From Sedimenticola sp. (GTDB lineage: Bacteria; Pseudomonadota; Gammaproteobacteria; Chromatiales; Chromatiaceae), in NCBI GenBank assembly GCA_027030425.1, contig JALVEW010000084.1, positions 1 to 61,817 on the forward strand: DNA of 61,817 nucleotides, written 5' to 3'. The position numbers and the translations under genes are program-made. The notes beneath the pieces are model-generated. The model saw only the letters and a program-made list of their open reading frames with translations, did not search any database and was not told the origin of the DNA. Shown here one piece after another: positions 1 to 61,817 of the stretch (position 1 is its first letter; each line of letters opens with the position of its first letter).

Positions 1-84
1 TTTGTGATCCAGTTGGCATTTGTCCCCGGCCCGGTTCAGCGAAGATATTCCCGGAACAGGCGTCGGTTGCCACTGTCGGGAAAA
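1..84. other. Window edge, no gene seen
   Basis: Sequence just downstream of the SPOR gene on the minus strand. I see no ribosome-binding site, start codon in a good context or terminator here. In related genomes chemotaxis genes often follow fliA, but nothing in these bases shows that. Confidence 0.4.
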
Positions 85-1278
85 TCAGGGAGCGGCAGCA
101 TGGCGTCCTATCCAACTGCCTTCAAGGCCGAGTTCCGTCCGGAGTTCGGCAAGATAACGACTCGCTTCCTTCTTTCCGGCAAAGCCTGGCACGGTGACGC
201 GAAATACTTTCTTCCCACGAACCCTGGCTGGCTGGATTCTTGCTTCCGGCACCTTATGAATATACTTTTCCAGCGCTTTTCTCGCCTGACTTTCACTCCC
301 GTAGGAAGCAAGATAGACATTCCAATCACCCCTGGGCGCTTCCTGGGCTTTGCCTTCCCCTGGCGTTTCATTCACGGTGGGGGAGCGAGAAACACTTTGC
401 GGCTCCTTTGATTCCTCCGGAGCTATACTTGAGTTTCCGGAACTGTTGTTATCCTCCCCCCCAGTGGAAACGGGCAAAAACCGCACTGTGGAAAGCGCCA
501 TCAGCTCCAGGCGCAGATCCATTTCCTCCTGCATCTGTTGCCGGTATGCCGCCATGTCCTCCTGCAGTTTTTCCGGGGAATACAAAACCTGGATGCGGCT
601 GGCGTTGGCCGATACCTGGCGACGAAGACCGCTCATGGTTTCCTCGGCCTTTGACAGTCGGGTGCTGAGCTGGGCAATGCCCGCCTTGGCCAGGGCCAGT
701 TCGCTACTGGTCTTGTACAGAGCATATCCCCCAGCGGCGAGCAGGCACAGGAAAAGTGCTGGAAACAGCCACCCGGCCCGATTCACCTTTACGGGTTTCG
801 ATTCCTCTATGCGGGCCGCCAGAAGCTCCTCGGCCGCTGCCCTGACAAGCTGGGTGATTTCCTCTGCCGTTGGCGACAGGCTCTTCGCCGATTCCCCGGC
901 TGTGCTGTTGGATTCCGCTATCCGGGTACAGGCATCCCCCTCAGGATGTCGTCTGGCCTCCGGCTCTCCGGTAGACAGGGGCTTTTCATCCGCCCGTGAG
1001 CCAGCCGGTCCCTCATCCCGGATTCGGGTAATGATACTGCTGATATTGAGATTCTTCTGAGCGGCGCTGGCATCGGAATTCCGCTCCACGGTCTGTTCAT
1101 TCGAATCCCCGGATACATGGCTGAGCAATGAATGAAAGTCCACGCTGTCTTCGCTCAAATCCAGTTCATTTTCGGGAGCAGCAACATCCGCATCCTGCAG
1201 GGCCTGATACCGGGATGCGGGTGAAGAAGAAGCCTGAGCGGACTCCTGCACCTGGGTACTGGTTTCTTTCCTGAACAT
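85..1278 (-). CDS. Membrane-anchored SPOR-domain protein in the fliA operon
   Basis: Protein of 397 residues. An acidic, low-complexity N-terminal half (about 1-165) is followed by one membrane segment near 170-188, a coiled-coil-like stretch (about 190-260), a Ser/Pro/Glu linker and a C-terminal SPOR fold (about 318-390, beginning WNVYLASYG). SPOR domains bind denuded peptidoglycan at division sites, so the likely topology is a cytoplasmic N-terminus with the SPOR domain in the periplasm. The start is the ATG at 1278, behind an AGGGAAGGA ribosome site; a TTG at 1293 has no better signal. It is last in the fliL-to-fliA operon and nearly touches the 58-residue gene upstream. A link to pole or septum marking is inference from context. 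SPOR assignment is fairly sure, function is unknown. Confidence 0.8.
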   Translation of the reverse strand: MFRKETSTQVQESAQASSSPASRYQALQDADVAAPENELDLSEDSVDFHSLLSHVSGDSNEQTVERNSDASAAQKNLNISSIITRIRDEGPAGSRADEKPLSTGEPEARRHPEGDACTRIAESNSTAGESAKSLSPTAEEITQLVRAAAEELLAARIEESKPVKVNRAGWLFPALFLCLLAAGGYALYKTSSELALAKAGIAQLSTRLSKAEETMSGLRRQVSANASRIQVLYSPEKLQEDMAAYRQQMQEEMDLRLELMALSTVRFLPVSTGGEDNNSSGNSSIAPEESKEPQSVSRSPTVNETPGEGKAQEAPRGDWNVYLASYGSESQARKALEKYIHKVPEARIQPARVRGKKVFRVTVPGFAGKKEASRYLAELRTELGLEGSWIGRHAAAP

Positions 1279-1289
1279 ATATCCTTCCC

Positions 1290-1466
1290 TCAAGCGTAGA
1301 TATCGATATGCTGTTTGCCGTCCGGGTCAGGTTCAGAACCACCCTTGTCCTGTTTCCGGTCGGGTCTCCCGTCGGGCTTGTTCCGGCGCTCCTCCCGTTT
1401 TCCTACCGGCATCACCGCAGCCACCGGCCATACGGGGAACAGCGGCTTGATCATGTTGTCGGACAT
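1290..1466 (-). CDS. 58-residue conserved-looking small protein between fliA and the SPOR gene
   Basis: A short ORF of 58 codons starting ATG at 1466 behind a strong AGGAGG ribosome site (spacing about 6) and ending TGA at 1290-1292, 11 bases before the SPOR gene start. The predicted protein begins MSDNMIKPLFPVWPVAAV, has a charged Arg/Lys/Asp-rich middle and ends HIDIYA. It has no signal peptide or membrane segment. The strong ribosome site, the tight packing on both sides and filling an otherwise empty 227-base gap argue that it is real. I do not recognise a family and assign no function; its place in the fliA operon suggests a flagellar or chemotaxis role. Confidence 0.7.
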   Translation of the reverse strand: MSDNMIKPLFPVWPVAAVMPVGKREERRNKPDGRPDRKQDKGGSEPDPDGKQHIDIYA

Positions 1467-1505
1467 ATATCCTCCTGGCGGAACGGCAGCCGGGTCGCTC
1501 CTCGG

Positions 1506-2246
1506 CTATTCCGGATCGTCCTCTACCCAGTCCCGCATCCTGGAGCGAAGCCGGGTGAGAGCCTGGGCATGAATCTGGCAGACCCTGGCTTCGGTTACGC
1601 CCAGCACTTCACCAATCTCACGAAGGTTGAATTCATCATCGTAGTAGAGCGAAAGCACCAGCTTCTCCCGTTCCGGCAGATTGGCTATGGCCTCGGACAA
1701 GCCCTCCTTGAACAGATTCTTCTGCAGCTCCGGGAGCAGTCCGGCTTCCTCGCCACCGTCATCGTCATCGTGCCCCCAGCTGTCTACGGAAAGATCGTCG
1801 TAACTGAGCACGTGGCAGCCATTGGTGTCCGCCAGAATCTTGTTGTAGGACGCCAGGTCCAGCCCCAGCTCCGCCGCAACTTCCTCGTCACGGGCCGGAC
1901 GCTGTTCACGGTTTTCAACGGCGCGCATGGCCTCCGCCAGCTTCCTGGCCTTGTGGTAGACGGACCTGGGCGTCCAGTCGCCCCGCCGCACCTCGTCTAT
2001 CATGGAGCCCCGGATCCTGATGCGTGCATAAGTTTCGAAACTGGCCCCCTTGGATGCATCATAGTTGTTGATGGCCTCGAGAAGACCGATCATGCCCGCC
2101 TGGATCAGGTCGTCTATCTGCACGCTGGAGGGCATGCGGGCCATGAGGTGATAGGCCACGCGCTTGACCAGCGGCGCGTGCCTGGTAACGGCTTCTTCGT
2201 AGTCCAGCTGCTCCGAAGCTTTCTGATACACGGCTGCCATGTTCAT
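1506..2246 (-). CDS. fliA: Flagellar sigma factor sigma-28 FliA
   Basis: Protein of 246 residues, the usual FliA length. It shows sigma-70-family region 2 (about 20-90, with the DLIQAGMIGLLEA helix and the YARIRIRGSMIDEVRR stretch that follows), region 3 and a C-terminal region 4 helix-turn-helix (about 205-235, LREIGEVLGVTEARVCQIHAQA). FliA directs late flagellar transcription from promoters of the TAAAGTTT-N11-GCCGATAA type and is held by FlgM, whose gene is at 43129. The start overlaps the flhG stop as ATGA; a second ATG at 2240 is possible. Candidate FliA promoters occur before both flagellins, flgM, pomAB and two c-di-GMP genes in this window. Confidence 0.98.
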   Translation of the reverse strand: MNMAAVYQKASEQLDYEEAVTRHAPLVKRVAYHLMARMPSSVQIDDLIQAGMIGLLEAINNYDASKGASFETYARIRIRGSMIDEVRRGDWTPRSVYHKARKLAEAMRAVENREQRPARDEEVAAELGLDLASYNKILADTNGCHVLSYDDLSVDSWGHDDDDGGEEAGLLPELQKNLFKEGLSEAIANLPEREKLVLSLYYDDEFNLREIGEVLGVTEARVCQIHAQALTRLRSRMRDWVEDDPE

Positions 2247-3148
2247 GTTTCCAACCCACCTGCTTCAGTCTCATTATTTACAAGACGCTCGACGAAAAAC
2301 TCCAGCTGCCCGCCGGCATTGCGAACGCCCGGCCACCTTTCCACGTTACCGGCAATCTTGCGGAATGCCCCCGACGACGGACTGCTTGGATACAGGGCGA
2401 CAACCGCCTTCTGTTTCTGCACGGCCTGCCTGAGCCGCTCATCCTGGGGAACGATGCCCAGAAAACTCAGGGTGGCATCCAGGAAATGATTCGCCGCCAG
2501 CGCCAGCTTGTTGTACAGCTCGGTTCCCTGCCGGTTCGAATACACCATGTTGGCCAGGACGTGGAAATGATCCACGCCATGTTCACGATTCATGACCTTG
2601 ATCAGCGCATAGGCATCGGTGATGGAAGCCGGTTCATCACATACCACCACCACGACTTCATGGGACGCCTTACAGAAGCTGATAACCGAATCGGATATTC
2701 CCGCAGAGGTATCCACTACCAGGTAATCGACATCCCAACTGAGCTCACTGAAGGCATGGATGATTCCCGCACGTTCCGCCTGGGTGAGATCCGCCATGCG
2801 CGAAATGCCCGAGGAGGCGGGAATGATCTTGATTCCCCCCGGCCCCTGGATGATGATCTCCTCGAGGTTCCTCTCTCCCGAAACAAGATGCGAGAGATCG
2901 TATTCGGGGCTGAGCCCCAGCTGCACATCCACGTTGGCAAGGCCGAAGTCAGCATCCAGCAACATGACTTCATTGCCCATGCCGGCCAGGGCCAGCGACA
3001 GGTTCACCGCCACATTGGTCTTGCCCACGCCGCCCTTGCCTCCGGTGACGGCAATCACCTTCACCGGGCGAGGCTGCTTCATTCTCCTCAATCCCATGGC
3101 CTGGTCGCCGGGCCCTTCCTTTGTCAGTGCCGTTTCATACATGAGCAT
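2243..3148 (-). CDS. flhG: MinD-like ATPase FlhG (FleN), flagellar number control
   Basis: ParA/MinD-type ATPase of 301 residues. The deviant Walker A motif GGKGGVGKT lies at 36-44. Upstream of it at 15-21 is DQAMGLR, matching the DQAxxLR activation motif by which FlhG stimulates the FlhF GTPase, so the extended N-terminus belongs to the protein. The start chosen is the ATG at 3148, eleven bases after GGAGG inside the 3' end of flhF; an ATG at 3142 is also possible. FlhG limits flagellar number at the pole together with FlhF and, in Pseudomonas (as FleN), restrains FleQ. It sits between flhF and fliA with overlaps on both sides, so translation is probably coupled. Confidence 0.97.
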   Translation of the reverse strand: MLMYETALTKEGPGDQAMGLRRMKQPRPVKVIAVTGGKGGVGKTNVAVNLSLALAGMGNEVMLLDADFGLANVDVQLGLSPEYDLSHLVSGERNLEEIIIQGPGGIKIIPASSGISRMADLTQAERAGIIHAFSELSWDVDYLVVDTSAGISDSVISFCKASHEVVVVVCDEPASITDAYALIKVMNREHGVDHFHVLANMVYSNRQGTELYNKLALAANHFLDATLSFLGIVPQDERLRQAVQKQKAVVALYPSSPSSGAFRKIAGNVERWPGVRNAGGQLEFFVERLVNNETEAGGLET

Positions 3149-4328
3149 TTGCCACAAGTCCTCCGAAGTTGAATGCCAGCGCATCTTCTGTGAGCGCTTC
3201 CTGATGCCTCTGCATCAGTTCGACGGCATGTTTGACCAGTTTTTCCGCGCGGGCAGGATGAAGATCATCAGGCACCTGTTGTCCGTCACTGACATAGGCC
3301 GCCGGCAGGCCATGTCGCGCCAGTGTCGCCAGGGTGCCTCCCAGACTGCCAGCTTCATCGATTTTGGTCAGAATGCAGCGGTGCAGACCCGCCTTGCGGA
3401 AGGACCGGATCACTTCATTCTGCACCTGGGCCTGGCCGGTGGCGGAAAGCACCAGGTAGTTGCGTATGCCCTGCCCTCCGGCGCTCAGGCTGGAAAGTTT
3501 TTCCGTGAGATGCATGTCCCGCTGACTGACACCGGCGGTGTCAATCAGAACCAGCTTTCTGTCCCGGGCATGATTCAGGGCGGCCGCCAGCTCGTCCCGG
3601 TCTCCCGCCGTCTGTACGGGAATGCCAAGAATGCGCCCGTAGGTGCGCAGCTGTTCATGGGCGCCTATGCGGTAGCTGTCAGTAGTAATGAGCGCCACAT
3701 GGCGGCGGCCGTGACGCAGGGCAAAACGCGCCGCCAGCTTGGCGACGGTGGTGGTCTTGCCCACCCCGGTGGAGCCCACCAGGGCGATTACCCCTCCCTC
3801 CGACAGAATATCGTCATCCGCCACGGGCAGCATTTCCGCCAGCAGCTTCAGGGAAGCGGCCCAGCCATTGTCCATCTGCCCGCGCTCCACGACCTTGTCC
3901 ACGATTTCCCGGCACAGGGCAGCATCCAAGCCGAGGGTCATAAGCCGCTTCAGCAGATTGGCCCTCAAGGGCTGAACCTTGCGCATCTCTCCCCAGCCGA
4001 ACTGCAGCAGAGGGGCTTCCATGAGATCCCGCAGGGCCTTGAGATCCTCGCGGATGCTTTCAATGGAGAACCCGCCGGCGGACTGCCCTCCTTCTCCGTC
4101 ATGAAAGGACTGTTCACCGCCTCCTGGCATCTCCGGGACAGCGGCACTGTTTTCACAGGCTCCCAGGGCCTGATTGACCAGAGCCTCGTCATAGTCGAGG
4201 GCGGCAATGATTTCCACCCCGCCGGCAACCCGCCGGTTGGACAGGATCACCGCATTGGGTCCCTGGTCTTCCCTGACCCTGCGAATGGCCTGACGCATGT
4301 CAGGAGCAAAATACCGTTTCATTTTCAT
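3135..4328 (-). CDS. flhF: SRP-type GTPase FlhF, polar flagellum placement
   Basis: Protein of 397 residues. The N-terminal B domain starts MKMKRYFAPDMRQAIRRVRE, followed by a variable acidic linker (about 55-90) and the NG GTPase domain. G1 is GSTGVGKTTT (185-194), DTAG is at 263-266, and TKIDE plus a following GG pair lie near 320. FlhF is related to Ffh/FtsY, dimerises with GTP and recruits the first basal-body parts to the pole. Its last bases overlap flhG, its activator. Together with FlhG it is the strongest sign that the flagellum is polar rather than peritrichous. Confidence 0.97.
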   Translation of the reverse strand: MKMKRYFAPDMRQAIRRVREDQGPNAVILSNRRVAGGVEIIAALDYDEALVNQALGACENSAAVPEMPGGGEQSFHDGEGGQSAGGFSIESIREDLKALRDLMEAPLLQFGWGEMRKVQPLRANLLKRLMTLGLDAALCREIVDKVVERGQMDNGWAASLKLLAEMLPVADDDILSEGGVIALVGSTGVGKTTTVAKLAARFALRHGRRHVALITTDSYRIGAHEQLRTYGRILGIPVQTAGDRDELAAALNHARDRKLVLIDTAGVSQRDMHLTEKLSSLSAGGQGIRNYLVLSATGQAQVQNEVIRSFRKAGLHRCILTKIDEAGSLGGTLATLARHGLPAAYVSDGQQVPDDLHPARAEKLVKHAVELMQRHQEALTEDALAFNFGGLVANAHV

Positions 4329-4354
4329 GACCGTTGCACCTTATTTTCTGTAGC

Positions 4355-4387
4355 GGCACCCGGAAGGAAGTTTTCCGAAGGGGTGCC
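4355..4387 (-). other. Stem-loop between flhA and flhF
   Basis: On the minus strand GGCACCC pairs with GGGTGCC (outer stem 7 bp, with extra inner pairing) in the short gap between flhA and flhF. There is no T-run, so it is not a typical intrinsic terminator. It may slow polymerase, protect an mRNA end or be neutral. Confidence 0.4.
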
Positions 4388-4402
4388 GGCAGGAGATCAT
4401 CC

Positions 4403-6502
4403 TCATACCGCCTGCTCCAGCTGACGCCCGACATGGGCCGTCACCATGATTTGCCTGTTGTCCGGCACTTCGTCGTAGGAAACGACATGCAGGCTCGGCA
4501 GTGAACTACGCAGCAGGCGTGAGAGCAGAGGTCTCAGGGGCGGACTGACCAGCAGCACGGCGCTTTCACCATTCATTTCTCTTTCCTGTACGATTTCTTT
4601 CATGTCAGTCATCAGCCGGTCCATGATGCCCGGCTCCATTCCCATGCCGCCGCCCTGGGCGCCCTGTACTGTCTGTTGCAAGATGTGTTCCAACTTCGGG
4701 TCAAGAGTAATAACTTTAACTTCTGTGCTCATTCCGTTGATTTTCTGGAATATTTGTCTGGACAGGGCGCGCCTGACTGCTGCCGTCAATGTGTCAGCGT
4801 TTTGACTGTCACGTCCGTACTCCGCCAAAGTTTCAGCAATCGTCCTCATATCCCGGATGGGAATGCCTTCCCAAAGCAGGTTCTGAAGCACCTTCAGCAG
4901 GGTGCCCAGGGGAATCGTTTTCGGCACCAGGTCTTCCACGAGTTTTGGAGAATGCTGTTTCAGAATGTCCAGCAGCTGCTGCACTTCCTCGTAGCCCAGC
5001 AGCTCATGGGCATGCTGTTGGAGAAGATGGCTGAGATGGGTGGCGATGACCGTGCTGGTGTCCACCACCGTATAACCGAGGGTCTGCGCTTCATCCTTGA
5101 GGGAGGGATCAATCCACACGGCTTCCAGCCCGAAGGCCGGATCCCGGGTATCAATTCCTTTCAGCACGCCATACACCTGCCCTGGATTGATGGCCAGCTC
5201 CCTATCCGGATACACCTCCGCTTCACCAATGGGGACCCCCATGAGGGTTATGCGATAGGCGCTGGGCGCAAGTTCCAGGTTGTCACGTATATGAACAGCG
5301 GGAATGAGGAAACCAAGTTCCTGGGAAAGCTTCCTTCTCACGCCCCGAATGCGGTTCATCAGTTGTCCGCCCTGCTCCTTGTCCAGCAGGGGAATCAGGC
5401 GGTATCCCACCTCGAGACCAACGGTATCCACCTGGGCGACTTCTTCCCAGCTCAGTTCCGCTTCACCACCTTCAGCGGAAGCTGCCGTCTCTTCCTCGCT
5501 CTCTTCCTCGGCAGGCATTGACTGCTTGACGTGAAGCAACCAGGCGGCGCCCGCGAGCAGTGCCGCGAGGAGCAGGAATACCAGGTTGGGCATGCCCGGC
5601 ACCAAACCCAGTATGCCCACGATCACGGCGGTAACCACCAGGGCCTTGGGATTACTGAACAGCTGGTCCGCAATCTGCTGTCCCATGTCCCTGGCGGCTG
5701 TGACCCGGGTCACGATGATGGCGGCTGCCGTGGACAGAACCAGGGAGGGAATCTGGGCAACCAGGCCATCACCAATGGTCAGCAGCGCGTAGTTGTGCGC
5801 CGCCTGGGCAAAGTCCAGGCCGTGCTGCGCCATGCCTATGGCCAGGCCGCCGATGACGTTGATGAGCAGAATGAGAATACCGGCAATGGCGTCGCCACGC
5901 ACGAACTTGCTGGCGCCGTCCATGGCTCCGTAGAAATCCGCCTCGCTGGCGATCTCTTCCCGCCTGGCCTTTGCCTGGTCCTGGGTAATCAGCCCCGCGT
6001 TCAGATCCGCATCCACCGCCATCTGCTTGCCTGGCATGGCATCCAGGGTGAACCGGGCGCTCACCTCGGAAATCCTGCCGGCGCCCTTGGTGACAACGAC
6101 GAAGTTGATGATGGTGATGATGGCAAAGACGATGAGGCCCACGGCATAGTTGCCGCCTACCACGAACTCCCCGAACGCCTGTATGACCTTGCCCGCGGCG
6201 TCCCCGCCGTTGTGACCTTCCAGGAGCACTACCCGGGTGGATGCCACGTTGAGAGAAAGGCGCAACAGGGTGGCCACCAGCAGAACCGTGGGAAAAGCCG
6301 CAAAATCCAGGGGCCTGTGGGTGTAGAGCACCACCAGTATCACCATCAACGCGATGGCGATGTTGAAGGTAAACAGCACATCCAGCGCCATGGGCGGCAG
6401 CGGCAGGACCATCATCGACAGCATGACCACCAGCAGCAGGGGCGTGCCCAGCCCCCGATGGTGTAACGCTTTCAGATGTCCCATGAATTCCTGTGTCTGC
6501 AT
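4403..6502 (-). CDS. flhA: Flagellar export gate protein FlhA
   Basis: Protein of 699 residues, the usual FlhA length. The N-terminal half has about eight membrane segments in pairs. The FHIPEP-family signature lies between the fourth and fifth segments (about 146-170, RISEVSARFTLDAMPGKQM). A linker rich in Glu (about 327-350) leads to the C-terminal cytosolic domain that forms the nonameric ring docking FliI/FliH/FliJ and chaperone-substrate pairs. FlhA is the proton-driven part of the flagellar type III export gate with FlhB and FliPQR, whose genes lie directly upstream. The start ATG at 6502 has AGGTAAGC upstream. Confidence 0.98.
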   Translation of the reverse strand: MQTQEFMGHLKALHHRGLGTPLLLVVMLSMMVLPLPPMALDVLFTFNIAIALMVILVVLYTHRPLDFAAFPTVLLVATLLRLSLNVASTRVVLLEGHNGGDAAGKVIQAFGEFVVGGNYAVGLIVFAIITIINFVVVTKGAGRISEVSARFTLDAMPGKQMAVDADLNAGLITQDQAKARREEIASEADFYGAMDGASKFVRGDAIAGILILLINVIGGLAIGMAQHGLDFAQAAHNYALLTIGDGLVAQIPSLVLSTAAAIIVTRVTAARDMGQQIADQLFSNPKALVVTAVIVGILGLVPGMPNLVFLLLAALLAGAAWLLHVKQSMPAEEESEEETAASAEGGEAELSWEEVAQVDTVGLEVGYRLIPLLDKEQGGQLMNRIRGVRRKLSQELGFLIPAVHIRDNLELAPSAYRITLMGVPIGEAEVYPDRELAINPGQVYGVLKGIDTRDPAFGLEAVWIDPSLKDEAQTLGYTVVDTSTVIATHLSHLLQQHAHELLGYEEVQQLLDILKQHSPKLVEDLVPKTIPLGTLLKVLQNLLWEGIPIRDMRTIAETLAEYGRDSQNADTLTAAVRRALSRQIFQKINGMSTEVKVITLDPKLEHILQQTVQGAQGGGMGMEPGIMDRLMTDMKEIVQEREMNGESAVLLVSPPLRPLLSRLLRSSLPSLHVVSYDEVPDNRQIMVTAHVGRQLEQAV

Positions 6503-6552
6503 GCCTGCTTACCTTTGCTTGTCCGTTGATTCCACGGTTCCTGGCCCCCTGT

Positions 6553-7677
6553 TCATTTGAATTCATCCGGCACGGGAAGGTCCGTGGGCGGAGCCGGCTC
6601 TTCTCCACCCTGCGTCCGGGCGGCGTTCAGCTGGTACACGTAGGCAAGCACATGGGCAACAGCCACGTAGAGCTCCGCGGGAATCTCCTGCTCGATTTCC
6701 GTGGTGGCGTACAAGGCCCGCGCCAGGGGAGGCGCCGATACCACAGCAATGCCGTGCGCGCCCGCAATCTCCCGAATACGCAGGGCCACCAGGTCTGCCC
6801 CTTTGGCCAGAACCCGGGGCGCGCCACCGGCATCCCTGTCATAGGCCAAGGCAACGGCATAGTGGGTGGGGTTGGTAATGACCACATCGGCCTCGGGCAC
6901 CCGCTCCATCATGCGCCGCTGCGACATCTCCCTCTGCAAAGCCCGTATCTTGCCTTTCACCTCCGGCCTACCTTCCGTTTCCTTGTTCTCATCCTTGATT
7001 TCCTTCAAGGACATCTTCAGCTGCTTCTTGTGCTGGTAAATCTGGAACGGTACGTCAATGAGGGCGACCAGGATCAGCACGGAACTGAGCAGCAGGAAAG
7101 CCCTTGCCAGGAGGGTCCCGGCATGGCCAAGGGCGGCGTGCAAAGACTCATGGGAAAGAAACAGCAGCTCATCTCTCAGTGACCAGATCAACAGCACCGA
7201 GGCCGCCGCCACCAGCAGAAACTTGGCCAGGGTCTTGACCAGCTCCATCAGTCCCTTGGCCGAGAAAATGCGTGCCAGGCCCTTTACCGGATTGATTTTT
7301 TCCGCCTTGAAGCTGATGGCCTTGGTGCTGAATACCATGCCGCCCATGCTGGCCGGTCCTACCAGCGCCCCAAGCACCAGCAGGATGAACAAAGGCGCCA
7401 GGGCCCACAGCCCTCTGCCCACCAGGGAGCCGAACTGCTGCACCAGCGCCACAGGGTCCATGGCCATGCCGCGCTCCAGCACCAGCCCCTCGCGCATGAT
7501 GGTGGCCAGGTCGCCGACCAGCAGGTATCCCAGGCCCCAGAGGCCCAGCGCCGAAATCATCAGTATCAGAGTGCTGTTCAGCTCGCGGGAACGGGCCACC
7601 TGCCCTTTTTCCCTGGCTTCCCGTAGCCTTTTGGGTGTGGGTTTTTCAGTGCGTTCCTCGGAATTTCCACCAGACAT
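6553..7677 (-). CDS. flhB: Flagellar export switch protein FlhB
   Basis: Protein of 374 residues with the conserved N-terminus EERTEKPTPKRLREAREKGQVARS, four membrane segments (about 33-55, 90-110, 145-165, 188-210) and the cytosolic domain. The self-cleavage motif NPTH lies at 269-272, the canonical position. Cleavage between N and P switches export from hook/rod to filament substrates, with FliK as ruler. The Pro-rich tail (about 362-370) is typical. It follows fliR by 13 bases in the same operon. Confidence 0.98.
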   Translation of the reverse strand: MSGGNSEERTEKPTPKRLREAREKGQVARSRELNSTLILMISALGLWGLGYLLVGDLATIMREGLVLERGMAMDPVALVQQFGSLVGRGLWALAPLFILLVLGALVGPASMGGMVFSTKAISFKAEKINPVKGLARIFSAKGLMELVKTLAKFLLVAAASVLLIWSLRDELLFLSHESLHAALGHAGTLLARAFLLLSSVLILVALIDVPFQIYQHKKQLKMSLKEIKDENKETEGRPEVKGKIRALQREMSQRRMMERVPEADVVITNPTHYAVALAYDRDAGGAPRVLAKGADLVALRIREIAGAHGIAVVSAPPLARALYATTEIEQEIPAELYVAVAHVLAYVYQLNAARTQGGEEPAPPTDLPVPDEFK

Positions 7678-7690
7678 GCCAACCTCCCCG

Positions 7691-8467
7691 CTACATGCTC
7701 AGCAGGCGTCTGATAATGCCCAGGGCATCCGTCAGAATCCTGGCGAAATGATCCGTGAGTGAAGGGGTAATGAGCACCAACAGGGTGAAGCCCGCCATAA
7801 TCATCACCGGAAAACCAACGGCAAATATGTTGAGCTGGGGCGCGGCCCTCGATGCCACACCAAAGGCAATGTTCACCAGCAACAGGCCGGCCACCGCCGG
7901 CAGGGCGACAAGAAGTCCACCGGCAAACATGTAAGCTCCCCAGTAGGCCAGTGCCTTGAGCTGATCCGCGGGTGGATGCAGGGTTCCCACAGGCAGCAGG
8001 CGAAAACTTTCCGCCATCAGGTCCAGAAAAATAAGGTGGCCATCCAGAGCGAGGAACAGCAGGGTCACCATAATGAGCAGGAACTGGCTGACGACAGGCA
8101 CCTGGACACCATTCTGGGGATCCACGGCGGAAGCGAATCCCAATCCCATTGCCATGGCGATGCTTTGCCCGGCAACGATGAACACGGCGAACACCAGCTG
8201 CAGAATGAACCCCATGGCCAGTCCAACGAGGATCTGGTAGAAACCGATGAGAAAAGCCTCACCACTGATGAGATCCACCTGCGGCGGCCGTGGCAGAACC
8301 GGCAACAACACCCATGCAATGAGCACCGCCAGCAGGATGCGCACCCTGACGGGAAGGCTGGACGCCGAGAATATGGGCGCGGAGACGAACATGGCGCCGA
8401 TGCGCATGAAGGGCCACAGCAATCCCGCCGTTGTATTCATCAATTCCGCGCCGCTGAACTGATACAT
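7691..8467 (-). CDS. fliR: Flagellar export gate protein FliR
   Basis: Protein of 258 residues with the FliR pattern of about six hydrophobic segments. The early stretch reads MRIGAMFVSAPIFSASSLPVRVRI and a middle stretch GFILQLVFAVFIVAGQSIAMAMG, both typical of the family. FliR forms the export gate with FliP and FliQ. I chose ATG 8467; an in-frame TTG at 8476 overlapping the fliQ stop is a possible coupled start. A GGAGG lies upstream inside the end of fliQ. Confidence 0.96.
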   Translation of the reverse strand: MYQFSGAELMNTTAGLLWPFMRIGAMFVSAPIFSASSLPVRVRILLAVLIAWVLLPVLPRPPQVDLISGEAFLIGFYQILVGLAMGFILQLVFAVFIVAGQSIAMAMGLGFASAVDPQNGVQVPVVSQFLLIMVTLLFLALDGHLIFLDLMAESFRLLPVGTLHPPADQLKALAYWGAYMFAGGLLVALPAVAGLLLVNIAFGVASRAAPQLNIFAVGFPVMIMAGFTLLVLITPSLTDHFARILTDALGIIRRLLSM

Positions 8468-8472
8468 TCTGC

Positions 8473-8748
8473 TCAACCGCCTCCAACCAGTTCCGGGATG
8501 CTGTGGAACAGCTGGATGGTGAAATCGGTAATCAGCCCCAGCATCCAGGGGCCGGCGATGACCAGAGCCAGCACCAGCACCATGAGCTTGGGAATGAAGC
8601 TGAGAGTCATCTCCTGAATCTGCGTGGCCGCCTGCAGGACACCGATGAGCAAGCCAATGGCAAGAGCCGAAAGCAGCAGGGGCGCGGCCAGCATGATGGT
8701 GACCGTCAACGCGTTCTGACCCACGCCGAGAATGGTTTCCGGTGTCAT
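8473..8748 (-). CDS. fliQ: Flagellar export gate protein FliQ
   Basis: Protein of 91 residues (family about 89), beginning MTPETILGVGQNALTVTIML. It has two hydrophobic hairpin segments (about 13-38 and 52-76) with the family stretch QAATQIQEMTLSFIPK between them. A longer in-frame extension upstream to 8850 exists but is not part of FliQ: family length and the conserved MTPE start fix the ATG at 8748. Four FliQ subunits join the FliP5-FliR1 gate complex. Confidence 0.96.
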   Translation of the reverse strand: MTPETILGVGQNALTVTIMLAAPLLLSALAIGLLIGVLQAATQIQEMTLSFIPKLMVLVLALVIAGPWMLGLITDFTIQLFHSIPELVGGG

Positions 8749-8800
8749 GAGCCGCCCTGCCCCTTGTCGTTGTTTGTTGGTTGCATGCCGCCTGCCCTCC

Positions 8801-9586
8801 CTACATATAGAAACTGGACGCCAGGGTTCCCATGATGAGCGACCAGCCATCCACCAGCACGAACAGCATGAGCTTGAACGGCAGGGAAATAATCATGGGC
8901 GACAGCATCATCATGCCCATGGCCATGAGAACGCTGGCCACCACCAGGTCGATGACCAGGAATGGAAGGAAAATCAGGAAACCGATCTGGAAAGCCGTCT
9001 TCAGCTCGCTGGTGACGAAAGAGGGAAGCAGCAGGGAAAACGGCACCTCATCACGGGACGGTAGGCTGCTGCGTCCGGAAATTCGGGTGAACATGAGCAA
9101 GTCCGCCTGTCTGGTCTGATCGAGCATGAAGCGGCGAAAGGGGGCAGCGGCATTTTCCAGAGCCTGTTCAGCGCCTATCTGTTCGTCCAGGTAGGGTTTC
9201 AGGCCGGTGTCATAGGCCGTCTCGAACACCGGGGCCATGATGAACAGGGAGAGAAACAGGGAAAGCCCGATGAGAATCTGATTGGAAGGCGTCTGGGCCG
9301 TACCCAGGGCCTGGCGCAGAATGGCCAGGACAATTATCACCCGGGTGAAAGATGTCATCATGATCAGGGCGGCAGGCAACAGGCTCAGCACCGTCATGAG
9401 CAGCAGAATCTGGATGCTGACGGTATAAGTCTGGGCCCCACCGGCCCCCGGCGTCACCGTCACCGCGGCGAAACCTGGCTGGGCGCCCGCGTCCTGGACG
9501 AATAGCAGCAGGAAGGCAAGGCCGCCAAACAGGAACAGCCCCCTGTGGCTGGAAGCCCTTTTTCTGCCTGTCATGAAAGCCCACAT
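8801..9586 (-). CDS. fliP: Flagellar export gate protein FliP
   Basis: Protein of 261 residues. After a basic start comes a signal-peptide-like hydrophobic stretch ending near Ala-Gln ([12 protein letters not shown]). The family core follows: [29 protein letters not shown], then [13 protein letters not shown] and the last helices with a Met-rich loop ([12 protein letters not shown]). FliP builds the pentameric core of the export gate, using FliO as an assembly factor. The ATG at 9586 sits 6-7 bases after GAGGTG; a GTG at 9595 is in frame but uses up that ribosome site. Confidence 0.97.
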
Positions 9587-9596
9587 CCGGTTCACC

Positions 9597-10022
9597 TCAG
9601 CTCTCCCTGCCCTGTCCCTGTTCCAGCAGTTCAGACACCTTTTCAGAGAATCCCGGCATTGCCTGGGCCTCCCCGGTCAGCGGTTTCTCCAGCACGTGCA
9701 GAGTCTGGAGGCAGCCCGGCGCCACACCGACAAGAAGCTGCCGCTCGCCAACCTGAACCAGGACGATGCGCTCCTTTGCCCCCAGGGAGATTCCGCCAAC
9801 CAGCCGCAGTCCCCGGGTCTGGGCGGTCCTGGAACGGGACAGGCGCTTCGCCAGCCAGGCCAGGACCAGAACCAGCGCCAGCACCACGCCTAGGCTGCCC
9901 AGCACCTGCGCCAGCTGTTGGCTGACGTCCATTCCGGCACCGCCGACAACGGCAGGGTTCTGGCCGCCCAGGCTTTCCAGCGGAGCGCTTGGCATCGTTT
10001 TCAGCGCGGAGTACAGCTGCAT
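9597..10022 (-). CDS. fliO: Flagellar biosynthesis protein FliO
   Basis: Protein of 141 residues. One membrane segment (about 38-60, [20 protein letters not shown]) is followed by a cytosolic FliO domain with the [18 protein letters not shown] stretch. FliO is a scaffold for FliP oligomer assembly and is not part of the final gate. It lies between fliN and fliP, as in other gammaproteobacteria, ending two bases before the GTG that precedes fliP. Confidence 0.93.
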
Positions 10023-10037
10023 GTTACCGGCCCCGGC

Positions 10038-10502
10038 CTAGCGCAGTTTCTTTACCCGCTCAGCGGGACTGATGACATCCAGCAGGCGTATGCCGAACTT
10101 CTCGTTGACCACCACCACCTCTCCGTGGGCGATCAAGGTACCATTGACCAGCACATCCATGGGTTCACCCGCCATGCGATCCAGCTTGACCACGGAACCA
10201 CGGTTCAGCCGCATCAGTTCCTCTATGGTCATCTGGGTTCGTCCTATCTGCATGGACAGGGTTACCGGAATGTTCAGAATGACATCCAGGTTCGGCTCTA
10301 TCCCTTCAAGCTCGACATCATTCTCCAGGGTTTCGAATTCCGCGCTGCGGTACTCTGCTTCCTTTACCCCGGTTTCCGCTTCTCCTTCTTCCTGCCCTGT
10401 ATCAGGCAGGGAAACCTCCTCATGGGTTTCTGCCTGGGGAGACATATCCATCTCCGGCGGTGCCTCTGGCTCCGCGGCGGTTGTGGCTGCTTGCTCACTC
10501 AT
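10038..10502 (-). CDS. fliN: Flagellar switch protein FliN
   Basis: Protein of 154 residues. An acidic N-terminal extension (about 1-70, rich in Glu, Pro and Ala) is followed by the SpoA/FliN domain (about 72-150) with DVILNIPVTLSMQIGRTQMTIEELM and a C-terminal GIRLLDVISPAERVKKL. FliN forms the bulk of the C-ring with FliM and takes part in export apparatus docking. The extension resembles that of other polar-flagellate FliN proteins. Start ATG 10502 overlaps the end of fliM; an in-frame TTG at 10508 is less likely. Confidence 0.97.
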   Translation of the reverse strand: MSEQAATTAAEPEAPPEMDMSPQAETHEEVSLPDTGQEEGEAETGVKEAEYRSAEFETLENDVELEGIEPNLDVILNIPVTLSMQIGRTQMTIEELMRLNRGSVVKLDRMAGEPMDVLVNGTLIAHGEVVVVNEKFGIRLLDVISPAERVKKLR

Positions 10503-11514
10503 TTTCAACTCCTGTGCTTTGGATTTCTGCCTGTGACCGCATTTGTGAAAGCGGCTCCAGTATCTTGATGGCGTTTTTGCCCTTGGCTACGCCAAAGGCC
10601 CCCTGAAGCAGAGGCACACCAGCTGCCCGCAGGCTCACGCATTCTTCAAGGTCCATGGGAATGACATCTCCAGGTTGGAGTCTGAGAATCTCCCCCAGGG
10701 TCATGGGAATCTCCACCAGGACACTGTCCAGGTCCACTTTTACCTTGAGAAGATCCGCCTGCAGGGCCTTGAGCCAGGACCGGTCCCCCTTTTCCTCCGC
10801 GGAAGGCATGCCGGGCTCGAGTTGCTCCCTCAGGGGCTCCAGCATGTTCAGGGGGATGGCCAGATCGAATATGCCACCACCGCCGCCGAGGCTGATTTCG
10901 ATACTGGTGACAGCCACCAACTCGGAAGGCGTGGCGATATTCACGAAATGGGGATTGGTTTCCAACTTGTCGAACTGGAATTCCAGGGGAGCAACAGGGC
11001 TCCAGGCCTTGCCAAGGTCGTCCAGGGCCAGGTCGATGATAAGCTGGATGACCCGACGCTCGGTGGGCGTGAACTCCGCGCTCACCCGGCCACTCTGGAA
11101 ACGGCCGTCACCGCCGAAGTAGTTGTCCACGGCAATGAACACCAGCTTGGCATCCATGGTCAGCAACAGCTTGCCTACCAGTGAATCCACCCGGATAAGA
11201 TTGATGCTGGACGGCATATCCAGGCTGTCCATGTACTCGGCATACTTCATGAGCCGGGGTTCACCCAGCGCCATTACCGGCGTGTGCTTGAGCAGGCGGT
11301 ACAGGCTGATGGTGAAATGCCGGACAAAACGCTGGTGTATGGTATCCAGCACCGGAAGCTGATTTCTGGGCAGATACTCCTGGTCATCGAAATCGAAAGG
11401 CAGTATCTCGGCACTGGCCGATGGCAGCCCGGTGCCAGCTTCCACCTCGCCACTCTCCACCCCCACCAGCAGGGCGTCGATTTCATCCTGGGAAAGCAGA
11501 TTCTCGGCAGTCAT
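10495..11514 (-). CDS. fliM: Flagellar switch protein FliM
   Basis: Protein of 339 residues. The N-terminal CheY-P-binding peptide LSQDEIDALL is at 7-16, a middle CheC-like domain follows (about 50-230), and a C-terminal SpoA domain (about 250-325) ends the protein. FliM links FliG to the FliN rings and is the docking site of phosphorylated CheY, so the motor can be controlled by chemotaxis. It lies five bases downstream of the fliL stop in the fliL operon. Confidence 0.98.
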   Translation of the reverse strand: MTAENLLSQDEIDALLVGVESGEVEAGTGLPSASAEILPFDFDDQEYLPRNQLPVLDTIHQRFVRHFTISLYRLLKHTPVMALGEPRLMKYAEYMDSLDMPSSINLIRVDSLVGKLLLTMDAKLVFIAVDNYFGGDGRFQSGRVSAEFTPTERRVIQLIIDLALDDLGKAWSPVAPLEFQFDKLETNPHFVNIATPSELVAVTSIEISLGGGGGIFDLAIPLNMLEPLREQLEPGMPSAEEKGDRSWLKALQADLLKVKVDLDSVLVEIPMTLGEILRLQPGDVIPMDLEECVSLRAAGVPLLQGAFGVAKGKNAIKILEPLSQMRSQAEIQSTGVENE

Positions 11515-11519
11515 GGCAG

Positions 11520-12071
11520 TTACTGCGCCACAAAGGCGGTAAAATACACGGCCTCGACACCATCGATGCCGGCTTCGTTACTGAGGGTGTTGTTTACTTC
11601 TTCCAGGGACTGCTCCAGCAGCCTTTCCTTGCCCTCCCGGGTAATAACGTCCTCGAATTTCTGTGAGCTGAACAGCAACAGCAGGTTGTTGCGCAACATG
11701 GGCTTGTACTGATCGATGGCCTCGATCACTTCGGGGTCGCGGGACATGAGTTCCACGCTGAGCTGCATGAAGCGAGCCTGACTCTGATCCTTGAAGCTCA
11801 CGACGAAAGCCGGGTCCAGGCCGGTAAACAGCGGGGGCTCGTTGCTCCTTTTCTTTTTCTTCTTCTTATGAACAGCGGGTTCATCGGCTTCTTCCATGCC
11901 CGCGTCAGACTCGGCCACCATATCTCCCTTCATCACCAGGAAATACCAGGCAGCGCCGCCGCCTCCCCCGAGAACCAGTATCCCCACGAGCAGAATGATG
12001 ATGAGCTTCAGCTTTGAGGATTTCTTGCCTTTTCCCTCGACATCCAGATCCAGATCTTCTTTTTTCGCCAT
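11520..12071 (-). CDS. fliL: Basal-body-associated protein FliL
   Basis: Protein of 183 residues, first gene of the export/switch operon. A short basic-acidic N-terminus, one membrane segment with a Gly run (about 22-45, LIIILLVGILVLGGGGGAAWYFL) and a Lys-rich linker (about 72-79) precede the periplasmic FliL domain. FliL rings surround the stator units and increase motor torque. The ATG at 12071 follows AAGGA with good spacing; a longer frame upstream would start too close to the sigma-54 promoter at 12112-12127 and is rejected. Confidence 0.95.
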   Translation of the reverse strand: MAKKEDLDLDVEGKGKKSSKLKLIIILLVGILVLGGGGGAAWYFLVMKGDMVAESDAGMEEADEPAVHKKKKKKRSNEPPLFTGLDPAFVVSFKDQSQARFMQLSVELMSRDPEVIEAIDQYKPMLRNNLLLLFSSQKFEDVITREGKERLLEQSLEEVNNTLSNEAGIDGVEAVYFTAFVAQ

Positions 12072-12111
12072 GACCAGTCCTTCCTGAAAAAAACAGTTGC
12101 ACAAACTGAGA

Positions 12112-12127
12112 TGCAGGACTCATGCCA
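12112..12127 (-). promoter_or_regulatory. Sigma-54 promoter of the fliL operon
   Basis: Minus-strand TGGCATGAGTCCTGCA matches TGGCACGNNNNTTGCW at ten of the twelve fixed positions, with GG and GC at the right 11-base spacing. The expected transcription start is near 12100, giving a leader of about 30 bases to the fliL ATG. Sigma-54 control of this operon is normal in polar flagellates with FleQ/FlrA. Confidence 0.8.
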
Positions 12128-12498
12128 GATTCATGATTTGAAGGAAAACGGTTATTGCGCCAGGCGGGAACCGTCAAAAAATGCCGCACCATGGCCATGG
12201 AAAAAGGCGCCGGCACACCCAGGAACAAGGCAATTCATTGATAATATTGATATTTCCATGATGCTCAGGACATCATCATCCCGGCAATGGAAACCACATG
12301 ACCCGGCTTCCCCCGGTAAAGCAGGCTATCGCCAGCCGGGAACAAATCAGCACACGGTGGATTTTTGTCACGGATGACGCCGGTTCCTTGACAGCCCTTC
12401 CCTGGCCCGTGTCCGTTTCCCGGCATTGGTCACAAAAGTTCTTGCCAACCCCTGCCGGTGTCGGCTGGCGGACGAGCCTGTTCCGTCGATCGCTGGGG
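12128..12498. other. Intergenic region between fliK and fliL, no gene seen
   Basis: About 370 bases between the fliK stop and the fliL promoter. I see no supported ORF and no clear terminator. One feature stands out: on the plus strand at about 12237-12256 the motif ATTGATA occurs twice with a 9-base period, about 115 bases upstream of the sigma-54 site, a distance usual for an enhancer. A FleQ-like half site (GTCAA) lies at 12173. Confidence 0.4.
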
Positions 12499-14313
12499 CT
12501 ACACGTAGTAATCCAGCAGCTGGTTGTCGCCCTTTCCTTTACGGGATTCCCTGCCAGTGTCCATGACGCCACCCTGCTCATCTTCACCACCACCAAACAG
12601 GTTTCCCGGGGAAAACTCACCGCTCCGAGCGTCACCTTCCCGTCCCCTGGCGGTATCCTGGCCGCCCACGTCCACATTACCGAGATTGATACCGCTGCCG
12701 GAGAACATCTCCCTCAGTCGGGGCAGACTGGCTTCCACGGCTTCCCTGACCACAGCATGTTGACTGGAGAAAGCAATGCTCGCCGAGTCCCCTTCCACCT
12801 GCAGCTTGATATCCAGGCTTCCCAGATTGGAGGGATTCAGCTTGATATGCAGCTGTCGCAGCTGACCCTGGCCAGCCTGCAATACCTGCCTGGCCAGGCT
12901 CTGTTCCCAGGCCGCATGTCCCAGGGGGACATTTATCTCTGTCTGCCGCGGCAATACGCCCGCTGTACCTGAACCCGGCATGGCGGCTGTCTGCATGGGA
13001 GCCTGCCGGGCCCCCATTGCAGAAGTTCCCCCATCCCCTTCTTCCGATACCAGGGCGGAGAGCGAAGCATCCAGCCGGTTGTCAGTGTTCGATGAGATGG
13101 CCGCAGGACGAATTACGGATTCGGCCGGTTTATTTTCCGGCACCTGAAGCTGAAACGACGAATTGCCGGCCATGGTTACACTTGCGTCCCTGCCCTTGGG
13201 CACGACTTGGGCGTTTCCATCACCTGTCCGGGAAATCCGCGAATGGCTGACGCCGACCCCGGTAGCGCCAACCGGCGGGAGCACCATGGCAGGCCGGGAA
13301 AACGCCTCGGCAACCGGTCGGGCTGGGCTGGCATCCGCGGCATGGGCCGCGACATTCCGCTGGTACAAGCCTGCGCCCTCTCCTTTCAGGTTTTCACGAG
13401 CTGCCAGCAAGCCGCCTTCCCGGCTCCGTCCCGGCTGGACTTCGGGAAGAACCTTATCTCCCGCCATTTGCGGGCGCATCTCCTTTCTGTCTGTTACGGT
13501 AAACAGAGCCGAATTCCCGCCTGTCTCCTCCGACATGATCTCCGGGCGCGACACGGGAGGCCGCGTTCCAATAATTTGTAATGATGAATCCTGACCTGGT
13601 ATTCCGGCCTCCCGCCAGCCTGGCCCAGGCCCAGCTGCTGGAAGGGGGTTGCCCGGCATCCGCGGAACATCATGTGGCGCCGGGGCGGAACCGCCGGGGA
13701 ACAGCCCATTGCGTCTTTCGGGCAACAGGGCATCCTTGACAGAAACCACAGCCGAAGAAGGGGGCAACGACCGGCTCTGTCCCACAGTTCCGAGGTCAAG
13801 CTGTGCCAAAGAGGCTTCTTCCACGGCCGGCTTCATCGAGCCCTCAACAGACAACCGGCTTACCTGCCGCCCCTTGCCTTCCGATACAGTACCTGGAAGA
13901 GCGACCGGGCAATCAGCGTTTTGGATGGCCGAGGTATCTGCCGCCAGCGGGTTGAGCATTCCGGAGAGAAATTCTTCCGGCATGGATTCGGCATCCCAAT
14001 CCTGCCAGGAAGGAAGCGCTTCGAAACCGCCAAAATCATCCGCCCCTCCCAGGTTCTCCACGGCCAGGTCCGAGAAATCCGGCAAAGGCTTGCCGGCAAG
14101 CGGCAAAACCGCCGGCAGTTCCCCCTCAGGCAATCCGCTTGCTCCTTTGACGCTCATGGCATTTCTGAACACATTCACAAATCCTTCTGCCTTCTGCCCG
14201 CTCGGCAAATTATCCCCGGAAAACAGCAGCTTGTATTCCAGCGGCCCATCAGCAGCGCTGAGGCTACCTTCTGAGGAAAACGACGCGCCAAATCCAAAAA
14301 ACGAAAAATCCAT
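12499..14313 (-). CDS. fliK: Flagellar hook-length control protein FliK
   Basis: Protein of 604 residues from the ATG at 14313. The long N-terminal part is poorly conserved and rich in Ala, Gly, Pro and Ser. The C-terminal hook-length domain (about 490-565) carries LRQLHIKLNPSNLGSLDIKL, the signature of the domain that contacts FlhB. FliK measures the hook and triggers the FlhB specificity switch. Two earlier in-frame starts (TTG 14352, ATG 14349) fall at or before the start site expected from the sigma-54 promoter at 14356-14371, so the downstream ATG (after GTGGGGCAA) is preferred. It is a single-gene unit. Confidence 0.9.
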   Translation of the reverse strand: MDFSFFGFGASFSSEGSLSAADGPLEYKLLFSGDNLPSGQKAEGFVNVFRNAMSVKGASGLPEGELPAVLPLAGKPLPDFSDLAVENLGGADDFGGFEALPSWQDWDAESMPEEFLSGMLNPLAADTSAIQNADCPVALPGTVSEGKGRQVSRLSVEGSMKPAVEEASLAQLDLGTVGQSRSLPPSSAVVSVKDALLPERRNGLFPGGSAPAPHDVPRMPGNPLPAAGPGPGWREAGIPGQDSSLQIIGTRPPVSRPEIMSEETGGNSALFTVTDRKEMRPQMAGDKVLPEVQPGRSREGGLLAARENLKGEGAGLYQRNVAAHAADASPARPVAEAFSRPAMVLPPVGATGVGVSHSRISRTGDGNAQVVPKGRDASVTMAGNSSFQLQVPENKPAESVIRPAAISSNTDNRLDASLSALVSEEGDGGTSAMGARQAPMQTAAMPGSGTAGVLPRQTEINVPLGHAAWEQSLARQVLQAGQGQLRQLHIKLNPSNLGSLDIKLQVEGDSASIAFSSQHAVVREAVEASLPRLREMFSGSGINLGNVDVGGQDTARGREGDARSGEFSPGNLFGGGEDEQGGVMDTGRESRKGKGDNQLLDYYV

Positions 14314-14355
14314 CCATTTGCCCCACGATTGGTGTTTGTGCCTGTTCATCAATAC

Positions 14356-14371
14356 AGCAATATCGATGCCA
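14356..14371 (-). promoter_or_regulatory. Sigma-54 promoter of fliK
   Basis: Minus-strand TGGCATCGATATTGCT, with GG/GC spacing correct and TTGCT at the -12 box. The expected start is near 14346. It lies only three bases from the divergent sigma-28-like promoter and decides the fliK start codon. Confidence 0.82.
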
Positions 14372-14373
14372 GT

Positions 14374-14400
14374 TTAAGAACCACCCCCTGCCGCCGATAG
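14374..14400 (+). promoter_or_regulatory. Sigma-28-like promoter of the REC-HPt-REC-GGDEF-EAL gene
   Basis: TTAAGAAC, 11 bases, GCCGATAG. The -10 box matches GCCGATAA at 7 of 8 positions; the -35 box is weaker (4 of 8) but resembles TTAAGTTT/TTAAGTTC at the flagellin genes here. Expected start near 14408, 31 bases before the ATG. Confidence 0.6.
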
Positions 14401-14438
14401 CATTCCTGTCATGAACCCGCAGCTGCAGGCACAGATCC

Positions 14439-17405
14439 ATGGATAAGAATCTTCTTTCGAACACCGTGAAGGAACATGCTACAACCAGAGGTACGGCAAC
14501 CGTCCTGCTGGCCGAAGACAACAAGGTTAGCCAACAAATAGCTATGGTCATGCTGAAATCCCTTGGTTGCAGCGTGGATATCGCCGGCAATGGGGAAGAA
14601 GCGGTTATGGCCTATTCCCGGGGGCATTACGATCTGATACTCATGGACTGCCGCATGCCAGGCGTCGATGGCCTGGAAGCCACGGCAAGAATTCGTGAAA
14701 TGGAAGAGGCCGCGGGCACGCCGGTGATTCCCATCGTCGCCCTCACCGCTTCGGATGACGACAGAACCCGGGACAAATGCATTGACGCGGGCATGAATGA
14801 CTTCCTCAGCAAGCCACTGAAAAAGCAGACTCTGGAGAGAAAACTCGCGCACTGGCTGCAGGTGCGGGAAAACGGTCTCCTCTCCCTCCATGGTAACAAC
14901 CGGGAGCCCAAGCCCGTCAGGACAGAGATACTCGATGAACGCGCCATCGAGCGCTTGCGTGAGCTGGAACAGCAGACAGGAAGCAACATCCTGTCCCAAA
15001 CCATCACGCATTTTCTGCAACAGGCCCCGAAGGACATGAAGGACATCCGGGATGCGCTGAAAGGCAGGGATAGAAAACGACTTGGTTTCCTGGCGCACAA
15101 CCTGAAGTATTACAGCGCCACCCTGGGTGCCAGGGAGCTGATGGAACAGTGCCGGTTGATGGAAAAGATTTCACAGGAAGGAGACTGGCAGGAACTGGTG
15201 GAATTGGCCAGGGACATGGAGAACAGCCTGGCACCTGCCATGGAGATGCTCAGGGAAGTCCTTGAACAGCAATCCGCTCCGAACAGAAAATCTGAATCAA
15301 ACCCCATATCCTCTTCCCGGGAAACGCTGCTGCTGGTGGACGATGACCCGGTTTTCCGCCAGACCACCAAGGAGGTGTTGGAGGCCGCGGGCTACAAGGT
15401 ACTGGAGGCCACCCAGGGCACCGAGGCACTTGCCATGGCATTGCGACACCAGCCGGACCTGCTTCTGCTGGATGCGGTCATGGAAAACATGGATGGTTTT
15501 GAAGTGTGCACGCGCCTGCTCAGGTTCCCTTCCCTGTCGGACACGCCGGTGATCATGGTCACGGGCCTGGACAACAACGAATCGGTGGAAAAGGCCTATG
15601 GAGTGGGGGCGTCGGGTTTCATCATCAAGCCTGTCAACTACCCCTTGTTACTACAGCACATCCGCTTTCAGCTGCGAGCCAGCCAGAATGCCAAGAAGCT
15701 GAAGGAAAACCAGGAAAAACTCCTGAGCGCTCAGCGCCTGGCCGGGCTTGGCTACTGGCGGTGGGACTCCCAGACCGACAGCCTGGAGATCTCCGAGAAC
15801 CTCGCGGCCATGCTGGATCTTCCGGCCGAGGAACAGCAATACTCCCTTGATCGCTACCTGGCCCATGTACACAACGACGACCGTGACTACCTGAGAAGCG
15901 CCATCATCGCGACCACAGCCGGGGATTCCATGGATCCCTTCAACTATCGCTTGGTGGTGAAAGGGCGCTCCGTCATCACCGTACACCAGGAACTGGGCAT
16001 GGCGCCCAACTCCAGCCAGGTACTGCTGGGCACCGTCCAGGACATCACCCAGAAGCAGGCCACGGAAAGAAAAATGCATCAGCTGGCCTATTCCGACCAA
16101 CTCACCGGTCTGGCCAGCCGAACCTGCTTCTATAAATACATGACGGATACCATTCATGCTGCCCAGAAGGAGAACCGGAAATTCGCCCTGCTCTGCCTCG
16201 ACCTGGATGGATTCAAGGACATCAATGACAGCCTGGGGCACGACGTTGGCGACAGGCTGCTCAAGACTGTTGCGCGACGCCTCCAGTCGGTGGTGAGAGA
16301 CTCTGATTTCATTGCCCGCATCAGCGGGGACGAGTTCTTTATTCTGGTAAACCAGATAACCAACAAGGCTGATGCCGCGGAGGTCGCGAGCCGCAGCCTC
16401 ACTGCCATCAACCGGCCGGTGGAGCTTCCTTCGGGAGAACTGCGCCCCAGATGCAGCATAGGCATCGCCCGCTACCCGGAAGACGGCCGTGATCTGCACA
16501 GCCTGCTCAAGGCCGCTGACAGCGCCATGTATGCCGCCAAGGACCAGGGCAAGCACAGGTACGTGTTCTACGAAAAAACCCATACCCGGGAGGCGGAAAA
16601 AAGATTGCGCATGGAACAGGATCTTCGACAGGCCTTGGAACTGAATCAACTGATCCTGTATTACCAGCCCCAAATCGACCTCAAGAGCGGAAAGATGCTT
16701 GGCGTGGAAGCGCTCATTCGCTGGCAGCATCCTGAAAGAGGCCTGGTCCCGCCGGGCCAGTTCATCGGCCTCGCGGAACAAATCGGCCTGATCCGTGCCA
16801 TTGGCGAATGGGTATTGAAAACCGCTTGTTCACAAGTGTCAGCCTGGAAAAAAAGGGGATTGCCGGAACTGCGCATGGCCGTCAACATCTCACCCTTGCA
16901 TTTCAACGACCCCTCATTGCTGCACACAGTGGAAGCCGCTCTGGCGGAATCGGGGGTGTCGCCTTGCAGCCTGGAGCTGGAAATCACCGAAAACGTGGTA
17001 CAAACGACCGGCAGCAATATCGCTGTTTTTCAGAAACTGCGCGATCTGGGAGTCAGGATAAGCATTGACGATTTCGGAACGGGTTACTCATCACTATCAT
17101 CCCTGAAATCCCTGCCCATCGACTGCCTGAAAATCGACAGGGTGTTCATTTCCAACATGTTCAGTGATGCAAGCTCAGCCATACTGCTCAGGTCCATCGT
17201 GGATCTTGCCCATGCGCTGGGCTATGTCGTGGTGGCCGAAGGTGTGGAAAAAGATGAAGAGGTAAAGGTATTGACGGAAACGGAATGTGACCTGGTACAG
17301 GGCTACCTGTTCAGCAGGCCGGTAACGCCGGATCAGATACCACGGCTGGCGAGGCAGCAATTTCTGAAAGGAGGCGGGGAAGATAAGCTCGTAGCCTGCT
17401 CCTGA
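14439..17405 (+). CDS. Multidomain response regulator with HPt, PAS, GGDEF and EAL domains
   Basis: Protein of 988 residues. Domain order: REC1 (20-140, phospho-acceptor D70, K125), HPt (about 165-275, H220 in AHNLKYYSATLGA), REC2 (295-415, D345, K397), PAS-like (430-535), GGDEF (545-705) and EAL (730-975). The GGDEF signature reads SGDEF (629-633), with an RDSD I-site five residues before it, so cyclase activity is uncertain. The EAL domain keeps its key motifs: EAL 757-759, ENV 851-853, DDFGTGYSS 877-885 and KIDRVF 898-903, so c-di-GMP hydrolysis is likely. Two receivers plus HPt suggest input from one or more kinases by phosphorelay; there is no kinase domain. No membrane segment. Divergent from fliK, with a FliA-type promoter. 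Confidence 0.9.
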   Translation: MDKNLLSNTVKEHATTRGTATVLLAEDNKVSQQIAMVMLKSLGCSVDIAGNGEEAVMAYSRGHYDLILMDCRMPGVDGLEATARIREMEEAAGTPVIPIVALTASDDDRTRDKCIDAGMNDFLSKPLKKQTLERKLAHWLQVRENGLLSLHGNNREPKPVRTEILDERAIERLRELEQQTGSNILSQTITHFLQQAPKDMKDIRDALKGRDRKRLGFLAHNLKYYSATLGARELMEQCRLMEKISQEGDWQELVELARDMENSLAPAMEMLREVLEQQSAPNRKSESNPISSSRETLLLVDDDPVFRQTTKEVLEAAGYKVLEATQGTEALAMALRHQPDLLLLDAVMENMDGFEVCTRLLRFPSLSDTPVIMVTGLDNNESVEKAYGVGASGFIIKPVNYPLLLQHIRFQLRASQNAKKLKENQEKLLSAQRLAGLGYWRWDSQTDSLEISENLAAMLDLPAEEQQYSLDRYLAHVHNDDRDYLRSAIIATTAGDSMDPFNYRLVVKGRSVITVHQELGMAPNSSQVLLGTVQDITQKQATERKMHQLAYSDQLTGLASRTCFYKYMTDTIHAAQKENRKFALLCLDLDGFKDINDSLGHDVGDRLLKTVARRLQSVVRDSDFIARISGDEFFILVNQITNKADAAEVASRSLTAINRPVELPSGELRPRCSIGIARYPEDGRDLHSLLKAADSAMYAAKDQGKHRYVFYEKTHTREAEKRLRMEQDLRQALELNQLILYYQPQIDLKSGKMLGVEALIRWQHPERGLVPPGQFIGLAEQIGLIRAIGEWVLKTACSQVSAWKKRGLPELRMAVNISPLHFNDPSLLHTVEAALAESGVSPCSLELEITENVVQTTGSNIAVFQKLRDLGVRISIDDFGTGYSSLSSLKSLPIDCLKIDRVFISNMFSDASSAILLRSIVDLAHALGYVVVAEGVEKDEEVKVLTETECDLVQGYLFSRPVTPDQIPRLARQQFLKGGGEDKLVACS

Positions 17406-17418
17406 TTGGACTAACACC

Positions 17419-17479
17419 TGTAGGTCGGACTGCAGTCCAACACGCAGCGGGGGATAGTCGGGCTAAAGCCCGACCTACA
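17419..17479. repeat. REP-like double hairpin between convergent genes
   Basis: Bounded by TGTAGGTCGG and its exact complement CCGACCTACA. Inside are GGACTGCAGTCC (perfect palindrome) and GTCGGGCTAAAGCCCGAC (8-bp stem). Elements with TGTAGGTCGG ends are common extragenic palindromes in gammaproteobacteria. It lies between two genes that end toward each other and may act as a two-way terminator. Confidence 0.75.
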
Positions 17480-17502
17480 ACCGTCAAGGAGTTTTCACTT
17501 GG

Positions 17503-17952
17503 TTAATGAGATGGTCCATGATTCCGGAACATCCAGCCGGCCCGTTCGTCCAACTCTTTCTGTTCCCCGCGGGCGCGTTCCGCCATGCCGCGCAGCTGTC
17601 GCTTGTTGATGAGTTTCTGCAGCGCCTTGTTTTCTCCGTGCAGTTTGAGCCACTGCAACTGCATTTTTTCGAAGGCCTCGCGGCTTTGCCGCAATGCCTG
17701 TTGCTGCTGATCGATAGCCTGGTCCAGGCGGGCCAGGAACACCCGGTAATCCTGGAGCTGGGCCGGCTTGAGGCAACGGCCGCCGGCGCCATGGAACCCC
17801 TCCAGGTACTGGTTGCGGTATTGCATGAGAGACATCAGCTGCTGCTCATCCTTTTCCATGTTCACACGGCAGTCACCCATTCTGCGCGCCATTTCCCTTT
17901 CCTCGTTCCCAACGACCCGGGCAACGGTTTTCAGGGAGTCACCATGTTTCAT
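17503..17952 (-). CDS. fliJ: Flagellar export chaperone FliJ
   Basis: Protein of 149 residues, almost entirely helical with heptad-like coiled coil, rich in Gln, Arg and Glu, as expected for FliJ. FliJ sits as a stalk in the FliI hexamer, resembling the gamma subunit of F1-ATPase, and links it to FlhA. Its start overlaps the fliI stop as ATGA. It is the last gene of the fleS-fleR-fliE-to-fliJ series and ends just before the REP-like element. Confidence 0.9.
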
Positions 17953-19346
17953 GCCGCCTCATCCTCCGTCGTATTACTGTCAGCCTGGCTGGCATCCGTC
18001 ACCGCCAGAAGCTGCTTGAAACTCTGCTCGAAACCCACGGCCGTGGTTCGGTCCTGTTGCAGGAACTGCACCAGCCTGGGGTAATAATCGATTGCTTCAT
18101 CGACCCGCGGATCGCTGCCGGGCTTGTAGGCGCCCACGCTGATCAGATCCTGGTTCTTGTGATATGTGGAGTACAGCTGGCGGAAGCGCCGGGCCGCATC
18201 CAGGTGCTCAGACGAAACGATGTCATTCATCACCCGGCTGACCGATGCTTCCACATCGATGGCCGGGTAGTGTCCGCCTTCAGCAAGGTCCCTGGACAGA
18301 ACCACGTGACCGTCCAGGATTGCCCTGGCGGAATCCACCACCGGATCATTCTGATCGTCTCCTTCGGCCAGGACCGTATAGAAGGCCGTAATGGAACCAC
18401 CTCCCTGTTCCCCGTTCCCGGCCCTCTCCACCAGCTGGGGGAGCCTGGCAAAGGCCGAGGGGGGATATCCTTTGGTCGCGGGAGGCTCACCAATGGCCAG
18501 GGCAATCTCGCGCTGAGCCTGGGCAAAGCGGGTAAGCGAATCCATGAGCAGCAGCACGTGCATTCCCCGGTCGCGGTAGTACTCCGCAATAGAAGTAGCC
18601 AGCCAGGCGCCATGCATCCGCAACAGGGGGGAATTGTCCGCCGGACTGGCCACTACCACCGCGCGCCGGCGGCCTTCATCGCCAAGGATGTTCTCCACGA
18701 ACTCCTTCACCTCCCGGCCACGCTCACCAATCAGGCCAACCACCACCACATCCGCGTTGGTGTACTTTGTCATCATGCCAAGCAGCACGCTCTTTCCCAC
18801 GCCGCTGCCGGCAAAAAGACCAATCCGCTGCCCCCGGCCCACGGAAAGCAGCGCGTTGATGGAGCGCACGCCGACATCCAGGGGAGTGTCTATGGGCCAG
18901 CGCTCCAATGGGTTGATGTTGGTTCCCAGCAGCGCCCTGCGGCTGCTGTAGCTGATACGTCCCTTGCCATCCAGGGGATTGCCCGATGCATCAACCACCC
19001 GGCCGAGGAGACCGTCACCCACCCGGGCGTCATAGGAGGCTTCTCCCGGCACCACGCGGGCATTGGGCATCAGGCCGCGGCTGTCTCCCGCAGGCATGAG
19101 ATAGGTGCTGGACCCGGCAAAGCCCACCACCTCGGACTCCACAACCGAATGTTCCGTATGAACCTGGCAGCGCGCTCCTATGGGCGCATGAATACCCACG
19201 GCCTCGATGGTCAGCCCCACGACACGTTTCACCCGGCCCTCCACAATCATGGTGGAGGTGCTGGAAACCTGTTCCCTGCATTTCCCCAGGGTTTGTTCCC
19301 AGCGTTTGAACCTGGACGCCCTGCACTGTTCAGGCACGCTGCTCAT
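17949..19346 (-). CDS. fliI: Flagellum-specific ATPase FliI
   Basis: Protein of 465 residues. The N-terminal beta domain is followed by an ATPase core with Walker A AGSGVGKS (179-186), [10 protein letters not shown], the Walker B strand [21 protein letters not shown] and the family stretch [18 protein letters not shown]. FliI hexamers power or assist release of export substrates, with FliH as regulator and FliJ as stalk. It overlaps fliJ, and fliH by 4 bases. Confidence 0.98.
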
Positions 19347-19987
19347 TCGCCATCCACCGCTCTTTCTCCGCCGAACAGGCCGGCGGCAATCTGATTGATG
19401 CGGGTTTCCACCGTCGCGTCTATATGTGATTCACCATTGTCGATGCGGCACCCTCCCCGCGTCAGGGTGGGCACCTCCCGGATGCGCCAGCTGGATTCCC
19501 CTCCCTCATCCAAGTTGAGCACATCGCGCACCAGGGCGGCATCCTCCGGGTGCAGCTCGATGACCACCCGGTTGTCGCATACCGGCAGCCGGGCCACCGC
19601 GGTACGGATGACGCCGACGATATGGGAGGGCTCAGTCTTCAGTTCCCTGCGGATGAGCTGCTTGGCAATGGCCAGGGTCAGCAGCAGCAGTTCCTCCTCC
19701 ACGCGGGCATCCAACTGTTCCAGGGGGCGGGAAAGACAATCCATCAGGGAATCGAGGCGTTCGAACCGCGCCTCCAGCTGCTCCCGCGCCGCGGCCAGCC
19801 CTTCCTCAAGTCCTTGCGCAAAGCCTTCGTCCCGGGCCTCCTTGTGCATGGCCTCGATCTGGTCTGCCGTGGGCAGGCTGATGCTGTCCTCCCCGTCCCC
19901 GGCATCTTCCGTGCCCGATACCAGGGGCGGCGCCTGCCAGGGGCGAACCCCGCTGCGGGAAAATGCAGGGGAATCAGACAAACTCAT
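19343..19987 (-). CDS. fliH: Flagellar assembly protein FliH
   Basis: Protein of 214 residues from ATG 19987. A Gly-x-x-x-Gly-like repeat segment (about 56-75, [18 protein letters not shown]) typical of FliH is followed by a coiled coil and the C-terminal domain similar to the ATP synthase delta/b stator ([20 protein letters not shown]). FliH binds FliI as a dimer and anchors it to FliN. An in-frame GTG at 20017 would add ten residues; neither start has a well-spaced ribosome site, and translation is probably coupled to fliG, with which it overlaps by 14 bases. Confidence 0.93.
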
Positions 19988-20987
19988 CACCTCCGGAACC
20001 GCCCAGGGCGATTTCACCTTCGTCGGCCAGGCGCTTGGCGACAGCCAGGATGGCTTTCTGCGCTTCTTCTACTTCACTCAGGCGCACCGGCCCCTTGGCT
20101 TCCAGGTCATCACGCAGCATGTCGGCGGCGCGCTTGGACATATTTTTGAAAATCTTGTTCTTGACCTCTTCATCGGCCCCCTTGAGGGCCAGCAGCAGGG
20201 TGTCGGAAGGCACTTCCCGCAACAGGGTCTGGATTCCCCGGTCATCCACATCGAGGAGATTGCTGAACACGAACATCAGGTTCTGGATTTCTTCCGCCAG
20301 GGCTTCATCGACCTGCTGAATGGCCTCGGTGATCTTCTGCTCCGCCTCGGCATCCAGGAAATTGAGAATGTTGGCCGCCGTCTCCTTGCCGCCGGATGCG
20401 GGGCTGGTGAGGGAGAAGCTGCCCGCGTACTGGCGTTCCAGGATGTCATCCAATTCCTGCAGGGCGGAGGGTTGCACACCGTCCAGGGTGGCAATGCGCA
20501 TAAGCACATCGGCACGCCTTTCCTCGGGAAAATGCTTGAGCACCTCCGCCGCCTGGTCGTTGTCCAGGTAGGAAAGGACGATGGACACGATCTGGGGATG
20601 CTCGAAACGGAAAATCTCGGCAATGGCCCGCGGATCCAGCCACTTCAGGGATTCGATACCCTTGGAATTGGGCTTGGTCAGTATCCTGTCGATGAGGCTC
20701 ACCGCCTTCTCCACGCCAAAGGCTTCCACCAGGGTGTTCCTTACATACTCCTCGGAATCCAGCCCCAGGGAAGTTTCCTTTTCCACCGCCTGGGCAAAGC
20801 TTCCAAGCACAGCGTCGATCTGTTCGCGGGTCACATGGGTCAGGGCCGCCATTGCGGAACCCACGCGCTGAACTTCCTTGGGCTCCATGTGGCGGATGAT
20901 GGCCGCCGCCTCTTTCTCGCCCAGGCTCATCATGAAAATCGCTGCTCTTTCAAGGCCGTCAATACTTGCCTGCTCTGTGTCACTCAT
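19974..20987 (-). CDS. fliG: Flagellar motor switch protein FliG
   Basis: Protein of 337 residues. The N-terminal domain binds FliF, the middle domain carries EHPQ at 129-132 (the FliM-binding surface), and the C-terminal torque helix lies about 275-300, with charged residues in DRGIQTLLREVP and DEEVKNKIFKNMSKRAADMLRDDLE. FliG converts stator ion flow to torque by interaction with the PomA cytoplasmic loop. It overlaps the fliF stop by 8 bases. Confidence 0.98.
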   Translation of the reverse strand: MSDTEQASIDGLERAAIFMMSLGEKEAAAIIRHMEPKEVQRVGSAMAALTHVTREQIDAVLGSFAQAVEKETSLGLDSEEYVRNTLVEAFGVEKAVSLIDRILTKPNSKGIESLKWLDPRAIAEIFRFEHPQIVSIVLSYLDNDQAAEVLKHFPEERRADVLMRIATLDGVQPSALQELDDILERQYAGSFSLTSPASGGKETAANILNFLDAEAEQKITEAIQQVDEALAEEIQNLMFVFSNLLDVDDRGIQTLLREVPSDTLLLALKGADEEVKNKIFKNMSKRAADMLRDDLEAKGPVRLSEVEEAQKAILAVAKRLADEGEIALGGSGGDEFV

Positions 20988-22671
20988 CGTCTGCCACCCA
21001 GTTCTTCACTACCTGCGCTACCCGTCTAGGGTCTTGCTGCACCATGTTTCTTGCTGTCTCCAGATCCAGCACTGGCGCGCTCCGACCGGTTTCCTCGCCT
21101 GCCTGTCTGCCGCCCTCACTGATGACCACTTCGTCTTCCGCCAGGGGCACCCCCTCCGGAAGTTCTCCATCCTCGGGAGTGGGCAGACCGGCTACGGCGG
21201 CAGCACCATCCCCCGCCAGGAGCACTTCTCCCTCGGTGCTGGCATGAACAATGCGGCCGGCTTCAGACAGGTTGTTCAGGGCGGGGCGTAGAACACCGAA
21301 CACCAGGATCAGGACAAACAATCCGCCAAGCGCCGGCTTGGCAAGATCCCACACCCAGGTCTGCTGCCAGAGAGGGAGCTCCTCCACCGGCTCCATCTTC
21401 TGGATATCCTGAAACGAGGTGTTGATGACGTTGACGCTGTCGTTGCGGCTCGCATCAAAGCCCACGGCTTCTTTCACCAGGGCGGTGATATGCTGGAGTT
21501 CCTGCTCCGTGAGGGCCACCTGCTCAATCTTTCCGTCTTCCAGGACTCGCTTCTTGTAGTCCACCACAACGCCGACGGACAGCCTGCGAACCTGTCCGGG
21601 AGAGCGGCGGGAGTGGGTGATGGTCCTGTCCAGCTCATAGTTTCGAATCACGTGCTTGGAGCTGGTTCCGCTATTTTCCTCGCCGGTTGTCGCGGGTACA
21701 TTGCCCACGGTTCCGCCTCGTGGCGGCTGATTGGTCAGGGCCCCCGGCACGCCCATGGGTTTGCTCAGGCTGTTCTTCTCTTCGCGGATGTCCTCGCTGC
21801 GCACCAGGTTCTTCTCCGGAACATATTGCTCCTGGGTCTGCTCGGTGACGGTGAAGTCCAGGTCAGCCACGACCTGGGCGCGAATCCCCCCGCTTCCCAC
21901 GAAGGGGCTGAGAATGTCCTTGATGCGCTGCACATAGAGGGCTTCCAGCTGGTGGGTGTACTCCAGCTGGCTGGTGCTCAGGCCCAGGCCGTTTTCGTCC
22001 ATCTTTTCAGTCAGCAGGTGTCCCTGCTGATCGACCACGGCGACATCTTCAGGTTTCATCTTTGGAATGCTGGAAGCCACAAGGTGCACGATGCCGGCCA
22101 CCTGGGCCCTGTCCAGCTCCTGTCCGGACGCCAGCTGCAACAGCACGGAAGCCTCGGGCCTCACCCGGTCACGGACGAATACCGATTCCTTGGGCAGGGC
22201 CAGGTGCACCCGCGCCTGCTGGACATCGTCGAGAGCGCTTATGGTGCGTGCCAGCTCGCCTTCCAGGGCCTGCTGGTAGCGGGCATTTTCCAGAAACCGG
22301 CTGGTGCCGAATTCCATCTTCTTGTCCAGCAGCTCATAGCCAACGGCCTTGCTTCTGGGCAGTCCCTGGGTCGCCAGCCGGATACGCGTCTCATGTATCT
22401 TGTTGCGCGGAACCGTGATCGAGCCGCTGGCATGCTCCACCTTGTAGGGAATATTTGCGGCATCCAGCGCATTGGCCACATCCACCAGTTCCGTGGCAGG
22501 CAGGTTGCCGTACAGGATGCTGTAGTTGGGCGTCCTGGACCACAGCACGACCGCCACCGCAATGGCAATGGTGGCGGCAAGCAGGGCCATGAGGCCAAGC
22601 TGACGCAGCAGCGGCAGGGAGCCGAAGCCCTGCATCTGTTCAAGCATTCTTTCCGTTTTTACCAGTGCCAT
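20980..22671 (-). CDS. fliF: Flagellar MS-ring protein FliF
   Basis: Protein of 563 residues. First membrane segment about 28-46, two ring-building motif domains in the periplasmic part (about 50-225 and 230-430), second membrane segment about 455-475 (FVLILVFGVLRPAL) and a cytoplasmic C-terminal tail ending RVAQVVKNWVADDE, the FliG-binding region. FliF forms the MS ring, the first structure built and the housing of the export gate. Its start is 22 bases downstream of the fliE stop. Confidence 0.98.
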   Translation of the reverse strand: MALVKTERMLEQMQGFGSLPLLRQLGLMALLAATIAIAVAVVLWSRTPNYSILYGNLPATELVDVANALDAANIPYKVEHASGSITVPRNKIHETRIRLATQGLPRSKAVGYELLDKKMEFGTSRFLENARYQQALEGELARTISALDDVQQARVHLALPKESVFVRDRVRPEASVLLQLASGQELDRAQVAGIVHLVASSIPKMKPEDVAVVDQQGHLLTEKMDENGLGLSTSQLEYTHQLEALYVQRIKDILSPFVGSGGIRAQVVADLDFTVTEQTQEQYVPEKNLVRSEDIREEKNSLSKPMGVPGALTNQPPRGGTVGNVPATTGEENSGTSSKHVIRNYELDRTITHSRRSPGQVRRLSVGVVVDYKKRVLEDGKIEQVALTEQELQHITALVKEAVGFDASRNDSVNVINTSFQDIQKMEPVEELPLWQQTWVWDLAKPALGGLFVLILVFGVLRPALNNLSEAGRIVHASTEGEVLLAGDGAAAVAGLPTPEDGELPEGVPLAEDEVVISEGGRQAGEETGRSAPVLDLETARNMVQQDPRRVAQVVKNWVADDE

Positions 22672-22693
22672 GATTTCACCCGCCCTGCCACAT

Positions 22694-23014
22694 CTAGACC
22701 TGCATGCTCATTACGTCCTTGTAGGCGCTGAGCAATTTGTTTCTTACCTGTTTCATCGCTTCGAAGGACACGCTGGCTTTCTGCAGTTCCACCATCACCT
22801 CGGTGAGATTCACCGATGGATCACCCAGTTCGAATTTCCGCGCCATGTCCGAGGCGTGGCTCTGAATGTCATTTACGCTCTCGATGGAATCACGCAGCAC
22901 ATTCTCAAAATCGAGGCCACTCGTGTTGCCAGGTGCCACTTCCGGCTTCCTGTCGGCCAGGGCGGCCATGTGCTTCATCTGAGTCAGGAGTTGATTGACA
23001 TCTACGGTACTCAT
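22694..23014 (-). CDS. fliE: Hook-basal body complex protein FliE
   Basis: Protein of 106 residues (family about 104-110) with the C-terminal motif of FliE: NLTEVMVELQKASVSFEAMKQVRNKLLSAYKDVMSM. FliE joins the MS ring/export gate to the proximal rod. AAGGAG stands 7 bases before the ATG. I found no sigma-54 site in the 50-base gap to fleR, so it is probably read from the fleS promoter. Confidence 0.96.
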   Translation of the reverse strand: MSTVDVNQLLTQMKHMAALADRKPEVAPGNTSGLDFENVLRDSIESVNDIQSHASDMARKFELGDPSVNLTEVMVELQKASVSFEAMKQVRNKLLSAYKDVMSMQV

Positions 23015-23064
23015 GGTGATCTCCTTTATATCTGGGCCCGTTTCATTGATCGACGTTGCTTCCC

Positions 23065-24420
23065 TCAGGCGGGAACGGGTATTCCCGCATCACGCAGTTT
23101 TGCCAGCTTGTAGCGCAGGGTGCGGGGACTGATCCCCAGTTTCCTGGCCACTTCCGTGCGGCTGCCCCCTTCCTCTAGCGCATTGATGATGATGTCCGCT
23201 TCCTGCTGGCGCAGGGTGTTGTCCAGACGCTCACCTCCGCTGACGGAGGTGGGCTGGCCGACCGTGGCTTCAGCCTGGCGGGGGGCGTACCCGGTCATCT
23301 GTTCGAAGTGGATATCCTCCGCCACGATTTTCGTGCCCTGTTTCAGAATCAGCGCCCTCTGGATGACGTTTTCGAGTTCTCTCACATTGCCGGGCCAGTC
23401 GTATTCCTGCAGCTTCCCCATGGCATCCCTGCAGAGTTCTGGATAGGGCTGGCCGTCCAGATAACGGGATATGAACTTGCGGGCCAGAGGCAGGATGTCT
23501 TCCCGGCGTTTTCTCAGGGGTGCCAGTTCCAGGGGAAAAACATTCAGGCGGTAATAAAGATCCTCCCGAAAACGACCCTCGCGGACCGCCTGGGCAAGAT
23601 CCCGGTTGCTGGTGGCCAGCACGCGCACATCCAGCTTGATCATCTTCCGGCCGCCCAGCCTCTCCACCTCTTTTTCCTGTAGCACCCTCAGAAGCTTGGA
23701 TTGCAGTCCCGCGTCCATTTCCGTTATCTCATCCAGCAGCAGAGTGCCACCCTGAGCCTGTTCGAACTTTCCCGGGCAGGACTGGTGGGCTCCGGTGAAA
23801 GCCCCCTTCTCGTACCCGAACAGAACCGCTTCCAGCATGTTTTCCGGGATGGCCGCGCAGTTGATTGCCACGAAGGGCTGCCGGGAACGCTGTGAATGCC
23901 CATGTATGTATCGCGCCAGCACCTCTTTTCCCGTGCCGGACTCTCCGGTAATCATCACCGTTGCATCACAGCCGGCAACACGCCTCGCAAGGCGGGCCAG
24001 TTCCCGGCTGACCGGGTCCGCTACTACCATGGTTCCCTGGGTATCGGGCTCTCCCGGCATGACATGGCGCTCTACCATGGATAGCAGCTGCTCGGCTTCC
24101 AGCGGTTTGACCAGGTAGTCCACCGCGCCTTCCTGGATGGCGTTTACGGCACTGTCTATGGTGCCGTAGGCGGTCATCACGATGACAGGGAGGCTGCGGT
24201 ATCTGCGGCGTATCTGTTTCAGCAATGTGTATCCATCCATGGGTTTCATCTGGATATCCGTAACCACCAGACTGATGTCCCCATGACGCTCCAACACCGC
24301 CAGTGCCTGTTCTCCGTCATCGGCCACATGCACCCTGTATCCAGCGATGCCAAGCGTTTCACCCAGGGCCTTCTGCAGGGGCTTGTCGTCTTCCACGATC
24401 AGGATCACTTCATTGGTCAT
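23065..24420 (-). CDS. fleR: Sigma-54-dependent response regulator FleR/FlrC
   Basis: NtrC-type regulator of 451 residues: receiver domain (1-120, phospho-acceptor D55, D11/D12, K105), AAA+ domain (about 135-365) with Walker A GESGTGKE (159-166) and the sigma-54 contact motif GAFTGA (206-211), and a Fis-type helix-turn-helix at the C-terminus (RTEVARKLGISPRTLRYKLAKL). It activates middle flagellar genes with sigma-54 when phosphorylated by FleS. Start overlaps the fleS stop as ATGA. An inverted repeat (CGGGAA/TTCCCG) lies at its 3' end. Confidence 0.96.
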   Translation of the reverse strand: MTNEVILIVEDDKPLQKALGETLGIAGYRVHVADDGEQALAVLERHGDISLVVTDIQMKPMDGYTLLKQIRRRYRSLPVIVMTAYGTIDSAVNAIQEGAVDYLVKPLEAEQLLSMVERHVMPGEPDTQGTMVVADPVSRELARLARRVAGCDATVMITGESGTGKEVLARYIHGHSQRSRQPFVAINCAAIPENMLEAVLFGYEKGAFTGAHQSCPGKFEQAQGGTLLLDEITEMDAGLQSKLLRVLQEKEVERLGGRKMIKLDVRVLATSNRDLAQAVREGRFREDLYYRLNVFPLELAPLRKRREDILPLARKFISRYLDGQPYPELCRDAMGKLQEYDWPGNVRELENVIQRALILKQGTKIVAEDIHFEQMTGYAPRQAEATVGQPTSVSGGERLDNTLRQQEADIIINALEEGGSRTEVARKLGISPRTLRYKLAKLRDAGIPVPA

Positions 24421-25670
24421 GCGTTCTTCTCCATTGTTCTGGATGTCTCGGAAGCGGCTCTCAGCTGCGCCGAAGCCGGGGCCGGGGTATGTTTCGGGAG
24501 CATTGCGGCAGGCAACACATCCTGGATGTCCTGGCCGGGTATGCGGATATGGACCCGGGTTCCCCGGCCGATTTCCGAGTGCAGATGAATCACTCCCCCC
24601 AGCCCCTGGATCACCGCCTTCACCACGGCAAGGCCCAGCCCCGTGCCCGAACTGCGGGTGGTATAGAAAGGCTCGAAGACCTGATCCATCACCACCTTGC
24701 TCATTCCTCTGCCGTTGTCCGCGAGTTCGATGACCGTGTCGCCCTCGTCACCACGATAAGCCCGCAGCCGCAGTTCGGGCTGTTCTTCACAGGCCTCCAG
24801 GGCATTGCTCAGGAGATTGACCATCGCACCGAGAAAGGCATCCTTGTTTCCCCTGATACAAATGTCCCCGCTGGCACAGGAAACATCCAGTACGGCCTGC
24901 CTGCGCTCCAGCTCGGCCTTCATGGTCTGGACCAGGTTCTCGATGATGTCGCAAACCAGGAAGGGCTCTTTCCTGTCATGGTCACGGCGCGAGTAAGCAA
25001 GCATGTTGAGGGTTGTCTGCTCCATATGATGAAGGCATTCACGCATTCTCGAAGCAAGCTCCTTTCTTCTGACTGAATCCAGGCTTCCACTCTCCACCTG
25101 GGACAGGTAGAGCAACAGGGTGGACAGGGGGGTGCGGATCTGGTGCGCCAGCCTGGCGGACATCTCTCCCAGGGCCGTGAGCCGCTGATGCTGATCGAGC
25201 AGAGCCTGAAGACGCCGGGTCTCGCTGATATCGGTAAGCAGGAGAATCTTTCCACTCTCCTTGTCGAGCTGGCTCATGGAAAGGCTGATCCAGCGACCAT
25301 CCTTCAGGCGCAGTTCATCACCACCGGCAGCGAAAGCGGACAGGGAAATCTCGTTCCAGTCCCGGCCCACCAAATCTGTCCCGAGCATGTTTCGGGCAAG
25401 GCGATTGGCATCCCTGACACAGCCCCCCTCGTCCAGCACCAGGACACCGGCAGGGAGAGCCTGCAGCAACTTGTCCAGCCGGTCTGCCAGCCGTTCCTTT
25501 TCCTCCAGTTCACGAACTTTCTCGTCACGCGCTCTGTTGAGCTCCCGAGTGAGCTTGACGACCTGGTTCTGTAGCTCGCCATAGGAGCTGGACAGCTGCG
25601 CGCTCAACTGGTTGAACGCCAGGAAGGCGTCTTCCAGTTGTCTGGCGGTCCGGGAACTGGCTGCCGTCAT
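24417..25670 (-). CDS. fleS: Cytoplasmic histidine kinase FleS/FlrB
   Basis: Kinase of 417 residues with no membrane segment: an N-terminal coiled coil (about 10-65), PAS domain (60-155), HisKA H-box ARLAHQIRTPL with phospho-acceptor H176, and HATPase_c domain (about 260-385) with N (NLLSNALEA), G1 (DNGRGM), F and G2 (GTGLGLAVVK) boxes. It phosphorylates FleR. The signal for this kinase class is thought to be basal-body assembly state. It is preceded by a sigma-54 promoter and a GAGGGG ribosome site, so the pair is under FleQ. Confidence 0.96.
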   Translation of the reverse strand: MTAASSRTARQLEDAFLAFNQLSAQLSSSYGELQNQVVKLTRELNRARDEKVRELEEKERLADRLDKLLQALPAGVLVLDEGGCVRDANRLARNMLGTDLVGRDWNEISLSAFAAGGDELRLKDGRWISLSMSQLDKESGKILLLTDISETRRLQALLDQHQRLTALGEMSARLAHQIRTPLSTLLLYLSQVESGSLDSVRRKELASRMRECLHHMEQTTLNMLAYSRRDHDRKEPFLVCDIIENLVQTMKAELERRQAVLDVSCASGDICIRGNKDAFLGAMVNLLSNALEACEEQPELRLRAYRGDEGDTVIELADNGRGMSKVVMDQVFEPFYTTRSSGTGLGLAVVKAVIQGLGGVIHLHSEIGRGTRVHIRIPGQDIQDVLPAAMLPKHTPAPASAQLRAASETSRTMEKNA

Positions 25671-25715
25671 CGTTATAGCCCCTCAACGTGAAAAATCCAT
25701 TGTCATCTGAGAGAA

Positions 25716-25731
25716 AGCAAGTATCGTGCCC
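25716..25731 (-). promoter_or_regulatory. Sigma-54 promoter of fleSR
   Basis: Minus-strand GGGCACGATACTTGCT differs from TGGCACGNNNNTTGCW only at the first base. Expected start near 25705, about 35 bases before fleS. In Pseudomonas the same promoter is FleQ-dependent. A weak FleQ-like site (GTCAAGGAAATGAC, 11 of 14) lies at 25826-25839, about 95 bases upstream. Confidence 0.85.
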
Positions 25732-25967
25732 ATTTTTCCACCCTTAATATTCAATAACTTGGAGCACACACTGAAACGACGACAAGGAATTGGCACAGAA
25801 GGACAGGCACCATGATCCCTTAAGCGTCAAGGAAATGACTGAATGACGCGAACCTGTCGGAATAACGGGTGGACGATTGCTTTCTTTCCAGTTTCCGGCA
25901 AGATGCGGGCAGGCTTTGCTATGATTGGGTTCCCACGACACCCAGCCGACATCAAAGGAACCGGAAC

Positions 25968-26459
25968 TTGCCTTTATACGCACTGGAAAAGCTGATCGCG
26001 GAAACCCGCCGACTGGCTGCCAGATACCGTGAAACCACCGGCCAGACATTGCCGGTCACGGGAGAAATTGCCCGTTTCGACGCAGCCAAGCACCTTGGGT
26101 TAAAGCCCCTGGAACCAAGGGAGCCCGGGGTCGATGCCACGGGTACGGGTGAGCACAGTGACCGGCGCTACCAGATCAAGGGACGGGTCATTTTCAAGGA
26201 AGGCAAACCCGGCTACCGAATCGGCCAACTCAATACCAATGGAGACTGGACGCATATCGCCCTGGTGCTGTTGGACGCCAATTTTGAACCCTTCAAAATC
26301 TACGAGGCATCCCGGGAGGAGATTCTTGATGCCCTGTCGGATGCTTCCGGCAGGCGCAGCAAGCGGGGAGCCATGTCAGTCGCCAAGTTCGAGATCATCG
26401 GAGAACTGGTCTGGACCCGTGAAAACGGGCTGGAAGAGTCCCTGTGGAGCAATTATTAA
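25968..26459 (+). CDS. Protein of unknown function, DUF6998-like
   Basis: Protein of 163 residues if translation starts at TTG 25968, which follows AAAGGA with 8-base spacing; the next in-frame ATG is far inside. N-terminal helix ALEKLIAETRRLAARYRETTGQ, then LPVTGEIARFDAAKHLGL, a mixed alpha/beta core with RRYQIKGRVIF and a C-terminal GAMSVAKFEIIGELVW. The Q-I-K-G strand after a conserved Asp (VDAT) resembles a nuclease-type core found in small proteins grouped as DUF6998; I cannot confirm the fold. It is alone on the plus strand between fleS and fliT, so it may be a cargo insertion into the flagellar region. The gene is probably real; the function is not known. Confidence 0.7.
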   Translation: MPLYALEKLIAETRRLAARYRETTGQTLPVTGEIARFDAAKHLGLKPLEPREPGVDATGTGEHSDRRYQIKGRVIFKEGKPGYRIGQLNTNGDWTHIALVLLDANFEPFKIYEASREEILDALSDASGRRSKRGAMSVAKFEIIGELVWTRENGLEESLWSNY

Positions 26460-26547
26460 CCCGGCAAGAAATTGTATCGCCGTGTTGGTATTGATGTGGA
26501 CGTCGCCCCCCTCCCAAGGAGGATGTCGCAAAAGCCTGTCGTGACAG

Positions 26548-26898
26548 TCAACCTGAATGGGCACGTTCAACCGGTTGCTGGGCGGAAGCGGTGTTCTGCC
26601 CATAGGCCGCCACGGCGCGGCGGCCCTTTTGGATGGAGCTGATGTCCTGCCCCAACCCGCCTCTGCCTTTCTTCACCAGCCTCATGAGCTTGTCATTGAT
26701 GCCCAACATGGTTTCCAGAGCGGCGCGGACTTCTGGCAGCTGCTCTTTACTTATGGGCTTCTGGAAAAATCTTTGCAGGCGTTCCTGGCGGATCTTCTCC
26801 CCTGCCGCGACATCCACCCATTTCCCCTCTTCCGCCCATTGCAACATGAGATGGTGCAGGGAAAGCAGCTCCTGCAGAAATGCTTCCCGATCATCCAT
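26548..26898 (-). CDS. FliT-like flagellar chaperone
   Basis: Protein of 116 residues, all helical: MDDREAFLQELLSLHHLMLQWAEEGKW resembles the N-terminal helix of FliT-type proteins, followed by EKIRQERLQRFF and a basic C-terminal segment. FliT chaperones the cap protein FliD and adjusts early gene expression in enterics. Sequence similarity within this family is low, so the call rests mainly on size, helix pattern and position after fliD-fliS. GGAGG stands 8 bases before the ATG at 26898; a longer frame upstream lies inside fliS and is a shadow. Confidence 0.65.
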   Translation of the reverse strand: MDDREAFLQELLSLHHLMLQWAEEGKWVDVAAGEKIRQERLQRFFQKPISKEQLPEVRAALETMLGINDKLMRLVKKGRGGLGQDISSIQKGRRAVAAYGQNTASAQQPVERAHSG

Positions 26899-26926
26899 GG
26901 AGGATGCCTCCACTACAGACGCGATT

Positions 26927-27376
26927 CTAGCGGACACCGGTTGCGGCTCCCTCGACAGCGGCAGCCTCTGCCGGGTTGGCACGCACTTCCGGTGGAATGG
27001 CCAGCCAACCTTCCTTGATCTCGTGCAGCAAGCTCGATACTTCCTCCAGAATGGCGGCGTCGCTGCGCAGGTTGGCGTCCAGAAGCCGTCTTTCCATGTA
27101 GTCATAGAGGCGGTCGAGATTTTCCGCCAGCTCCCCTCCCACTTTCAGATCCAGACTGCCGCGAAGTCCATTGACGATGGAAATGGCTTGCCCGATGGCC
27201 TCGCCCTTTGCCGGCACGTCACCCCGTTCAATGCTTCCCTTGGCAACAGCAATATTGCTGAGCGCGCCATTGAGCAACATCAGCACCAGGCGATGCGAAT
27301 CCGCACCGGTAACGCCCGTGTAGGTATCAACCTGGCTGTAGTGGTTGGCTGCATTCTGTGTGGCAGGATAGCTCAT
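26927..27376 (-). CDS. fliS: Flagellin chaperone FliS
   Basis: Protein of 149 residues, slightly longer than usual because of an Ala/Glu-rich tail. Features of FliS: N-terminal NHYSQVDTYTGVTGADSHRLVLMLLNGAL, middle AIGQAISIVNGLRGSLDLKVGGELAENLDRLYDYM and the last helix. FliS binds the flagellin C-terminus and brings it to FlhA. A GGAGA ribosome site precedes the ATG. It lies between fliD and the fliT-like gene. Confidence 0.95.
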   Translation of the reverse strand: MSYPATQNAANHYSQVDTYTGVTGADSHRLVLMLLNGALSNIAVAKGSIERGDVPAKGEAIGQAISIVNGLRGSLDLKVGGELAENLDRLYDYMERRLLDANLRSDAAILEEVSSLLHEIKEGWLAIPPEVRANPAEAAAVEGAATGVR

Positions 27377-27436
27377 GTGTTTTTCTCCGCTGTGTCCATT
27401 CGATTCAGGATAGTGATACTACTGTTACCAAGACGC

Positions 27437-28783
27437 CTATTGGCCAGCCCCCGGCAGGGAAGCCAGCTGGGATGTGAGGAAACTGCTGGTTCCCTGGAGC
27501 TGGGACATCAGGGAATCAAGGCTGGAAAACTGTTTCAGGTAACGTGCTTCCACCTGGGCGAGGCGGCGATCCATGGCGCTTTGCCTGTCTTCCAGATCTT
27601 CGATGCGGGAGTCCAATCCATCGGTACGGGAGTCAATCAAGCCCCCGTCCTCCAGCCACATGCCGGTGAGAGACCCGAGCCGCACGGCGTAACCGCTGTC
27701 GGCGTTGGCAAAAAGTTCGGCAACCCCCGAATAGTCTGTGTTCAGGGCTTCTCCCAGCCGGCTGTTGTTCACGCTCATGGTGCCATCCTTCTGGATGGAA
27801 ACACCGATTTCCGTCAAATGACTGAAAGTCCCTGAAGCGGTGGGGTTGTTGAGAATGCCCAACAGCCCCCGCTCAATGCTCAGCAGGGTGCTGTCAGCCT
27901 CCAGCTGCCCTTCACGCAGGCTGCGGATGGTGCTGCGCAGGTCATTGTATGCATCCGCAAATCCCTGTACAGACTCCTCTACAGCTGAAATATCCCGCTC
28001 CACGGTCACCTGGATGTCCACACCGGGGCGGGCGGACTGAAGACCCAGGGTTACGCCCTGAATGACATCGGTCAGGGTATTGGTCGAACGCATGATGCTG
28101 TATCCATCCACGCTGATCTCGGAATCCAGCAGGCTCAGGTCTCCGCCTATGTCATTGAGCGTCTGCATGCCGAAGGTGGATGCATCGATGCTTCCGCCGT
28201 AGGAAAGGGAAATGGCCGATGAGCTTCCTGTCTCATCAGCCGTCAGAATCAGCTTCTGGTTTCCGTTGTTCCCATTGATGATGGTGGCCGTGACCCCCGG
28301 ATTATCAGCAGCATCATTTATCTGGTCGCGGATGTCTTCCATGGACATTGCGGTGCTCAGATCCACGGTAACGCTGTTGGTGGCCGTTGATCCAACCTGT
28401 ATGGTGAGGCTGTCACCAGCTGTCCCCCCAAAAGTCGTGGTATCCGCAAATTCGGCGGAAGCCATCTTGTGATTGGCGGCAAGGCGCTCCACCCGTACAT
28501 TGTAGGTTCCCAGGGAGGCGCTGCTGTTGGCGGAGACTTCCAGGGCGGATTCATCGGCGGAAGTTGCGGCATAGATCTTGAACGCGTCGGTGGCGCCAAG
28601 CTCATCCATGGCATCCTGGAAACTGGAGAGCGCGCTCTTCAGCTGTCCATAGGCACTCAGTTGCGCTTCATATTGATCCTGCCTGCGCGCCAAGGCTTCC
28701 AGTGGCCGGCGCTCCAGCGCCATCAGCTGGCTGACGATGGATTGTACATCCAGACCTGATCCGACTCCCGGTGCTGTAATCAT
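27437..28783 (-). CDS. fliD: Flagellar filament cap protein FliD
   Basis: Protein of 448 residues, starting MITAPGVGSGLDVQSIVSQLMALERRPL, the conserved N-terminal region of FliD. A central variable region and the C-terminal FliD_C domain (about 240-430) end with a coiled coil (RIEDLEDRQSAMDRRLAQVEARYLKQF). FliD caps the growing filament and folds flagellin. Two adjacent ATGs (28786, 28783) are possible; the second has better spacing from GAGG. A sigma-54 promoter lies just upstream. Confidence 0.96.
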   Translation of the reverse strand: MITAPGVGSGLDVQSIVSQLMALERRPLEALARRQDQYEAQLSAYGQLKSALSSFQDAMDELGATDAFKIYAATSADESALEVSANSSASLGTYNVRVERLAANHKMASAEFADTTTFGGTAGDSLTIQVGSTATNSVTVDLSTAMSMEDIRDQINDAADNPGVTATIINGNNGNQKLILTADETGSSSAISLSYGGSIDASTFGMQTLNDIGGDLSLLDSEISVDGYSIMRSTNTLTDVIQGVTLGLQSARPGVDIQVTVERDISAVEESVQGFADAYNDLRSTIRSLREGQLEADSTLLSIERGLLGILNNPTASGTFSHLTEIGVSIQKDGTMSVNNSRLGEALNTDYSGVAELFANADSGYAVRLGSLTGMWLEDGGLIDSRTDGLDSRIEDLEDRQSAMDRRLAQVEARYLKQFSSLDSLMSQLQGTSSFLTSQLASLPGAGQ

Positions 28784-28820
28784 CATTGCCTCGCTACAGG
28801 GTTTGCACAATTAATAAGTT

Positions 28821-28836
28821 AGCAATCATCATGCCA
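28821..28836 (-). promoter_or_regulatory. Sigma-54 promoter of fliD
   Basis: Minus-strand TGGCATGATGATTGCT, one mismatch (C to T at position 6) to TGGCACGNNNNTTGCW. It starts two bases after the flaG stop codon; expected transcription start about 28811, 25-28 bases before fliD. Confidence 0.85.
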
Positions 28837-28838
28837 AC

Positions 28839-29216
28839 TCAGGTTTCCCTGGAAAAGATTGCGCTCTCTTTCTTGCTCAGATTCTGGGAGAGAGAGACCA
28901 CCTCCTCCGGGGGTATCTGGCGGATAACTTCTTTCGTTTCCGCATCCAGGACCTTGATAACAGTGCGGCCACTGTTCTCATCGATGCTGAACTCGAGTTC
29001 CCGCCGGATGGTCTGAACATACTGGTTCAGGTTGTCAACGGCTGATGAAATCGCGTCTCGCGAAGGGTTCTTGTCCTGTTCTGACGGCAAGGTTTTACCG
29101 GTATCCGGCAACTTCTGACCATTTTCCGGCTCGGGAACGCCCCCAACACCCGGAATGCCTGCAGGCAAGGCGGCTCTCACCAGCGGGATCACATTGGATT
29201 CGATTTCATTGGCCAT
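28839..29216 (-). CDS. flaG: FlaG family protein
   Basis: Protein of 125 residues. A Pro/Gly/Asn-rich N-terminal half precedes the FlaG domain (about 55-120): NLNQYVQTIRRELEFSIDENSGRTVIKVLDAETKEVIRQIPPEEVVSLSQNL. FlaG influences filament length in polar flagellates and usually lies between flagellin and fliD, as here. The ATG at 29216 follows GAGGA; an upstream ATG at 29237 has no ribosome site. Confidence 0.93.
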   Translation of the reverse strand: MANEIESNVIPLVRAALPAGIPGVGGVPEPENGQKLPDTGKTLPSEQDKNPSRDAISSAVDNLNQYVQTIRRELEFSIDENSGRTVIKVLDAETKEVIRQIPPEEVVSLSQNLSKKESAIFSRET

Positions 29217-29243
29217 GATCCGGTCCTCTGCTGTCACTGGCGA

Positions 29244-29269
29244 CCTGGCCGGGCTGCAACCGGGCCAGG
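29244..29269 (-). terminator. Hairpin after the downstream flagellin gene
   Basis: CCTGGCC pairs with GGCCAGG (7 bp) around a 12-base loop between the 29287-30120 flagellin gene and flaG. There is no T-run, so it is at best a partial terminator or an mRNA-stabilising stem. Confidence 0.4.
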
Positions 29270-29286
29270 CCGCTGTTTGCTATCGC

Positions 29287-30120
29287 TTACCGCAGCAATG
29301 AAAGCACGTTCTGCGGCGCGGCATTGGCTTGCGCAAGCATGGCAGTGCCGGCCTGCTGCAGAATCTGTACCTTGGTCAGATTGGCCGTTTCCGCGGCAAA
29401 GTCCGCATCCTGAATCCGGCTGCGAGAAGCAGACAGGTTCTCGGTATAGCTCTGGATGCTGCTGATGACCGCCTCGAAACGGTTCTGCACGGCGCCATAG
29501 GTGGCTCTGGCACTGGAAACCGCATCAATGTCGGCGTCGATGCCACCTGCGCCACTGGCGATCACCGCCTGGGCGGCTGCCTGGGTGCTGATATCCACGG
29601 TGCTGGCCGCGTTGCCGTAGGAATTGAGGCCTGTCATGTCACCCTGGGCTACGGAAATGGTTTCCCCATTGTCCTGGCCAACCTGGAAGGTGATAGCGCC
29701 GGAAGTACCGTCAAGCAGCTGTACATTGTTGAACTTGGCGCTGCCAACGATGCGGTAAATCTCCGCGGTGAGCTGGTCCACCTCGGCCTGCATACCGGTA
29801 CGGTCTTCCACGGTACCGTTGGCGGACTGAACAGCCAGTTCACGAATGCGCTGCAGATTGTCGCCAATCTGACCCAGGGCGGCTTCGGCGGTCTGGGCCA
29901 GGGAAATGCCATCGGCGGCATTACGCGCCGCCTGGTTCAGGCCCTTGATATCCGCAGTCATGCGGTTGATGGTGTAGAGGCCGGCCGCATCGTCCTTGGC
30001 GCTGTTCACCCGCAGACCGGAGGAAAGGCGCTGCATGGCGGTGGCCAGCTGGCTGTTGGTCTTGTTGACATTGCGCTGAGCGTTCAGCGACATGATGTTG
30101 GTGTTGATTACCATTGCCAT
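29287..30120 (-). CDS. fliC: Flagellin, downstream copy
   Basis: Protein of 277 residues. The N-terminal D0/D1 ([20 protein letters not shown] to about 140) and C-terminal D1/D0 (about 195-277, ending [14 protein letters not shown]) are intact. The middle is short, so outer D2/D3 domains are essentially missing. It is near identical to the upstream flagellin in the ends and differs mainly at about 145-200. The start is the ATG at 30120 by comparison with the upstream copy; an ATG six bases earlier is in frame. It has its own sigma-28 promoter. Confidence 0.97.
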
Positions 30121-30221
30121 GGTCATAGTCTCCTATGCATCAAGGGCAAGTGCATCGCCCCTGTCGTTCGTCTTTAGCGGACATGTCTATGTAATCCAGA
30201 CAATTACCGCTTCCAGTTATC

Positions 30222-30248
30222 TCATCGTCAGGGGGACGGGGAACTTAA
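30222..30248 (-). promoter_or_regulatory. Sigma-28 promoter of the downstream flagellin
   Basis: Minus strand TTAAGTTC, 11 bases, GACGATGA (6 of 8 at each box against TAAAGTTT and GCCGATAA). Expected start near 30214, leaving a leader of about 95 bases. Confidence 0.75.
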
Positions 30249-30282
30249 GAAGTTTTTGGAAAGAAACGAAATGACGGCAGGC

Positions 30283-30308
30283 AAAAAAAAGGGGCTCTGA
30301 CGAGCCCC
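30283..30308 (-). terminator. Rho-independent terminator of the upstream flagellin
   Basis: Minus strand GGGGCTCGTCAGAGCCCC followed by eight T. A classical intrinsic terminator 18 bases after the flagellin stop. It isolates the two flagellin genes. Confidence 0.92.
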
Positions 30309-30326
30309 AACAGGGATGATACCGAA

Positions 30327-31175
30327 TTAACGCAGGAGAGAAAGAACGTTCTGCGGGGCCGCGTTGGCCTGGGACAGCATAGCGGTGCCTGCTTGCTGGA
30401 GAATCTGAACCTTGGTGAGGTTCGCTGTCTCCGCGGCAAAGTCGGCATCCTGGATACGGCTGCGGGATGCTGACAGGTTTTCCGTGTAGCTGCTGATGCT
30501 GTTGATGACCGCCTCAAAACGGTTCTGCACCGCGCCGAAAGTGGCTCTGGCGCTGGAAATGGCATCGATGTCCGCATCAATGCTGGTAGGGTCGGTGCTG
30601 TCCAGCACAGCCTGGGCCGCCGCCTGGGTGCTGATATCGAAGCCATCTGTGGCGCCACCACCACCACTGTCATAGCCCTGGAGAGTGGTCATGTCGGAAA
30701 GGCTGACGCTGATGGTCTCACCGGCGTCCTGGCCTACCTGGAAGGTAATGGAAGCCGTGCTGCCGTCCAGCAGTGACACGCCGTTGAACTTCACGTTATC
30801 CACGATGCGGGTGATTTCCGCATTGAGCTGGTCCACCTCGGCCTGCATGCCGCTACGGTCTTCCACGGTGCCGTTGGCGGATTGCACGGCCAGCTCGCGA
30901 ATACGCTGCAGATTATCACCGATCTGACCCAGGGCGGCTTCAGCAGTCTGAGCCAGGGAAATGCCGTCAGCGGCATTACGTGATGCCTGGTTCAGACCCT
31001 TGATGTCGGCGGTCATGCGGTTGATGGTGTAGAGTCCGGCCGCGTCGTCCTTGGCGCTGTTCACCCGCAGCCCGGAGGAAAGGCGCTGCATGGCGGTGGC
31101 CAGCTGACTGTTGGTCTTGTTGACATTGCGCTGAGCGTTCAGCGACATAACGTTCGTATTGATTACCATTGCCAT
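30327..31175 (-). CDS. fliC: Flagellin, upstream copy
   Basis: Protein of 282 residues, starting [20 protein letters not shown] and ending [14 protein letters not shown], with the same short central region as the other copy. Differences cluster in the middle ([19 protein letters not shown] against [15 protein letters not shown]). GGGAGA stands 9 bases before the ATG. Sigma-28 promoter upstream and intrinsic terminator downstream make it a single-gene unit. Which copy is the main filament subunit cannot be told from sequence, but its promoter and terminator are the stronger. Confidence 0.97.
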
Positions 31176-31279
31176 GGTCGTAATCTCCCAAGATTACACA
31201 ACCGGAATCGCCGGTTGCCTGTTTGTACTTAGCGGACATATCTGTCTGGTTACTGAGATATTTACCGCTTCCATGCCTG

Positions 31280-31306
31280 TAATCGCCCTGAACGGGGAAA
31301 ACTTAA
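31280..31306 (-). promoter_or_regulatory. Sigma-28 promoter of the upstream flagellin
   Basis: Minus strand TTAAGTTT, 11 bases, GGCGATTA: 7 of 8 and 6 of 8 matches to TAAAGTTT and GCCGATAA. Expected start near 31272, with a leader of about 97 bases. Confidence 0.85.
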
Positions 31307-31354
31307 GAAAAAATTTATGCTGGCAGAAAAAACCCCTGGCACTCTTGTGGCGGT

Positions 31355-31458
31355 CGGGGTCGGAGTCAAATGGGGAGGATATTGGAAAGTTCCGATGGCA
31401 TGGAACAGTTTGATTCCGTTCATAAATAACGGTTGAGTGGAATATGATTCCGACCCCG
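31355..31458. repeat. 104-bp inverted-repeat element (MITE-like)
   Basis: The left end begins CGGGGTCGGAGTCAAAT; the right end is its inverse with two differences (the outer ten bases, CGGGGTCGGA and TCCGACCCCG, match exactly). No ORF lies inside. Ends of the type GGGGTCGGA are known from short gammaproteobacterial intergenic elements. The last bases of the window (61809-61817) repeat GGGGTCGGA, as if another copy began there. Confidence 0.6.
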
Positions 31459-31460
31459 GG

Positions 31461-31491
31461 AAAAAGCCCCTGGCGCTGTTGCGCCAGGGGC
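31461..31491 (-). terminator. Rho-independent terminator of the flgB-flgL operon
   Basis: Minus strand GCCCCTGGCGC, loop of four, GCGCCAGGGGC (11-bp stem) followed by TTTTT, 32 bases after the flgL stop. It closes the rod-hook operon before the flagellin genes. Confidence 0.92.
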
Positions 31492-31522
31492 GGCACCCGG
31501 TTGTGGGCGCCATCACGGCCTG

Positions 31523-32425
31523 TCAAAGGTAGTTGAACAGGGACAGACCCTCCACTTTCATGAAACTCTGCTGGGAGGCCTGGAGAATCAGTTGCTGTTG
31601 CTGCAGGCGGCTTACCGCTTCCGCGTAATCCAGGTCCTCCAGGTCGGAACGGTTCTGCTCCATGACCAGGCTGAAGGAATCATTGATTCCTCGCTGGGTA
31701 TCGATGGCGTTCAGGCGACCGCCAAGCCGGGTTCGTGCTTCCTGGATCTTGTCCATGGCGTTATCCAGCGCCGTCAGGGTGCTGCCGGACGGCGTATTGT
31801 TTTCCAGGTCCGTCACGAAGTCATGGAGAACGGCGAAGGCATTGGTGGTGCCGCCGCTTCCGTCATCGATTCCCATGAACACGGCATCGCCCGGATCATT
31901 GCTCGCTACATGGCGGGCACTGCCGATTTGCAGGCGGCGTTGTCCCTGGTCCCCCTGGTAGCTGTAACTGCCACCACCACTGTCGGCAAAAGGCTCCACA
32001 TCAGTACGATACCCGCCGAAAATATATTCCCCGTTGGTGTCCGTGGCATTGCCCAGCGCCAGCAGTCCTTCCAGGTGCTGCTTGACTTCCTCGGCAATAG
32101 CCTGGCGATCACCGGCGCTTAGTGAATCATTGACGGCGCGAACAGCCAGTTCCCGGACACGCTGCAGAATATCCCCTGCCCCACCCAGCACATCTTCTTC
32201 CCGGCGCAGGCGGGACTCGGCCATGTCCGCATTTCTCTGGTACTGGGCCACCGTTGCCAGCATGGAATCCAGTTCCAGGCCCCGGGTTGCCGCCGACGGG
32301 TCATCGGCAGGAGAAAGCAGACGTCGCCCTGAAGCCAACTGTAGCTGGGTCTTGGAAAGATTGCTCTGGTTGCGCAGCATGGAGTCTACGCCCTGCCGGT
32401 ACCATTGTGCGGTGGATATGCGCAT
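31523..32425 (-). CDS. flgL: Hook-filament junction protein FlgL (HAP3)
   Basis: Protein of 300 residues with flagellin-like ends: N-terminal MRISTAQWYRQGVDSMLRNQSNLSKTQLQLASG and C-terminal DLDYAEAVSRLQQQQLILQASQQSFMKVEGLSLFNYL. FlgL joins FlgK to the filament. An upstream ATG at 32434 overlaps the flgK stop but is too close to the ribosome site GAGGAG; the ATG at 32425 is nine bases from it. Confidence 0.96.
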   Translation of the reverse strand: MRISTAQWYRQGVDSMLRNQSNLSKTQLQLASGRRLLSPADDPSAATRGLELDSMLATVAQYQRNADMAESRLRREEDVLGGAGDILQRVRELAVRAVNDSLSAGDRQAIAEEVKQHLEGLLALGNATDTNGEYIFGGYRTDVEPFADSGGGSYSYQGDQGQRRLQIGSARHVASNDPGDAVFMGIDDGSGGTTNAFAVLHDFVTDLENNTPSGSTLTALDNAMDKIQEARTRLGGRLNAIDTQRGINDSFSLVMEQNRSDLEDLDYAEAVSRLQQQQLILQASQQSFMKVEGLSLFNYL

Positions 32426-32430
32426 GACTG

Positions 32431-34404
32431 TCATCTCCTCACTGCGCCAAGCAGTGTATCGAACATTTCATTGGCCGTGGAAATCACCTGGGCCGCGGCC
32501 TGATAGGCCTGCTGGAAGCGCACCAAGTTGGCCGCTTCCTCATCGAGATTCACACCCGAAACGGCATCCCGGGCATCCAGGGAGCGCTGCAGCAACTGCC
32601 CATGGGAACGCTGGGCCAGGTCCGCCTGACGGGTGGTGGTTCCCACGTCGGACACCAGGCCGTTGTACACATCAGACAGGCTCTCCGTGCCGCCGCCCAT
32701 AATATTTCCACTCAACACCCGGCCAAGGGCAAGGGCATTCCTGTTGTCTCCATCACCGTTACTGTTATACGCGATGTTGAACTCATCCCCTGCCGCCGGA
32801 TCTCCGGTAAGGCGAACCTGGTAGCCGTAATCCAGTCCGCCCGGTGTGGGAAACAGGTCGGCACCGGCGGCGGGATCATAGCCGCTGACGGTTTCCAGCA
32901 GGGCTGGGGAAGCCGGATTGCTGTTGTCGTAGATTTCATAGGTTGTCGGACTGGTGAACCTTATCATCAGCGGTGGAGACAGACTCCCCGGCGAAGACTG
33001 GAAGGCCGGATTGTTGATGTTCGTGATTTCCGGCACGCTGATCCGGCCGCTGCCCGTATTGGCAGCCGATTCAGTGGTGAGCACGGGAAACGCCGCCGCC
33101 ACCAGTCCCGGCTCGTCGATGAGGGCCTGCAGGGACATTGCCCCCTGTCGTGTCGGTTGCACCAGGAAGGTATCCCCGCTCACCGCGGCCGAGTCCACGA
33201 CGATACTCAGGCCATCCGCGACAAAGGGATCAGCGGCTGTCCCGGAGCCCGTCATGACAATGTTCTCACCCGTATCCGTACGGGTCATGGTCCAGCTGCT
33301 GCCGTCAAACTGCAGCTTGTAGTTCGCCCCGGCCACCTGGCCGATATCATCCCAGGAAACCGACAGGCTGCTGGTCACCCCCGGATAGCTGTCCCATTGA
33401 GGCTCGGGAAAGCTGAAAAATGACCGACCGAGCTGACCATTGATGTCCACGCCCTTTTCATGCTGTTCATTGAAGAACTGGGCCAAGCCGATGGCGGTCC
33501 GTCCCAGCTCATTGGTTGCCGGCTCAAGAACCCGTTCCCGAAACTGGAGAACACCACCTACCTTGCCACCAGAAAGCTGCTCGGTTATGGGGACATTGCC
33601 ATTGGCGCCGATACGCAGGGCAATCATCTGCGGCCCATGAACACCCGGCCCCCTGTAGGTTTCCAGAGTGTTGCTGGTACTGCCCACCACCAAGGCCTGC
33701 CCCGTGCCTATCATGACGTTGACAGCGCCATCTTCCTGCTCCAGAGTTGTCACCCCGACTTCCTCGGACAACTCCCGAATCAGCATATCTCTCTGATCCA
33801 GGAGATCATTGGGGGGCTGGCCGGCGCCAGCGCCATAGGCCAGAACAATCTTCTCATTCAGATCGGCAATACTTGCGGAAAGACGGTTGATATTGGTAAC
33901 GCTGGACTTAAGCTCGCCGTTAACCTGGGCATCCATGTCATCCAGCCAGCTTCCCAGGCTGCGGAACTGATCCACCAGGCCCTGAGCCTCACTGATGAGC
34001 ACCTGCCGGGCCGCCATGGAGCCGGGGTCATTGGCCAGATCCTGTACAGCAGCGTTGAAGCGTTGCATGGCGGTGCTCAGACCCGCGTCCGGATCGGCCA
34101 GCACGTTGTCAATCTGCGCGGCATACTGGTGCAGGGTGGAGAATTCCGTCGTGGAAGACGTGTAGTTCTGTACCTGGTTCCCGATGAATGCATCATAGAA
34201 GCGTTGCACCGAGCTGGTGCGCACGCCGCTTCCCACGTAACCATAGCCGGTAAACTGGGGTGGCGCCGAAACCAGGTTCACACGCTGACGGCTGTAGCCG
34301 GGGGTGTTGGCGTTGGCGATATTGTGGCCAGTCGTATTCAACGAGCGCTGGTAGGCCTGCAATGCGGATATTCCGATTCCGAGCAGGCTGCTTCCACTGG
34401 ACAT
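32431..34404 (-). CDS. flgK: Hook-filament junction protein FlgK (HAP1)
   Basis: Protein of 657 residues. The N-terminal rod-type helix (MSSGSSLLGIGISALQAYQRSLNTTGHNIANANTPGYSRQ) carries the NIANANTPGYSR signature and the C-terminal D0 helix is NLDEEAANLVRFQQAYQAAAQVISTANEMFDTLL. FlgK joins hook and filament. A longer frame upstream to 34554 runs through the repeat element and is not coding. The repeat at 34424-34581 lies 19 bases before its start codon. Confidence 0.96.
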   Translation of the reverse strand: MSSGSSLLGIGISALQAYQRSLNTTGHNIANANTPGYSRQRVNLVSAPPQFTGYGYVGSGVRTSSVQRFYDAFIGNQVQNYTSSTTEFSTLHQYAAQIDNVLADPDAGLSTAMQRFNAAVQDLANDPGSMAARQVLISEAQGLVDQFRSLGSWLDDMDAQVNGELKSSVTNINRLSASIADLNEKIVLAYGAGAGQPPNDLLDQRDMLIRELSEEVGVTTLEQEDGAVNVMIGTGQALVVGSTSNTLETYRGPGVHGPQMIALRIGANGNVPITEQLSGGKVGGVLQFRERVLEPATNELGRTAIGLAQFFNEQHEKGVDINGQLGRSFFSFPEPQWDSYPGVTSSLSVSWDDIGQVAGANYKLQFDGSSWTMTRTDTGENIVMTGSGTAADPFVADGLSIVVDSAAVSGDTFLVQPTRQGAMSLQALIDEPGLVAAAFPVLTTESAANTGSGRISVPEITNINNPAFQSSPGSLSPPLMIRFTSPTTYEIYDNSNPASPALLETVSGYDPAAGADLFPTPGGLDYGYQVRLTGDPAAGDEFNIAYNSNGDGDNRNALALGRVLSGNIMGGGTESLSDVYNGLVSDVGTTTRQADLAQRSHGQLLQRSLDARDAVSGVNLDEEAANLVRFQQAYQAAAQVISTANEMFDTLLGAVRR

Positions 34405-34423
34405 TTTCTTTCTCCATGTCTGT

Positions 34424-34581
34424 TTAACAGGCTGTTGAAAAACTACCGTTTTTCGACAGCCTGTGTGTGGCACAAGGATGTGCCGCCATTTTTTATGGCT
34501 GTATAAGGGAAGCGGGAAACCGCGTTTTCCGCTTCCGTGGTGGAAAAAGTCCATGGAAGGACTTTTTCAACATCCTGTTAA
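34424..34581. repeat. 158-bp multi-hairpin element with 19-bp terminal inverted repeats
   Basis: The left end TTAACAGGCTGTTGAAAAA and right end TTTTTCAACATCCTGTTAA are inverse copies with one mismatch in 19. Inside are GGCACAAGGATGTGCC (34469-34484), a GGAAGCGG/CCGCTTCC hairpin around AAACCGCGTTT (34517-34527) and AAAAAGTCC/GGACTTTTT (34544-34567). It shares blocks and block order with the element at 52303-52418. It lies inside the flg operon between flgJ and flgK, so it would be transcribed as a chain of stems in the flgK leader. Confidence 0.75.
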
Positions 34582-34600
34582 GAAGGCGTAAGCCTGAGCT

Positions 34601-34625
34601 GGGATTTCATCAGGGGTGAAATCCC
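34601..34625. other. Perfect 9-bp hairpin upstream of flgK
   Basis: GGGATTTCA, loop of 7, TGAAATCCC. Neither side has a T-run. The rest of 34582-34738 between this element and the flgJ stop holds no gene or promoter that I can support. Confidence 0.4.
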
Positions 34626-34738
34626 GGAGTTCCGGCGGCCACCCATGGCCGTATGCCTCCATCAGCCGTATCGGCAGTATTCAGGACAACTTAAGCATCA
34701 ACCTTCTGTAAGTTCCGATACCCCCATCACGACAGTTT

Positions 34739-35647
34739 TCAGCTGGCCTTGAGCTGGGCCACAATACCCGAGAAGCGCTCACTTTCCATGATGGACCTGA
34801 TCTTCCGGGCATAGTTGGGATCAGTCGCATATCCGGCTTTCTGCAACTCCTCGAGATAACGCCGGGAATCACTCGCATTCTTCAGCGCCTGTTCATAGCG
34901 GGGATTTTCCTTCAGGAATCTGGCATAGTCCTCCATGCTGTCTTCCGGAGAATCATAGGATCTGAAATCCGCGCGCTGCCTGATGGCCGCCCCTTCCCTG
35001 TATTCCAGCGTCGATACACCCACGCGCCTGCCTTGCCAGCGGGCATCCGCCTTGATGCCGAACAGGTTCATGCTGCTGCCGCCGTCATCCGTGGGAATCT
35101 TCCTTCCCCAGCCGGTTTCCAGCGCAGCCTGGGCCAGAAGCACTTCCGGAAGCAGTCCCAGGCGTTGCGCCACCTTGCGGGCCGCCGGCCACAAACGCTG
35201 AACGAAGGCTTCCGGGCCGTCGGGCAGCCAGTCCGATGCCGACGATGAGGCGACTTCCTTGTCCTCCACAACCCGGGATGCCTTTTCCGGCCTTGCTGCC
35301 GTAATACTCCGCCGCGCTGGCACGGACAGGGACGAGTCCACATCCCTTGGCGGCTGCAGATGGCGCTCCAAGCTTTCAGCCAGGCCCATGCTCTTGTTTC
35401 GTGCGAGATCCAGGGCAATCTGCTGGTCGAACATCTCTTGGTAGAAACGAACCTGATCGCTTCCCTCCCCGCTTCCCGGCGCCGAGGCATCACGCATGGA
35501 CTTGAGCATGATCTGAATGAACATGGCCTCGAACTGCCGCGCCACCTCCTTGCGAGCCTCCGGCGATTGCTCACGAGCACCGGCCTTGAGCTCTGTCAGG
35601 CCGCTGAAGCTGGTGTAAATTCCCGCATTGTTCAGCGCCGATGTCAT
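34739..35647 (-). CDS. flgJ: Rod cap and peptidoglycan hydrolase FlgJ
   Basis: Protein of 302 residues with two domains. The N-terminal rod-cap domain (about 25-100) has ARQFEAMFIQIMLKSMRDA. The C-terminal glucosaminidase-type domain (about 145-300) has LLAQAALETGWGRK with the catalytic Glu at 177 and the following NLFGIKA. FlgJ opens the cell wall for the rod and caps rod growth. The two-domain form is that of gammaproteobacteria. Confidence 0.96.
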   Translation of the reverse strand: MTSALNNAGIYTSFSGLTELKAGAREQSPEARKEVARQFEAMFIQIMLKSMRDASAPGSGEGSDQVRFYQEMFDQQIALDLARNKSMGLAESLERHLQPPRDVDSSLSVPARRSITAARPEKASRVVEDKEVASSSASDWLPDGPEAFVQRLWPAARKVAQRLGLLPEVLLAQAALETGWGRKIPTDDGGSSMNLFGIKADARWQGRRVGVSTLEYREGAAIRQRADFRSYDSPEDSMEDYARFLKENPRYEQALKNASDSRRYLEELQKAGYATDPNYARKIRSIMESERFSGIVAQLKAS

Positions 35648-35659
35648 AATTTCTCTCGA

Positions 35660-36775
35660 TCAGATAATAATCAATTCCGCGCGCAGGGCGCCCGCTTCCT
35701 TGAGCGCTTCCAGGATGGCCACAAGATCACCTGGCGCCGCGCCGACCCGGTTCACCGCTTCGACGATGTCATTGAGATTGACCCCCGGCTTGAACAGGAA
35801 CATGCGCGCATTCTCCTGGTCGACCTGAACGCTGGACTGGGTGACGACTTCCGTGGACCCGCGCCGGGCAAAAGGCCCGGGCTGACTGACGGAAGTATCC
35901 TCAGAGATGGTCACAATGAGCGTACCGTGGGCAACGGCGGCAGGCATGACCCGCACATGGCTGCCGATGACCACGGTGCCGGTACGGGAGTTGACCACCA
36001 CCCTGGCAGGTGCTTCACCCGGCTCCAGCTGGATGTTTTCCAGTATGGAGACGAAGCCGACCTTCTGCCCGGGATCACGGGGCGCCCTGACCTCCACGGA
36101 GCCACCGTCCAGGGCCTTGGCAGTCCCCTCACCTATCATGCCGTTGATGGCCTTGACGATTCTGTGAGCCGTGGTGAAGTCGGCGTTGTGCAGATTCAGA
36201 ATCAGGTGGTCGGCATTGGCAAAGGGGCTGGGCACGGAGCGTTCCACCGTCGCGCCATTGGGGATGCGTCCCACACTGGGAATGTTGACCGTAACCTTGG
36301 AGCCGTCACTGCCTTCCACGCCAAGGCCGCCAACCACCAGGTTGCCCTGGGCAATGGCATAGACATTTCCGTCGGCTCCCTTGAGAGGCGCCATGAGCAA
36401 GGTTCCTCCGCGCAGGCTCTTGGCATTGCCAAGGGAAGAGACGGTCACGTCTATGGCCTGGCCGGGCTTGGCGAAGGGCGGCAAATTGGCGCTGATCATC
36501 ACCGCGGCCACATTCTTGGGCTTGGGGTTGACGCCGGGAGGCACCACCACGCCAAGCTGTGCCAGCATGCTCTTGAGGCTTTGCGCCGTGAACTGGGTCT
36601 GGCTGGTCTTGTCGCCTGTGCCATCCAGGCCAACCACCAGGCCGTATCCCACCAGCTGGTTCTCCCGCACCCCGGCGATGGAGGTAAGATCCTTGATCCT
36701 TTCCGCCTGCAGCGGCGATGCCAGTATTCCCAGCATCAGGACGAACATCATGGCTCCAGTCTTCAGCTTGTTCAT
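35660..36775 (-). CDS. flgI: Flagellar P-ring protein FlgI
   Basis: Protein of 371 residues with a cleavable signal peptide (about 1-24, hydrophobic core [16 protein letters not shown]). The mature start [33 protein letters not shown] is the FlgI signature. FlgI forms the periplasmic P ring, the bushing of the rod in peptidoglycan, with FlgA as chaperone. GAGGA precedes the ATG. Confidence 0.97.
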
Positions 36776-36790
36776 TGGTTCAATTCCTCA

Positions 36791-37465
36791 TCAAAACGGC
36801 ATCAGGGGACTGAGGAAGAATTCGGTCAGCCAACCGGGCTTGTTGGCACGCGCCAGGGTTCCTTTGCCGCTGTACAGAATCTGAGCATCCGCCACCTTGG
36901 TGGAGGAAATACTGTTGTCCGGCTCTATGTCCATGGGCCGAACGATTCCGCGAATGCGGATGAATTCCTCTCCATGGTTGATGGTTATCCACTTCTCGCC
37001 CTGCACCACCAGGTTGCCGTTGCTCAGCACCCTTGCCACGGTTACCGTAATGCTGCCTTCCAGCTTGTTGCTCTGCTTGCTGTCACCCTCGGTTTCAAAT
37101 TTGTGCCCGGCGCTGATGCTGTTCTCCAGCTCCGGCACCGTCTGGCCAAACAACTTGGGTACGCCGATACCAGTTTCCGAGGACTTGTCCACGGTGGTGT
37201 CCGCCTTTTTCTCCGCATTGGTGCGTTCGTTGAGAACGATGGTCAGGATGTCGCCCACCCGCTTTGCCTTGATGTCCTCGAACAACGACATGGAGGTGCT
37301 TGCCTGGTAGATGGCGCCCGTGCTCTTGGGCTCCGGAGCAACATATACCGGCTGGGTGGCCACATACTTGTCTTCACCCATTTTGGGCGTGGAACAGCCG
37401 GTGAGGAACAGGGCCAGGGCTCCCAGCATCAACGGGAAGCAGCCCTGCATTTTCAAATGAGTCAT
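36791..37465 (-). CDS. flgH: Flagellar L-ring lipoprotein FlgH
   Basis: Protein of 224 residues with a lipoprotein signal peptide: hydrophobic core LMLGALALFLTGC with lipobox LTGC (Cys at 24). Family stretches SMSLFEDIKAKRVGDILTIVLNERTNAEKKADTTVDKSS and the C-terminal RGIVRPMDIEPDNSISSTKVADAQI are present. FlgH forms the outer-membrane L ring. TAGGAG precedes the ATG. Confidence 0.97.
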   Translation of the reverse strand: MTHLKMQGCFPLMLGALALFLTGCSTPKMGEDKYVATQPVYVAPEPKSTGAIYQASTSMSLFEDIKAKRVGDILTIVLNERTNAEKKADTTVDKSSETGIGVPKLFGQTVPELENSISAGHKFETEGDSKQSNKLEGSITVTVARVLSNGNLVVQGEKWITINHGEEFIRIRGIVRPMDIEPDNSISSTKVADAQILYSGKGTLARANKPGWLTEFFLSPLMPF

Positions 37466-37478
37466 GGCCTGCTTACTC

Positions 37479-38264
37479 CTAGAGATTGTTGCTCACGTAC
37501 TGCAGCATCTGATCCGCCGTGGATATGGCCTTGGAGTTCATTTCATAGGCCCGCTGGGTCTCGATCATGTTTACCAGCTCTTCCACGGTATTCACGTTGG
37601 AGCTTTCCAGGGAGCCTTGGATAAGAGTTCCCAGGCCATTGAGCCCCGGGGTACCCACCTGGGGAGAACCGCTGGAGGCGGACTCGATGAACAGATTGTC
37701 CCCCACCGCCTGCAGGCCCGAGGGATTGATGAAATCAGCCAGCTGGATGTTTCCCACCTGGGTCGGCGTGGCCGAACCCGCTGTGACCACGGACACGGTG
37801 CCATCGGAACCGATGGTGATGCTCTGGGCATTTTCAGGAATGGTGATGCCGGGCTGAATCAGGTAACCCATGGACGTCACCAGCTGCCCCTGGGCATCCA
37901 TCTGCATGGTGCCATCCCTGCTGTAGGCCAGGGAGCCGTCCGGCATGAGAACCTGCATGAAGCCCCTGCCCTGGATGGCCACGTCCAGGGCATTTCCGGT
38001 CTGAACGATGTTGCCCTGGGTAAACAGTTTTTCGGTGGCCACGGTGCGCACGCCAGTGCCCAGGTTCAGGCCGGAAGGCAACTGGGTGTCCTGGGAAGAT
38101 TGCGCGCCTACCTGGGCGATATTCTGGTACAGCAGGTCGGAAAACACCGCCCGCGACCGCTTGAAGCCGGTAGTGGAGGCGTTCGCCAGGTTGTTGGAAA
38201 TGTTGGCCATGCGGGTCTGCTGGGCCTCGAGGCCGGTTTTTGCTATCCAGAGCGCCGGGTTCAT
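37479..38264 (-). CDS. flgG: Distal rod protein FlgG
   Basis: Protein of 261 residues, the usual FlgG length. N-terminal [36 protein letters not shown] with the rod-type [13 protein letters not shown] motif; C-terminal [41 protein letters not shown]. FlgG forms the distal rod. AGGAGA ribosome site. Confidence 0.97.
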
Positions 38265-38304
38265 TGTCTTTCTCCTGTGTTCGGTTCGTTTCCTGGGTGG
38301 TAGA

Positions 38305-39045
38305 TCAGCTCATACTCATGAGCTTGGCTGCCGCCCGGTCATTGTCTTCCGCTGTCTTCATCATCTTTACCTGCATTTCGAACTGGCGGGCCAGCTCGAT
38401 CATGCGCACCATGGACTCCACGGCATTCACGTTGCTGGACTCCAGTGCCCCCGATGCCAGGGATACGGCGGCATCGGCTTCCGCCTGTCCGCCGCCACGC
38501 ATCTGCATCAGCCCATCCTCACCCTTGACCAGGGCGCTGGCCGGGGGATTGACCAGCTTGATGCGGTCCACGATGGCCAGAGCGTTGATCCCCTGGCCCA
38601 GGGGCTGGACGGTAATGGTGCCGTCAGCACCGATAGTCAGTTTCCCGTTTGGCGGCACCGCGATGGGACCGCCCTCTCCCAGCACCGGATAGCCGGCGCC
38701 CGTGGTAAGGATGCCGAAGCCATCAACGCGGAGATCTCCCGCCCTGGTGTAGGCTTCCGAGCCATCGGGTGCCTGGACGGCAATCCAGCCATCTCCCTTG
38801 ATGGCCACATCCAGGTCCCTGCCGGTGCTCTGTATGGAACCGCCGCTGAAATCCACCCCCATGCCCTCAGCCGCTGCATAGGCGCGATCCGGATGGCCAT
38901 CTCCCCACACGGGGATGCTGGTGAAGGACTCCAGGTCCGCGCGAAAACCCGTGGTGCTCGCGTTGGCGAGATTGTTGGTGTTCACGGCCTGGGAGTTCAT
39001 GATTTCCCGGGCGCCGGTCATGGCGATGTACAGCATGCGGTCCAT
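38305..39045 (-). CDS. flgF: Proximal rod protein FlgF
   Basis: Protein of 246 residues with N-terminal [37 protein letters not shown] and C-terminal [36 protein letters not shown]. It differs from FlgG by length and by the single-copy start motif MDRMLY. FlgF is part of the proximal rod. Confidence 0.96.
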
Positions 39046-39061
39046 AGTCAGTTACCTGCTA

Positions 39062-40288
39062 TCAGCGGAGGTTGATGATGGTCTGGGTCACCGTGTCTTC
39101 CGTCTGTATGGTCTGGGCATTGGCCTGGAAGTTGCGCTGGGCGACGATCATCTTTACCAGCTGCTCCGTGAGATCCACGTTCGATTCCTCCAGTGCACCG
39201 GACTGGATCAGCCCCAGGCCGGAAGTGCCGGGAGAGCCGACCACGGGAGGACCGGAAGCGAAGGTGTTGGCCCAGTTGGTGTCGCCCAGGGGCTGCAGAC
39301 CCTGCTCGTTGGCGAAATTCGCCAATACCACCTGACCGATGCTGCGGGACTGGCCATTGGTGTAGCGGGCGAAGACCATGCCTTCCTGGTCGATGTCCAC
39401 GCCCAGGATCTGGCCCGTGGAAAAGCCGTCCTGGTAGATGGAATTGACGGCGAAATCGCTGCCGAACTGAGTACTCTTGGACAGGTCGATGGTAATGGTC
39501 TGTCCGGGGGTCGCACCACCCGAGGGGTTCCAGGTCAGCGTAATATTGGGGGGACTGTTATAGGAGCCGTCATCGTTGAAGGTTACCGTGCTGGTATCCA
39601 GAACTGTCCCGTCGATCATGGTCCGCACCGTCCAGGTGTTGGGGTTGGTGGCGGGGTCCTGCTTGCTGTAGTACAGGGTGATGTCGTGGGGATTCCCCTG
39701 GCTGTCGTACACGGAAGTGGTGGTGGTGGAGTTGTACCCCGCGGGATCCGGTACACCGCCAATCAGTGCCCAGGAACTGTCCGTCTCGCTTGCGCGGGCG
39801 TCAAAGTTGATGTTGGCGTTCAGGGCGGTGGTGGGATTGGGGTCCGCATATGAAGTGTCGATCTGCAAAGGCGCCACGCCCCCGGTGACAGCGCCGTTGG
39901 TGTCCGCCGACCTGGCCATGAGAAACAGGCCTTCACTGTTCACCACATAGCCGTCACGGTCGAGGTGAAAATTGCCCGCGCGGGTATAAACCGTGGCGCC
40001 GCCAGTATCAGAAAGCTGGAAGAAACCCCTGCCGTTGATGGCCAGGTCCATTGCATTGCCGGTGAACGCGATATTGCCCTGCCCGAAATGCTGGGCGGCG
40101 CCCTTCAGACGCACTCCCTGGCCGATAGCCGTTCCCGGCGCACCCATGAGGCTCGCGGCATACACATCTCCAAACACGGCCCGGGAGCCCTTGAACCCCA
40201 CGGTGTTTGCGTTTGCAATATTGTTCCCGATGATACCCAGGTCACCGGAAGCAGCCCGGATACCGCTCAGTGCTGTATTGAATGACAT
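39062..40288 (-). CDS. flgE: Flagellar hook protein FlgE
   Basis: Protein of 408 residues. N-terminal SFNTALSGIRAASGDLGIIGNNIANANTVGFKGSRAVF, a central hook domain and the C-terminal ALEESNVDLTEQLVKMIVAQRNFQANAQTIQTEDTVTQTIINLR. FlgE polymerises on the rod with FlgD as cap; length is set by FliK. The length is typical of the shorter, Salmonella-like hook proteins. AAAGGAGA ribosome site. Confidence 0.97.
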   Translation of the reverse strand: MSFNTALSGIRAASGDLGIIGNNIANANTVGFKGSRAVFGDVYAASLMGAPGTAIGQGVRLKGAAQHFGQGNIAFTGNAMDLAINGRGFFQLSDTGGATVYTRAGNFHLDRDGYVVNSEGLFLMARSADTNGAVTGGVAPLQIDTSYADPNPTTALNANINFDARASETDSSWALIGGVPDPAGYNSTTTTSVYDSQGNPHDITLYYSKQDPATNPNTWTVRTMIDGTVLDTSTVTFNDDGSYNSPPNITLTWNPSGGATPGQTITIDLSKSTQFGSDFAVNSIYQDGFSTGQILGVDIDQEGMVFARYTNGQSRSIGQVVLANFANEQGLQPLGDTNWANTFASGPPVVGSPGTSGLGLIQSGALEESNVDLTEQLVKMIVAQRNFQANAQTIQTEDTVTQTIINLR

Positions 40289-40313
40289 AGTATTTCTCCT
40301 TTATTGGAATTGT

Positions 40314-40985
40314 TTACATGATGGTCTGGATTGCTTCCCATGGCACCGTGGAACCATTGTCCAGATTCAACAGAATGCCCCCGTTGTAGGGGTTCAGACT
40401 GACACTCTCCACGCGAGTGCGCATTTCAACGGCAGCCTCCTGCACCGTATCACCTACCAGTACCTCGGCGACGATCCTGTAGGTGCCCGGGCCCGCGGGA
40501 TCACCACTTTCCATGAACCCATCCCACTTGAACTGCACCTGGCCCGCCGCCTGGGCGGACATGGGAATGGTTCGGACCAGCGACCCCTGGGCGTCATAGA
40601 TCTTGATATTCATGTCCGTAACGCTGTCGTTGAGGAGAACCTGCCCGGCAATATCCCCTCCCTCTTCCAGAACAGCGGTGTTTCCCGGCATCATCACCTC
40701 ATGCCCGACCAGGCCCGCCGCCTTCAGCGACTGATCCGAAATGAGCACAGACGCCAGGGAATCGAAGGACTGCTTCAGCTCTTCGATTCCGTTGACCGTG
40801 GAAAACTGCGCCAGCTGACTCATGAACTCATTGGGATCCAGGGGTTTGGTGGGGTCCTGGTTTTTCATCTGCGCCAGCATGAGTTCCAGAAAATCCTCCT
40901 GCCCCATATCGGAACTGGAGCGGCCGGTCGCTTCCGGCGTGGATTGAAGCGCTGCAAGATCAGGGTTGGAAACTTCATTTATCAT
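40314..40985 (-). CDS. flgD: Hook cap protein FlgD
   Basis: Protein of 223 residues with the FlgD N-terminal signature QEDFLELMLAQMKNQDPTKPLDPNEFMSQLAQFSTVNGIEEL and C-terminal FlgD-Ig-like/tudor parts (GQVQFKWDGFMESGDPAGPGTYRI). FlgD caps the growing hook and is removed at completion. The N-terminal export signal region is normal. Confidence 0.97.
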   Translation of the reverse strand: MINEVSNPDLAALQSTPEATGRSSSDMGQEDFLELMLAQMKNQDPTKPLDPNEFMSQLAQFSTVNGIEELKQSFDSLASVLISDQSLKAAGLVGHEVMMPGNTAVLEEGGDIAGQVLLNDSVTDMNIKIYDAQGSLVRTIPMSAQAAGQVQFKWDGFMESGDPAGPGTYRIVAEVLVGDTVQEAAVEMRTRVESVSLNPYNGGILLNLDNGSTVPWEAIQTIM

Positions 40986-41004
40986 GGTGCATTACCCTTG
41001 CTAC

Positions 41005-41418
41005 TCAGCGTCCCAGGTTCAGCGTCTTCAGAAGAAGCTGCTTGGACGTGTTCAGTACCTCGATGTTGTTCTGATAGGAACGGGAAGCGGAAATCATGTT
41101 GGCCATCTCTTCCACCGTGTTTACATTGGACTTGTAGACATAGCCGTCACGGTCCGCCAGGGGATGACCGGGCATGTAATCACGGGGAATCTCCGCCTGG
41201 CTTTCAACGATTCCCGCCACCTTCACCCCGACAGACGCCTGATTGGCATCCAGAGCGGAAAGGACGGCCGCAAACACCGGCTGGCGGGCCCGGTAGGCGT
41301 GATCCGGACTGTCACTGACGGAATCCGCATTGGCGAGGTTGCTGGAAACGGTGTTGAGCCTTACGGACTGGGCACTGAGGGCGGAACCGGATATGCGAAA
41401 TACATCGTACAGGGCCAT
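41005..41418 (-). CDS. flgC: Proximal rod protein FlgC
   Basis: Protein of 137 residues (family 134-147): MALYDVFRISGSALSAQSVRLNTVSSNLANADSVS at the start, [42 protein letters not shown] at the end. Middle HPLADRDGYVYKSNVN is conserved. FlgC is a proximal rod subunit, read two bases after the flgB stop. Confidence 0.97.
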   Translation of the reverse strand: MALYDVFRISGSALSAQSVRLNTVSSNLANADSVSDSPDHAYRARQPVFAAVLSALDANQASVGVKVAGIVESQAEIPRDYMPGHPLADRDGYVYKSNVNTVEEMANMISASRSYQNNIEVLNTSKQLLLKTLNLGR

Positions 41419-41420
41419 GA

Positions 41421-41816
41421 CTATTCTCCCTTGAGGGCGTTTATCAGTCCCTTGAACTTTCGGTCCAGAAACGTGAGGCTGGCCTGATAACGCAGGGCAT
41501 TCTCCGCGAACGCAGCCTTTTCAAGCTGGCCATCCACAGTGTTTCCATCAAGAGACGGGTGCAGTGGGACGCGATAGAGAAGAGAGGTGGTGCCGCTGTC
41601 ATTTCCGGCAACAATGTGCCGTTCATCGGTGCTACGCATACCGGGACGGATCTGACCGCCAGCGTTGGACAGCACCGCCCGGAAATCGATGTCCCGGGCC
41701 TTGTACCCGGGCGTATCGGCGTTGGCAATATTGGATGCCAGCAGCTCCGTGCGCTTGCCACGCACTTCAAGGGCCTTGACATGTATTCCCAGAGCAGAAT
41801 CGAATGATAGCGGCAT
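41421..41816 (-). CDS. flgB: Proximal rod protein FlgB
   Basis: Protein of 131 residues: MPLSFDSALGIHVKALEVRGKRTELLASNIANADTPGYKARDIDF, with the rod motif NIANADTPGYKARD. First gene of the flgB-flgL operon. The ATG at 41816 follows GGAGAG with good spacing; an in-frame TTG at 41828 contains that ribosome site and is rejected. Sigma-54 promoter at 41851-41866. Confidence 0.97.
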   Translation of the reverse strand: MPLSFDSALGIHVKALEVRGKRTELLASNIANADTPGYKARDIDFRAVLSNAGGQIRPGMRSTDERHIVAGNDSGTTSLLYRVPLHPSLDGNTVDGQLEKAAFAENALRYQASLTFLDRKFKGLINALKGE

Positions 41817-41850
41817 GTTTCTCTCCAACTTAAGTCTTCGAGAAACATAA

Positions 41851-41866
41851 TGCTATTATCGTGCCA
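41851..41866 (-). promoter_or_regulatory. Sigma-54 promoter of the flgB operon
   Basis: Minus-strand TGGCACGATAATAGCA: full match to the -24 half and one mismatch (A for T) in the -12 half. Expected start near 41840. Just upstream at about 41876-41895 the motif TATCAATA occurs twice in an AT-rich stretch. From there to 42219 no gene is seen. Confidence 0.85.
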
Positions 41867-42219
41867 AAACGGCGTTATCAATATATATCAATAACTTAGA
41901 TCACCAGGCAAGCTGTTACCTGTCTGCTGCAGCGGCAAAGTATTGCCGCCAGCCAATCCCCAGTGGCAATAAGCACCGGGGTATTCCGGCATGGCAGGAC
42001 AAGAAAGGCGCCGAACAAAACCTTATATATGCACAATATGTGGTGAAAGAACCCGGAATACTGACACCAGGGCGTCAATAAGCTGTCTTCAGATTTTTCA
42101 AAGCCACCGGATAATTCCTGGCCCCGCCTGGCCCGCCACCGCTCACATCATTTCTAAACACGAGAAATTCCTTTGTTGTCAGTGTGTTGTGTAACAATTC
42201 ATCAAATTGGCTCACACGT

Positions 42220-42235
42220 GGGCACGCATTTTGCT
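42220..42235 (+). promoter_or_regulatory. Sigma-54 promoter of flgA
   Basis: GGGCACGCATTTTGCT, one mismatch (first base) to TGGCACGNNNNTTGCW. Expected start near 42246, about 40 bases before flgA. It faces the flgB promoter about 350 bases away; an upstream in-frame start at 42184 lies before the promoter and cannot be used from it. Confidence 0.85.
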
Positions 42236-42285
42236 TTACTTATGAACAAGAAATACTTTTTCCAAAAGCTGACGAGAGCATGTGC

Positions 42286-43011
42286 ATGCGCTATCCACTA
42301 CTTCTGATGAGCACCTTGCTGCTGTTACCAGCGTCCTTGCAGGTGGTGGCTGCCGAAAAGGCATCCGGTTTTCAGAGTCATGAAAGCATCCTTGCCCTGG
42401 CCAGGCGCTTCATGGAGGACTACAGCAGGAGTCTCAATGGCGAGGCTACGGAAATCCAGGTTGGCCGCCTGGATCCGCGTCTGCGCCTGCACAACTGCGA
42501 CCGGGAACTCGAAGCCTTTCTTCCCAATGGAGGAAGGACCACGGGAAACACGACAGTGGGCGTGCGCTGCCCCGGCTCAAAACCCTGGAGTCTCTACGTG
42601 CCCGTCACCGTCAATGTGTTCAAGAACGTGGTAGTTACCAGCGGGGCCCTGCCCAGAAACACCATACTGAACCGCTCCCACCTGAAGATGGCAAAACGAA
42701 ACCTGGCAAAGCTTCCGCAGGGATACTTCGTGAACCCCGACAGGCTGGTGGGAATGAAATTGAAACGAAATCTGAGTGCAGGGCTTCCCCTAACACCCAC
42801 CATGGTAAAGGCGCAGATGGTGATAAAGCGCGGTCAGCGGGTCATGCTGGTTTCCCGATCCAAAGGGGTATCCGTGCGCATGCAGGGACAGGCCCTGGCC
42901 AACGGCGCCATGGGAGAGTTGGTAAGGGTGAAAAACCTTTCATCGAAGCGCATCGTGGAAGGAAGGGTGACAAATGATGAAGAGGTGCTTATCGGAGGTT
43001 ATGGTGGGTGA
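42286..43011 (+). CDS. flgA: P-ring assembly chaperone FlgA
   Basis: Protein of 241 residues starting MRYPLLLMSTLLLLPASLQVVAAEK: a signal peptide (about 1-22). The C-terminal SAF/FlgA domain (about 120-240) has RSHLKMAKRNLAKLPQGYF, AGLPLTPTMVKAQMVIKRGQRVMLVS and the end NLSSKRIVEGRVTNDEEVLI. FlgA helps FlgI assemble in the periplasm. The ATG at 42286 has GAGAG seven bases upstream; an ATG at 42280 is too close. Confidence 0.94.
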   Translation: MRYPLLLMSTLLLLPASLQVVAAEKASGFQSHESILALARRFMEDYSRSLNGEATEIQVGRLDPRLRLHNCDRELEAFLPNGGRTTGNTTVGVRCPGSKPWSLYVPVTVNVFKNVVVTSGALPRNTILNRSHLKMAKRNLAKLPQGYFVNPDRLVGMKLKRNLSAGLPLTPTMVKAQMVIKRGQRVMLVSRSKGVSVRMQGQALANGAMGELVRVKNLSSKRIVEGRVTNDEEVLIGGYGG

Positions 43012-43045
43012 TCCAGGTCTCAATTCTGATACGCTTTGCTAAACC

Positions 43046-43059
43046 GTCAAATTTTTGAC
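43046..43059 (+). promoter_or_regulatory. FleQ-type box upstream of flgM
   Basis: GTCAAATTTTTGAC: perfect inverted half sites GTCAA/TTGAC with four bases between, as in the FleQ consensus GTCAATAAATTGAC. It directly abuts the -35 box of the sigma-28-like promoter of flgM. Binding is a prediction. Confidence 0.55.
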
Positions 43060-43086
43060 TTAAGTAATGAGCTGTTACGCCGACCC
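43060..43086 (+). promoter_or_regulatory. Sigma-28-like promoter of flgMN
   Basis: TTAAGTAA, 11 bases, GCCGACCC: 5 of 8 at each box. Expected start near 43094, 35 bases before flgM. FliA-dependent flgM expression is known from other systems, which supports the weak match. Confidence 0.55.
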
Positions 43087-43128
43087 AATAGGTGTACAGG
43101 TACATCAAATCAACCAGGAGATTCTAGA

Positions 43129-43449
43129 ATGTCTATTGATATCAATAATTTGGGAACAAACACCCCTCCCAGGGCAGGTGACTCCAACCGTGTCGGCAGC
43201 AATGAAGCCAATGCGGCTGATACCCGGCAATCCACGGGAAAATCGTCTGTTGGCGATACCGTGAGTCTGTCTGACACGGCCATCCGCCTGGGACAACTTG
43301 GAGTTGCCGTGGAAAATCAACCTGTAGTGGACACGAAAAGAGTTGAACAGGTCAAGCAAGCCATCATGGATGGTTCCTATACAGTGGATCCGACACGGAT
43401 CGCGGAAAAGATGATGGAACTGGACATGGCACTGAAGCCCAAGGCCTGA
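43129..43449 (+). CDS. flgM: Anti-sigma-28 factor FlgM
   Basis: Protein of 106 residues: MSIDINNLGTNTPP start, Ser/Thr/Asn-rich disordered N-terminal half and the conserved C-terminal sigma-binding helices VVDTKRVEQVKQAIMDGSYTVDPTRIAEKMMELDMAL. FlgM binds FliA and is exported once the hook is complete. The ATG at 43129 follows GGAG; a longer frame starting at 43036 is upstream of the promoter. Confidence 0.96.
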   Translation: MSIDINNLGTNTPPRAGDSNRVGSNEANAADTRQSTGKSSVGDTVSLSDTAIRLGQLGVAVENQPVVDTKRVEQVKQAIMDGSYTVDPTRIAEKMMELDMALKPKA

Positions 43450-43460
43450 GCTGTCACCTC

Positions 43461-43955
43461 ATGAAATCAAGCAGAAGCAATGTTTCTCGCGCCGAGATAC
43501 AACACCTGCTCCAGGCGGAATACGATGCCATGGGCAGCCTGCGGCATCTCCTGGACCGGGAAACCACCCTCCTCACATCCGGCAGGAACATGGAAGAACT
43601 GTCACAACTGGTTTCCCAGAAGGATCAACTGATAGAAGAGCTGAAGTCACTGACTTCGGAAAGGGAGCGGCTTATCTCGCCGCCAGGCACTGATTCTGCC
43701 AGTGCTGACTTCGAGTCCTTCCTGAAAGAGAGTGAGAACAGCCACACCCTTCTCCCCCTGTGGCAGCAGCTGCTTTCACTCACGGCCACCTGCCACGAAG
43801 TCAACCAGATGAACGGGGCCATCATCAAACTGAACGACCAACACATTCGGCAGGCTATCCGTCTGTTGCGAAGTGAAAGCCCGGCTGATCTCAACTATGA
43901 CGCCAAGGGTGGTACCACCTCAGCCAGACAGTCCCGTCTGCTGGGCCAGGCCTGA
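43461..43955 (+). CDS. flgN: Export chaperone FlgN
   Basis: Protein of 164 residues, helical. Typical FlgN pattern: IQHLLQAEYDAMGSLRHLLDRETTLLTS, QKDQLIEELKSLTSERERLI and near the end IRLLRSESPADLNYDAKGGTTSARQSRLLGQA, where L-Y/N-x-x-G-x-T is the family signature. FlgN is the chaperone of FlgK and FlgL. It lies 11 bases after flgM. Confidence 0.92.
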   Translation: MKSSRSNVSRAEIQHLLQAEYDAMGSLRHLLDRETTLLTSGRNMEELSQLVSQKDQLIEELKSLTSERERLISPPGTDSASADFESFLKESENSHTLLPLWQQLLSLTATCHEVNQMNGAIIKLNDQHIRQAIRLLRSESPADLNYDAKGGTTSARQSRLLGQA

Positions 43956-44039
43956 AATCACACCATATCAGAGCGCCAAATCCACCGCCTCTTTCCAATC
44001 CCAACCCTCTTTCCTGTTTGCGGGGCGATTATCGATGGC

Positions 44040-44066
44040 TAAAGTTCATGAGGGATATGCCGACAC
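44040..44066 (+). promoter_or_regulatory. Sigma-28 promoter of the diguanylate cyclase gene
   Basis: TAAAGTTC, 11 bases, GCCGACAC: 7 of 8 and 6 of 8 matches. Among the best sigma-28 sites in the window. Expected start near 44074, giving a leader of about 148 bases. Confidence 0.75.
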
Positions 44067-44074
44067 ACAGGTAT

Positions 44075-44137
44075 AGCCGGAGTTGATTTTTTCCGGCTGG
44101 TCAGGTGCAAAATTCACGCCCACTGATTTCGGGCGTG
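44075..44137 (+). other. Two stem-loops in the leader of the diguanylate cyclase gene
   Basis: AGCCGGA/TCCGGCT (44075-44098, loop of ten including a T-run) begins at the predicted transcript start; CACGCCC/GGGCGTG (44115-44137, loop of nine) follows. No riboswitch class is recognised. The first stem could also end transcripts coming from flgMN. Confidence 0.4.
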
Positions 44138-44221
44138 CGGCAACTGCTCCATAACCGCCGTCATGCTCCTGGGAATTCTCATCTGCAAGCAAGCTGCACC
44201 TTGCCGCTGCAAAGCTAAAAA

Positions 44222-45859
44222 ATGAGTAGACCAATGTCCAGGTTACACAGAAAAAGTCAGAAGCCCAACAGACAGGTCATATCACTGGAAATTTCTCCGA
44301 CACACAAGGAATCGGAAGAAGACGCACGCATGAAAGACGACGCCCGGTATTTCCAGGAAATTCTCACACGCCTGATCTTTGCGGCAAACGGCTGGGATAG
44401 TGAACTGGACAGCATGCTGGCCCCTCTCCAGGAACAGTTACGCACAAGCGCTGAACTGCCGAATCTCAAGGATGTATCTGAAAAACTGTACAGATTCCTG
44501 ATGCAGGCCAGCAACAACAAGTCCGTCCGCACCGAAAAAATGGGGGAGCTGCTTTCGAACTTCCTGGAAAAACTGACCCTGCCAGCAGAACTACAGAAGA
44601 GTTTCGACAGGATTGTAGAGGACAGCGCCACGGCCCGCTCCAATGAGGAGGTCGCTGCTGCACTGGAAGCCTGCCTGCCCATTCTGAACCAGGCCCTTGC
44701 GCGGGAAAAAACCAAGCCTGCCACCTCCCGGCAGCCCCGGCAAAAGGGAGGGCTGTTTTCCTCGATATTCAAGGGCGCCGAGGACGACAGTAATCCAGGT
44801 TCAGTAGATGCCGAACTGCTGGCAGATATCCAGGAAAAGCTGCTACGGCTGCTGGACGACCTGTGCACGCCGGCAGAACTGGAAGATCAGGTCGATGACC
44901 TCAAGGCCATTCTGGGAAACAATTTCCGCGTCGAGCATGTCCCCCAGGTCATTTCTGGCATCAGCAATCTTGTCCATGACATAAGAGGCGTGGTAAACCG
45001 CGAGCGTAAGGGGCTGGAAGACTTCCTGGAACAGCTGATGAGCAGACTGTCCCTCATTGACGGGGCAATTGCAGAATCAAGTGAAAGCAACCGGGCCATA
45101 CACGAATGTCATCACAAGCTTGAAGAAGATATTGAGGAACAGGCCTGTGATATCGAATCCCAGGCAAGGAGTGCAACAGACCTGGGCCAGCTGAAACTGC
45201 TGGTGCAGGATCGCGTGGACGCCATACGCAGTCATATGGAGGCCTATCGCAGCCAGGAACAAGAACTGATCCAGGCGGCCGAAGAGAAAACGGAACGGCT
45301 GGTACAGCGGCTCAACGAGCTGGAAGCCGAAACCGAGGAACTGCGACAGAAAGTCAGCTCCCATTCCCTCCAGGCACTTACAGACACTCTGACAGGCATC
45401 CCCAATCGTTATGCCTACGAGGAAAGACTGAACCAGGAATACACACGCTGGAAACGCTACAACCAGCCCCTTTCCCTCATGATCGTCGATATAGACAACT
45501 TCAAGCACATCAACGACAAGTACGGGCATCGCGCTGGTGACAAGGCGCTCAGGATCATTGCCAACCAGCTGCAGAAAATGACCAGGGAAACCGACCTCAT
45601 CGCTCGTTACGGCGGTGACGAATTCGTGCTGCTGCTGCCGGAGACTACTTCCAAGGGTGCCATGCGCATAGCGGAGAAACTGCTGGATACCATCGAGAGC
45701 TGCGCCTTCCACTTCCGGGAAAAGAAGGTCACCATAACCATTTCCTGCGGTATCAGTGAATTCAAGGAAGGAGACACCCCCGCGGACGCATTCGAACGGG
45801 CTGACCAGGCCCTGTACAAATCCAAGCATAGGGGACGCAATCAGTCTCACTCCGGATAG
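44222..45859 (+). CDS. Diguanylate cyclase with long helical N-terminal region
   Basis: Protein of 545 residues, no membrane segment. The N-terminal 375 residues are helical with two related-looking acidic halves and a coiled coil (about 300-385), similar in style to the DGCcoil region of DgcP-type cyclases. The GGDEF domain (about 388-540) begins TDTLTGIPNRYAYEERL; the signature is an intact GGDEF at 464-468, with I-site RETD at 455-458, so synthesis of c-di-GMP with product inhibition is expected. The start is uncertain: ATG 44222 and 44234 both lack a clear ribosome site. Transcribed with a FliA-type promoter between flgN and pomA, so it probably feeds c-di-GMP into motor or surface control. 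Confidence 0.93.
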   Translation: MSRPMSRLHRKSQKPNRQVISLEISPTHKESEEDARMKDDARYFQEILTRLIFAANGWDSELDSMLAPLQEQLRTSAELPNLKDVSEKLYRFLMQASNNKSVRTEKMGELLSNFLEKLTLPAELQKSFDRIVEDSATARSNEEVAAALEACLPILNQALAREKTKPATSRQPRQKGGLFSSIFKGAEDDSNPGSVDAELLADIQEKLLRLLDDLCTPAELEDQVDDLKAILGNNFRVEHVPQVISGISNLVHDIRGVVNRERKGLEDFLEQLMSRLSLIDGAIAESSESNRAIHECHHKLEEDIEEQACDIESQARSATDLGQLKLLVQDRVDAIRSHMEAYRSQEQELIQAAEEKTERLVQRLNELEAETEELRQKVSSHSLQALTDTLTGIPNRYAYEERLNQEYTRWKRYNQPLSLMIVDIDNFKHINDKYGHRAGDKALRIIANQLQKMTRETDLIARYGGDEFVLLLPETTSKGAMRIAEKLLDTIESCAFHFREKKVTITISCGISEFKEGDTPADAFERADQALYKSKHRGRNQSHSG

Positions 45860-45871
45860 ACACTGAAGCCT

Positions 45872-45887
45872 GCTGCGCTGGCGCAGC
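45872..45887 (+). terminator. Short GC hairpin after the cyclase gene
   Basis: GCTGCGC and GCGCAGC form a tight stem 13 bases after the stop codon. No T-run follows, so termination is uncertain. The rest of the gap up to the pomA promoter holds no gene. Confidence 0.3.
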
Positions 45888-46020
45888 CATTCCGGGTACC
45901 GGATATCTGCCCGGGAAGCTCCCATGAACTCCACTTGCCGGACCACTAAACATATCGCCCTCAGCCGCCCTGCCTCTCCGCTGCTTGTTTCAACAGTCCA
46001 TCACTATTCACCATTCCGGC

Positions 46021-46047
46021 TAAAGAAATCAGCCGGACAACCGACAT
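46021..46047 (+). promoter_or_regulatory. Sigma-28-like promoter of pomAB
   Basis: TAAAGAAA, 11 bases, ACCGACAT: 5 of 8 at each box, spacing exact. Expected start near 46055, about 90 bases before pomA. FliA control of stator genes is the usual pattern. Confidence 0.5.
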
Positions 46048-46146
46048 TCTACACATGAAGAACAGCTGCTGGCCAAGTTCAGGAACGACGTACCTCACAT
46101 CAACCCGGCAAGCCTGTACCTTCCACTTATACAGGAGACACAGAAT

Positions 46147-46905
46147 ATGGATCTGGCAACCCTAATTGGGCTCATAGGCGCATTCGCCGCCATAGCCGTC
46201 TCTATCATGCTGGGTGGTGATTTCGGCATGTTCATCAACGTTCCCGGCCTGATGATCGTCGTGGGAGGAACCCTCATGGTGACCTTGATGAAGTTCCCCC
46301 TGTCCCTGACCCTGGGCGCATTCAAGGTGGCAGGAAAGGCGTTCATCTACAAGTCACAAAAACCCACGGAACTCATCGAGCAGAGCGTGGAGCTGGCAAA
46401 CATCGCCCGCAAGGAAGGCCTGCTGGGACTGGAGCAGGTCGAAGTGGAAAACAAGTTTCTGAAAAAGGGAATAGAACTGCTGGTGGACGGTCATGATTCC
46501 GAATTCGTGAGAAAGGTGCTGGGACAGGACATCAACCTGGCCATCGAGCGAAATGAAGATGGCATCAACATCTTCAAGGCCATCGGTGACGTGGCTCCCG
46601 CCATGGGGATGATTGGCACCCTGATCGGCCTGGTGCAGATGATGTCCAACATGGACGATCCCAAGGCACTTGGCCCCGCCATGGCGGTAGCCCTGCTTAC
46701 CACCTTCTACGGCGCGGTCATTGCCAACGCCCTTGCCCTGCCCATTGCCGACAAGCTTGCTCATCGCAACAAGGAAGAGCGGATCAACAAATCCATGATC
46801 CTTGAAGGTGTCAGCGCCATCCAGGAAGGTCTGAATCCGAGGGTGATAGAAGGCATGCTGCAGACATACCTTCCGGATGGAGAAAGCTCCAACGAGGCAG
46901 CCTGA
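46147..46905 (+). CDS. pomA: Flagellar stator protein PomA/MotA
   Basis: Protein of 252 residues with four membrane segments (about 4-22, 32-50, 150-172, 182-202). The start MDLATLIGLIGAFAAIAVSIMLGGDFGMF and length match the PomA branch (about 253) rather than enteric MotA (295). The cytoplasmic loop with charged residues facing FliG lies about 55-145; the third segment carries GDVAPAMGMIGTLIGLVQMM. PomA-type stators usually use sodium ions; the ion here is inferred, not shown. AGGAGA ribosome site. Confidence 0.94.
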   Translation: MDLATLIGLIGAFAAIAVSIMLGGDFGMFINVPGLMIVVGGTLMVTLMKFPLSLTLGAFKVAGKAFIYKSQKPTELIEQSVELANIARKEGLLGLEQVEVENKFLKKGIELLVDGHDSEFVRKVLGQDINLAIERNEDGINIFKAIGDVAPAMGMIGTLIGLVQMMSNMDDPKALGPAMAVALLTTFYGAVIANALALPIADKLAHRNKEERINKSMILEGVSAIQEGLNPRVIEGMLQTYLPDGESSNEAA

Positions 46906-46945
46906 GCATTGATGGCAACAACGAACAGCCCGCGAGGAGACATTC

Positions 46946-47842
46946 ATGAGTGACAACTGCGAAACACAGAAATGCCCCGAAGGCATCCCCATGTGGGTGA
47001 TGACCTTTGCGGATCTGATGTCGCTGCTGCTCGCCTTCTTCGTTCTGCTGTTTTCTTTCTCCGAAATGGACGCGCAGAAATACAAGCAGGTGGCCGGTTC
47101 CATGAGCGAGGCCTTTGGCGTGCAACGGCAGGTCAAGGTCAAGGACCCTCCCAAGGGTATCAATGTCATTGCCAGGGAATTTTCACCGGGAAGAACCCAG
47201 CCGACTCCCCTGAACCAGGTTCGCCAGTCCACGGCGGATGACTACATGCAGTTTCCCGTACTGGGAAGAAACAACGAAAAGCGGAAATCGGATCTGGAAA
47301 AGGAAGGTGAAAAAATCAAGATCGCGCTGAAGGAAGAAATCGAGAAAGGATTGATCGAGGTGAGCATAGAGGACCAGAAGATTGTCATCCGCATCCAGGA
47401 GAAAGGTTCTTTTCCTTCTGGCAGCGCCCAAATGATCGAGCCTTTCAAAGAGGTCATCACGAAAATCAACAAGGCCATACAGCACAGCAATGGAAAGATA
47501 GTGGTTTCCGGGCATACTGACAATCTTCCCATCCACAACTCGCAGTTCCGTTCTAACTGGGAACTTTCCGCTTCCCGGGCGGTTACCGTATTGCACGAAT
47601 TGAGCAAGAACAGCAGCATCAACAAGGAAAGATTCGAAATCAAGGCTTATGCCGATACACGCCCCCTGGCGCCCAACGACACGCCATCCAACCGTGCCAA
47701 GAACCGGCGCGTGGAAGTCGCCCTGGTGTATGGGGAAGACAAGATAGTTGATCCCCCGCTTCCCTCACCTGGCGCCGACGAAGTAAACGGCTCCGGCAAG
47801 CCGGCTTCCGATGCTGAACCAAATACATCAACAGGCAAATGA
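46946..47842 (+). CDS. pomB: Flagellar stator protein PomB/MotB
   Basis: Protein of 298 residues. One membrane segment (about 18-38, MTFADLMSLLLAFFVLLFSF) with the ion-binding Asp at 23. A plug/linker region and a C-terminal OmpA-like peptidoglycan domain (about 150-270) with VVSGHTDN and the NWELSASRA and NRAKNRRVEV motifs follow. It anchors the stator to the cell wall. GAGGAGA ribosome site; it follows pomA by 40 bases and is followed by the PilZ gene. Confidence 0.95.
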   Translation: MSDNCETQKCPEGIPMWVMTFADLMSLLLAFFVLLFSFSEMDAQKYKQVAGSMSEAFGVQRQVKVKDPPKGINVIAREFSPGRTQPTPLNQVRQSTADDYMQFPVLGRNNEKRKSDLEKEGEKIKIALKEEIEKGLIEVSIEDQKIVIRIQEKGSFPSGSAQMIEPFKEVITKINKAIQHSNGKIVVSGHTDNLPIHNSQFRSNWELSASRAVTVLHELSKNSSINKERFEIKAYADTRPLAPNDTPSNRAKNRRVEVALVYGEDKIVDPPLPSPGADEVNGSGKPASDAEPNTSTGK

Positions 47843-47853
47843 GGACCAGAAAA

Positions 47854-48468
47854 ATGGAACCGTCTTGCGACAAGAACCCTGAACGACGAAGTTTTCTCCG
47901 CATCGCCGACCAGGTCATATTGAAATACCGCAAGGTAACGGATCTTCAGGCTCTGCCGGGAACTGACCGTCCATCCCCGGACATCAGCAGTTTCACTATC
48001 AAGGCACGTTTTTTTGCCATAAACCAGAAACTGCGGCCAGCCCGCAGCAAGCTGGAACAGCATTCCAAAGAGCTTGCCGCCTATCTCAAGGCGATAGATG
48101 AAAAGCTGGACCTCCTCGCCGACCTTGCCTTCGAAACGGAACATGATCTCATCGACATGCCCACCCGTCAGGTCAGCCTCAGCGCGGGGGGAACTTCCTT
48201 CCATGCCGAAAAGCCACTTGAACTGGGCAGCTTGCTGGAACTCTGGTTGCTGCTGCTGCCTTCCCATGCAGGCATAGTCACCTATGCAAAGGTGGTCTAC
48301 TGCAAACGCAATCAGGCTCCAAAAGATGAGCGTTATCCCTACAAGATTGGCGTGGAATTCAGGAACATGCGTGAAGAGGACATGGACCTGATCATTTGTC
48401 ATGTACTGAGAAAAGAAGCAGACGAGCGGCGGCGCATGGCCCAAAAGAACATGAAGGATGGCGTGTAA
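47854..48468 (+). CDS. PilZ protein with a long helical insertion
   Basis: Protein of 204 residues. The RxxxR motif of PilZ is present at 12-16 (RSFLR), but the second motif reads SLSAGG (108-113), with Ser in place of the usual Asp/Asn of [D/N]xSxxG. The two are about 90 residues apart because of an inserted helical pair (about 45-95, heptad-like), where ordinary PilZ domains have only 20-30. This recalls tetrameric PilZ proteins described from Xanthomonas. c-di-GMP binding is therefore uncertain. The start at 47854 follows GAGGA; an ATG at 47839 overlaps the pomB stop. Its place after the stator genes suggests motor braking or stator control. Confidence 0.85.
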   Translation: MEPSCDKNPERRSFLRIADQVILKYRKVTDLQALPGTDRPSPDISSFTIKARFFAINQKLRPARSKLEQHSKELAAYLKAIDEKLDLLADLAFETEHDLIDMPTRQVSLSAGGTSFHAEKPLELGSLLELWLLLLPSHAGIVTYAKVVYCKRNQAPKDERYPYKIGVEFRNMREEDMDLIICHVLRKEADERRRMAQKNMKDGV

Positions 48469-48520
48469 ACGATGACCCACACCCCCGGGCGATCCTGCAA
48501 GCCTACGACCGGAAATCTCC

Positions 48521-50041
48521 TCAAACAGCCTTGGGGCGGTTCAGGCCGTACTTGCGCATCTTTTCCGTCAAAGTGGTTCTGCGCAATCCAAGCAGCTTGG
48601 CCGCATGAGCGATGACGCCATTGGTCTCTTCCAGGGCCTGGGTAATCAGCTGCATTTCGATTTCCGATATGTAGGATTTCATATCCAGCCCTTGGGAAGG
48701 AATTCGTGGCGCCCGCACGGCTGGTTCGGAAACCGCCGGCACATCCTGGTGCCTGGATTCAGCAAAAAACTCCAGCTGCAGCTCATTGTCATCCCCACCT
48801 GCGCTGCCGCCGCGATACTTGCTCGGCAGGTCATGCACCTGCACCAAGCTATTGGGGTACTGAATTGCCAGGCGTTCGATAAGATTCGCCAGTTCCCGCA
48901 CGTTCCCGGGCCAGGAATATTCAGACAGGGCTTTTATTGCCTGGGTGGAAAAGTCCACCGAGCATTTTTTCTCATATTCCAGGCGTTCATTGAGCTGCCC
49001 GATAAGCAGGGGAATATCCTCGATGCGCTCCCTGAGGGGAGGAAGGTTGATAGGAAAGACCTCCAGCCGGTAGAACAGATCCTCACGGAACTTGCCGTCT
49101 GCAATCATGCTCTCCAGGTTACAGTTGGTTGCCGCAACGATACGCACATCCGCCTTGATCTGGCGTGTGCCGCCCACCCGCTCAAAAGTGCGTTCCTCCA
49201 GCACACGCAAAAGCTTGACCTGCATATCCATCGGCATATCACCGATTTCGTCCAGAAACAGAGTGCCGCCTTCCGCCAGCGCAAAACGGCCATCCCTCGC
49301 CGTCAAGGCCCCGGTGAAAGCGCCCTTTTCATGTCCAAACAGTTCCGACTCCAGAAGGTCACGCGGAATGGCGCCGCAGTTTACCGGCACGAACGGCTTT
49401 CCCCAGCGCTTTGAATGATAGTGAATATTCCGGGCCACAACCTCCTTGCCCGTTCCCGACTCGCCCAGAATCAGCACATTGGCATCCGTTGGGCCCGCCT
49501 GTTCGATTTCCCGGCGGATTTTCTGGATCGCCGGACTGCGCCCGGTCAGGCTGCGAAACAGGTGAGCAGGCCTTTTCGATGCCTGCTTCTGCCGGGTGCC
49601 ATGGGATCTTGCGCGCTCCAGCGCTTGAGAAAACTCGGCCTGAACCAGTGGCAAGCAAATCGTAATCCACTCTGGTGGATAGAAAAGCACCAGAGTGTCT
49701 TTCTCCTTCTGCGGTGGTTCGTAAAGGACAATGGGCAAAATGGCTGGCGCCACGCTGGACAGCAGCTGAATAAGTTTCTTTTGTTCAGCTTCAGAAAGAT
49801 CCCCGGTAATGATGACCGTCAGAAACCGGCGGCGTTCCAGTTGAAGTTTCAATTCATCAAGGCCAAAGGCTTCCGTAAAACGGTGCCCAAGAAAACAGAG
49901 TACTGCTTCAAGATTGTCCACTTTATTCTTGTCGTGGGCATAAACAAGAATATGCTCCCTGCTGCCAGCATCCGAATCTGCTTCATCAGCTCCCTGCCTG
50001 CATGGCGCAGCAGAATCTGTTTTGGTCAACGTTCCATCCAT
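48521..50041 (-). CDS. fleQ: Master flagellar regulator FleQ/FlrA
   Basis: Sigma-54 activator of 506 residues from ATG 50041 (after AAAGGA). The N-terminal FleQ domain (about 25-140) is receiver-like but has no clear phospho-acceptor site. LFRS (161-164) matches the c-di-GMP-binding motif of Pseudomonas FleQ. AAA+ domain: Walker A GESGTGKE (193-200), GAFTGA (240-245), Walker B FLDEIGD (about 262-268). C-terminal Fis-type helix-turn-helix GVIAHAAKLLGLRRTTLTEKMRKYGL. FleQ starts the flagellar cascade and, in Pseudomonas, switches matrix genes with c-di-GMP and FlhG/FleN. It is alone on the minus strand, convergent with the PilZ gene. Confidence 0.96.
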   Translation of the reverse strand: MDGTLTKTDSAAPCRQGADEADSDAGSREHILVYAHDKNKVDNLEAVLCFLGHRFTEAFGLDELKLQLERRRFLTVIITGDLSEAEQKKLIQLLSSVAPAILPIVLYEPPQKEKDTLVLFYPPEWITICLPLVQAEFSQALERARSHGTRQKQASKRPAHLFRSLTGRSPAIQKIRREIEQAGPTDANVLILGESGTGKEVVARNIHYHSKRWGKPFVPVNCGAIPRDLLESELFGHEKGAFTGALTARDGRFALAEGGTLFLDEIGDMPMDMQVKLLRVLEERTFERVGGTRQIKADVRIVAATNCNLESMIADGKFREDLFYRLEVFPINLPPLRERIEDIPLLIGQLNERLEYEKKCSVDFSTQAIKALSEYSWPGNVRELANLIERLAIQYPNSLVQVHDLPSKYRGGSAGGDDNELQLEFFAESRHQDVPAVSEPAVRAPRIPSQGLDMKSYISEIEMQLITQALEETNGVIAHAAKLLGLRRTTLTEKMRKYGLNRPKAV

Positions 50042-50205
50042 ATTACAGTTCCTTTGTTTTTCATCAGATTTGTCAATCTCATGGAAATCCACCCGTCATG
50101 GTGGAACCCACTTCCGGCTCGGTAACAAATGCCCTGTCGCCTTCTACTATGATTTTTCGGCTACTTGTCGAACCAGTTGAATCACAGTTGCATGTATTAC
50201 TGAGG

Positions 50206-50238
50206 ATTATAATATAAACGAAACAAGCAAGCGGTCAA
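50206..50238 (-). promoter_or_regulatory. Sigma-70-type promoter of fleQ
   Basis: Minus strand TTGACC (50238-50233), 18 bases, TATTAT (50214-50209), with TATATT at 16-base spacing as an alternative. The -35 box is part of a FleQ-like repeat. The leader to fleQ would be about 160 bases. Confidence 0.6.
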
Positions 50239-50270
50239 GAAAACTTGTCAAACAGCGTCAACAAATTGAC
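50234..50270 (-). promoter_or_regulatory. Two FleQ-type boxes over the fleQ promoter
   Basis: GTCAACAAATTGAC (50257-50270) matches the FleQ consensus GTCAATAAATTGAC at 13 of 14 positions. A looser repeat GTCAAGAAAACTTGTC (50234-50249) overlaps the -35 box. Their position suggests autorepression. The rest of 50271-50473, before the LysR gene, holds no gene. Confidence 0.6.
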
Positions 50271-50473
50271 ACTTTTCTGCCCCTGATCAACCAGACCACG
50301 ACCCATTAAGTCATTCTTCGCATATGATCTTGCACCCTGCAGACAACCACACACGGGACGCAATTACACCGCGAGACACTGATTTTCTGTACGGCAATCA
50401 ACTGCCCATTCCAACCAGATAATATCTATCTTATGTTACATAATAACCAGACTTTTTATTAGGAATATCTAAA

Positions 50474-51334
50474 GTGGATTTCAACAGTCTTCAGGCGTTT
50501 CTTGCGGTAGCGGAAACGGGGTCCTTTTCCCGCGCAGCCCAGCGCCTGTACCTGACACAGCCTGCCGTGAGCAAGCGACTCGCCACCCTCGAAGACGAAC
50601 TCGGCCTGACTCTGTTCGACCGGGTCGGGCGCCGCGTCAGCCTGACCCATGCGGGTGAGGTGCTTCTGCCGCACGCCCGGGAACTGCTGCTTCAGGCTCA
50701 GGACCTGAAGCACCTGGCCAGTGAACTGACGGAGGAGGTTTCCGGCCCCCTGGTACTTGGCACCAGTCACCATATCGGTCTGCACCGCCTGCCTGATGTC
50801 CTGCGCCACTATCGCAACGCCTATCCCGACGTGCAGCTTGACATCCGTTTCATGGATTCCGAGGCCGCCTGCCGTTCGGTGGAAAAGGGGGACCTGGAAG
50901 TGGCTATCGTCACCCTGCCCAACAACCCGCCGGATAACCTGCGGACCCGGGAGCTTTGGCAGGACGAACTCTGTTTTGTCGCGGCGCCGGAACACGAACT
51001 GGCGGGCACAGAACAGCTTTCACTGAAGCAACTGACTCGCTTTCCAGCGGTGCTTCCCGGGCCAACCACCTATACCCGCAGTATACTGGAGGAAGCACTG
51101 AGAAAGCAGCATCTCGACATAACGCTGGGAATGTCCACCAACTACATGGAAACCCTGAAGATGCTCGCGGAAATCAACCTCGGATGGAGCCTGTTACCGC
51201 GCACCATGCTGGGCCACAGCAAGCTTGTGATTCTGCCGGTGAAACTCAAGCTGAAGCGCTCCCTTGGGTTGGTCACCCACACCGGGCGAATTCTTTCCAA
51301 CCCGGCCCAGGCCCTGATTTCATGCCTGCCCTGA
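50474..51334 (+). CDS. LysR-family regulator (CysB/MetR-like fold)
   Basis: Protein of 286 residues from a GTG start. Winged helix-turn-helix at 1-60 (FNSLQAFLAVAETGSFSRAAQRLYLTQPAVSKRLATLEDELGL) and a two-lobed effector domain (about 88-285). It lacks cues to a specific ligand. An AGGA precedes the start with slightly long spacing. The stop overlaps the next gene by 13 bases. LysR regulators usually control a neighbouring divergent gene; here the divergent gene is fleQ, about 430 bases away, but no evidence ties them. Confidence 0.9.
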   Translation: MDFNSLQAFLAVAETGSFSRAAQRLYLTQPAVSKRLATLEDELGLTLFDRVGRRVSLTHAGEVLLPHARELLLQAQDLKHLASELTEEVSGPLVLGTSHHIGLHRLPDVLRHYRNAYPDVQLDIRFMDSEAACRSVEKGDLEVAIVTLPNNPPDNLRTRELWQDELCFVAAPEHELAGTEQLSLKQLTRFPAVLPGPTTYTRSILEEALRKQHLDITLGMSTNYMETLKMLAEINLGWSLLPRTMLGHSKLVILPVKLKLKRSLGLVTHTGRILSNPAQALISCLP

Positions 51335-52242
51335 AACCCGTCATCATCAGCTGCCTGGCAGGGGTGTTGCTTGCCGCCTGTACCGGCCTGGCCGGCCAGA
51401 GTGAAAAGCTGGCCTGTCAGCCCATAGACTCAGACCTTCCCTGGGGCGCCCTGTCCGGCCTCGCGGCAGACACTCAGCCCCCCTATCGCCTGTATGCCGT
51501 GCACGACCACAATCTTTCCCCTCCGGAAATACTTGTTATGGACACTTCCGGCCCCAAAGCCGTGATCACGCATTCCCTGCCGGTTACTCTTGACGGCAGG
51601 TCCCCTGCCCTCGACCTGGAGGGGATAGCTCGTCGTCCCTCCGGAGGATTCTGGCTGGTTTCGGAAGGAAAGCCCGCGGCGGGAAAGCCCAATCTTCTCC
51701 TGCGGGTCGATGAGGAAGGAAAGATTGAACAGGAAATTCCCCTTCCTCCCGGCATGGCCGGATACAGAGTCAAGGCGGGCCTGGAAGGCGTATCCGCCTG
51801 GAGCAGTGGGAACAGGGAACGCGTGGCCGTGGTCTTCCAGCGGCGCTGGAAAGATGACCCCAGAGGCCAGGTGAAAATCGGCCTGTACAGCCCCGCGGGT
51901 CGTCGCTGGCAATTCTTCCGCTATCCGCTGGACGCTCCCAAAGGCACGGGATTGTCCGCCGTGAGCTTCCTGCCCGACGGCAGCGTTGCCGTTCTGGAAC
52001 GGGACAACAGGCCCTTTCACAAGGCCAGGATCAAGCGAATCTACCGCATACGCCTTCCCCGCTCATCCACCACGATTCCGCTGCTCAATAAAGAACTGCT
52101 GGTCGACCTGCTCTCCCGGCATCCGCCACAGTGTGGTAACAATGGCAAGCTGGAAGGAATGACGGTTGTCGGTAACAGACTATACCTGGTGGCCGACGAC
52201 GATGGTGACGGCACATCCATGTTGCTGCGAACCACCCTGTAA
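51322..52242 (+). CDS. Esterase-like/phytase-like lipoprotein
   Basis: Protein of 306 residues with a lipoprotein signal (hydrophobic VIISCLAGVLLAAC, lipobox LAAC, Cys at about 18). The rest is rich in beta strands with family features of the phytase-like beta-propeller group (LSGLAAD near the start, LDLEGIARRPSGGFWLVSEG, LEGMTVVGNRLYLVADDDGDGTSMLL at the end). The substrate is unknown; the family name does not prove phytase activity. The start is the ATG overlapping the LysR gene; a longer frame upstream is a shadow of that gene. Confidence 0.82.
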   Translation: MPALKPVIISCLAGVLLAACTGLAGQSEKLACQPIDSDLPWGALSGLAADTQPPYRLYAVHDHNLSPPEILVMDTSGPKAVITHSLPVTLDGRSPALDLEGIARRPSGGFWLVSEGKPAAGKPNLLLRVDEEGKIEQEIPLPPGMAGYRVKAGLEGVSAWSSGNRERVAVVFQRRWKDDPRGQVKIGLYSPAGRRWQFFRYPLDAPKGTGLSAVSFLPDGSVAVLERDNRPFHKARIKRIYRIRLPRSSTTIPLLNKELLVDLLSRHPPQCGNNGKLEGMTVVGNRLYLVADDDGDGTSMLLRTTL

Positions 52243-52302
52243 CCCTGTGTGCCCACTTCCCATGGAACAGTTTACGGTTTGGGTCTATGCTCTTGGGAAG
52301 TG

Positions 52303-52418
52303 CTGATAAAAGCCATCCTTGGCTTTATCAGAACTCACCACGCCGCAAACGCGGTTTGCGGCTTGTTCCAAAATCAATGGCTTACCGCTACTGATTTTAC
52401 TGGCACCTCCTTGTGCCA
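52303..52418. repeat. Multi-hairpin intergenic element, relative of 34424-34581
   Basis: Four stem-loops in 116 bases: CTGATAAAAGCCA/TGGCTTTATCAG, GCCGCAAAC/GTTTGCGGC, AAAATCA/TGATTTT and TGGCAC/GTGCCA. Read on the minus strand it shares GGCACAAGGAGGTGCC (15 of 16 with the other element), AAACCGCGTTT and GTGGTG in the same order. Remaining bases of 52243-52508 hold no supported gene. Confidence 0.65.
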
Positions 52419-52508
52419 CAGGAAGGCCTGAATTTTTCAGATCTTCCCTTGATTGACCACCCCTGATAACAAACTGGACAGACAAGACCGCACGGCGCGA
52501 GAGGCAGG

Positions 52509-53387
52509 GTGAACTGGGATGACTTGAGGCTGTTTCTGGCAGTGGCACGCGCCGGCTCCATATCCGGAGGAGCCAGATCGCTGGGCTTGCAGCATTCCAC
52601 CTTGTCCAGGAGGATGCGCAAGCTGGAACATGGTTTGGGCGCGCGCCTCTTCGACAGGACCAGGAAGGGTTACGAACTCACGGCAGCCGGCCAGGATCTG
52701 CTGGATGCCGCCGTGCGCATGGAAACCGAAGTACTGGGGGTCGATGGAAGGCTGTCGGGCAAGGATCTGCAGCTGCTTGGATCGCTTCGTGTGACTGCGG
52801 TGGACAACATGGCCACCACTGTACTGATGCCCATATTTGCCAGCTTCAGCCGCCTTCACCCTGACATACAGCTGCATGTGATGATCTCCAACAGCGACGT
52901 CAGCTTGTCGCAGCGCGAGGCAGATCTGGCCATCCGGCTCACCAACCTGCCGCCTGAAACTCTCATAGGCAAGCGCATCGCCACTGTTTCATCCTGTATC
53001 TACGGCAGTCACGAGTACCTGGCCCGACTGAAGAAACAGGCGGAAAAACCACGCTGGCTGGGCGTGGAATGCTGTCGTTTTCACCAGTCCTGGACCCGGC
53101 AGGCCCGTGAACAACAAGCCCATAACTTCTATGTCGACGATACGCTGCTCACCCAGGCCGCCCTGAGGGAAGGACTGGGCATTTCCATACTGCCCTGCTT
53201 CCTGGGAGATCCGGATCCTGCACTGGCCCGCTACGGCGCTCCCGATCCCGCATGGAACCTGGGATTGTGGATACTCATGCATCCCGATCTGAAGCGGACA
53301 GCTCGAGTTCTGGCATTTCGCAATCATCTGATGGAAGCCGTCAAGCAGATCAGCGATGTCTTTCAGGGAACCCGGCCCACACATTGA
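52509..53387 (+). CDS. LysR-family regulator
   Basis: Protein of 292 residues from GTG 52509. N-terminal winged helix-turn-helix (about 1-60, WDDLRLFLAVARAGSISGGARSLGLQHSTLSRRMRKLEHGLG), then an effector domain of the group with SLRVTAVDNMATTVLMPIFASF. HSTLSRRM is the pattern of the large group often found beside oxidoreductase genes; none is adjacent here. Convergent with cmoB. Target and ligand unknown. Confidence 0.9.
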   Translation: MNWDDLRLFLAVARAGSISGGARSLGLQHSTLSRRMRKLEHGLGARLFDRTRKGYELTAAGQDLLDAAVRMETEVLGVDGRLSGKDLQLLGSLRVTAVDNMATTVLMPIFASFSRLHPDIQLHVMISNSDVSLSQREADLAIRLTNLPPETLIGKRIATVSSCIYGSHEYLARLKKQAEKPRWLGVECCRFHQSWTRQAREQQAHNFYVDDTLLTQAALREGLGISILPCFLGDPDPALARYGAPDPAWNLGLWILMHPDLKRTARVLAFRNHLMEAVKQISDVFQGTRPTH

Positions 53388-53435
53388 ATCCCACTGACAG
53401 GGCTTCTGTTTTCTCTATTTTCTGGCAGGACAGGT

Positions 53436-54410
53436 TCAAGCGGTGGCGATGAGCACAGCCCGGACAGGCGCGGGATAGCCTTCGACGGTTTGCCGGGGAT
53501 TGTCAGGGTCCAGAAAGTCAGGAAGAGATTCAAAGGCCATCCAGGAGGTACTGCGCTGTTCGTCTGTAGTGGTAGCCGTGACATCCACCGTGCGAACATT
53601 TGTAAATCCGCAGCGGCGCAGCCAGTTTTCCAATGCCAGCGTGGACGGGATGAACCATACATTTCTCATCTTGGCATAACGCCCCCGGGGCACCAGGACG
53701 CTGTTCTCATCGCCTTCGACCACCAGGGTTTCCAGCACCAACTCCCCTCCGGGCCGCAGACAGCCCTTCAGATCGAAAAGATGATCCATGGGGGAGCGGC
53801 GGTGATAGAGAATGCCCATGGAAAACACCGTGTCGAAAGCCGCCAGGTTTTCAGGCACGGATTCGATTCCCAGGGGCAGGAAATGCACATTGGGAGGCTC
53901 TGCCATGAAATGCCGGATGGCGTTGAACTGGGCAAGAAACAGCAGGCTGGGATCAATGCCCACCACCAGCGCCGCGCCCTCCCCCGCCATGCGCCAGGCG
54001 TGATAGCCGCTGCCGCAGCCCACGTCCAGCACCTTGCGGCCCTTCAGGGGCTGGATGTGCTTCTCCAGGCGCCGCCATTTCCAGTCGGAACGCCATTCCG
54101 TGTCGATGTGGATACCGAATACTTCATAAGGCCCCTTGCGCCAGGGCTGCAGGGCGCGCAGCACGCCAAGAATATCCTTGCGTGCTTCATCGCCAATCTC
54201 ATCTTCACGGCCAATGCGGATACAGTCCGACGCCAGGTCAACATTCCTGGTAGCGGAGGAAGGCAGCATCCGCAACAGATGCTCCCAACGCCCCAGGTCG
54301 CCATGGCGGTCGGCGGATAAGGCCTGCTCAAGCTGGGCAGGCAGGCGATAAGCCCAGACGTCCATTGCCGCGTCGGCCAGGGCCTGCTGAACGGTGGGTA
54401 GATCAATCAT
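53436..54410 (-). CDS. cmoB: tRNA U34 carboxymethyltransferase CmoB
   Basis: Protein of 324 residues (E. coli 323). Rossmann SAM-type domain with VLDVGCGSGYHAWRM (about 126-140) and MGILYHRRSPMDHL; the N-terminal region has KGPYEVFGIHIDTEWRSDWKWRRLEKHI, typical of CmoB. The enzyme moves a carboxymethyl group from carboxy-SAM to 5-hydroxyuridine-34 of tRNA, giving cmo5U. The start ATG overlaps the cmoA stop as ATGA; a longer frame upstream is a shadow. Confidence 0.97.
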   Translation of the reverse strand: MIDLPTVQQALADAAMDVWAYRLPAQLEQALSADRHGDLGRWEHLLRMLPSSATRNVDLASDCIRIGREDEIGDEARKDILGVLRALQPWRKGPYEVFGIHIDTEWRSDWKWRRLEKHIQPLKGRKVLDVGCGSGYHAWRMAGEGAALVVGIDPSLLFLAQFNAIRHFMAEPPNVHFLPLGIESVPENLAAFDTVFSMGILYHRRSPMDHLFDLKGCLRPGGELVLETLVVEGDENSVLVPRGRYAKMRNVWFIPSTLALENWLRRCGFTNVRTVDVTATTTDEQRSTSWMAFESLPDFLDPDNPRQTVEGYPAPVRAVLIATA

Positions 54411-55141
54411 GGCCGGGCGATGAAGGAAACGAAGTTGAAGCACTGGAACCACAGGTCCACGCGGCCGAAGCCGGCTTCCCGCAGGCGCTGCCGGTGGGCG
54501 GCAATGGTTTCCGGCACCAGCACTTTCTCCAGGGCGGCGCGTTTCTGGCTGATCTCCAGATCGGAATACCCATTGGCGCGCTTGAAGGCGTGGTGCAGCT
54601 CCACCAGCACCGCGTCTTCCGCCGCGTCCGCCCCGGCAATCTTTTCCGACAGGATGAGCACGCCATCCTCGCGCATGCCTTCACGAATCCCGCGCAGCAG
54701 GGGCAGACGCTCTTCCAGGGGCAGAAACTGCAGGGTGAAGTTCAGCACCACCACGGAAGCATCCTGAATCTCCACATCGCGGATATCCGCGCACAGGCTT
54801 TCCACATTGTCCAGGCCGTGCTTGTCGAACTGCCGCCGCGCCCGCGCCAGCATGGCTTCGGCGTTGTCCACCGCCACCAGGCGGCAGCCCCGCCCGCCAA
54901 CGGCCTTGCCCATGGAAACCGTGGCCGCCCCCAGGGAACAGCCCAGGTCGTACAAGCGGCTTCCGGGGCTGGCATGCTGCTCCGCCAGCAGTCCGATCAT
55001 GCCGATGATGCTGGCATAGCCGGGCACGGAACGGGAGATCATGTCGGAAAAGACGGCGGCCACCCGCTCGTCGAAAACAAAACTGTCGATGCTTTCCCTG
55101 GGATGGGCGTAGAGGCTGTCCCTGCCCTCAGATCTGCTCAT
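54407..55141 (-). CDS. cmoA: Carboxy-SAM synthase CmoA
   Basis: Protein of 244 residues (E. coli 247). FVFDERVAAVFSDMISRSVPGY at the N-terminus and the SAM-binding YDLGCSLGAATVSM; later VVLNFTLQFLPLEERLPLL and EKIAGADAAEDAVLVELHHAFKRANGYSDLEISQKRAALE, all CmoA signatures. It makes carboxy-S-adenosylmethionine from SAM and prephenate for CmoB. The start is ATG 55141, overlapping the SET gene by 14 bases; an ATG at 55150 is possible. Translation is probably coupled. Confidence 0.97.
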   Translation of the reverse strand: MSRSEGRDSLYAHPRESIDSFVFDERVAAVFSDMISRSVPGYASIIGMIGLLAEQHASPGSRLYDLGCSLGAATVSMGKAVGGRGCRLVAVDNAEAMLARARRQFDKHGLDNVESLCADIRDVEIQDASVVVLNFTLQFLPLEERLPLLRGIREGMREDGVLILSEKIAGADAAEDAVLVELHHAFKRANGYSDLEISQKRAALEKVLVPETIAAHRQRLREAGFGRVDLWFQCFNFVSFIARP

Positions 55142-55490
55142 GGAATTCATCACCGTAGTAGAAGGTGATTTCTTCATCCTTGGCAATGTTCCGGGTGGCA
55201 TACAGGTCCAGGCCATCGAATTCCGCGTTGAAATCAGCGGAATGATTCAGGTAGCGCAGCAGGTTGCGTCCGCTGCAGCCAACCCATTCCTCCCCGCCGT
55301 CGCCGGATTCACAGACCCAGAGCACGTACATGCCATTGCGGCTGGCCCTGGGACCATGATAGGTGCCGATGTAGCTTCCCGCGGGAATCTCCCGGGCGGC
55401 AAACAGGCCCGTGCCGTGAATCGATGATGCCGCCGAATACACCCATTCACGCAGCTCTCGGTTGCTGGTACGCAGGCTCTCCGGGCGCAT
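55128..55490 (-). CDS. Stand-alone bacterial SET-domain protein
   Basis: Protein of 120 residues. SET features in order: HGTGLFAAREIPAGSYIGTYHG (25-46), RYLNHSADFNAEF (79-91) and ARNI-like TRNIAKDEEITFYYGDEF (99-116). NHS and the final YGDEF correspond to the pseudoknot and cofactor-side motifs, so protein lysine methyltransfer is possible. There is no pre-SET or post-SET part. ATG 55490 shares its A with the stop of the upstream gene (TGATG). It sits between an ArnD-like gene and cmoA in a fully overlapping operon. Substrate unknown. Confidence 0.85.
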   Translation of the reverse strand: MRPESLRTSNRELREWVYSAASSIHGTGLFAAREIPAGSYIGTYHGPRASRNGMYVLWVCESGDGGEEWVGCSGRNLLRYLNHSADFNAEFDGLDLYATRNIAKDEEITFYYGDEFHEQI

Positions 55491-56326
55491 CAATCCACCT
55501 TGAGGCTCTGCATGGCCAGATGCTCGCGGCGGCCCGGCACCTCGCCCCAGCCCACCTGGTGCACCGGCAGCTGCTCCAGATCCAGCTCCCGGCGAATATC
55601 TCCCAGGGTGCGCAGACTGCCTTCCTGACCTTTCCACATGATGAGCATCTTTTCCATGAATTCCAGATGAGCGATGCCTTCCTGGTCGGCGCTGGCGGAA
55701 TAGACATGGCCGAAAGGCAGCACCCGCCGGCTTTCGGCATAAAGAAACTCATGGGCCTTTTCCAGGCCGATATCCGACTGCAGCATCAGTTCCGACAGGG
55801 TGGGAAGGGTGGTGGGAATCTGCGGACAGCGGGACACTACATTGTGCAGGGAAGGAAAGAAGGGATACTTGCCCCGCAGATCGCTGGCATAACGGAACTC
55901 CAGTCGCTCCTCCATGCCCAGTAGATGAGCATTCACCTGCCAGCAGGGCGCGGCGAAGCGATTGGGCGCATGCCCGAGCAACTCCTCGAAGTTCTCCATG
56001 CCCAGGGCCAACTGATGACTGGTCCAATCCGCGTCCGCAAAGGCCGCCTGTTTGCACCAGGCTCCCGCATCATTACCCTGCAGGCCAATCTCGTGACCGG
56101 CATCAGCCACCGCCAGCATGGCTTCCTTCAGGCTCATCTCCGCCTTCCCGGACTTGGTCAGCAGGGAAGCCGCCTTGCCCAACAGCCCTTTGCCCCGGCC
56201 GCTGAAATCCACGGCAAAGAAGAAACTGGCCGTGACCTGGTATTCCTCAAACAGCTTTAGCAGGCGCGGAACGCCCACGGTAGCGGCATTGAGGGTTGAT
56301 ACATCGATCTTCAGCGCGATTCTCAT
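55490..56326 (-). CDS. ArnD-like polysaccharide deacetylase fold, metal site lost
   Basis: Protein of 278 residues. It aligns by eye with ArnD: IDVSTLNAATVGVPRLLKLFEEYQVTASFFFAV, then DLRGKYPFFP and PQIPTTLPTLSEL. D8 of the first motif is kept, but the metal-binding stretch, GLHAWDHHAW in E. coli ArnD, reads GLQGNDAGAW (81-90): Q83 and A87 replace both histidines of the HxxxH pair. Hydrolysis as in ArnD is therefore unlikely unless other residues take over. No membrane segment or signal peptide. The start ATG overlaps the 65-residue gene (ATGA). Confidence 0.85.
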   Translation of the reverse strand: MRIALKIDVSTLNAATVGVPRLLKLFEEYQVTASFFFAVDFSGRGKGLLGKAASLLTKSGKAEMSLKEAMLAVADAGHEIGLQGNDAGAWCKQAAFADADWTSHQLALGMENFEELLGHAPNRFAAPCWQVNAHLLGMEERLEFRYASDLRGKYPFFPSLHNVVSRCPQIPTTLPTLSELMLQSDIGLEKAHEFLYAESRRVLPFGHVYSASADQEGIAHLEFMEKMLIMWKGQEGSLRTLGDIRRELDLEQLPVHQVGWGEVPGRREHLAMQSLKVD

Positions 56327-56520
56327 AGACTGCAACTACCCTCGTACACGGCCATGATGCTCTTGATCTCCGCCAGCACCTGCATGCGCTGCGCGTGATC
56401 GAGATCCTCCAGCTCCGGCAGGATGCCGCCATTCTCCATGAAGGCAATATCGGCCCACAGAGCCTTGCAACCCTTCAGGCAAAGCGTCTCGACGGCTTGA
56501 TCCACGGGATTTTGTTTCAT
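56323..56520 (-). CDS. 65-residue protein, first gene of the cmoAB operon
   Basis: Protein of 65 residues: MKQNPVDQAVETLCLKGCKALWADIAFMENGGILPELEDL and then RMQVLAEIKSIMAVYEGSC near the end. It has three helices and Cys residues at 14, 18 and 63, which could pair or bind metal. CAGG lies near the ATG. Coding is supported by the ATGA overlap with the next gene and by sensible composition. I do not recognise a named family; its operon position suggests a helper of the ArnD-like protein. Confidence 0.7.
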   Translation of the reverse strand: MKQNPVDQAVETLCLKGCKALWADIAFMENGGILPELEDLDHAQRMQVLAEIKSIMAVYEGSCSL

Positions 56521-56710
56521 GAGCCTGAGTAAGTGATATCTGCAAGCTGCGGATTATGCCACAGGACAATCGGGGATTTCCCTGATTTCCCTTATTCATG
56601 AAAATACAGCCACTGACTCCCTTCCCCGCGCGTGGGAGGCTGTCTCAACAGGTGACAGCCGCTACGATGCTGGGATGCATCGCCATAGCTGAAACCCGAA
56701 AAACAAAAAA

Positions 56711-56760
56711 CGTTCTTGATTTGTTCTTTTTTCACGTTATAATAGAACCAAAATAGAACG
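56711..56760. promoter_or_regulatory. Palindromic operator: two opposed GTTC-N7-GTTC motifs
   Basis: The left copy begins CGTTCTTGATTTGTTC (56711); the right copy, read on the minus strand from 56760, begins CGTTCTATTTTGGTTC. The 20-base arms agree at 15 positions, with 10 bases between them and centres 30 bases apart. They flank and overlap the promoter of the 59-residue gene. GTTC-N7-GTTC is the LexA box type of alphaproteobacteria; which protein reads it here is unknown. Confidence 0.6.
56716..56743 (+). promoter_or_regulatory. Sigma-70 promoter of the 59-residue membrane protein
   Basis: TTGATT, 16 bases, TATAAT. Both boxes are near consensus; the -35 lies inside the left operator arm and the -10 touches the right one. 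Expected start near 56750, a leader of about 27 bases. Confidence 0.75.
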
Positions 56761-56776
56761 ACACAGGAGAGCCACG

Positions 56777-56956
56777 ATGAACTACAGCAGCTATCTCATG
56801 CGGGATCAGGCATATGGCCTCATATCCAGCCTGGACCAGGTTGCCCTGGACCGCAAACAAAGGGCAAGAATGCGCAAACTGCGTTCCCTGGCCGAAATTG
56901 CCGCCTTTGTGGCCGCCGTCATCAGTTACCTCATTGCCCTGTCCCTGATGGCCTGA
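56777..56956 (+). CDS. 59-residue single-span membrane protein
   Basis: Protein of 59 residues starting MNYSSYLMRDQAYGLISSLD, with a basic middle (DRKQRARMRKLRS) and one membrane segment near 38-58 (LAEIAAFVAAVISYLIALSL), probably with the N-terminus inside. AGGAGA stands six to seven bases before the ATG at 56777. A strong promoter with a tight palindromic operator and the adjacent uvrB suggest an inducible, perhaps DNA-damage-related, small membrane protein. No family recognised and no function claimed. Confidence 0.75.
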   Translation: MNYSSYLMRDQAYGLISSLDQVALDRKQRARMRKLRSLAEIAAFVAAVISYLIALSLMA

Positions 56957-57009
56957 TGCCCGCATAGCCGCCAGAACGCCGGAGAGGAACCAGCCTCCTG
57001 GTTCCGGCC

Positions 57010-59025
<2,016 letters not shown>

Positions 59026-59094
59026 GGGGATTCTGGTGGCGGCTGTGTTGGGATATGATAACAACTATAAGAACCAAGGAGCGCAGAACCACAG

Positions 59095-60273
59095 ATGAAC
59101 TCTAAACTCTCCACGCGTGTGCAGGCCGTCAAGCCTTCCCCCACCCTGGCCATCACCGCCCGGGCCGCCGCCCTGCGCGCGGCCGGCGAGGATGTCATCG
59201 GGCTGGGCGCCGGCGAGCCGGATTTCGACACCCCGAATCACATCAAGGAAGCCGCCAAGAAGGCCATCGACGAGGGCAAGACCCGCTACACCGCTGTGGA
59301 TGGCACCGCCAGCCTGAAACAGGCGGTCATCGACAAGTTCAGGCGAGACAACGGTTTCGAGTACGAACCGGAACAGATCCTGGTATCCAGCGGCGGCAAG
59401 CAGAGCTTCTTCAACCTGTGTCAGGCGCTGCTGGACCCGGGCGATGAGGTCATCATCCCCGCCCCCTACTGGGTGTCTTATCCCGACATGGTGGTGCTGG
59501 CCGGCGGTGCCCCGGTGCTGGTGCATGCCGACGCTTCCCAGCAGTTCAAGATCACACCCGCCCAGCTGGAAGGCGCCATCACCGACAATACCCGGCTGTT
59601 CGTCATCAACAGCCCGTCCAATCCCACGGGCATGGCCTACAGCAAGGAAGAACTGGCCGCCTTGGGCGAGGTGCTGCGCGAGCATCCGCGCGTCATCATT
59701 GCCACGGACGACATGTATGAACATATCCTGTGGCCGGGCAAGGACTTCATGAACATTCTCAACGCCTGCCCGGACCTGTACGAGCGCACCCTGGTGCTCA
59801 ACGGCGTATCCAAGGCCTATTCCATGACCGGCTGGCGTATCGGCTATGCCGGCGGGCCAGCGGATATCATCAAGGCCATGAAGAAAATCCAGTCCCAGAG
59901 CACGTCCAACCCCTGCTCCATTTCCCAGTATGCGGCGGAAGCCGCCCTCAACGGTCCCCAGGACTGTATCGCGGAAATGCTGACGGCTTTCAAGGAACGC
60001 CATGACTATGTGGTGGACCGCCTGAATGCCATCGAAGGCGTGGAAGCCCTGCCCACGGACGGCACCTTCTATGTATTCCCCCGGGTGGAAGGTTTCATCG
60101 AGCGCCTGGACGGCATCGGCGACGACCTGGAGCTGGCGGAATATCTCATCGAAAAAGCCGGCGTGGCCCTGGTCCCCGGCACTGCCTTCGGCTCCCCCGG
60201 GCATATCCGCCTTTCCATCGCCACCAGCATGGAGAACCTGGAAAAGGCCCTGGACCGCATCGGCGCCATCTGA
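59095..60273 (+). CDS. Class I aspartate aminotransferase (subgroup Ib)
   Basis: PLP enzyme of 392 residues. GAGEPDFDTP near the start, NSPSNPTG (172-179), and the Schiff-base lysine K240 in SKAYSMTGWRIGY. The N-terminal form LSTRVQAVKPSPTLAITARAAALRAAGEDVIGLGAGEPDF is the Ib subgroup found in thermophiles and many proteobacteria, often with dual aspartate/prephenate activity. AAGGAG stands 14 bases before the ATG, a long spacing. Divergent from uvrB. Confidence 0.94.
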   Translation: MNSKLSTRVQAVKPSPTLAITARAAALRAAGEDVIGLGAGEPDFDTPNHIKEAAKKAIDEGKTRYTAVDGTASLKQAVIDKFRRDNGFEYEPEQILVSSGGKQSFFNLCQALLDPGDEVIIPAPYWVSYPDMVVLAGGAPVLVHADASQQFKITPAQLEGAITDNTRLFVINSPSNPTGMAYSKEELAALGEVLREHPRVIIATDDMYEHILWPGKDFMNILNACPDLYERTLVLNGVSKAYSMTGWRIGYAGGPADIIKAMKKIQSQSTSNPCSISQYAAEAALNGPQDCIAEMLTAFKERHDYVVDRLNAIEGVEALPTDGTFYVFPRVEGFIERLDGIGDDLELAEYLIEKAGVALVPGTAFGSPGHIRLSIATSMENLEKALDRIGAI

Positions 60274-61701
<1,428 letters not shown>

Positions 61702-61817
61702 GCCATTCCCGATCCTGCATGGTGAAACCGTCTCTCAACAACCGGGCGCAGGGATTTGCCAAGAAGGTCACACAGCCATTGCTGAACTGGCGATAACCTT
61801 GGATATCAGGGGTCGGA
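61702..61817. other. Window end downstream of purB, no gene supported
   Basis: Only a 25-codon ORF (61719-61796) without a ribosome site is present. The last nine bases, GGGGTCGGA, equal the end of the inverted-repeat element at 31355-31458; another copy may begin here but the window stops. Confidence 0.4.

Follow-up and report, generated by a model that had tools for sequence, protein, structure and literature searches.

A conserved small membrane protein gene of Sedimenticola under opposed GTTC-N7-GTTC boxes: a candidate SOS-induced division inhibitor

Sulfur-oxidising bacteria possess a previously undescribed and unnamed family of small membrane proteins, one member of which is encoded at positions 56777–56956 (+ strand) of the window, the 61,817-nucleotide stretch of Sedimenticola sp. 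DNA that we analysed. Its homologues, dN/dS values, residue conservation and helix model characterize this 59-aa single-span membrane protein as a representative of a new SOS-linked family. The explanation that we favour overall, with somewhat more confidence than doubt, is that the gene is controlled by LexA and that its product delays cell division. Bacteria differ in the small, mutually unrelated proteins that arrest their division after DNA damage, and to our knowledge no candidate for it has been known in the sulfur-oxidising Gammaproteobacteria of this group. The present family, with more than 50 members and a clear regulator, is testable. It also points to LexA control through GTTC-N7-GTTC in Gammaproteobacteria, for which CTGT-N8-ACAG is the textbook box, and both the small gene and the regulon may be overlooked where annotation relies on conventional ORF cut-offs and on the E. 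coli box.

The original prediction placed a TTGATT-N16-TATAAT promoter within a near-palindrome carrying two opposed GTTC-N7-GTTC boxes, and this architecture was confirmed. The first LexA-type box (GTTCTTGATTTGTTC) occupies positions 56712–56726 on the + strand and the second (GAACCAAAATAGAAC) positions 56745–56759 on the − strand; the former is conserved 5′ of homologues and the latter is kept there as the partner of an inverted pair. Their centres, at 56719 and 56752, are 33 bp apart rather than the predicted 30 bp, and 34 of the 48 positions of the operator are identical in its reverse complement. The sigma-70 promoter (56716–56743, + strand) matches the consensus at 10 of 12 positions and is the sole promoter-like match in 56500–57100. 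Its −35 hexamer lies inside the first box and the second box lies just 3′ of the −10 hexamer; the two strict boxes flank and overlap the −35/−10 region. A ribosome binding site, AGGAG (56765–56769, + strand), is located 7 bp 5′ of the ATG, and a similar purine-rich site is found in relatives.

The 59-aa ORF has diverged in the manner of a protein-coding sequence. Among ten genes of the genus, which show no indels relative to one another, dN/dS values (Nei–Gojobori) were mostly 0.03–0.2, and judged by this substitution pattern the ORF is a real gene. A homologous small ORF had been expected in relatives, and the search recovered one in more than 50 genomes. Another 13 genus members have homologues, and a protein profile search of 210 host-family genomes detected the family in about 57 of them, distributed over some 20 genera. 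The named homologues in the GTDB collection belong to Sedimenticola MAGs and one Thiolapillus brandeum MAG. Outside the host family, homologues occur in five genomes with strict boxes upstream (G375, G117, G240, G167 and G341) and in G279, where the upstream box has one mismatch. No family in Pfam or NCBIfam covers the 59-aa protein. A phage origin was rejected, as phage genomes gave no tblastn match and PHROGs no significant match. The profile also matched weakly to proteins of about 575 aa, but these matches are response-regulator receiver domains (GAHDYIMKDNLKRLVPAIERE) with no boxes upstream and were regarded as chance likenesses. Likewise, the similarity of the N-terminal YxMRDQ..LVP segment to the end of a response-regulator receiver domain (DYIMKDNLKRLVPAIE) is probably due to chance.

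The operator is conserved beside the gene, in agreement with what had been predicted for relatives that keep the ORF. We defined the strict double operator as GTTC-N7-GTTC-N4..24-GAAC-N7-GAAC and used the reversed pattern as a control. Of the 15 genus genomes, 14 contain exactly one strict operator, each time 5′ of the 59-aa ORF, while the reversed pattern gave 0 matches in the genus genomes, and all 14 genus genomes that have the gene carry a box 5′ of it. A further 39 homologues, from the family but outside the genus, owe their detection solely to the protein profile and played no part in choosing the motif. In 38 of them, one or more strict boxes lie within 250 bp upstream of the start, and 28 carry the strict inverted pair, compared with 0 of 1089 background windows with a strict box, the related genomes being non-independent samples for these counts. 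Shared ancestry of unconstrained DNA alone is argued against by the spacing of the boxes, which varies from 31 to 41 bp among homologues. The operator observation is far beyond chance. A chance palindrome in front of a spurious ORF, a reading that could draw on the shortness of the ORF and the AT-rich promoter region, is already refuted by the low dN/dS values and by the boxes at the profile-found homologues. In G008, the spacing of the boxes 5′ of the small gene is 22 bp versus about 33 bp, one helical turn shorter and similar to that of the near-consensus boxes 5′ of lexA in the genus.

GTTC-N7-GTTC is known as the alphaproteobacterial LexA box, while CTGT-N8-ACAG is that of most Beta- and Gammaproteobacteria (PMC3323433, PMC8565304), and a CTGT-N8-ACAG box at the host lexA or recA would have spoken against the prediction. 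The genus lexA, recA and imuA were found to have GTTC-type boxes instead. In the genus, imuA is preceded by a strict box and recA by a conserved AAAC-N7-GAAC, with strict boxes at recA in G015–G017; the promoter of lexA itself has a strict box in G008 and G013 and a degenerate, near-consensus one in the host. The host carries boxes at lexA, recA and imuA, those at recA and lexA being near-consensus. Strict opposed pairs stand 5′ of lexA in G020, G021, G024 and G041. Because GTTC-type boxes precede lexA, imuA and recA, control of the small gene by LexA, and hence its membership of the SOS response, is close to certain as far as sequence can tell. The original prediction held that another repressor could equally read the operator; such a repressor, with the gene lying outside the SOS response, is now very improbable given the boxes 5′ of imuA and recA and the opposed boxes that several relatives and many other families have at the promoter of lexA itself.

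Chromatiaceae have been stated to have no LexA homologue (PMC3108266); the LexA of our host is intact, with an S24 peptidase domain, an Ala-Gly cleavage site and the Ser and Lys residues present. LexA proteins of this lineage mostly score 46–57 bits on the LexA DNA-binding model, a weak match versus 75–100 for E. coli-like LexA, but retain these peptidase, cleavage-site and Ser/Lys features. The opposed pair was detected in 28 of 369 genomes sampled across the class, and most of the places that we read stand directly 5′ of a lexA of this type; in G263, it lies 5′ of a Y-family polymerase gene. Our limited literature search retrieved no open-access report of GTTC-N7-GTTC in this lineage. A widespread LexA lineage, with opposed GTTC-N7-GTTC pairs directly 5′ of lexA in many gammaproteobacterial families, may be under-recognised.

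The protein consists of an N-terminal Y-x-M-R-D-Q motif, a basic linker of variable length and a C-terminal membrane helix. M1, Y6, M8 and Y51 are invariant in 40 of 40 aligned members, and R9, D10 and Q11 are retained in about 80% of these. The membrane helix spans approximately residues 39–58 and follows a 38-residue basic part; it contains no charged residues past E40. A hydropathy maximum of 2.4 over 19 residues and the prediction of one long helix agree with a small single-span protein, and AlphaFold2 gave a single helix for residues 9–58 with confidence limited to the membrane part. According to the positive-inside rule, the N-terminus would be cytosolic. Conservation within the membrane helix is concentrated on one face, at a shuffle fraction of 0.0024. 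The aligned sequences suggest that this face, which includes the invariant Y51, may contact another protein.

Inhibition of late division by small single-span SOS proteins is known from several bacteria (PMC4211646, PMC13396833). We found no true SulA among the 210 genomes of the host family: matches to the SulA model fell in longer ORFs, those scanned were of the ImuA type and were rejected as true SulA, and the 59-aa protein itself has no Pfam match. Because the matches are longer ORFs, ImuA-type where scanned, the role of SulA appears vacant. This apparent vacancy, the tightness of the double operator and the conserved face of the helix jointly make division inhibition the most likely function, and we give a SidA- or YneA-like SOS-induced division inhibitor about as much credence as doubt.

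The division inhibitor would act as follows. In undamaged cells, two LexA dimers bound to the opposed GTTC-N7-GTTC boxes would silence the strong promoter. Upon DNA damage, active RecA would provoke self-cleavage of LexA, and the 45–60-residue protein would be made; its basic N-terminal part would stay in the cytosol while the C-terminal helix enters the inner membrane. There, the protein would most likely use the conserved face of its helix and its YxMRDQ motif to bind a membrane protein of the divisome (e.g., FtsW, FtsI or FtsN), and division would be delayed during repair, the role played by SulA in E. coli. Given that only about 57 of the 210 genomes have the small gene and that several relatives with the same LexA type (G020, G021 and G022) lack it, it is not essential to this SOS response. 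A broader and more tentative proposal is that the LexA of this lineage reads opposed GTTC-N7-GTTC pairs and that a C-terminally anchored family under its control replaces SulA as the damage checkpoint of division through YxMRDQ, by a mechanism distinct from those of SidA, YneA and SulA.

The same one-sided helix face and invariant cytosolic motif, which suggest a specific protein partner, could serve an SOS-induced small regulator of a membrane protein outside division, such as a transporter, a protease or a respiratory or envelope complex. Small membrane modulators of other membrane proteins are common, and we regard this as a real but lesser possibility; against it, the gene has no conserved operon partner, and its downstream gene differs within the genus. 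A toxin like TisB or DinQ, i.e., a hydrophobic peptide made in the SOS response to depolarise the inner membrane, slow growth and favour survival, would share the LexA control, the small size and the single membrane span, and a tight double operator would suit a gene whose leaky expression is harmful. However, known toxins of this type are shorter and as a rule have a small RNA as partner, whereas here an invariant motif lies in a basic cytosolic part of 38 residues and the membrane helix is uncharged after E40. In addition, no promoter-like site on the minus strand in 56500–57100 and no Rfam match were found, a weak test of an antisense RNA. We therefore consider the toxin unlikely, and TisB, the analogue originally proposed, is a weaker one than SidA, SosA or YneA.

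The functional class in which the putative division inhibitor would fall is that of the SidA-like SOS division inhibitors. SidA of Caulobacter crescentus is a 29-aa SOS-induced division inhibitor that binds FtsW; like the protein here, whose LexA control is read from the operator, it is small, crosses the inner membrane once and is controlled by LexA through a box of the GTTC-N7-GTTC type. Unlike SidA, the present protein is twice as long, has a conserved cytosolic motif and two opposed boxes, and belongs to a gammaproteobacterial host. YneA of B. subtilis, SosA of S. aureus and ChiZ of M. tuberculosis are likewise SOS-linked single-span membrane proteins and block a late division step. All three extend outside the cell, YneA and ChiZ with a LysM domain, whereas our protein would, by its predicted topology, carry the helix at its C-terminus, keep its bulk in the cytosol and have no periplasmic domain. 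TisB and DinQ of E. coli resemble it as SOS-controlled small membrane peptides but are shorter, toxin-like and regulated by antisense RNA, of which the gene here shows no sign. With SulA of E. coli, it would share SOS-induced division arrest as a proposed role alone: SulA is soluble, binds FtsZ and has no sequence relation to it. At the level of the regulon, the box sequence and spacing and the targets recA, lexA and imuA are those of the alphaproteobacterial LexA regulon, while the host is a gammaproteobacterium of the Thiolapillus/Sedimenticola group and opposed pairs occur at the small gene and at lexA of several relatives.

The convergent neighbour uvrB (57010–59064, − strand; Pfam UvrB) had been taken as a hint of damage induction, and this tie to uvrB was not borne out. 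In other members of the genus, the gene 3′ of the small ORF is a PpiD-like or DnaE gene, and neighbours other than uvrB are present in G005, G006, G008, G009 and G011–G014 (all named by eye). A strict GTTC-N7-GTTC box does lie between aspC and uvrB (59086–59100), but in the host only; it was looked for upstream of uvrB in G001, G004 and G007 and was missing. With its adjacency varying in the genus and its box not conserved, uvrB was rejected as a meaningful partner, and its position is incidental. Another box, at 29067, is inside an ORF adjoining flagellar genes (named by eye) and was taken as a chance occurrence. The conserved side of the small gene is 55128–56520 (− strand), which encodes a 65-aa protein, a polysaccharide-deacetylase-like protein and a SET-domain protein. 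The divergent gene for the 65-aa protein (56323–56520, − strand; from the ORF list), conserved, of no known family and outside the SOS unit, also adjoins the small gene in G004, G007, G008 and G030. This block, accompanied by a Tex-like gene, separates the small gene from lexA in G017 and G024.
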